32,759 nucleotides of DNA from an uncultured Candidatus Berkelbacteria bacterium (lineage in GTDB: Bacteria; Patescibacteriota; UBA1384; 2-12-FULL-50-11), in contig CAIMEH010000019.1 in the NCBI GenBank assembly GCA_903839975.1, positions 1 to 32,759 on the forward strand. Direction: 5' to 3'. The notes below the pieces were generated by a model. It saw only the letters and a list, made by a program, of their open reading frames with translations, was not told the DNA's origin and did no database searches. Below are positions 1 through 32,759 of the stretch, one piece after another. The number at the start of each line of letters is the position of its first letter. Positions within the stretch are counted from its first letter, which is position 1. Made by a program: the position numbers and the translations under genes.

Positions 1-1352
1 CCATTCAAAAGCTAAACAAAAAACTTGAGAAAAAAATGCCTACTACCAAGCCAGACATAGAATTTTTGAAAACAATAATTAATTCGTTGCCATTTACACC
101 AACCGACGGACAACGAAAAGCCGCCTGGGAGATAATCCAAGATGTTTGTGCTCCCAAATTAATGCGTAGAATTCTTTACGGCGAAGTAGGTAGCGGTAAA
201 ACTCTAGTAGCTCTGTTAGTTGCAGCGGTTGTCGCTCGCAATAATAAACAAACTGCCTTTCTGTGTCCGACAACAACCTTGGCCAGTCAGCAGGCAGAAA
301 ATATTAAAAAAATAATCGAGCCACTTGGATTAAAGTGCGCACTTTTGATTGGCGAGAAAAAAGACAGGAATTATTCGGACGCCGATATTATTGTTGGCAC
401 TCAAGCACTGCTGCAGAAAAATATTAGTCTGCCACGGCTGGGCTTGGTAATTATCGACGAGCAACATCGCTTCGGCGTTATGCAGCGTCAGCATTTAATA
501 GATAATTTTGGCGACGTCCATTTATTAATGATGACTGCCACACCGATTCCACGTTCACTTGCCCAGACAATTTTCGGCAATTTATCTATTAGTTATTTAG
601 TGGGCAAGCCACGTCATCAGAAAGAAGTAGAAACGGTAGTATTTACTAGTAAGACACGAGATAAGATTGAAAGTGAAATAAAAACAAGATTAAAAAATGG
701 CGAGTGCGGTTACGTAATCTGTCCGCTGATACAAGAAAGCACCAAGGAACCCGAACTGGAATTATTTGCCGTGGAAAGAAAAACAATAGAGAGCGAAGCT
801 AAAAGAATTAAAAAAGAATTTTCAGAATATTCTCTCGGGGTTCTTCATGGCCGAATGAAATCCGAGGAGAAAGAAAAAATATTAGGTGAGTTTAAAAACG
901 GCAATGTAGATATCTTACTTTCAACCACCGTAGTAGAAGTTGGTATCGATAATCAAAATGCAACTTGGATGCTAATAGAAGAAGCAGATTTATTTGGACT
1001 TAGTCAGTTACATCAGTTGCGTGGTCGTATCGGCCGTGGTGAAAAAGAGTCCACTTGCTACCTGTCCGATTCCGGAACATCGGAATACGGCAAGAAAAGA
1101 TTGGCGGCAATTAAAAAAACAAATAATGGTCTTGAATTGGCCGAGTTCGACTTGTCGCTTCGTGGCCCAGGCGAAATTATTGGTTACGAGCAAAGCGGCT
1201 TACCCAATCTTCGTTATGCCGACTGGAATAATACCCAATTAATTAAAGCTTCATTTGCGACTGCTAAAAAAATATTAGATGATGGACTTAATAAATATCC
1301 CGCGCTAGCAGCTCGGGTTAGAGAAATTAACAAACAACCAACATTTGGCTAA
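1..1352 (+). CDS. recG: ATP-dependent DNA helicase RecG, C-terminal part (5' truncated by window edge)
   Basis: Frame is open from nt 3 to the window edge upstream of ATG 36; Walker A GEVGSGKT, DEQHRFG box, TATPIPRSLA, STTVVEVGIDNQNA and QLRGRIGRG motifs typical of RecG. Confidence 0.93.
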   Translation, partial: IQKLNKKLEKKMPTTKPDIEFLKTIINSLPFTPTDGQRKAAWEIIQDVCAPKLMRRILYGEVGSGKTLVALLVAAVVARNNKQTAFLCPTTTLASQQAENIKKIIEPLGLKCALLIGEKKDRNYSDADIIVGTQALLQKNISLPRLGLVIIDEQHRFGVMQRQHLIDNFGDVHLLMMTATPIPRSLAQTIFGNLSISYLVGKPRHQKEVETVVFTSKTRDKIESEIKTRLKNGECGYVICPLIQESTKEPELELFAVERKTIESEAKRIKKEFSEYSLGVLHGRMKSEEKEKILGEFKNGNVDILLSTTVVEVGIDNQNATWMLIEEADLFGLSQLHQLRGRIGRGEKESTCYLSDSGTSEYGKKRLAAIKKTNNGLELAEFDLSLRGPGEIIGYEQSGLPNLRYADWNNTQLIKASFATAKKILDDGLNKYPALAARVREINKQPTFG

Positions 1353-1355
1353 ATA

Positions 1356-1808
1356 ATGGACTGGCAGGAGCTAGATAAATCATTTCAGAAGAATTTAACG
1401 CCGATATTGATAGTTGCCATTATTGCAGTGGGTGGGTTTTTGGCTGGATCACATTTCCAAACAAAGAATGAAACTAGCGGGAGTACGACCGTTAGTTCGG
1501 ATGCTGCTACTCCGGCGCAAAGTTCGGCAGTCGACAGTATTAAAGCCACCACTCAGACACCTACTGCGACACCAGCACCTATCAGTACAAGTTCCGTCTC
1601 GTCACCAGCTACATCTGGTTTAGTAAATATTAATACTGCCACTGAAACCCAAATAGAGACATTAAATGGCATTGGCCCAACCAAAGCCCAAGCCATTGTC
1701 GATTACCGAAACTCACATGGCGCATTCAAAAACATTAACGATCTCGATAACGTTACCGGCATCGGCCCAGCCACTATAAGTAAGATCAGTGCCCAGATTA
1801 CTCTCTAG
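1356..1808 (+). CDS. ComEA-like helix-hairpin-helix protein with N-terminal TM segment and Ser/Thr linker
   Basis: C-terminal VNINTATETQIETLNGIGPTKAQAIVDYRNSHGAFKNINDLDNVTGIGPATISKI, a classic ComEA HhH pair. Confidence 0.88.
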   Translation: MDWQELDKSFQKNLTPILIVAIIAVGGFLAGSHFQTKNETSGSTTVSSDAATPAQSSAVDSIKATTQTPTATPAPISTSSVSSPATSGLVNINTATETQIETLNGIGPTKAQAIVDYRNSHGAFKNINDLDNVTGIGPATISKISAQITL

Positions 1809-1986
1809 CCTGTAAATTTCTTATAATTCTTGGTAAAATTAATCAATCAACCACGCCAGGGATGGCATGAGAAGCGAGCAAGCGCAGCTTCGAACGGAAG
1901 GCGCGAAAAATGTTATAATTCTCAAGACATTTTGCAGCGCCGTGTGCCTAGCTAGGTTGAGGGATAAATGTTCTTAAAAGATTAGC

Positions 1987-2069
1987 GCCGGGATGGCGAA
2001 ATGGTAGACGCACTGGCTTTAGGAGCCAGCGAGCGAAAGCTCATGGAGGTTCAAGTCCTCTTCCCGGCA
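1987..2069 (+). tRNA. tRNA-Leu (TAG)
   Basis: Acceptor GCCGGGA/TCCCGGC; anticodon loop TTTAGGA in CTGGC/GCCAG stem; long variable arm. Confidence 0.93.
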
Positions 2070-2071
2070 CA

Positions 2072-2111
2072 AAACAGAATCCGGCTCTAGGCCGGTTTTT
2101 GTTTTGTATTG
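2072..2111 (+). terminator. Rho-independent terminator after tRNA-Leu
   Basis: CCGGC-tctag-GCCGG followed by TTTTTGTTTTG, with mirrored AAAAC upstream. Confidence 0.8.
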
Positions 2112-2213
2112 AAATGCATTGAACCTAGTTTCAGCTGCAAGCCAAAACACCCCCTCAAATCCTTGAAAAAAGGGTAATATTAGAGTAGAGTTCTCTTGAA
2201 TCAAGGAGGTCGA

Positions 2214-2423
2214 ATGTTCCCTAACACAAGCAACGTCCCAAATGAAATTGCGGCTCCGCCCATTTGCTTGAATGCAACCGACCCAGTGACATGTATTAGT
2301 TGCCATTGGGAAGGAAAAGTCTCGCAAGCGGACAAAAAGCATTGCGGTTCGTTTGAGTGTGATTTCAACTGGATCCACTGCCCAAGCTGCAAGCAAGTAA
2401 TTCCTGGATTTATCACAGACTAA
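2214..2423 (+). CDS. Small (69 aa) CxxC...CxxC zinc-ribbon-like protein
   Basis: ATG 2214 follows a strong SD (AAGGAGGTCGAATG); the ORF-track TTG start at 2196 is upstream of the SD. CISCHW and CPSCKQ motifs; terminator follows. Confidence 0.7.
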   Translation: MFPNTSNVPNEIAAPPICLNATDPVTCISCHWEGKVSQADKKHCGSFECDFNWIHCPSCKQVIPGFITD

Positions 2424-2430
2424 GCCCAAC

Positions 2431-2468
2431 GCGCCAAGACGTTTTCAAAAAATGTTTTGGCGCTTTTC
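2431..2468 (+). terminator. Rho-independent terminator
   Basis: GCGCCAA...TTGGCGC stem followed by TTTTCCTTTT. Confidence 0.75.
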
Positions 2469-2548
2469 CTTTTTATAAAAGCTGCCTAACTGATTGATAT
2501 ACTCTGAATTTAAGAGTAAGATTCTTCACACAGGAGGAGATTGTACCT

Positions 2549-2971
2549 ATGGGAGCTATTGATGAGAATGGATGGAGTCATAGTACTTACAGCATCTCAA
2601 ACGAAGATATCGACACTTACGCCAAGATGTCAGGGGACAGAAACTCGATACATTTTGGCCCTGACCGCATCGCACACGGCGCATTAATATTCGGGAAAGT
2701 GTCAGCCTGTGTTTGGAGCAGGTTTGGCCACGGAACAATGGTGCTCGCTTTCCACGGCGAGATTACCAGGCCAATCAAGCCAGACGAGAGTTTCAACGTC
2801 TCACTAAGCCCTGCTCAGCCACTAGAAGAATCCAATCGTGGGGAACATAACGTTGAGTTCCGCCTCTACAAATGGTTCAAAGGCAGGCAGAAAGAGATCA
2901 TGACCGGCGTGGTCACGATCATCCCCAAGGAAGATCAGTATCTTAAAGGAGCTGATCGAGCGGTCGCCTAG
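2549..2971 (+). CDS. MaoC/(R)-hydratase-like hotdog-fold protein
   Basis: ATG preceded by AGGAGG; hydratase-2-like motif SGDRNSIHFGPDRIAHGALIFGKVS; about 140 aa, typical size. Confidence 0.75.
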   Translation: MGAIDENGWSHSTYSISNEDIDTYAKMSGDRNSIHFGPDRIAHGALIFGKVSACVWSRFGHGTMVLAFHGEITRPIKPDESFNVSLSPAQPLEESNRGEHNVEFRLYKWFKGRQKEIMTGVVTIIPKEDQYLKGADRAVA

Positions 2972-2989
2972 AACCAGAGACTTCACAAC

Positions 2990-3026
2990 GCGGCGTGGGA
3001 CTACATAGTCTCCCGCCGCTTCCCTT
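2990..3026 (+). terminator. Rho-independent terminator-like hairpin
   Basis: GCGGCGtGGGACTA-ca-TAGTCTCCCGCCGC followed by TTCCCTTT. Confidence 0.7.
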
Positions 3027-3060
3027 TAACCTGTATTTTTTGTAAAATGTCTTAGTACGA

Positions 3061-3132
3061 GCCTGAGTAGCTCAGTGGTAGAGCACGCCCCTGAAGAGGG
3101 TGGTGTCGTCAGTTCAATTCTGACCTCAGGCA
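3061..3132 (+). tRNA. tRNA-Phe (GAA)
   Basis: GCCTGAG/CTCAGGC acceptor; anticodon loop CTGAAGA in CGCCC/GGGTG stem; T-arm TCAGTTCAATTCTGA. Confidence 0.9.
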
Positions 3133-3135
3133 CAT

Positions 3136-3624
3136 ATGGGATTTCTAACCGACAGATTTAATACAATTACCAATTCTTTCCAAGGCCAATTATTGCCAAA
3201 TGGCGTATTTTGGAGATCGCTATTTAGCTGGGATTTTTGGATGGGCAATTCAATTGTCGATTTCTCCGCCTATTCATTATTTATAATTATTATTTTTGTA
3301 ATTTTTATCGTCGGCATGCTTGTATGGCGCTGGCGTTTAATAAGATTGAATAAAATAAATAATTTTTACGATTCACCGATCTATCAAGTGACTTTTCTAA
3401 CTATTTTCTTTTTTGTAACCGTACTAATATATGCCTTTTGTAGTCTTCAGGCGTTGCCAACTATTTCCAGCCCGTTTGTACTTATGGGCATACTTTTAGT
3501 CACTATTATTTGGCTAATGGCAATTATCGTTTACACCTTGCGCGTAATCCCGCAAAAACGACGTGCCCAGCTTGAAAAAGAGCGGTTTTTAAGGTATATT
3601 CCTAAGAAGAAAGAGAGGATTTAA
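3136..3624 (+). CDS. Integral membrane protein of unknown function
   Basis: 162-aa ORF with several hydrophobic helices; ATG lies 3 nt after the tRNA-Phe end. Confidence 0.75.
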   Translation: MGFLTDRFNTITNSFQGQLLPNGVFWRSLFSWDFWMGNSIVDFSAYSLFIIIIFVIFIVGMLVWRWRLIRLNKINNFYDSPIYQVTFLTIFFFVTVLIYAFCSLQALPTISSPFVLMGILLVTIIWLMAIIVYTLRVIPQKRRAQLEKERFLRYIPKKKERI

Positions 3625-3629
3625 TACAC

Positions 3630-4697
3630 ATGTCCAAGACTGTTACACCAACGCCCAAAACCATGGCCGAGCTCGTCGAGCTCATGGGCGATAAACTAGT
3701 GCCATTCGTTCAGGGGGACGTACTAGATGTGACCGTTTTGTCTTCTTCTAAAGATAATATTATGGTTGACGTCGCAGGCGTCGCCACCGGTATTATTCCG
3801 GAGAAAGAGTTCTCAGCTACCGCATCACGTTTGAAATCTGGCGATACCGTCAGAGCTTTCGTCATGTCTGCAGAGAACGATAACGGATACGTTATCCTAT
3901 CACTCAAACGCGCCGAAAAAGAGCGTTTATGGAACATGCTCGAACAGCGCAACACCGCTGGTGAGATTATCAACGTCAAGATCGTTCAAGCCAACAAGGG
4001 TGGATTAGTTGCCGAATACGGCAACATGCAGGGCTTTATACCTGTTTCCCAGCTCTCATTTAAGAACTATCCACGTGTTGATGGCGACCGCAGCAAAATT
4101 CAAGAAAAATTGTCCGAATTAATCGGCCAGTCAATTACTGTAAAGATTATTAGCTACGACAAACCAACCAATAAAATCGTGTTCTCCGAAAAAGCTGCCG
4201 GCGATGCCGACCTCGAAGAGAAAGCCAAAGGCTACGAAGTCGGTCAGAAAGTTACCGGTAAAATCACCGGTATCGTCGACTTCGGACTATTTATTAGCCT
4301 AGGCGATATCGAAGGCCTTATTCACATCTCCCAAGTTTCATGGCAGCGAATCAGTAACCTAAAGGATCACTTCCATGTCGGTGAAGAAGTTGAAGCTGAA
4401 GTTGTTAATGTCGATGGCGGCCGCATCTCACTCTCAATAAAGAAACTTCAGAGCGATCCATGGCAGATGGAAGCGAAGAATATGGAAGTTGGCAGCAAAG
4501 TTAAGGGCGAGATAACCAAGGTTACCCCTTACGGCGCTTTCGTTAAACTTTCCGACAATCTTGAAGGCCTATTCCACATCTCACAGATGGGCGAAGGCAA
4601 GAAACCAGAAGAGATCGTAGAAGAAGGTAAGAAATACGACTTCGAAGTTCTCTCGGTTGAACCAGAGCTAAGAAAAATCTCACTAAAGCTGGCATAA
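3630..4697 (+). CDS. rpsA: 30S ribosomal protein S1 (four S1 domains)
   Basis: Four S1 repeats, e.g. GQKVTGKITGIVDFGLFISLGDIEGLIHISQVSW and GSKVKGEITKVTPYGAFVKLSDNLEGLFHISQM. Confidence 0.93.
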   Translation: MSKTVTPTPKTMAELVELMGDKLVPFVQGDVLDVTVLSSSKDNIMVDVAGVATGIIPEKEFSATASRLKSGDTVRAFVMSAENDNGYVILSLKRAEKERLWNMLEQRNTAGEIINVKIVQANKGGLVAEYGNMQGFIPVSQLSFKNYPRVDGDRSKIQEKLSELIGQSITVKIISYDKPTNKIVFSEKAAGDADLEEKAKGYEVGQKVTGKITGIVDFGLFISLGDIEGLIHISQVSWQRISNLKDHFHVGEEVEAEVVNVDGGRISLSIKKLQSDPWQMEAKNMEVGSKVKGEITKVTPYGAFVKLSDNLEGLFHISQMGEGKKPEEIVEEGKKYDFEVLSVEPELRKISLKLA

Positions 4698-4698
4698 A

Positions 4699-5166
4699 AT
4701 GATTAGCACTCGTTTGACAAAAGAAGGGGCAATCGAGCTATCAGACAAAAAGTCTGCCTTGGTCCTAAAGGCCGATCAGATTACCTTGGGCGAACAGGGC
4801 TTTAATGAGCCGGGCGAGTACGAGACCAACGGCATAGAGATTATCCGTGGTACCAACGGTGCCTTAATTGTCTGGGAAAGATTGCAGATAGTATATGTTT
4901 TCTCTCTTGAAAAACCAACCGTTTTCGAAGAATCACAGTTCTCGTCTTGCGACGTACTGTGTTTCTACGCCAACGGCACTGAATTAAATAAGAACAATGC
5001 TATGCCAGTTCTGGACAGTTATGATCCAAAAGTACTAATTCTGCCAGCCGGTACCCACGCTGAAGCATCATTCAAAACCAGCCTAAAATTGATTGAAACA
5101 AATAACTTAAAGCTTAGTGAACAAACAATGCCAGTGGAGGGAAGGGACGGTTACCTACTCTCATAA
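4699..5166 (+). CDS. Hypothetical protein, possibly related to metallo-beta-lactamase-fold (UlaG-like) proteins
   Basis: 155 aa immediately downstream of rpsA; GEYE-x-NGIEI...YDPKVLILPAGTH pattern; metal ligands not seen. Confidence 0.5.
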   Translation: MISTRLTKEGAIELSDKKSALVLKADQITLGEQGFNEPGEYETNGIEIIRGTNGALIVWERLQIVYVFSLEKPTVFEESQFSSCDVLCFYANGTELNKNNAMPVLDSYDPKVLILPAGTHAEASFKTSLKLIETNNLKLSEQTMPVEGRDGYLLS

Positions 5167-5172
5167 TTCAGG

Positions 5173-6108
5173 ATGTCGACAAAAATCACCGACATCGTAA
5201 GTGCGCTAAAGAAGTCCGAAAAAATAGCGATAGTTATTCACCAAAATCCTGATGGCGATGCCATCGGAAGTGCGGTGGCATTATTTGAAGGACTAAAAGA
5301 ATTGGGTAAAAAATCCGAAATAATTTGTACTCAGGATTTTCCGGAGATATTTGAAAAACTAACCGGCAAAATTAATGTAAATAATTCCCTACCAAAAAAT
5401 GGTGAATTAATTATTTTACTTGATTGCTGCGATATTCACCGAACTGGATTTTCCAAACAACTCAAAGACTACAAAGGAAAAATTGTTAGCGTCGATCATC
5501 ACGCAAACGGCGACATTCGTAAATTACCGGGTTTGCACTTACGAAACGAATCAGCCAGTGCTACTTCCGAGATCATCTTCGAATTGCTGGCGGAGCTTAG
5601 GGTTAATATTACTACTAAGATCGCCACTGCCGTGCTTTTAGGCGTTTACACTGACACAGGCGGCTTCCTACATAATAACACCACTAGCGAGACTCTATCG
5701 TTGGCCAGTCGCTTAATTCGTTACGGCGCCGACATATCTAAGATAGGAACAACTTTTACTCGAACAATGCCAGCCTATCAAAAGAAAATTTGGGGCAAGA
5801 TTCTATCAGAAATAAAAATAAATAAGTTAGGAGTTGTTATCGCTGTAATTAGCCAAGATATTTTAAAAGAAAACGGCGCAAAAAGTGAGGATTTTGCTGG
5901 TCTAGGTAATTATTTAGCGCTCACCAATGAGGCTAGGGCGTCTTTAGTGATGGTTGAGACTGAACAAGGCTGGCGTGGAACGCTAAGAACTCGTCACTCA
6001 ACGGTAGATATCGGCTTTTTGGCCAAGATTTTGGGCGGTAAAGGCCATAAAAAAGCCGCCGGATTTTCAACGACAAAAGACTCATTTTCAGGTAAAATAT
6101 CTAAGTAG
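5173..6108 (+). CDS. nrnA: DHH-family phosphoesterase, NrnA-like (oligoribonuclease/pAp phosphatase)
   Basis: HQNPDGDAIGSA, LLDCCDIHRTG, VDHHAN and C-terminal LGGKGHKKAAGF motifs. Confidence 0.88.
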   Translation: MSTKITDIVSALKKSEKIAIVIHQNPDGDAIGSAVALFEGLKELGKKSEIICTQDFPEIFEKLTGKINVNNSLPKNGELIILLDCCDIHRTGFSKQLKDYKGKIVSVDHHANGDIRKLPGLHLRNESASATSEIIFELLAELRVNITTKIATAVLLGVYTDTGGFLHNNTTSETLSLASRLIRYGADISKIGTTFTRTMPAYQKKIWGKILSEIKINKLGVVIAVISQDILKENGAKSEDFAGLGNYLALTNEARASLVMVETEQGWRGTLRTRHSTVDIGFLAKILGGKGHKKAAGFSTTKDSFSGKISK

Positions 6109-6135
6109 CCTCGGGCATTACTTAAGATGCAGTGG

Positions 6136-6164
6136 TTGTAATTTAATTATTCGTTTGCCATAAT
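6136..6164 (+). promoter_or_regulatory. Predicted sigma70-type promoter for the HNH gene (leaderless geometry)
   Basis: TTGTAA (6136) - 17 nt - CATAAT (6159), then 7 nt to ATG 6172. Confidence 0.5.
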
Positions 6165-6171
6165 AATATTA

Positions 6172-6660
6172 ATGACGAGGAAACGAAGCTGGACCATAGA
6201 ACAGCTTACGGAAGCGGTAAAAAGTTCGAGCAGCATTCGACAAGTTATTTACAAGCTTGGTCTAGTGCCTGCTGGGGGCAACTACCAGCAGATAAACATG
6301 TATATAGGCGAAGCTGGTATTCCTACGAGCCATTTCACAGGGAAGGTCTGGAATAAAGGGTTGAGAGGTATCGGAAGACCTAAATATAAGCTTGAGGAAT
6401 TACTTGTCAAAAATAGGCCCTTCCAGAGCTATAAGCTAAAGAAAAGATTAATATCCGAAGGTCTAAAACGAGCCTGTTGCGAGGAATGTGGCTGGGATAA
6501 AATAACGCCAGACGGGTATCAACCATTGGAGCTTGATCATATTAACGGAGATCACTTCGATAATAGGATTGAAAATCTAAGGATACTCTGTCCAAACTGC
6601 CATAGCCTAAAACCTACTCATCGAGGCAGAAACCAAAAACGAGCGAGTAGCAAAAGATAA
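6172..6660 (+). CDS. HNH endonuclease family protein
   Basis: CEECGW...LELDHINGDHFDNRIENLRILCPNCHSLKPTHRGRN (HNH with CxxC/CxxC); HTH-like N-terminus. Confidence 0.9.
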   Translation: MTRKRSWTIEQLTEAVKSSSSIRQVIYKLGLVPAGGNYQQINMYIGEAGIPTSHFTGKVWNKGLRGIGRPKYKLEELLVKNRPFQSYKLKKRLISEGLKRACCEECGWDKITPDGYQPLELDHINGDHFDNRIENLRILCPNCHSLKPTHRGRNQKRASSKR

Positions 6661-6684
6661 GCAAACGAATAAGATTAATATATT

Positions 6685-6768
6685 GCCTGAGTGGCGGAAT
6701 TGATATACGCGATTGACTTAAAATCAATTGCCCGTAAGGGCTTGTGGGTTTGAGTCCCACCTCAGGCA
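6685..6768 (+). tRNA. tRNA-Leu (TAA)
   Basis: GCCTGAG/CTCAGGC; anticodon loop CTTAAAA in ATTGA/TCAAT; variable arm GCCCGTAAGGGC. Confidence 0.93.
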
Positions 6769-6772
6769 CATT

Positions 6773-6846
6773 GGGCGCATAGCTCAGCTGGTTAGAGCGA
6801 CTGCTTTACACGCAGTAGGTCCTAGGTTCGAATCCTAGTGCGCCCA
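6773..6846 (+). tRNA. tRNA-Val (TAC)
   Basis: GGGCGCA/TGCGCCC; anticodon loop TTTACAC; T-arm CTAGGTTCGAATCCTAG. Confidence 0.95.
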
Positions 6847-6917
6847 CAAAAATACCAAAAGTGAATTTCTAAAAGCGAAAACAAGCTGATGACATTTCCA
6901 GATATGAAAGTTTCCGC

Positions 6918-6923
6918 TATAAA
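6918..6923 (+). promoter_or_regulatory. Predicted -10 box of the fic gene (leaderless geometry)
   Basis: TATAAA with 6 nt to ATG 6930; -35 not convincing. Confidence 0.4.
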
Positions 6924-6929
6924 TTAGTT

Positions 6930-8060
6930 ATGGGCGAGACTAAGATATATGTTCCTGATGATGCTGACGAGTTTATAGAAGATAACAATAAGGAGATTAG
7001 TCGGGAAGAACAATCTGAGCGTTTATTTAGATTTTTAGACCTAACTAATGCCGAACAATTCTTTGATACGGATGAGCATAAGAAGGAATTCATAGGTAAC
7101 CTTACATATGAGGACTTTACAAATCTTCTACTGCATATAAACGGCATACTTCGAGATATACCCCAAAATGAGAGAACCCTTTTTCAGAAGGTAGGAATCG
7201 TTGTCCCAAATACCGAAGGGAGTATCCATACGTTTATCGACATTCCAACACCGAGTGACTTTCCACGAACAGAAGAGAAGCCAGAGCTATTAAAATACGC
7301 ATTTAATCGATCAAAAGAATTGGAGAGTCCGGAGGACGTCGGGTTGGTTATTGGATATGCTATAACCGCAATCCATATCTTTGGGGATGGGAACGGGAGA
7401 ACTTCAAGACTAATCTATGACTTACTCAGCACCAACTACACAGGATCCGATAGTAACAAAGAATTTCTAAGAAAAGCCCTTGCAGAAGAAGGCCGTTTTG
7501 ATACCCCCAATTTAGATCCAACAGAACTGCTCATAGAAACCTGTGAAAAAATGATTTACGACGAAGGCTATTTGACATACAACGACGAGCCACTTTGGTT
7601 CGACTTTGCTCAAATACGGGCAGCTCTAAGAGACAGGGGTGATTTGGAAGACCAAGAAAAAGAGACACTTCTTTATCTGGCAGATAGAGGAAATTACGAT
7701 AGGGAGGCTGTACGTCTTTCTTTGGTAAGATACCTGAAGTCGAGTGACCAATTAGATGAATATACTAAACACCTTCCGGAATATAGAAATGAGAGATTGG
7801 CCCAATACCTCCCATCACGCTATGTAGTTGATAACGACAAGTTTGCAGCAAACTGTAATAGCAATGATATAGAGGGATTCTCTAAAGGTTATTGGGATTC
7901 AAAGAGGGATATGGTAAAAGAACTCGTCGATAATCTTGTAGAGAACAGACGATTGGGAAATAATGACGAACCTGCTCGAGAATTTGCCAGGGATATAATG
8001 TCCAAGTGGTTCGACAAGGTCAATAGAGATCGCTCAGAAGATTCCGCGGATCCAATTTAA
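6930..8060 (+). CDS. Fic/DOC-family protein (putative AMPylase/nucleotidyl transferase)
   Basis: Fic core AIHIFGDGNGRTSRLIYDLL matches HxFxDGNGRxxR. Confidence 0.9.
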   Translation: MGETKIYVPDDADEFIEDNNKEISREEQSERLFRFLDLTNAEQFFDTDEHKKEFIGNLTYEDFTNLLLHINGILRDIPQNERTLFQKVGIVVPNTEGSIHTFIDIPTPSDFPRTEEKPELLKYAFNRSKELESPEDVGLVIGYAITAIHIFGDGNGRTSRLIYDLLSTNYTGSDSNKEFLRKALAEEGRFDTPNLDPTELLIETCEKMIYDEGYLTYNDEPLWFDFAQIRAALRDRGDLEDQEKETLLYLADRGNYDREAVRLSLVRYLKSSDQLDEYTKHLPEYRNERLAQYLPSRYVVDNDKFAANCNSNDIEGFSKGYWDSKRDMVKELVDNLVENRRLGNNDEPAREFARDIMSKWFDKVNRDRSEDSADPI

Positions 8061-8167
8061 GAAAACGGCTAGTTTTCTACCTGCTCCAAACATTCCAGTT
8101 TCGGGAACGAAACGTTGGGATCGGCCAACAGGGTGCGAATGTTGTCTACTAGCGCCCACAAAGAAAT

Positions 8168-8199
8168 GCCCGCGAGTTATTTACTCGCGGGCGCTTTGT
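8168..8199. terminator. Bidirectional terminator-like hairpin
   Basis: Perfect 10-bp stem GCCCGCGAGT / ACTCGCGGGC between convergent genes. Confidence 0.75.
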
Positions 8200-9015
8200 T
8201 TACTCAGCCGTAAACAGGTTATTCAACTTAAGAACGCTTTCCTGATCAGCCATAAGCTTCAGCCGATAATTAGCCAAGCGAACCAAGACTTCGCGCAGTG
8301 GGCTAGCGTATTTTGGGTAAATTTTTTCGTCCTCGACCCCAGATAGCTTCATCTCTTCTTCGGCGTAACTAAGCAATCTCTTGCCAAGGCTCAAGATTCG
8401 TTTCCTGTCAGGCAGCTCAACTTGAGTGCCGGCTTTACCTTGCAACATCCACTGATCAATCGTCCGATTTATCAGCTCCAACGTGGGATGTTTCCCGCCA
8501 TATCCGTCCTTCTGCTCTGCCCACCAATGTGAGTTGTTGAAATACCGACCATGTTTGTGGTACTCCAGCTCAAGACAACCCCGACCAACTTGAAAGACAA
8601 GATCATCGAGTGCTTCGACGTGCTTTCTAGCTTCTTCCTTCGAGCTACTTAGCTCGTCTATCCATTTTCGTGAGGCAAGAATACCGACAAAGGCACCGTA
8701 ACCTGCACCTCTGGGGTACTCTGGATCGGGGAAATGGAAGGGTTTGGCCAGAGCGTTTATAAGACCAAAGAGGCTCTTGATGTTGTCGCAGTTGGAGTAG
8801 AGCGTTTTTATCAGATCCACGACATCGCCCGACCACAACTTGAAGTTCTCGTTTACGACGACATATTTGCCTTCCATGATTGTTTTGACCACAGCCGACT
8901 CGAAGTCCTTTCTTGTCGAAACACTTTTGGCATTTTCCCGTAGGCCATCTAACAGGTTGGTGTGCTGAAACATCGCACGATCAACTGAGAATTGAGAAGT
9001 TTGTTCTGTTTTCAT
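8200..9015 (-). CDS. Hypothetical protein, 271 aa
   Basis: Long ORF, AGGAGAAC SD upstream of its ATG, own terminator; no family recognised. Confidence 0.7.
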   Translation of the reverse strand: MKTEQTSQFSVDRAMFQHTNLLDGLRENAKSVSTRKDFESAVVKTIMEGKYVVVNENFKLWSGDVVDLIKTLYSNCDNIKSLFGLINALAKPFHFPDPEYPRGAGYGAFVGILASRKWIDELSSSKEEARKHVEALDDLVFQVGRGCLELEYHKHGRYFNNSHWWAEQKDGYGGKHPTLELINRTIDQWMLQGKAGTQVELPDRKRILSLGKRLLSYAEEEMKLSGVEDEKIYPKYASPLREVLVRLANYRLKLMADQESVLKLNNLFTAE

Positions 9016-9106
9016 AAATGTTCTCCTGACAATCCATATGCGATTGCCGGCAAGAACATACTACCTCAATTGGGCCATAAATACAGCCTATTTGGCTCAA
9101 TTTTAC

Positions 9107-10267
9107 CTACTGACTGACAACTTTCTCCGGCACCAAAGTTTCAAATAAGGCGATCTGCCTTTCGGTCATTCGTTCGATCGAAAAATTTTCGTGAACAAAT
9201 TTATAAGCTTTTTCGGCCATGTCTTTGGCTTTTTCTGGGTAGTTAATAAGCTCCAATGCTTTTGGCGCTAAATCTTTTTCGGTTTTAGCGATTGCCGCAA
9301 CTGTTTCTGGATAGACTTCTTCTTGAACCTCCGAAGCCATAGCCACCACTGGCAAGCCAGCCATCATCGCCTCACCCACAACCATACCCTGAGTTTCTGT
9401 GGTAGAAGCAAATACGAACATATCAGAAGTGCCATAACATTTTTTAGTTATTTCTGGCGCCAATTGTCCGGTGAAGATAACATTTTTTTCGATACCTAAC
9501 TTTTTAACTGCGGCTTTGCCTGCGCGCAAATCTCCAGGACCAACCATCAATAGAGTAATTTCTTTGTTAATTTTTGTTAAATCCGCAACCATTCTAAAAA
9601 GTGCAAAAATATTCTTCTCAACAACAACACGACCAACTGATAAAAGTATTTTATTTTTTGTCGGAATACGGAATTGTTTGCACAGTTCTTCGCGAATGAA
9701 ACTTTGAACAGGTTCAGGAATTCCGGTTGGAATAACATAGATCGGTTTAGATACCCCAAATTTCTGTAGCTGTCTTTCCATTAGAACGCTTGGAGTAATT
9801 ACTGCGTCCATTGAATTACAGACATCGGCACTACGCTTAATCATCAACTGTTCGCCAACAATACCGCCATAAATCCGACCATATAAATCTAGATGTGTAT
9901 GGTAAGTGACAACAGTTGGCTTGCCTGATTCTTCCATAATTCGCTCAAAGGCATTTTTGGCATAAGTAACACTGTGCAACCAATACAAATCCGGGTCAAA
10001 CTGACCAACAATATCTTTAATCTGGTTGTAAGCATTAACACCAAAAACCCTTTCCTTCCTGGAGATAATACGAATAAATGTTTTCTCAAAAAGTGATGAT
10101 GGAATTTGGTAGTGCTCTGGCCTTGCTGGCGCAGCCAGTCGACCATATTTTGGAGCAATAATAATTACCTCGTGGCCGTTAGCAATAAGTCCATCGGCCG
10201 TGGTGTTAATAGAATTTGTTACGCCGTTTGGCAAGGGATAGGTCAGTGAGCAGAGCGCAATGCGCAT
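9107..10267 (-). CDS. Glycosyltransferase family 4 (GT-B)
   Basis: N-terminal PNGVTNSINTTADGLIANGHEV, LLSVGRVVVEKN, C-terminal FVFASTTETQGMVVGEAMMAGLPVVA. Confidence 0.92.
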   Translation of the reverse strand: MRIALCSLTYPLPNGVTNSINTTADGLIANGHEVIIIAPKYGRLAAPARPEHYQIPSSLFEKTFIRIISRKERVFGVNAYNQIKDIVGQFDPDLYWLHSVTYAKNAFERIMEESGKPTVVTYHTHLDLYGRIYGGIVGEQLMIKRSADVCNSMDAVITPSVLMERQLQKFGVSKPIYVIPTGIPEPVQSFIREELCKQFRIPTKNKILLSVGRVVVEKNIFALFRMVADLTKINKEITLLMVGPGDLRAGKAAVKKLGIEKNVIFTGQLAPEITKKCYGTSDMFVFASTTETQGMVVGEAMMAGLPVVAMASEVQEEVYPETVAAIAKTEKDLAPKALELINYPEKAKDMAEKAYKFVHENFSIERMTERQIALFETLVPEKVVSQ

Positions 10268-11290
10268 TTATGTCCTTCGGGTAGTGAATGTTTCTCGAAT
10301 TACCTGCCAGTCTTCAAAGATCACACTAATAACTGCCGCCATAGGCACGGCTAGCAAGACCCCTAGCAAGCCATAAACTTTATCACCGATAAGAATTGCG
10401 AGGATAACTACAACAGGGTTTAGGCCAACGGCTTTGCTCATTATTTTTGGCACGATGAAATGGCCTTCAATCTGCATCACGATGGCAAAGACGATTAGAA
10501 CCAACAGTGCGTGAAGAGGCGAAACAGTTAGGGCAATTATTACGGCGATAGCGCCAGCAATCCAAGATCCGACCATTGGAATTATATCCAAAAGGCCAGT
10601 CATGATACCAAGCGTTAATGCATATGGAGTACCAACAATAAATAAACCGAGTCCGGTTAGGGTACCGACAGCCGCCATTACAAATAACTCACCTCGTAGC
10701 CAAGCGCCAAGCTTACCGGCAATTTTTAAAGTTGTCTCAGATAATTTTTCGTGAAATTCAGAAGGAACGATACCCTTGAAAAGCTTCTTCCAGCCCTCCT
10801 CGTTAACTAAAAGGTAAAACGATATAACGAATATAACCACAATTGCTACCAAGCCACTGACGAATCCGATAGTTGTATCAAGGATAGTTCCACCCACATT
10901 TCCAAGCTGACTTGAAATACTATTTAGGTTTTGGGCTACAACTTTGGAAAATTGACTTAGGTTTCCATTAGTTGATGCCTGATTCAAAATACTAATATAG
11001 TGCGGCATATTAGAACTAACTTCTTGGATCTGGGATATAAGTGGCGGTACTAGAAGCGACAAAACTCCCGCAAGAACACCGATAATAATTAGGAAAATAA
11101 TTACTACTGCACCTGGTCTGGTTAGGTATTTTGACCATTTATCAACAGTTGGGTAAAGGGCAGCAACAAGAATAAGCACCACAAAGACCAGTGCCAAGAC
11201 ATCGCGAATCATATAGAGGAAACCAAGCCCGAGTAATATAAGTATAAAACGGATTAAGGTCGAACTGGTAATGTCTAACTTCTGTGTCAT
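10268..11290 (-). CDS. AI-2E family (PerM/YhhT-like) transporter
   Basis: Multi-TM protein of about 340 aa; GLLDIIPMVGSWIAGAIAVIIAL and IEGHFIVPKIMSKAVGLNPVVVILAILIG signatures. Confidence 0.9.
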   Translation of the reverse strand: MTQKLDITSSTLIRFILILLGLGFLYMIRDVLALVFVVLILVAALYPTVDKWSKYLTRPGAVVIIFLIIIGVLAGVLSLLVPPLISQIQEVSSNMPHYISILNQASTNGNLSQFSKVVAQNLNSISSQLGNVGGTILDTTIGFVSGLVAIVVIFVISFYLLVNEEGWKKLFKGIVPSEFHEKLSETTLKIAGKLGAWLRGELFVMAAVGTLTGLGLFIVGTPYALTLGIMTGLLDIIPMVGSWIAGAIAVIIALTVSPLHALLVLIVFAIVMQIEGHFIVPKIMSKAVGLNPVVVILAILIGDKVYGLLGVLLAVPMAAVISVIFEDWQVIRETFTTRRT

Positions 11291-11404
11291 ATGTGTTAAG
11301 TTTTATGGATTTTTGGCCATAAGTCAACCAAATTTGGATTTCTGGGTAATAGATTCTGTGACCAGAAAGTATTTACCTTCATGAAAAACAGCTGTATAAT
11401 TGCA

Positions 11405-11470
11405 TCCGGTATTAGTGAAAAATCACAAATACTAAGGTTCTGGGGAACACGGAAAACCAGGACAATGGAG
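11405..11470 (+). promoter_or_regulatory. Structured 5' leader (two tandem hairpins) of the downstream secreted-protein gene
   Basis: GTATTaGTGA-aaaa-TCACaAATAC, then GTTCTGG...CCAGGAC, ending just before the SD; TATAAT upstream near 11394. Confidence 0.45.
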
Positions 11471-11478
11471 TGTTACGC

Positions 11479-12111
11479 ATGTTAAAATTAATGAAAATTT
11501 CGTTCTCAGTCGCCGCTTTGGCGATAGTTTGCTCCTTGTTTGCGCAAGCGATGCCACAGACCTATGACATCGGCAATAACATTGGCGGCAGAATTGACGC
11601 CACCAACGGCAGCGAACCGCTTTGGAGCGCCCAAGGCCAATATAACGGTTTCGAGCTCTCCGGTATCGGTATTAACAGAACCGATGTCGCCCAGTATTCA
11701 GCCGGGTACTTCCACAACGTTTACAAAGGCCTAAAGCTAGGTGTATACGGAACATGGGACAAACACGAATATCTTGGCACTTCGCCCGGTCTTCGTTACG
11801 CTTGTGGCGCCAGTGGCGCAACATTACTTTATATGGTTCCAAACCAAGGCGGGAATCGCGCAGTTTACGCGGATGTTGACGTCTTACCGTTCACGGTACA
11901 CCGTGTACTTGGCGGCGACTTAAGACTTGGCGTAAGAGCCTCGGCTCTATCGCCACAACACGGCGATAACCAACTGACGGTCGGTGGCCACGCTTCCTAC
12001 CGAAATGGCCAAATGCAAGTCGATGGAATGCTTAGTACGAACGTTTCGTCGGAAAGCAATCGACAGCCTATTGGAACGGTTATGGTAAGCTGGCTTTTCA
12101 GCTCCAAGTAA
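11479..12111 (+). CDS. Secreted beta-rich protein (signal peptide; possible beta-barrel-like)
   Basis: ATG 11479 after a GGAG SD; signal peptide KISFSVAALAIVCSLFAQA; repeated alternating polar/hydrophobic strands; strong terminator follows. Confidence 0.75.
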   Translation: MLKLMKISFSVAALAIVCSLFAQAMPQTYDIGNNIGGRIDATNGSEPLWSAQGQYNGFELSGIGINRTDVAQYSAGYFHNVYKGLKLGVYGTWDKHEYLGTSPGLRYACGASGATLLYMVPNQGGNRAVYADVDVLPFTVHRVLGGDLRLGVRASALSPQHGDNQLTVGGHASYRNGQMQVDGMLSTNVSSESNRQPIGTVMVSWLFSSK

Positions 12112-12137
12112 TCGCACCTTCGCTCTCGAACTCTCAG

Positions 12138-12170
12138 GGCCTCAACATTTATGTTGAGGCCTCTTTTCTT
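12138..12170 (+). terminator. Rho-independent terminator
   Basis: GGCCTCAACAT-tt-ATGTTGAGGCC followed by TCTTTTCTT. Confidence 0.9.
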
Positions 12171-12182
12171 ACCCAATTTTTG

Positions 12183-12254
12183 TCGGGGTGACTGGGATCG
12201 AACCAGCGACCTCGTCGTCCCGAACGACGCGCGCTACCACTGCGCTACACCCCG
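12183..12254 (-). tRNA. tRNA-Pro (CGG)
   Basis: Reverse complement: CGGGGTGTAGCGCAG...CGTCG-TTCGGGA-CGACG...GGTTCGATCCC...CACCCCGA. Confidence 0.93.
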
Positions 12255-12301
12255 AAACAAACCTTAAAACTATTGCCTTATTCTACTGTAAGGAGTACGA
12301 T

Positions 12302-12352
12302 ATGCCAACGCTCGAGTGCCTTTCGAGCCCAAGGATGGAGATAGATGGTTAG
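12302..12352 (+). CDS. Possible 16-aa leader ORF (MPTLECLSSPRMEIDG) overlapping the next ORF start
   Basis: SD TAAGGAG upstream of ATG 12302; its TAG (12350) overlaps the ATG at 12345. Confidence 0.35.
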   Translation: MPTLECLSSPRMEIDG

Positions 12353-12563
12353 TAGTCGTTATTTAGGGCAACCCGACAGGAAAGTTAGAATACTTTCCAT
12401 GAACAACCTCAGAAGGATTCTTGAGCCAATCAAAGCCGAAGCAGCTTTGATGAAAGAATTACATATCGCTCAAGCAGTTCAAGCTACGCAAAGCCAGACC
12501 GAAGAGAGGAGCACTACCGAGATTGCCTTCTCAAGTATGGGTATGAAATTCATTCGCTTCTGA
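12345..12563 (+). CDS. Small hypothetical protein (72 aa)
   Basis: ATG preceded by AAGGATGGAG; GC-rich hairpin downstream; no family recognised. Confidence 0.5.
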   Translation: MVSSRYLGQPDRKVRILSMNNLRRILEPIKAEAALMKELHIAQAVQATQSQTEERSTTEIAFSSMGMKFIRF

Positions 12564-12567
12564 TACT

Positions 12568-12592
12568 GGGGTGGGCGCAACGCGCCCACCCC
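12568..12592 (+). terminator. GC-rich hairpin, terminator-like
   Basis: GGGGTGGGCGC-aac-GCGCCCACCCC; only a weak T-tract. Confidence 0.55.
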
Positions 12593-12630
12593 TAAAACTT
12601 TATAATATTAACAGGTATAATTACGACATA

Positions 12631-12703
12631 GCCCTCGTAGCTCAGTAGACAGAGCAGTTCCGTCCTAAGGAAATGGTCGCAGGTGCAACTCCTGCCGAGG
12701 GCA
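12631..12703 (+). tRNA. tRNA-Arg (CCT)
   Basis: GCCCTCG/CGAGGGC; anticodon loop GTCCTAA between TTCC/GGAA; T-arm GCAGGTGCAACTCCTGC. Confidence 0.9.
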
Positions 12704-12707
12704 CAGA

Positions 12708-12926
12708 TTAGACGTTCTTAACTCTTGAAGCGGGCGTAAATTGAATCGATTTATCAGGCCTTACACTAAAGCTGCCAAAATCAGTAATGACAACTTTTTC
12801 GCCGTTTCTTAAAGACTCAGATACGGTCTCGGCAAATGCGTTCACAAACGCCAAAGCCTGCTCTTCGGTGAGCGAGGCTTTTGTGGCGAGCTCTTTAGCT
12901 AATTCTTCGTTATTCATCCCCTCCAA
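12708..12926 (-). CDS. HU-family DNA-binding protein
   Basis: MNNEELAKELATKASLTEEQALAFVNAFAETVSESLRNGEKVVITDFGSFSVRPDK, a canonical HU/IHF N-terminal half and beta region. Confidence 0.88.
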   Translation of the reverse strand: MEGMNNEELAKELATKASLTEEQALAFVNAFAETVSESLRNGEKVVITDFGSFSVRPDKSIQFTPASRVKNV

Positions 12927-12934
12927 TATATACC

Positions 12935-14422
12935 TTAACGGGCAACTTCGGCGAATCTGGTTTCGCGGATGACGTTGACCTTAACGGTACCGGGGTACTG
13001 AAGATCTGCCTCAATCTTGTTGGCGACGTCGCGGGCCAGCTTCATAGCGGTTAGATCATCTATCATCTCTGGCTTTACCAGTACGCGGACTTCACGTCCT
13101 GCCTGAATGGCAAATGATTTCTGGACACCTGGGAAGCTGTTGGCAACGTTCTCAAGCTCGGTCATGCGTTTGATGTACTGTTCGGTAGATTCACGGCGAG
13201 CACCTGGACGGGCAGCCGAGATAGCGTCAGCTGTTCGTGAAAGAATAGCTTCAACAGTTTTAGCTTCAGTGTCTTCATGGCTAGCTTCGATACAGTGAAC
13301 GACAGCTTCGCCCATGCCATATTTGCGAGCCAAATCGACACCAGCTTCAACGTGCGAGCCAGGAAATTCGTGGGAGACGGCTTTACCGATATCGTGCAAC
13401 AGAGCACCTTTTTTGGTGATAGTTACGTCGGCACCAACTTCACGTGCCAAGACTGAGGCAATCTGACAGACCTCAACAGCGTGGCTTAACTGGTTCTGTC
13501 CGTATGAAGTTCGGTATTTCATAGAACCAAGTAAGCGAACTAATTCTGGGTGAATTCCGTTTAAGCCAACTTCTTGAATAGCGTTCTCGCCGGCTTCGCG
13601 GATTTCGTCTTCAGTCTGATCCTGGGCTTTTTTAACCAACTCTTCGATTTTGGCTGGCTGAATTCGACCGTCTTTAATTAAGGCGGTTAGAGCCTTGTGG
13701 GCGACAGCACGACGGATCGGATCAAAGCTGGAAATTAAAACAGTTTCCGGAGTTTCGTCGATAACTAAATCTACACCGGTAGCTTTTTCAAAAGCTTGAA
13801 TATTTCGACCTTCTTTACCGATAATTTTTCCTTTTATCTCTTCGCTTGGTAGGTGAACATAAGCAATTGTCTGCTCAGCTGTCTGCTCAGTGGCAAGTCT
13901 TTCTATAGTAGTGGAGATAATTTCGCGAGCCTCAACCTCCCAGTGCTTTTTCATCGTCTCTTTCATGCTTCGAATCTTGCGAATCATGTCGTCAGAATAA
14001 TCTTTTTCGATTTTTCCAAGCAACTCAACTCGGGCGTCATCACGGGAAAGCTTAGAGACCTTCTCCAACTCTTTTTCTTGTTTTTCATGCAGCTTGTCGG
14101 CATCTTCTTTGGCAGCATTAATTGCGGCCGCCTTTTTCTCAAGCTCAGCTTTTTCAATCTCGATCTTTTCGGCGCGACGCTCAATATTCAGCTCGCGTTC
14201 ACGAAGCTGACTCTCAACCTTATCTAACTCTTTACGTTTCTCGTCTTCGGCCTTCTTAGCATCTTCCTTAACTTTCAATGCCTCTTCTTTGGCATTCAAG
14301 AGTAATTCTTTTTGCTTAGCTTCTGTATCCTCCTGCGTTCTTTGCGATAGGATAGTCTTGGCGACAAAGCCGACGACCAAACCGCCAGCTGCCGCTAGTA
14401 TCCCAATGGTACTTAGTGTCAT
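12935..14422 (-). CDS. rny: Ribonuclease Y
   Basis: N-terminal TM, coiled coil, KH domain GKIIGKEGRNIQAFEKATGVDLVIDETPE, HD domain LLHDIGKAVSHE, C-terminal YPGTVKVNVIRETR. Confidence 0.97.
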   Translation of the reverse strand: MTLSTIGILAAAGGLVVGFVAKTILSQRTQEDTEAKQKELLLNAKEEALKVKEDAKKAEDEKRKELDKVESQLRERELNIERRAEKIEIEKAELEKKAAAINAAKEDADKLHEKQEKELEKVSKLSRDDARVELLGKIEKDYSDDMIRKIRSMKETMKKHWEVEAREIISTTIERLATEQTAEQTIAYVHLPSEEIKGKIIGKEGRNIQAFEKATGVDLVIDETPETVLISSFDPIRRAVAHKALTALIKDGRIQPAKIEELVKKAQDQTEDEIREAGENAIQEVGLNGIHPELVRLLGSMKYRTSYGQNQLSHAVEVCQIASVLAREVGADVTITKKGALLHDIGKAVSHEFPGSHVEAGVDLARKYGMGEAVVHCIEASHEDTEAKTVEAILSRTADAISAARPGARRESTEQYIKRMTELENVANSFPGVQKSFAIQAGREVRVLVKPEMIDDLTAMKLARDVANKIEADLQYPGTVKVNVIRETRFAEVAR

Positions 14423-14470
14423 TAAATTTTCCTTTCTGTAAGAATATTTTCATAGTTTTTTACTCCTCGC

Positions 14471-14499
14471 AGTATATGCCTTTGGCTTCACGACTTCAA
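14471..14499 (-). promoter_or_regulatory. Predicted sigma70-type promoter of rny
   Basis: Minus strand TTGAAG - 17 nt - TATACT. Confidence 0.6.
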
Positions 14500-14519
14500 C
14501 TTGAAATTTGACAGGGGAA

Positions 14520-14642
14520 GGCCGTTCGCCTAGCAGTCTCTTGGGCGAACGGCCAAATATTAATAGCCGAGCGGCGCTCGTACCTATCCGGCAAAGACCC
14601 CTGGTTCGCTAAAAAATGTGTTTATTTTTTGGCGAGGTCTTT
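14520..14642. promoter_or_regulatory. Cluster of inverted repeats in the divergent rny / 14688 intergenic region
   Basis: GGCCGTTCGCC...GGCGAACGGCC (14520-14554), CGAGCGgCGCTCG, AAAGACC..CGCTAAAAAAT..ATTTTTTGGCGaGGTCTTT (14593-14642). Confidence 0.5.
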
Positions 14643-14687
14643 ACAGCAAGGGCTGTGTTATCTAGTCTAAATATAAGGAGAAAAAAT

Positions 14688-15314
14688 ATGGAAATAAATG
14701 AACTCATAAGAAAAGACCAGGAAGCATCCCTGGCAACCAAATGGCTTTTGCTGATTTTTTCAGTAATTACAGTTGTGTTTTTAGGTTACTACGTCTGGAA
14801 AACTTTATATGCGCCTGGTCCAAACATCACCATTATGCTCGGAAGAACAAACACACCGGCAGCTACTACTACCAAGACCACAACAACTACCACCACTCCT
14901 GCAGCAACTCCAGTTGTTGCCGCTTGGAAAACATATACAAACACCGACTACGGCTTTACGCTGACATTAGGCGATCTCTGGCAGGGTTATGAAGTAAAGA
15001 AGCTAGTCCCAACCGACGGCATGGCTCTGGCATATTACTATTTTAATATGCCTACAACTGATGCGGATTACGCCAATGCCACTTCGTCCTCTAGTGCCGG
15101 TTTTGCCTCAGTATTTGCAATAAGCGTTATGACTCCAGCGCAATGGACCGCACTACAAGCTGATGGCGGACCAATAAACGATACGATCATTACCCAGAAC
15201 ACCAACTCTAGTTATATTATCGGCTATCAACACGGTCAGGCTTACCCGCAGACATTAGCTGCGAATGCTTCGAATATCGCGACTGTAATTGCAACCTTCA
15301 AGAATACTCCATAG
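14688..15314 (+). CDS. Membrane-anchored hypothetical protein with Thr-rich linker and extracytoplasmic domain
   Basis: ATG 14688 after TAAGGAG; TM segment WLLLIFSVITVVFLGYYVW; domain starts WKTYTNTDYGFTLTLGDLWQGY. Confidence 0.75.
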   Translation: MEINELIRKDQEASLATKWLLLIFSVITVVFLGYYVWKTLYAPGPNITIMLGRTNTPAATTTKTTTTTTTPAATPVVAAWKTYTNTDYGFTLTLGDLWQGYEVKKLVPTDGMALAYYYFNMPTTDADYANATSSSSAGFASVFAISVMTPAQWTALQADGGPINDTIITQNTNSSYIIGYQHGQAYPQTLAANASNIATVIATFKNTP

Positions 15315-15356
15315 TTCTAGATAAATCCGTCGAAAACAGATAAAATGTATTAGCTA

Positions 15357-15429
15357 CGGGGTGTAGCTCAGTTGGTAGAGTGCGCGGTTTGGGACCGTGA
15401 GGTCGCTGGTTCGAGCCCAGTCACCCCGA
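15357..15429 (+). tRNA. tRNA-Pro (TGG)
   Basis: CGGGGTG/CACCCCG; anticodon loop TTTGGGA in CGCGG/CCGTG; T-arm GCTGGTTCGAGCCCAG. Confidence 0.95.
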
Positions 15430-15435
15430 CAGAAA

Positions 15436-15942
15436 ATGAAGCTCAGAATTTTCGTTATAGTTCTGGCGCTTGGTCTCTTTATTAGCAGCGCGGTTTTATT
15501 AACCAGAAAATTATCTGGATCACTAAGTCTAAATGCTGCTGCAGTAACTACGTCAAGCGCGCCAACAGTCACGATAGACGGTAAAACATTCGTGGTAGAG
15601 ATGGCCACTACTATCGACCAGCAAACCCAAGGACTCTCGGGAAGAACTTCGCTCAACCCAAACAACGGCATGCTTTTTGTTTTTAATCCGGCCACTAGCG
15701 AGGCATTTTGGATGAAAGATATGAACTTTTCGCTAGATATTGTCTGGATTTACCAAAATAAAATCGTTGATATCTCTAGGCACGAGCCTGCCGCCACTGC
15801 AAGCCAAAATACCAATAAAGATTGGCCACTTATCTATCCTGCTGGTTCAGCAGACAATGTTTTAGAGGTTAATTCAGGCGCTGCCGATACTTTTAATATT
15901 GGCGATTTCGTTTTGATTAACGATCAATCCTCTGGCATTTGA
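15436..15942 (+). CDS. DUF192 family protein with N-terminal TM/signal anchor
   Basis: VEMATTIDQQTQGLSGRTSLNPNNGMLFVFNPATSEAFWMKDMNFSLDIVWIYQNKIVDI; ATG 6 nt after tRNA-Pro (track start 15397 lies inside the tRNA). Confidence 0.9.
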   Translation: MKLRIFVIVLALGLFISSAVLLTRKLSGSLSLNAAAVTTSSAPTVTIDGKTFVVEMATTIDQQTQGLSGRTSLNPNNGMLFVFNPATSEAFWMKDMNFSLDIVWIYQNKIVDISRHEPAATASQNTNKDWPLIYPAGSADNVLEVNSGAADTFNIGDFVLINDQSSGI

Positions 15943-16277
15943 TGGCCTTCGGCGAAAGAGTCGTCAGAATTATTAAAGAAATTCCTTACGGTCGAGTAAT
16001 GAGCTACGGCCAAGTTGCCGCAATTGCTGGTACGCCACGAGCAGCAATAATTGTCGGGCAAATATTGAAAAATGGTACCATCAAATACGACCTACCTTGG
16101 CAGAGAGTGATTAATTCCAAAGGATTTATTTCAATTGTAAATATGCAGTTTCCGCCCGAGCTTCAGGCCGAACTTCTGAAAACCGAAGGTATAGAAGTCA
16201 AGAAGTTTGATGGCCAGTTTTGGGTAGATTTACAGAAATACGGCTGGCTGCCAGAAGAAATTTCGGGTAAAATCTAA
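15942..16277 (+). CDS. MGMT-fold alkyltransferase-like protein (ATL) with PWQRV instead of PCHRV
   Basis: IPYGRVMSYGQVAAIAGTPRAAIIVGQIL...LPWQRVINSKGFIS; ATG overlaps the preceding TGA. Confidence 0.88.
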   Translation: MAFGERVVRIIKEIPYGRVMSYGQVAAIAGTPRAAIIVGQILKNGTIKYDLPWQRVINSKGFISIVNMQFPPELQAELLKTEGIEVKKFDGQFWVDLQKYGWLPEEISGKI

Positions 16278-16285
16278 TCTGAACC

Positions 16286-16356
16286 GCGGGTGTGGTTCAA
16301 TGGTAGAATTCCAGTTTTCCAAACTGGCGACGCGGGTCCGATTCCCGCTACCCGCT
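16286..16356 (+). tRNA. tRNA-Gly (TCC)
   Basis: GCGGGTG/TACCCGC; anticodon loop TTTCCAA in CCAGT/ACTGG; T-arm GCGGGTCCGATTCCCGC. Confidence 0.93.
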
Positions 16357-16400
16357 CAAACTAATATAATAAGGATAAAGGGAAACGAACGTAAGTGAGT

Positions 16401-16419
16401 ATTCCCGCTACCCGCTCAA
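16401..16419 (+). repeat. 19-bp direct repeat of the tRNA-Gly 3' end (first copy 16341-16359)
   Basis: ATTCCCGCTACCCGCTCAA occurs exactly at 16341-16359 and 16401-16419. Confidence 0.95.
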
Positions 16420-16431
16420 CAATGAGGGATT

Positions 16432-16674
16432 ATGAATAAAACAACAGTAAACGAGATTGGTTGGATTGGCGTGATACTGATTATTATTGCTTACGCTGGA
16501 ATTACTTTTGGTTTCTTGAAAAGTGACAATATTTGCTATTTATTACTAAATATTATTGGTTCAATTTTCGTGGCTTACGAAGCTTACATAAAGAGAGATA
16601 ATCAACCAGTTATATTGAATATTATCTGGGCGTTGGTGGCTGTTTTTGGACTAATTAAATTCTTTGCGAGATAG
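16432..16674 (+). CDS. CBU_0592-like small membrane protein
   Basis: EIGWIGVILIIIAYAGITFGFLKSDNICYLLLNIIGSIFVAYEAYIKRDNQPVILNIIWALVAVFGL. Confidence 0.7.
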   Translation: MNKTTVNEIGWIGVILIIIAYAGITFGFLKSDNICYLLLNIIGSIFVAYEAYIKRDNQPVILNIIWALVAVFGLIKFFAR

Positions 16675-16714
16675 CTCTGGATTTTTCCTCAGTTTCCGAT
16701 ATTATATTTTCAAC

Positions 16715-17074
16715 ATGACAAATCGAAATAGAGCTATATTAATTGCGGTAATAATTGTTTTTGGTGCGGCATTAGTGTGGAGTTTTATTTCCATTAAAAA
16801 TCATTTAAATAATAAAAATAATTTCACCGCTACGACTCAAACATCGACGCCAGATCAAACCGCAGCTACAACCCCAACAAGCACTACTCCAGTTGCTGCA
16901 ACGCCGGCAAACAGCGCCACTCATTCTACGGCCAGTACTAAAAAATCTGCTCCAAAAACTACGACCTACAAAACAGTTACGACAACTTACTTTGTAGAGG
17001 ATTCTTCGTCTGCTTCGGCAAGCGCTGGCGTTGATGCCAACGGTAACGCCTGGGCCATCGCCAACGCCGATTAA
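16715..17074 (+). CDS. Hypothetical single-TM protein with Thr/Ala/Pro-rich extracytoplasmic region
   Basis: NRAILIAVIIVFGAALVWSFI anchor followed by low-complexity region; start moved to ATG 16715. Confidence 0.55.
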   Translation: MTNRNRAILIAVIIVFGAALVWSFISIKNHLNNKNNFTATTQTSTPDQTAATTPTSTTPVAATPANSATHSTASTKKSAPKTTTYKTVTTTYFVEDSSSASASAGVDANGNAWAIANAD

Positions 17075-17106
17075 TTTCGGCACGTTAGAACATTAGGAGT
17101 AAAGAA

Positions 17107-17694
17107 TTGCCAAATGACAGCTTCGTCCAAACCTTAATTTCTGGTGTATTAGAAGTAATTCATACACCAAAAAGTAAAAGAATTCTGCTGACACCAGACG
17201 AACTCGACGATCTTAATCGCGACGTCAAGAAGTATTTGACGTTAGACAAAACCATAAAAACGCTTGAAAACCAGAGAGCTGACTGCAAGAAGCGAATTTT
17301 GGAAAAGGTCAGCTACAAAATTAGAGCTATTATTCACCTGAGAAGGAAGAAAAAGATAGCAATCTACCTAAACAGATTCCAGTACGAATTAGGCGAGTTA
17401 TTGGAACGAGTTGGTGATGATATCTATGAAACCGTGGTAGATACTGGCGCTCCGTGTCGAGTTGTTGTCACGGCAGACCAGGAAACTAGACCAGAGACTA
17501 TCGCCAAGCTCAGGAAAATTATCGAGAATGAGTTTAGCGGCACTGTCGAACCATTCGAGTCAACGCCATTAGAGACATTGGTCAGGTCTGAGTTGCTTTA
17601 CGAAGCTTGCCAAGATCCACCAATTAATTTATCGGGCGTTAGAACTCCTTCGACTAGTTTTTACGTCTACGAGATAGACGACAAGAAAAAGTGA
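17107..17694 (+). CDS. Hypothetical protein, possibly TTG start
   Basis: AGGAG upstream of TTG 17107; charged 195-aa protein; no family recognised. Confidence 0.65.
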   Translation: MPNDSFVQTLISGVLEVIHTPKSKRILLTPDELDDLNRDVKKYLTLDKTIKTLENQRADCKKRILEKVSYKIRAIIHLRRKKKIAIYLNRFQYELGELLERVGDDIYETVVDTGAPCRVVVTADQETRPETIAKLRKIIENEFSGTVEPFESTPLETLVRSELLYEACQDPPINLSGVRTPSTSFYVYEIDDKKK

Positions 17695-17710
17695 GCCATG
17701 TTCACAACCT

Positions 17711-17740
17711 GCCTCGCCCAATCGGGCGAGGCAACTATTT
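17711..17740. terminator. Terminator hairpin between convergent genes
   Basis: GCCTCGCCC-aatc-GGGCGAGGC followed by aactattttatt. Confidence 0.8.
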
Positions 17741-18271
17741 TATTGCTGAAATAATTTCTTCGGCTAGTTTCTCGAGCCCTTCGTCACTGAAGTGGACACC
17801 ATCCTCTTCGTGATAATCCACTCCCGATTCCAGCATTGCCGGAAAAACTTTCCAAGAATCAATTACTTGAGAGCCTTCTTTTTTAGCAAATTCCTTTGTC
17901 GTTTCAGCGTATTTTTTTATTGTCTCGTTTGTAAAATGGTCGGTACTCTTCTCGTCAACAGGCGGAGCTATAAAATATATTTTCTTTGAGCACGAAAACG
18001 TCTCGGAAATCTTCTGCAGGTTGGAGACGAAGTTATTAAGCTCGACATGTTTTCTTGCTCCCGAATCGTTGGTGCCAAAAGAGAAAACAACAAAGTCTGG
18101 TTTTAATCGAGCAATGTATTCAGATTTTTTTACCCCGTCTTCGGTACTCCAGCCAGAAGTAGCGCAGTTATAGACTTCCATGCCGGCACCCTGCTCAACC
18201 TCTTGGGCGTTTGTGTCGTAGAAATTTGCCAGCAAACTATCGCCAAAAAGTATTACTTTTTTCTTGTCCAT
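17735..18271 (-). CDS. SGNH/GDSL hydrolase family protein
   Basis: ILFGDSLLANF (block I), FSFGTNDSG (block III), DGVHFSDEG (block V). Confidence 0.88.
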   Translation of the reverse strand: MDKKKVILFGDSLLANFYDTNAQEVEQGAGMEVYNCATSGWSTEDGVKKSEYIARLKPDFVVFSFGTNDSGARKHVELNNFVSNLQKISETFSCSKKIYFIAPPVDEKSTDHFTNETIKKYAETTKEFAKKEGSQVIDSWKVFPAMLESGVDYHEEDGVHFSDEGLEKLAEEIISAIK

Positions 18272-18272
18272 A

Positions 18273-19979
18273 TTACTTTCTTAGCAGTTCAATAAAGACT
18301 TCGCTAGGGACTTCGACGCGACCGAGGTGTCGCATCCGTTTTTTACCTTTTTTCTGCTTGTCCAAAAGTTTATTTTTTCGAGTAACATCACCGCCATAAA
18401 GTTTAGCGATAACGTCTTTGCGGAAAGCCGAGATGTCGGCACGAGCAATAATTTTGCCACCGATAGCTGCCTGCAAAACCACTTCAAAGTTCTGACGCGG
18501 GATTAATTCTTTTAATCTTTCAACTAAGTGGCGACCGTAACGGTCGGCACGTTCACGCACCATATACTGCGTTAAGGCATCGATTTTTTCACCAGCAACA
18601 AGTAAGTCAACTGCGACTAAATCGGCGCTTCGATATTCTTTTAGCTGATAATCCATCGAGCCAAAGCCAGAGGTCTGTGATTTTAATTGATCGTAAAAAT
18701 CGATAATTACTTCCGAGAGCGGAGCTTCAAATTTACAAATAACCCGGTCGCTAACGTAATCAACCGACACAAAAGTTGCGCGGTGCTTTGAAGCTAACTC
18801 AGAAACAATTCCGTAATAAATTTGTGGAGCGACAACTTCCAAATCCACCCACGGTTCCTGCCAGCCTTCTTTAGTGTTTTGGTAGGCCACCGTTGGCGTG
18901 GTCACTAAAACGTTAACATCAAATTCGCGCAGCAATCTTTCTTTAATTATCTCTAAGTGAAGTAGCCCTAGGAAGCCCACATTGTATCCTGGTCCAAGAG
19001 CTTTGGAGTTGACTGGCTCATAAGTTAGCGAGGCATCGCTTAATTTTAATTTATCTAAACCGACAGTTAGCTCACGCTCTTGGCCAGATTCAGGAAAGAA
19101 CGAGGCGTAGAGCATTGGTTTTGGTGTCTGGTAACCGGGCAGTGAGTTGATATTTGGCGAACTAACGATAGTGTCGCCAACGCGACAGTCATGAACTGTC
19201 TTCAAGCCAGTTGCAACGTAGCCGATCTCACCGTTCTCCAAAGTTGGCTGCTCAAATCGTTTGATTTGGAGGTAGCCGTCTTGAATACAATCGTAAGAAA
19301 TATCAGTAGCTTTCATCGTTAGCCGCTCGCCTTTTTTTAGTTGACCATCAACAACTTTGACGTAAGCAACCACTCCTAAAAACTGATCAAAAAATGAATC
19401 AAAAACTAAAGCGCGAAGCGGTTTTTCGGGATTGCTCATCGGAGCAGGAATTTTTTCGGCAATTTTCTGCAATAGCTCATCAACTCCCTCGCCAGTTTTG
19501 CCGGAAACGAAACAGATGTCTTCGTAATCACAGCCGATCAATTCAATCAGCTGTTCGGCTGTTTTCTCGCTCTGAGCGGTTGGCAGATCAATTTTATTGA
19601 CGACAGGAATTATTTTTAAATTTTGTTCTTGGGCAAGATGTAAATTGGTTAAAGTTTGTGCCTGAATTCCCTGGCTAGCGTCAACAAGCAATAAAACACC
19701 TTCAACTGCCGCCATAGAGCGAGAAACTTCGTAACCAAAGTCGACGTGTCCAGGAGTATCAATTAAATTTAATTGGTAATTAATTCCGTCATTGGCATAA
19801 AACATCCGAGCTGGGTTAAGTTTGATGGTAATACCCTTCTCTTTCTCTAGATCCATAGTATCTAAGAGTTGGTTGCCGCTACCTTTTTTGACGGCACCAG
19901 TTTGTTCCAGCAAGCGATCGGCAAGTGTAGACTTACCGTGGTCAATGTGAGCAATGATTGCGAAATTCCTTATTTCCAT
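18273..19979 (-). CDS. lepA: Elongation factor 4 (LepA)
   Basis: IAHIDHGKSTLADRLLEQTG, DTPGHVDFGYEVSRS, NKIDLP, C-terminal KLYGGDVTRKNKLLDKQKKGKKRMRHLGRVEVPSEVF. Confidence 0.98.
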   Translation of the reverse strand: MEIRNFAIIAHIDHGKSTLADRLLEQTGAVKKGSGNQLLDTMDLEKEKGITIKLNPARMFYANDGINYQLNLIDTPGHVDFGYEVSRSMAAVEGVLLLVDASQGIQAQTLTNLHLAQEQNLKIIPVVNKIDLPTAQSEKTAEQLIELIGCDYEDICFVSGKTGEGVDELLQKIAEKIPAPMSNPEKPLRALVFDSFFDQFLGVVAYVKVVDGQLKKGERLTMKATDISYDCIQDGYLQIKRFEQPTLENGEIGYVATGLKTVHDCRVGDTIVSSPNINSLPGYQTPKPMLYASFFPESGQERELTVGLDKLKLSDASLTYEPVNSKALGPGYNVGFLGLLHLEIIKERLLREFDVNVLVTTPTVAYQNTKEGWQEPWVDLEVVAPQIYYGIVSELASKHRATFVSVDYVSDRVICKFEAPLSEVIIDFYDQLKSQTSGFGSMDYQLKEYRSADLVAVDLLVAGEKIDALTQYMVRERADRYGRHLVERLKELIPRQNFEVVLQAAIGGKIIARADISAFRKDVIAKLYGGDVTRKNKLLDKQKKGKKRMRHLGRVEVPSEVFIELLRK

Positions 19980-20017
19980 AAGTAGGTCAATTTTACCTTA
20001 AAACAGGGGGAAAGTCT

Positions 20018-20239
20018 TTACAGCAAGCCTTGACGGCGAAGAATATACCAAGCAACTGCCAGTAATATTATCGTGACAATCAAAATAGTAACAATACCAA
20101 AGCAACCCGAGCGGTGACGATACTTGTCTAGGTCTTTGTAGAATTCACGCCCAACCTTACCCTTTTCCTGCTCAACTGGGTTTGGTGTTGGGGCTTCAAT
20201 TTTTTGAGAATTTTTTTGAATATCGGTTATATTAGTCAT
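20018..20239 (-). CDS. Small hypothetical single-TM protein
   Basis: MTNITDIQKNSQK... with C-terminal TM FGIVTILIVTIILLAVAWYIL; overlaps the murJ end. Confidence 0.55.
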   Translation of the reverse strand: MTNITDIQKNSQKIEAPTPNPVEQEKGKVGREFYKDLDKYRHRSGCFGIVTILIVTIILLAVAWYILRRQGLL

Positions 20240-21833
20240 TATTATTTCGATTAACAATTAGTTGCCATTGTTCAAGATTACAGAATTTTGCCCAGCCCAG
20301 GAATACCCCTAAGCCACCCGCGAAGCCAATTATAGTTACCAACAGGTATCTAAATGATTCTTTGCCGATAACCATCGCTAGCGCCGGCATACCAATTTGT
20401 CTAATCATCCAAAAAACCATTATAGACATGGCGGTGCCAGCGATAATTGGCCAGAAATTATTTCTTCCAAGTTCATCTTTTATTAAATGGCCTGGCCCAA
20501 ATTTTAGACTACGCCAGAGTAGATAAGCGTTAATTGTTGAGCCGACAGAAAACGAGAGCGAAAGCCCAGCCACACCAAGGCCAGTAGTTTTAGAGAGTAG
20601 CTCTGCCAGACCCCAAGCAACTGCCAAAGAGAAAAGAGAGTAAACAGTCGGGTGGTAAGTATCGCCCCTGGCAAAGAAAGCGCGTGCCAAGATTAGAACT
20701 GCCCCTTGGAAGAACAGAGAAGCCACAAACCAGCCGAAAGTGTAGGCAGCCAAATCAACTTGAGCGTGACTAATACTGTGACCCAGGGCAATAAATAAGT
20801 TCATTATTGGCGTTCGATAAATTAACAAGAAACTGGTTACCGGCAAGAAAATAAATAATAATAATCGAATTATTTTCGTGACTAATATTTGAAATTCGGC
20901 GTGTTCATCTTTGGCAAAATGGCGAGCAAAATCTGGCAGAATTGCCACAGCCAACGAGTTGGCAAGCAACAAGACTGGTGCAGTTTGAAGATCGTCGGTT
21001 AATTGATAAATAGTAATTGAGCCGTGCGTCATACTTGAGGCAAGTCTAAAGAAAACCAATAAAAGTAATTGTGTGCTCGTTAAGGCAATAGTTCGAGGCA
21101 ACATTATTTTAACGATGTGACGAATTTTTTCGTCGTAGAACCCAAGTAGGAACTTAAATCGCCAGCCGTGACTGCGCAGGCTTGGTAGTTGAATTAAGAA
21201 GTGACCAACGGCGCCGATAATAGTTCCAATTACCAGCATTGAGATACCGTATTTCGGCACAAAAAAGGCACTAAGAATAATCGCCGAGTTGTAAATAATT
21301 GGAGCTAGGGCTGGAGCTAAAAATACTCGCTTGGCCTGAAGGGCTGAAGTGGAAATCTGGGAGATGGTAAAGAAGAGTGGACTAAGTAACATTATTCGAG
21401 TTAGCTCGGTGGTGGTTTTAATATCGGCCGCATTAAAGCCTGGGAAAAGCCGGCTCATAAATATTGGCATCACAAAGAAAAGAATAATTAGACCGACAAC
21501 AATCGCCACGGCGCCAGTACAAAGCAACATATTATATGTGCGCCAGAACTTAGTGTTGTCCTCATCGGTATCTATCTTCACTAATAACGGCAAAATTGCC
21601 GAAGATAGAGCTCCGACAATTAAAATATTGTAGAGTAAGTCGGGCAGAACAAAGGCGGCATAAAACTTATCCAGAGGAGCGATAGAACCATAAGCGATCC
21701 CAACGCGGTTAGTCATAACCATGTCGCGAAGTAGCCCAAGAATATTACTCAATAGAACAGTTACGAACAGTATCCCAAAGGCCTGTTTGAGATTGTGAGT
21801 TTTCACAAAAAGATTAGAAAGCTTCCGAAACAT
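20232..21833 (-). CDS. murJ: Lipid II flippase MurJ (MviN family)
   Basis: Multi-TM protein of 533 aa; GLLRDMVMTNRVG, FARGDTYHPTVYSL, GVAGLSLSFSVGSTINAYLLW. Confidence 0.93.
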   Translation of the reverse strand: MFRKLSNLFVKTHNLKQAFGILFVTVLLSNILGLLRDMVMTNRVGIAYGSIAPLDKFYAAFVLPDLLYNILIVGALSSAILPLLVKIDTDEDNTKFWRTYNMLLCTGAVAIVVGLIILFFVMPIFMSRLFPGFNAADIKTTTELTRIMLLSPLFFTISQISTSALQAKRVFLAPALAPIIYNSAIILSAFFVPKYGISMLVIGTIIGAVGHFLIQLPSLRSHGWRFKFLLGFYDEKIRHIVKIMLPRTIALTSTQLLLLVFFRLASSMTHGSITIYQLTDDLQTAPVLLLANSLAVAILPDFARHFAKDEHAEFQILVTKIIRLLLFIFLPVTSFLLIYRTPIMNLFIALGHSISHAQVDLAAYTFGWFVASLFFQGAVLILARAFFARGDTYHPTVYSLFSLAVAWGLAELLSKTTGLGVAGLSLSFSVGSTINAYLLWRSLKFGPGHLIKDELGRNNFWPIIAGTAMSIMVFWMIRQIGMPALAMVIGKESFRYLLVTIIGFAGGLGVFLGWAKFCNLEQWQLIVNRNNND

Positions 21834-21836
21834 AAG

Positions 21837-23174
21837 TTACCTCTTTTTAGTGACGAGAACGTAAGCTGATGAAAGTATTAGCAGCAAAACGATTAGCCCA
21901 ATGAATATTACCGCAAGTACCAGGGGTGAGGCAAGTATCGAACCTGAATTATTTGTCGGAGTACTGGTGGCCGTAGTTGTTGAAACTCGGTTTGGATCAA
22001 AGCTAATCTTAGTTGCTCCAATTGTTTGACCTGCCACAGCAATGTTTATGCCAATAGTTTGTGCCGTCTTAACTACTGGTGTAATAGTGGCAAAATAGAT
22101 ATCTCCCTGTTTCTGAACATCAGAAACAGTCGCCTGCCCAGAACTTACCAAGACGGTCGGCGAGGAGCCTGAGATAACCTTTCCAGTATCTTCTATTGGC
22201 ACAAAGTAAATAGTCGAAGTGTCCTTGGCCAAAGTTGGCAGGGTTTGAATCTCTGCCTTAGCAGCAACAGTCCCAGCCACAGCCATACTCTTTGTTACAA
22301 ACGAGTAGATACTACTGACTTGCTGACTGGATTTCACCGTGTCGGTAGTTGTCACCTTGTAGTAGTAGCGAGTATTTGGAGTTAGCCCAAGTAAGGTAAC
22401 TGCCGGATTTACACTTGCCAAATTAGTTTTTATTTGGCTGGCGAGATTATTTTGATCGGTACCAAAATCTACCGTTGCCATAACGCTAGTATTGGCTGTA
22501 GTCGTAATCTCGGCATCGGTCGCACCTGCTAGTGCATTAACAGATAAGACTTGACTCGCCTGGTAATCGATCGGCTTTATTGAGGAAGTTGGAAGAGTTG
22601 ATGTGCCAGTATTTGTACTTGTGCCGCTAGCACTGGCGAGAACAAAAGCACTCTGTAAACTACTGGCTGCATTATAAAGGCTAGGATTCTGAGACGAATC
22701 AACCACCATAATTTGGGTACTTCCATCAAATATAAATGACGACGAACCGGTTTTAGTAGCCTGATAATCAATCGTGCCAATTGTCGTATCGCCATTTATT
22801 TGAGCTAACGGACCAATGTCGGTACTTGGAACCAATACCCACTGGATTAATCCGTTATCGTTTGTAACTTTTTCTGACTGCCAGCCAACCGCTGCTTGGG
22901 TATCGGTAACTTTAATGATGTCCGAATATTTCAGACTTATCTCGACAGAGGCAACATAACTACTGCCGGAAATATTTGTATGCACTTGGAGACTTTGGTT
23001 AGTTAATGGCGCAATAGTGGACTGAGCTGGGCTTAGATAGATAGCTGTATTTGCCTGAGCCGCATGGAAAATTGTTCGCTGCAAAATTGCCGATCCAACC
23101 AACAATATCAACGTTACAATCGACAAGATAACAAACATTCGGCGTGGCGAGATTACTTTGTTTCTTGCGCTCAT
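21837..23174 (-). CDS. Cohesin-like domain + FN3-like domain surface protein with N-terminal signal/TM and C-terminal TM
   Basis: YLSPAQSTIAPLTNQSLQVHTNISGSSYVASVEISLKYSDIIKV...IGTIDYQATKTGSSSFIFDGSTQIMV resembles cohesin folds; GLTPNTRYYYKVTTTD FN3 signature; C-terminal LVLAVIFIGLIVLLLILSSAYVLVTKKR. Confidence 0.6.
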   Translation of the reverse strand: MSARNKVISPRRMFVILSIVTLILLVGSAILQRTIFHAAQANTAIYLSPAQSTIAPLTNQSLQVHTNISGSSYVASVEISLKYSDIIKVTDTQAAVGWQSEKVTNDNGLIQWVLVPSTDIGPLAQINGDTTIGTIDYQATKTGSSSFIFDGSTQIMVVDSSQNPSLYNAASSLQSAFVLASASGTSTNTGTSTLPTSSIKPIDYQASQVLSVNALAGATDAEITTTANTSVMATVDFGTDQNNLASQIKTNLASVNPAVTLLGLTPNTRYYYKVTTTDTVKSSQQVSSIYSFVTKSMAVAGTVAAKAEIQTLPTLAKDTSTIYFVPIEDTGKVISGSSPTVLVSSGQATVSDVQKQGDIYFATITPVVKTAQTIGINIAVAGQTIGATKISFDPNRVSTTTATSTPTNNSGSILASPLVLAVIFIGLIVLLLILSSAYVLVTKKR

Positions 23175-23743
23175 GTGCTCGTACCTCCGATTTTTGGTGT
23201 CGTTCCTTGATGTAACCTAACCAAAGCCAGGTCCGCAGCTGTGACGGTACCGTCGCTGTCAACGTCCATAGCTTTGTTAGTGGTAAATAAATTATCAGCT
23301 ACCGCCTTTTCGTCTTTTTCGTCAATAATGCCATTATTATCAACGTCGCCAAGCTGCGGAGTTAAGGTAGCTTGGCTTGTTAGCTTCAAGTCGCCAACTG
23401 GCAAATTTATTGGCAAGGCAGTAGGTAGCGTAATAACGATATTTGTACCAGTGTTAAAGAAACTAGCTAAGTTGCTAAGATCAAGTTGGCGACAGTTAAT
23501 TACTGTCATCTCCTCATTGAATTGGTCGGCTACTTTAACGTTGGCGGTTTTGGGGCAATAAGATACCGGTAGATCGGAAAAAGTTACTAAAGTATTATTT
23601 GATTTATTTGTAGAGCTAGCCCCGAAAAGTGTTACTTGTAGCAACCAGGAAAGAGCGGCAATTACCACAACAATAATTAGGCCAATAACGATCCCCAGAG
23701 TTCGAGTTCTGCCCCTAATCTGATCGATCTCCTCCTTATGCAT
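23171..23743 (-). CDS. Dockerin type I-like protein with N-terminal TM anchor
   Basis: Two Ca-loop repeats: GDVDNNGIIDEKDEKAVADNLF and DVDSDGTVTAADLALVRLHQG; TM LGIVIGLIIVVVIAALSWLLQ. Confidence 0.85.
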   Translation of the reverse strand: MHKEEIDQIRGRTRTLGIVIGLIIVVVIAALSWLLQVTLFGASSTNKSNNTLVTFSDLPVSYCPKTANVKVADQFNEEMTVINCRQLDLSNLASFFNTGTNIVITLPTALPINLPVGDLKLTSQATLTPQLGDVDNNGIIDEKDEKAVADNLFTTNKAMDVDSDGTVTAADLALVRLHQGTTPKIGGTST

Positions 23744-23810
23744 ACTAGTTCAAGCCTACCACAACAGGAGAAAACATGCGAAGCGTTCAATACTTAGCTA
23801 GTATATAGGT

Positions 23811-25391
23811 ATGCGTAAACTTCTACTTGGAGCCTTAATTATTACCAGTTCATTGTTTTTCTCGACAAAATCATTGGCCGCCGGCGCCGAGACAGCGATA
23901 TCTGACCTTAGTGTTTCCGCCCAGCTCCAAACTGACGGCAGTGCCGATGTCAAAGAGACCTTAACTCTGGCCAGTCCGTCGACACTTAACTGGACCATAT
24001 ACACAAACTACCGCAATCTTTCCGTCCAAGCCGATGGCGCTACTGCCAAAGCAACAAAACAAAACACCGGTGGCACAACCGTGCTTACCAGCGACCAAAC
24101 AGCCCAGGTCTGGGTAATTAACTTTCAGGCCACAAATATTCTTATTCGTCACAACGACCGGGATCAATTCTACTTCAAGCTCTTTGAGAATACCGGACGA
24201 CAAATATATAACATCAGCTCCTCTTTTGCGCTGCCAGGTACCGTCGGCAGTAACGATCTAAGTGGCAACGCCTACGCAATTGACGGTGTTCTTGATAACA
24301 CAACATCAAAACCTACAAACAATAGCCTCCTTTTCACTAGCTCGTTTGCCAGCAATCAATCGATCTACACCCTCAGTGCCAGCTGGCCAAATAGTGTCTT
24401 AAATCTAAACTGGCTGACAGATTTCCGGCTCTCATTATTAAATTTAAATTTAATCCCATGGATGGTTGTTGGCCTAATTCTGCCACTTATCGCCCTGTTT
24501 GTTTTATGGGATTTAATTAGAAAACATCGCCGCAACGAGCGACCGGTTAAGACGATTCTGCGTGAGCCGTCTAGCTATTTACCACCAATTCTGGTTGGCG
24601 TACTAGTCAACAAGAAAGTCCACCCTAACGAGATCGTCTCCTTAATCGTAGACTTATGTCAGCGCGGCTACCTTGTTATCGTTAAAAAGAACGATAACTA
24701 CACCCTAAGCTTGCGTAAAGCCCCTGACGACAATCTTCAGAATTGGGAGAAGGAGATACTGCTTCAGCTTTTTCCTGAGACTAAAAAACTTTCGGATAAA
24801 CAGGCAAAAACTATGGGCAATGATATATTGTTTAGCCCCACCGTCCGAGATGCTTTCGATAAAATCTACTCTGTTGTGACCCAGATGAAGTTTTTTACCG
24901 AGAACCCTCATATCACCCGCATTAAATATAAGCTTTTCGGTTTGGCTTTCTACTTTATAGGAGCGATCGGACTAATCTGGGTAGCCGTTGCCGGGTTACC
25001 CGCCTATCTACTCTTCCCGTTCATCGCTTTGTTGGTTGTTGCTTACTTCATTATCAAATTATCACCAAAGCTAGTTAAATACAGTCTTGTAGGTTTCGCT
25101 AAAAGAGAGGAGTGGCTATCTTTCCGCAACTCTCTTACCTCAAACGAGAGATTTGGTGTGAATGAATCGCAGAACCATGTTTTTGAGAAGATATTGCCTT
25201 ACGCTATCGCCCTTAACTGCACCGAGCAATGGGCCAAGAGGTTCGACTCAGCCAGCATCACCATGGCTAGACCAGACTGGCTAATCACTTACGAGGATAG
25301 TAGCGCCTTAGATCTAACCAAAGAGTTAACTGATTTTACTGGAAAAATCTCCGAATCGTTGACGTCACTTCGTGGCCCGATGGTTAGCTGA
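23811..25391 (+). CDS. DUF2207-family membrane protein with signal peptide
   Basis: Signal peptide, beta-rich DUF2207-like N-terminal domain, central TM, YLPPILVGVLVNKKVHPNEIVSLIVDLCQRGYLVI, two later TMs. Confidence 0.8.
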   Translation: MRKLLLGALIITSSLFFSTKSLAAGAETAISDLSVSAQLQTDGSADVKETLTLASPSTLNWTIYTNYRNLSVQADGATAKATKQNTGGTTVLTSDQTAQVWVINFQATNILIRHNDRDQFYFKLFENTGRQIYNISSSFALPGTVGSNDLSGNAYAIDGVLDNTTSKPTNNSLLFTSSFASNQSIYTLSASWPNSVLNLNWLTDFRLSLLNLNLIPWMVVGLILPLIALFVLWDLIRKHRRNERPVKTILREPSSYLPPILVGVLVNKKVHPNEIVSLIVDLCQRGYLVIVKKNDNYTLSLRKAPDDNLQNWEKEILLQLFPETKKLSDKQAKTMGNDILFSPTVRDAFDKIYSVVTQMKFFTENPHITRIKYKLFGLAFYFIGAIGLIWVAVAGLPAYLLFPFIALLVVAYFIIKLSPKLVKYSLVGFAKREEWLSFRNSLTSNERFGVNESQNHVFEKILPYAIALNCTEQWAKRFDSASITMARPDWLITYEDSSALDLTKELTDFTGKISESLTSLRGPMVS

Positions 25392-25441
25392 GTAGACTGC
25401 TTGAAATAACCAGAAAATGATTCTAGTGTAGTTATAGAAGG

Positions 25442-27262
25442 ATGAGGGGGATAAAAATTTCACGGCGACAATCATTATGGTTAGTATTATTCGCAGTACT
25501 TGTAGTTGCTGGCGTTATTACATATTTTGTCTGGCCTTCATTACATGCTAGTACTGTTATGACCACTCCACTCTCGGCTCACATCCTACCTGATGGTTGC
25601 GGCAGTAACGGTGGGGTAGTAACCGGGCCAGATAATAACATTTGGTACACCGATACCGTTTGTAACAAGATTGGCAAGATTACTCCAGCCGGGGCGGTAA
25701 CCGAATATTCAATCCCAACTAGTGCTTCCGACCCAAGGGAGATTACTGTTGGTCCAGATGGCAATATGTGGTTTACAGAGTATCTCAAGAGTCAGATAGG
25801 AAAAATAACCAAAGAAGGATTAATTACCGAGTACCCAATAACTTCTTCCGCCAACGCCATGCCACAAGGCATAACAGCTGGTCCAGACGGCAATGTTTGG
25901 TTTACTGAATACGTTGGTGAGGTCGCCAAGATTACCAGAGATGGCGTAATAACTGAATATGCTGCCCAATCCGGCTCAGGACCGATAAGTATTACAACCG
26001 GTTCAGATGGCAACATCTGGTTTGCTGAGTACACCGCCGGCAAGATTATCGCAATAACCCCGGATGGTAAATCAAAAGGGCTATTCACTATACCAACCGC
26101 CAACTCGTTTCCAACAAGTATAATTTCTGGGCCCGATGGCAACATTTGGTTTACCGAAAGCGGTGGTGGCAAGATTGGAAAGATAACTATTAATAATGGC
26201 GTTCCGTCACTTACCGAGTACCCTCCCGGAACACTAAAAACCAGTTATAGCCCGTATCGACTTACTAGCGGACCAGATAATAAAGTTTGGTTCACGGAGA
26301 CAAATGGCTACTTGGGCTACGTACTAATGGATGGCACCGTCAACGAGTTTCCTCAGAGCATCGGCACGTTACCAACAAGAATGCCAACGCTACCGTTAAG
26401 AGACCCTATTAACATAGCCACTGGACCAGACGGTAATATGTGGTTCAGTACAGCCTACTCTTCAACTCTGGCTTTCACTGGTAAGCAGTACAACTATATC
26501 GGTATAGTTCCACTTGTCTCTACGCCAGTAGTCTCTTCCGTAACATTCTCGCCAGCTTCAGGAATGCTAACAATTGGCCAAACACTGACGTTAACTATTC
26601 ATACCGATGGTTATAACTACACCGGCAAGAATATAACCATAAACGGTAAAGACGTTACGGCAAGCTTTAAGCATCTGACAGGTAACGACTACTCAGTAAC
26701 TTACACTGTTGCCGCCGGCGATAACGACGTTACTGGCCCAGCAGGCATTCCAGTAAGTGTAGTTCTAAATAGCCTCTCGAACATATCAAACGCGCCATAC
26801 GCCCCAATTCTCAAGATATCCGACACTCCATCTATCGATGCCAGCGCCCCAACAATCAGTGCCGGGGCCGACAAAACAATCTATCAGAACGGTAAAACGG
26901 TGCTAAACGGTACGGCAAGTGGCCAGGCTTCTCTAACTTGGTCATCAGATAGCTCGGTAAAGTTTACTTACTCTACCGACTCCACTCCCACTCCAACCCC
27001 TACAGTCACAACCGATACAGTTGGTGTCCACATAATTACTTTGACTGCCGTTGATGCTAATGGAAACACTGCCACCGACACCACCTCATTAAACGTCTAC
27101 AAGCATGGCGACATTAACAACGACGGCAACGTCGATGAAAATGATTTCACGTTACTGCTTTTCAACTGGGGCACTCCAACAAATCCGATGGCCGATCTTG
27201 ATGGAGATGGAGTAGTCGATGATAACGACTTCACGGTACTTCTATTTTGGTGGGGTAAATAA
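25442..27262 (+). CDS. Vgb-like beta-propeller + Ig/PKD-like domains + C-terminal dockerin type I, N-terminal TM
   Basis: Seven G(P/S)D(G/N)(N/K)xW(F/Y) propeller repeats; C-terminal GDINNDGNVDENDFTLLLFNWG...ADLDGDGVVDDNDFTVLLFWWGK. Confidence 0.88.
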   Translation: MRGIKISRRQSLWLVLFAVLVVAGVITYFVWPSLHASTVMTTPLSAHILPDGCGSNGGVVTGPDNNIWYTDTVCNKIGKITPAGAVTEYSIPTSASDPREITVGPDGNMWFTEYLKSQIGKITKEGLITEYPITSSANAMPQGITAGPDGNVWFTEYVGEVAKITRDGVITEYAAQSGSGPISITTGSDGNIWFAEYTAGKIIAITPDGKSKGLFTIPTANSFPTSIISGPDGNIWFTESGGGKIGKITINNGVPSLTEYPPGTLKTSYSPYRLTSGPDNKVWFTETNGYLGYVLMDGTVNEFPQSIGTLPTRMPTLPLRDPINIATGPDGNMWFSTAYSSTLAFTGKQYNYIGIVPLVSTPVVSSVTFSPASGMLTIGQTLTLTIHTDGYNYTGKNITINGKDVTASFKHLTGNDYSVTYTVAAGDNDVTGPAGIPVSVVLNSLSNISNAPYAPILKISDTPSIDASAPTISAGADKTIYQNGKTVLNGTASGQASLTWSSDSSVKFTYSTDSTPTPTPTVTTDTVGVHIITLTAVDANGNTATDTTSLNVYKHGDINNDGNVDENDFTLLLFNWGTPTNPMADLDGDGVVDDNDFTVLLFWWGK

Positions 27263-27293
27263 TGAATACTTTAAATATTAATCGGGGGACAGC

Positions 27294-28343
27294 ATGAAAA
27301 GAATCACTGGAAAAATAGTTTCAATTTTACTGGGAGTAGCAGCTATTGCTCTTCTGGGTATTACTCCAGCTGCCGCCTCAGCAACAGCCACCATCTCTGC
27401 CTCACCAGCCAGTGGAAGCAAAACAGTCGGTACCAGTTTCAATATCGCTATCGTTGTTGACGGTGGCGGCCAAAGCTTTACTTCCTTTAGCGCTACTGTC
27501 TCCACTACCAACCTTACTGTCCTATCGCTGACAAAGGGTTCAAGCGTTACTCAATGGATAACCCAACCGAAACTTGAGTCGGGAGTTGCTTCGCTAAGCT
27601 TTTCTGGAGCCGTTTCTGGATCGGCAACGAGCGTGACTGTTTATACTCTATCCGTACAAGGAACTAGTACCGGCGCAGCCGCTATCACTATAAGCAACGG
27701 TTCAGTTAAGACAACGGACGGCTACACTGTTACCAACATCTTCTCTTCATCAACAAGTGGTAGTTACACTATTGCCGCTGCAGCCACGACCCCAGCTCCG
27801 ACAACCACACCAAAAACTACTACACCAAAGACAACCACAACTCCCCCAAAAACAACAACTACACCAACACCAACTACAACCACTCCAACCGTAACCACTC
27901 CTGCCCCAGTAGTACCGACAACTACTACAGTAGTCGCCAAGATAACTCTGCCAGACGGCACTGCAGCTGTTGGCGCCACAGTAAGCTTGTCGTCAATTAC
28001 TGGTACAAAAACTACTGATAGCGAAGGGCTTGCGCTCTTTAGTAGTGTTGCCCCAGGAACATACACTCTAAGCGCTAGCACTCCTGACTACTTCGGCAGT
28101 AAAGACATAACAATTACTATCGACAGTGCCGTAAATAGTGTGGCTCTCGAACTTGCAAAAAAGCCTATCAGCAAAACTGTTCTTTATGAGATCGGTGGCG
28201 GAGTCGCTGCATTACTAGCAATAATTATCTTCATAATCGTGATAGTAAGAATTACCCGAATAGGCAAGAATGAGCCGGAGCAAACAAACAATATTCATAC
28301 ACCGGTTCCGCCAAGTATTTTGCCGCCAAGCCAAGGCGTCTAG
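27294..28343 (+). CDS. Cohesin-like domain protein with Thr/Pro linker, carboxypeptidase-regulatory-like domain and C-terminal TM
   Basis: Signal peptide; ATISASPASGSKTVGTSFNIAIVVDGGGQSFTSFSATVST...GTSTGAAAITISNGSVKT; TTPKTTTPPKTTT linker; C-terminal GGGVAALLAIIIFIIVIVRITR. Confidence 0.7.
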   Translation: MKRITGKIVSILLGVAAIALLGITPAAASATATISASPASGSKTVGTSFNIAIVVDGGGQSFTSFSATVSTTNLTVLSLTKGSSVTQWITQPKLESGVASLSFSGAVSGSATSVTVYTLSVQGTSTGAAAITISNGSVKTTDGYTVTNIFSSSTSGSYTIAAAATTPAPTTTPKTTTPKTTTTPPKTTTTPTPTTTTPTVTTPAPVVPTTTTVVAKITLPDGTAAVGATVSLSSITGTKTTDSEGLALFSSVAPGTYTLSASTPDYFGSKDITITIDSAVNSVALELAKKPISKTVLYEIGGGVAALLAIIIFIIVIVRITRIGKNEPEQTNNIHTPVPPSILPPSQGV

Positions 28344-28868
28344 CTATATCTGAGAGCTACTCGGTAGTTTAATTATCTTAAAGTCTACTCGACCAATAAT
28401 AAATGATGCCGGTACTGGTCCCCAGGAACGCGAATCGGAGCTAACTACTCTATTATCGCCCATGGCAAAATATTCGTCCGACTGAAGAGTCCGATCAGTA
28501 TCTGGTGTGGTCAATATTCCAGGCTGTAAATAAGATTCGTTTAATGTCTTACCGTTTATCAAAACAGTGCCGTCTTTTATCACGACATGCTCACCAGGCA
28601 AGCCAATAATTCTCTTGATAAATCGCTTCTGGATCTCGCCTGGGAAATACATAGCAATGGCATCACCACGTTCTGGCGTATGAGTGATATACGCAACCTT
28701 GTCGATTAAATACACCTGACCATCGACGTAGTTAGGAAACATACTAGTGCCACGAACAATTAAAATCGAGTAGAAGAAATAGTTTATTATCAAACCAAGA
28801 ATTAGCAAAACCAGAGCGGCTTTAGTAAAATCGTAGGTCCAACCAGTCAGCCAGAAAAGCTTTTCCAA
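28344..28868 (-). CDS. lepB: Signal peptidase I
   Basis: RGTSMFPNYVDGQ (catalytic Ser), RGDAIAMYFP, KRIIGLPGE (Lys), YFAMGDNRVVSSDSRSWG. Confidence 0.95.
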   Translation of the reverse strand: MEKLFWLTGWTYDFTKAALVLLILGLIINYFFYSILIVRGTSMFPNYVDGQVYLIDKVAYITHTPERGDAIAMYFPGEIQKRFIKRIIGLPGEHVVIKDGTVLINGKTLNESYLQPGILTTPDTDRTLQSDEYFAMGDNRVVSSDSRSWGPVPASFIIGRVDFKIIKLPSSSQI

Positions 28869-28903
28869 GTTTTTGTTTTCGATTGTCCCTCCTCGAACGG
28901 ACT

Positions 28904-30715
28904 TTATGCCGCTGTTTTCAGTTTAGCAAAGATTTTGGTTAACTCGTTATCCTCAAGAGTTTCTTGCTTCAAAAGTTCGTCAGCCATCAGGTCCAAGACC
29001 TTAATATGTTTCTTTAAAATTGCTTGAGCTTGAATCCAAGCATGGCCAATAATTTTAGAGATCTGATCATCAATCTCGGAAGAAACTTTTTCAGAATTAT
29101 TGCGATGACTCATATCCCGGCCCAAGAAGATCATCTCTTCTCGTTCACCAAGTTTGATTGGACCAAGTTCGCTCATTCCGAAGATCGTTACCATATTGCG
29201 GGCAATTTCAGTGGCACGCTCAAGGTCGTTACTAGCACCAGTGGTAACGTCTTTGAAGATAAGCTTTTCAGCTGCGCGACCACCCAGAAGTTGGATTATT
29301 TCATTCTCGAACTTGCTCTGTGGAATTAAGCGACGGTCTTCGCTTGGCAGACTTAAGGTGTAGCCAAGCGCCATACCGCGAGAAATAATAGAAACTTTAT
29401 GAACGTCATCTAGCTCTGGCAGAAGATGACCGATAATAGCATGACCGGCTTCATGATAAGCAACAATCTTACGTTCTTTGTCTTTCATTAGATAACTCGT
29501 TCGCTCTGGCCCGAGAAGAGTTTTCTCAATTGAGTGGCGCAGATCCTGTTGAGTAATTTTCTTCTGGCCGTTACGGGCAGCTAAAATTGCCGCTTCGTTC
29601 ATAACGTTGCGCAAGTCAGCGCCAGACAAGCCTGGGGTAGACTTAGCTGTCTCCTCAAGATTAATATTCTTCTCAAGCGGTTTGTTGCGCGCATGAATCT
29701 TAAGAATGGCTGTTCGCTCATCACGATCCGGCAGATCAAGAACAACCTTACGATCAAAACGACCCGGGCGCATTAGAGCTGGGTCAAGAACATCTGGTCG
29801 GTTAGTAGCGGCCAGAACAATAACATTAGCGTCAGTATCGAAACCGTCCATCTCCACTAAAATCTGGTTTAGCGTCTGTTCGCGTTCGTCGTGAGACCCA
29901 CCTAAGCCGGAACCACGCTGACGACCAACGGCATCGAGCTCATCGATAAAAATAACAGTTGGGCCAAGCTTTTTGGCTTTGGCAAATAAGTCGCGTACGC
30001 GGGAAGCACCGACACCAACAAACATCTCTACGAATTCTGAGGCGGACAAAGTGAAGAACGGTACACCGGCTTCACCTGCGACGGCTTTGGCTAACAAGGT
30101 CTTACCGACACCAGCTGGACCAACTAGCAGCACACCTCGTGGGATCTCAGCACCGAGGGCTTTGAATTTAGCTGGAGTCTTTAAGAACTCAACAATTTCA
30201 GATAGCTCTTGTTTGGCATGTTTAAGGCCAGCAACATCCGCAAAAGTGACTTTATCTTTACCAGTATAAGGTTTGGCGGTAGAGCGACCAAACGACATTG
30301 CTTGGTTGTTGGCACCACGAGCTTGTCTGGTCATAAACCAGAAGAAACCACCTATTAGTAATACTGGTAAGAATATCGTTAATATATCGGTCCAAATAGC
30401 GCCCGAGTCTGGGTTATTTATAGTTACCGGAACAACAGAAGAATCAATGCCATAATCTTTAATCCCCTGGCTAGCTTCTTTGTAAGCGATTAATTGAGTA
30501 TTGTCTTTTGTGTATGCGGTAATTTTATTGCCATCAATGACGATGTGATCAATCTTGCCGTCCTTTATCTCGGACGTAATTTGAGTAATTGAGACATCCT
30601 GGGTATTCGTACTAGCGATACCCTTAAAGCCAAAGAGGCTCCATATGACAATCGCTAGAAAGACAATTGTTAGCAGTGAAAAAATCTGTCTCCAAAATCG
30701 GTTTCGTGTATTCAT
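28904..30715 (-). CDS. ftsH: ATP-dependent zinc metalloprotease FtsH
   Basis: [40 protein letters not shown], zinc site [10 protein letters not shown]. Confidence 0.98.
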
Positions 30716-30853
30716 CCAATCAATTCTACATTTTTGCAGTACTTATTCAAGGTGTGAACCAACATTATTTGTAGTTGTCTTGTCTTAAGAAAAACTGAAG
30801 ATTTTTTCGTTAACTGGTGGACGTTTCGGGGCAAAAGAGGTAAAATCGAAGAT

Positions 30854-30924
30854 AGCGGGGTAGGGGAATGGTACCCCATCTGGCTCATAACCAGAAGGTG
30901 AACGTTCGAGTCGTTCCCCCGCTA
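30854..30924 (+). tRNA. tRNA with CAT anticodon (Met, or Ile2 after lysidinylation)
   Basis: AGCGGGG/CCCCGCT; anticodon loop CTCATAA in TCTGG/CCAGA; T-arm GAACG-TTCGAGT-CGTTC. Confidence 0.88.
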
Positions 30925-30969
30925 CAAAACAAGACCCCACACTTCCGTGTGGGTTTTTGTTTTGTATTG
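30925..30969 (+). terminator. Rho-independent terminator after the CAT tRNA
   Basis: ACAAAAC..CCCACAC-ttcc-GTGTGGG-TTTTTGTTTTGTATTG. Confidence 0.85.
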
Positions 30970-31098
30970 GTGAACGAAGACAGAACGCGCTGCTGCAAGC
31001 AGCCGTTCGACTGGAGCGAAACAAAGTGAAGCGACAATGCCCGAGCTTGCTAGGGATATTCGTTCCTTAAGCTTAAAGTTTTGTTATTTGTCTAATAT

Positions 31099-31128
31099 TT
31101 GACAGCCTTACCCAAACATCGCTAAGCT
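31099..31128 (+). promoter_or_regulatory. Predicted promoter of guaB (leaderless geometry)
   Basis: TTGACA (31099) - 17/18 nt - CTAAGC/TAAGCT, then 5-6 nt to ATG 31134. Confidence 0.5.
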
Positions 31129-31133
31129 AAATT

Positions 31134-32282
31134 ATGGGTACACCCAAATTTTCTTTATCCCAAGCGCTAACATTTGATGACGTTTTACTCCATCCCGGTT
31201 TTTCAGATTTTCAACGTTGCGATATTACCCTGTCTACAAAATTAACGAAAAAGATTTCTCTTGATATTCCTCTAGTGTCTGCACCTATGGACACCGTAAC
31301 CGAAAGCGAGCTAGCTATTGCCCTAGCTAGAATTGGCGGCATTGGCGTAATTCATAGGAATCTTTCAGTCGTCGACCAAGCAAAAGAGGTAAAAAAAGTT
31401 AAGGCCGAAGGATTAGTAGTTGGCGCCGCAATCGGCTCCAACTTGGGCTACGAGCAACGGGTCGAACAGCTTGTTGCTTCTGGCGTTGACTTTATAGTTA
31501 TTGATTCGGCTCACGGGTTTTCAACATCGGTTATAGAAGCCACAAGAATTATCAAAAAGAAATACCCAAAGACTCAAATAATCGCTGGCAATATTGCTAC
31601 CGCCGAAGGTGCAAAAGCCCTAATTGATTTCGGTGCGGATGCCTTGCGCGTTGGAATGGGCCCAGGCTCAATCTGCACCACGAGGATAGTTTCTGGAATG
31701 GGAGTGCCGCAACTAACTGCAATAATTGAAGTAGCGTCCGTCGCAAAGCTACATAACGTTCCGGTAATCGCCGACGGTGGAATCAGGTACTCTGGCGATA
31801 TCGTAAAGGCTTTAGCTGTTGGCGCTTCGACCGTTATGATGGGTTCCATATTTGCCTCTACCCAGGAATCTCCAGGTAAAAAAATAAGCTTGAGTGCCTC
31901 GCAAGTACCTAGTAGATTCAAAAACATTCTTAAACAAGGTCAAAAATCATATTGGTTCAAAGAGTATCGCGGCATGGGTTCGGTCGGAGCGATGGATAAG
32001 GGCGTGAAGGTTCACTCTGAGGATGAATTTCACGGCAAAAGCTACAAGGACAAAGTGTTAGTCGCTGAAGGCGTTGAAGGCTTAGTACCGGTCGATGGCA
32101 AAATTAGCGACCGCGTTGAACAGCTAATAGGCGGAATAAAATCAGGAATGTATTATGTCGGCGCCAAATCAATTGAAGAGCTCTGGCAAAAAGCCAGATT
32201 CCTACAGATTACTCAGGCATCACTTCAGGAGAGCCACCCTCATGACATATTTGTAATCGACCCAGGAAAAAGCTACTCGTAA
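31134..32282 (+). CDS. guaB: IMP dehydrogenase, short form lacking the CBS (Bateman) module
   Basis: [34 protein letters not shown], catalytic loop [44 protein letters not shown]; no CBS insert. Confidence 0.95.
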
Positions 32283-32302
32283 TATATTGGAATCACTCAC
32301 CC

Positions 32303-32330
32303 TTGACTACTTAAGTGATGGGTTTATATT
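32303..32330 (+). promoter_or_regulatory. Predicted promoter with leaderless geometry
   Basis: TTGACT (32303) - 16 nt - TATATT (32325), then 6 nt to ATG 32337. Confidence 0.55.
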
Positions 32331-32336
32331 AGATAT

Positions 32337-32759
32337 ATGGCTAAGTACAAATTAAGACTGGAAGCGAGAGAACTAAGAAAAACTGGCTTAAGTATTAAAG
32401 AACTATGTGAGAAATTAGACGTCTCTAAATCAACTATGAGCAATTGGTGTTCCGATGTTGAGCTAACAAAGCAACAGCGCGCCAAACTTGAAAAAAGACG
32501 CCAAGACGCTGGATTTATTGGTCGTATGAAAGGCTCTGAAACAAATCACAAAAAAAGAATGGAACGAATCGAATACTTTCAAGATAAAGGGAAGAAGGAA
32601 CTTTCCTCCTTAGATAAAAAGGGTAGATTGATTGCGGCAGTGGCTTTGTATTGGGCAGAAGGGACAAAGAAACGAGGCAAACTTTCTCTAACAAACTCAG
32701 ACCCAACGATGATTAAGTTCTTTGCCGATTGTTTAGTTGACTCGTTCGATATTCATAAA
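32337..32759 (+). CDS. HTH + LAGLIDADG-like protein, 3' truncated by window edge
   Basis: Not in the ORF track (no stop in window). MAKYKLRLEARELRKTGLSIKELCEKLDVSKSTMSNWCSDVEL (HTH) then LIAAVALYWAEGTKKRGKLSLTNSDPTMIKFFADCLVDSFDIHK. Confidence 0.7.
   Translation, partial: MAKYKLRLEARELRKTGLSIKELCEKLDVSKSTMSNWCSDVELTKQQRAKLEKRRQDAGFIGRMKGSETNHKKRMERIEYFQDKGKKELSSLDKKGRLIAAVALYWAEGTKKRGKLSLTNSDPTMIKFFADCLVDSFDIHK

Follow-up and report, generated by a model that had tools for sequence, protein, structure and literature searches.

A dockerin-tagged Vgb-like propeller beside a cohesin gene: a candidate surface-display cassette in Patescibacteria

Among the central open questions about Patescibacteria is the way in which they attach to host cells and exploit them. 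Cohesin–dockerin pairing is known outside classical cellulosomes (PMC9705933, PMC8542988, review PMC12484212). The Coh–Doc pair of Archaeoglobus fulgidus works outside cellulosomes and has been used for E. coli surface attachment (PMC9705933), and Ca. Stygibacter, a member of the Cloacimonadota, has a cellulosome-like complex whose dockerin-tagged exported proteins include an S8 peptidase (PMC8542988). In Southlakia epibionticum, the dockerin envelope protein SEML1_0315 was essential in a Tn-seq screen; its authors speculate about adhesion or degradation and name no cohesin partner (PMC10633639). Within the open-licence literature searched, we found no paper on cohesin–dockerin pairs in Patescibacteria and none on Vgb–dockerin fusions.

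Here we describe such a fusion in a contig of an uncultured Candidatus Berkelbacteria bacterium (CAIMEH010000019.1, positions 1 to 32,759; this whole stretch of 32,759 nucleotides is called the window). We think it likely that the fusion gene and its downstream neighbour form a cohesin/dockerin cassette for display that is anchored in the membrane, depends on calcium, and can exchange its cargo, the cargo here probably being a non-catalytic binding propeller.

Architecture of the propeller–dockerin protein and its neighbour

The open reading frame begins with ATG and encodes 606 residues (Table 1). Its hydrophobic N-terminal helix would be either a signal peptide or a signal anchor, and cleavage near LHA-S (residues 34-37) is possible. 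The propeller that follows has exactly seven copies of the repeat motif (residues 62, 104, 147, 187, 230, 277, and 328), spaced about 40-51 residues apart, and its family match is far beyond chance. The region matches Pfam Vgb_lyase (PF24684) at E=2e-68, and the nearest solved proteins in a PDB search are those of virginiamycin B lyase (2z2n/2z2p, E=1e-61). AF2, run on the 606-aa protein with a ten-row alignment of window and related-locus sequences, produced a closed seven-bladed propeller mostly at pLDDT 85-97 with one weak loop at residues 306-312, and Foldseek superimposed it on Vgb (2z2n/2z2o) with a TM of 0.90-0.91 over about 306 columns at about 32% identity. The full seven-bladed propeller proposed in the sequence-only reading of this DNA is thus borne out, while the description of its blades as degenerate proved inaccurate: the fold is intact, and what is missing is the catalytic residues.

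The same reading placed Ig/PKD-like domains after the propeller, and these held up only in part. For the PKD-like domain the match is weak (PF22352 E=0.0024, below cut-off; modelled pLDDT about 50-70), and the Ig-like stretch at residues ~360-460, which has no Pfam match and an AF2 pLDDT of about 30-60, is not confirmed. The two-repeat calcium-binding dockerin was recognized correctly: two complete D-x-(N/D)-x-D-G-x-V-D-x-x-D calcium loops are present, all ligand positions are occupied in both, and in the AF2 model each loop is followed by a helix (residues 566-574 and 594-604). Of the two findings that the sequence-only reading named as refuting it, a propeller that does not close and C-terminal repeats lacking Ca-ligand geometry, neither was obtained. 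The match to Dockerin_1 (PF00404) is borderline, with 23.6 bits for the domain alone against a cut-off of 22.9 and 18.6 bits in the whole-protein scan; a dockerin profile built from 25 relatives (A8) matched the PDB dockerin 2y3n_B at E=7e-13. Because residues 464-606, comprising the PKD-like domain and the dockerin, share 45-46% identity with the C-terminal ends of proteins at two other loci (L007 and L008) that are unrelated in their remaining parts, and recur in more divergent form at L010 and L009, the PKD–dockerin unit is, on these alignments, a transferable tail.

Table 1. Features of the locus. Positions are those of the window; residue numbers are those of the respective protein.
Feature	Residues	Position	Strand	Basis
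Weak cohesin-like domain, fn3/PAP_N-like domain, TM		21837..23174	-	profile A7 domain E=1e-4, full-sequence E=0.05 (window ORFs)
190-aa membrane-anchored small dockerin protein, divergent set		23171..23743	-	PF00404 E=9e-4; profile A8 E=2e-7 (window ORFs)
DUF2207 membrane protein		23811..25391	+	PF20990 1e-29, PF09972 2e-9
Propeller–dockerin protein, whole gene	1-606	25442..27262	+	ORF, Pfam, PDB and structure matches
N-terminal hydrophobic helix	8-29	25463..25528	+	hydropathy; AF2 helix 8-29
Seven-bladed Vgb-type beta-propeller	44-346	25571..26479	+	PF24684, AF2, Foldseek, register test
Ig-like linker, unconfirmed	~360-460	26519..26821	+	low-confidence AF2 strands
PKD-like domain, weak	~474-552	26861..27097	+	PF22352, below cut-off
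C-terminal type I-like dockerin	553-606	27098..27259	+	PF00404; profile A8; AF2 helices
Dockerin loop 1, DINNDGNVDEND	557-568	27110-27145	+	full calcium-ligand positions
Dockerin loop 2, DLDGDGVVDDND	585-596	27194-27229	+	full calcium-ligand positions
349-aa cohesin partner		27294..28343	+	ORF, Pfam, hydropathy, AF2, Foldseek
Cohesin domain of partner	29-166	27378..27791	+	AF2, Foldseek, profile A7
C-terminal transmembrane anchor of cohesin protein		28173..28253	+	hydropathy; AF2 helix

The cohesin gene lies downstream after a gap of 31 bp. Its product is arranged as a signal peptide, the cohesin domain, a Thr/Pro linker, a weak prealbumin/CarboxypepD/SdrD-like domain, a C-terminal TM helix (hydropathy peak from residue 294; AF2 helix 303-325), and a basic tail. 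The cohesin domain itself gave no match to Pfam, PF00963 (Cohesin) included, and a direct Pfam cohesin search of its own genome returned just a weak match, elsewhere; the partner was therefore identified by family profile and structure. Residues 31-163 were modelled mostly at pLDDT 85-95, and the best Foldseek match of the domain is 2xdh, a non-cellulosomal cohesin of Archaeoglobus fulgidus (E=4.3e-8, TM(target) 0.72). All but one of the 50 Foldseek matches listed are cohesin entries; the remaining one is a fibrillar adhesin domain. A family profile of 30 relatives (A7) matched the PDB cohesin 5m2o at E=3.5e-4, and PF00963 matched 12 of the 30 partner relatives, at best with 3.4e-8. The assignment of the window domain as a cohesin thus rests on its predicted structure and the family profile.

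A gap of 50 bp separates the DUF2207 gene from the dockerin gene that follows it, and the DUF2207 gene may belong to the transcription unit as a third member; in a promoter and terminator scan, promoter sites were no commoner than in shuffles. The two genes on the opposite strand, 21837..23174 and 23171..23743, overlap by 4 bp in a shared ATGA. We considered them as a second cassette and rejected this, the cohesin being weakly supported once out of the training set (the 21837..23174 protein was a seed of profile A3). Elsewhere in the window, positions 6930-8060 encode a Fic/DOC-family protein (PF02661 E=4e-6), near an ORF at 6172-6660 with an HNH-like motif read by eye.

The propeller and the lyase question

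H228, E268, and E284 of Vgb have roles in its catalysis. The PDB entry 2z2p bears the title 'catalytically inactive H270A'. The window propeller was aligned in all seven circular registers to residues 19-292 of 2z2n, a sequence pieced together from printed alignments. Across the seven registers, the equivalent of H270 was I, N, Q, I or Y, or unaligned, and that of H228 was Y, I, R, R, Q, T, and T, in no case His. Residues 44-348 contain a single His, H47, which lies on the N-terminal strand. The propeller also fell far short of the NCBIfam Vgb(A) and Vgb(B) models, with 169 and 151 bits where the cut-offs are 600. Because neither histidine is present in any blade register, it is unlikely that the propeller acts as a streptogramin lyase through the known mechanism; it shares the Vgb fold but, on the relevant tests, falls outside the enzyme family, so that the Vgb name denotes the fold only. 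Carried over into resistance annotation, the label would mislead, given the missing catalytic histidines.

A surface-displayed, active streptogramin B (virginiamycin B) lyase that protects against the antibiotic would agree with the strong Vgb family match and the shared fold (TM 0.91). The register test and the NCBIfam scores make this highly improbable, and we rejected the active lyase as a candidate. The advice of the sequence-only reading not to assume lyase activity was sound, and of its proposal of a displayed ligand-binding or lyase module, display is probable while a lyase using the Vgb site is disfavored. Another activity, at the Vgb site or elsewhere in the propeller, may exist. A different enzyme, lactonase-like or active on glycans and displayed through the cassette, would fit a further match of the propeller to SGL/gluconolactonase-like Pfam (E=5e-6), a superfamily whose propellers include lactonases, and it has a precedent in another cassette that bears an enzyme, a subtilase. 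We nevertheless regard such an enzyme as unlikely: the SGL match is probably due to repeats that propellers have in common, and no recognizable catalytic constellation was found at the Vgb site, the place covered by this comparison. Because the lyase site is eliminated, and by analogy with propeller–PKD surface proteins (1l0q), the most likely role of the propeller would be binding of a ligand or host surface, or adhesion; this is the weakest step of our proposal.

Recurrence, cargo, and covariation of the gene pair

The family was traced with profiles seeded with seven cohesins and five PKD–dockerins from this and related genomes; named relatives belong to Candidatus Berkelbacteria and other Patescibacteria MAGs. 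Among 55 genomes of the class, dockerins were found in 30 and cohesins in 26, and at 33 distinct loci the cohesin gene is an immediate or near neighbor of the dockerin gene (the pairing of ORFs gave 34 rows, one neighboring pair in genome G015 being counted both ways). In most of these pairs the cohesin gene lies directly downstream, with a gap of -7 to +120 bp. Across 380 genomes of the phylum, 124 have a dockerin, 134 a cohesin, and 97 both (Fisher OR 21, p ~1e-34, with genomes treated as independent, which they are not). In genomes outside the training set, a cohesin follows at least 47 of 78 dockerin matches on the same strand at a distance of at most 1 kb, and one match has its cohesin upstream; random placement would give about 0.1% per dockerin match, a rough figure for about two cohesins per 1 Mb genome and two strands. 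These counts cover 41 of 55 non-training genomes and, coming from the matches listed, are lower bounds. For 18 of the 78 matches no cohesin was present on the contig among the matches listed, the contigs being fragmented, and one dockerin protein (L008/L082) is without a cohesin neighbor. The best reading of these gene arrangements is that the dockerin–cohesin part would be a conserved Patescibacteria cassette with exchanged cargo.

The cargo is diverse. The commonest in the class is a protein of about 380-430 aa whose N-terminal part belongs to no Pfam family (e.g., L002 1483-2682); other cassettes carry an Ig-repeat-like, Ig-rich protein (L007/L080), a 2459-aa protein (L010/L081), or the subtilase (L087). 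A second subtilase–dockerin (L110) had no cohesin match in the stretch examined. The Vgb propeller occurs in one of the 55 class genomes and has a match in five of the 380 phylum genomes. At the Vgb loci of the other four Patescibacteria genomes there was no dockerin or cohesin match, and in the plasmid and phage Vgb matches listed the propeller alone was covered, so Vgb plus dockerin as a common fusion is not supported. Because Vgb is rare and, in the other four genomes, has no dockerin match, the propeller seems to be cargo gained recently by a display tail that was already there, a direction that we infer. Vgb-type propellers were also seen on contigs classed as viral (L125 8442-9581 (-), L126 5445-6899 (-), and L124 4545-5564 (+)) and in a Streptococcus phage record, MN270260.1, where the protein is annotated 'putative hydrolase'.

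A cellulosome-like complex for polysaccharide breakdown would use the same interaction modules, and another Patescibacteria genome encodes a scaffoldin-like protein that combines two cohesins with a dockerin, beside two large dockerin proteins. For the window locus we consider such a complex very improbable: there is one cohesin and one dockerin, the pair includes no carbohydrate-binding module and no CAZyme, and just three dockerin proteins were found in this genome. The scaffoldin-like gene (L174, G344 C23, 9055-10731 (-)) and its neighbors of 920 and 949 aa (6287-9046 and 3436-6282 (-)) form a possible mini-scaffold in their own genome. Two further arrangements were noted. At L105 (G015), adjacent genes at 3758-4879 and 4887-5900 (+) each encode both a cohesin and a dockerin, and these proteins could in principle chain into polymers. 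At L176 (G121 C7, 218-11881 (+)), six dockerin-tagged proteins are encoded on one strand with no cohesin match in the 14 kb examined, the cohesins of G121 being on another contig.

The identity matrices of dockerins and cohesins are correlated (r=0.67; 32 pairs from 26 genomes, leaving out L105, which gave self-pairing). When cohesins were swapped just between cassettes of one genome, the true pairing ranked first among 64 arrangements; the signal is therefore not only species phylogeny. In 14 of the 32 pairs, dockerin and cohesin share their nearest neighbor in other genomes. The closest cassette relative of the window dockerin is G029 C4, with 59% identity for the dockerin and 67% for the cohesin, and G029 bears a second, more distant cassette besides. 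From adjacency and covariation, the dockerin here is predicted to bind a cohesin.

These data also bear on an arrangement in which each protein has its own anchor, so that binding would tie two surface proteins together or the dockerin would be no more than a calcium-stabilized tail. The hydrophobic helix at the N-terminus of the dockerin protein could stay uncleaved and act as an anchor, and dockerins outside cellulosomes are also reported, with the partner not stated, for a giant ORF of Omnitrophota (PMC10066038). A pure tail would not explain why, across the phylum, the next gene downstream is repeatedly a cohesin gene or why the pairs covary, and we judge either version to be a minor possibility.

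A display model and its relation to known systems

The observed folds, calcium-loop residues, gene adjacency, recurrence, pair covariation, and missing catalytic histidines are brought together in our preferred model of a membrane-anchored display cassette, whose export, topology, and order of steps are predicted from the sequence. The propeller–dockerin protein would be exported via its N-terminal signal, and the dockerin would fold with calcium outside the cell. The calcium-loaded dockerin would then dock onto the cohesin of the protein encoded immediately downstream, which would be held in the cytoplasmic membrane by its C-terminal TM helix; both the physical binding and its calcium dependence are predicted. 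Docking would present the propeller outside the cell, where, having lost or never had the lyase histidines, it would most likely bind or adhere to an external ligand, for example a glycan or a component of the host-cell surface. If the N-terminal helix stays uncleaved, the protein may be self-anchored, and the role of the dockerin would then be cross-linking instead of anchoring. That the sequence-only reading took the fusion for a displayed module agrees with this model; what it lacked was the adjoining cohesin receptor gene and the recurrent cassette.

A plug-and-socket pair with differing payloads across the group suggests a swappable surface-display system. Only tentatively, and at less than even chance, would we extend this to a phylum-wide modular surface in which orthogonal two-gene pairs present exchangeable adhesion or enzyme modules to the cells that carry these ultrasmall bacteria, new cargo such as a Vgb-type propeller being fused to the resident PKD–dockerin tail. 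If the cassette works as proposed, an anchoring mechanism becomes open to direct testing, the diversification of surface proteins in reduced genomes is accounted for, and a large new set of candidate orthogonal cohesin–dockerin pairs is at hand.

Each of the closest described systems shares part of this design. Vgb (2z2n/2z2o/2z2p, 2qc5) has the same seven-bladed propeller (about 32% identity, TM 0.91), whereas the window protein is without the catalytic His270/His228, is predicted to be exported, and is fused to PKD and dockerin. The archaeal surface-layer protein 1l0q (Foldseek rank 7) likewise places a propeller before a PKD domain on the cell surface; its propeller is of the YVTN type, and the protein is not known to have a dockerin. 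As in the type I cohesin–dockerin pairs of cellulosomes, the dockerin has a duplicated calcium loop and the partner a cohesin fold, but the window pair is without a multi-cohesin scaffoldin, carbohydrate-binding module, or CAZyme cargo and has a TM-helix anchor. Ca. Stygibacter similarly tags exported proteins with dockerins (export being predicted here), but uses a multi-cohesin scaffoldin of 3,755 aa with CBMs where the window system has a single-cohesin partner (PMC8542988). SEML1_0315 of Southlakia epibionticum is, like the window protein, a dockerin protein in Patescibacteria. The Archaeoglobus fulgidus cohesin 2xdh is the best structural match of the partner domain; unlike in that archaeal pair, a TM-anchored single-cohesin gene here lies directly downstream of the cargo–dockerin gene, an arrangement found phylum-wide.
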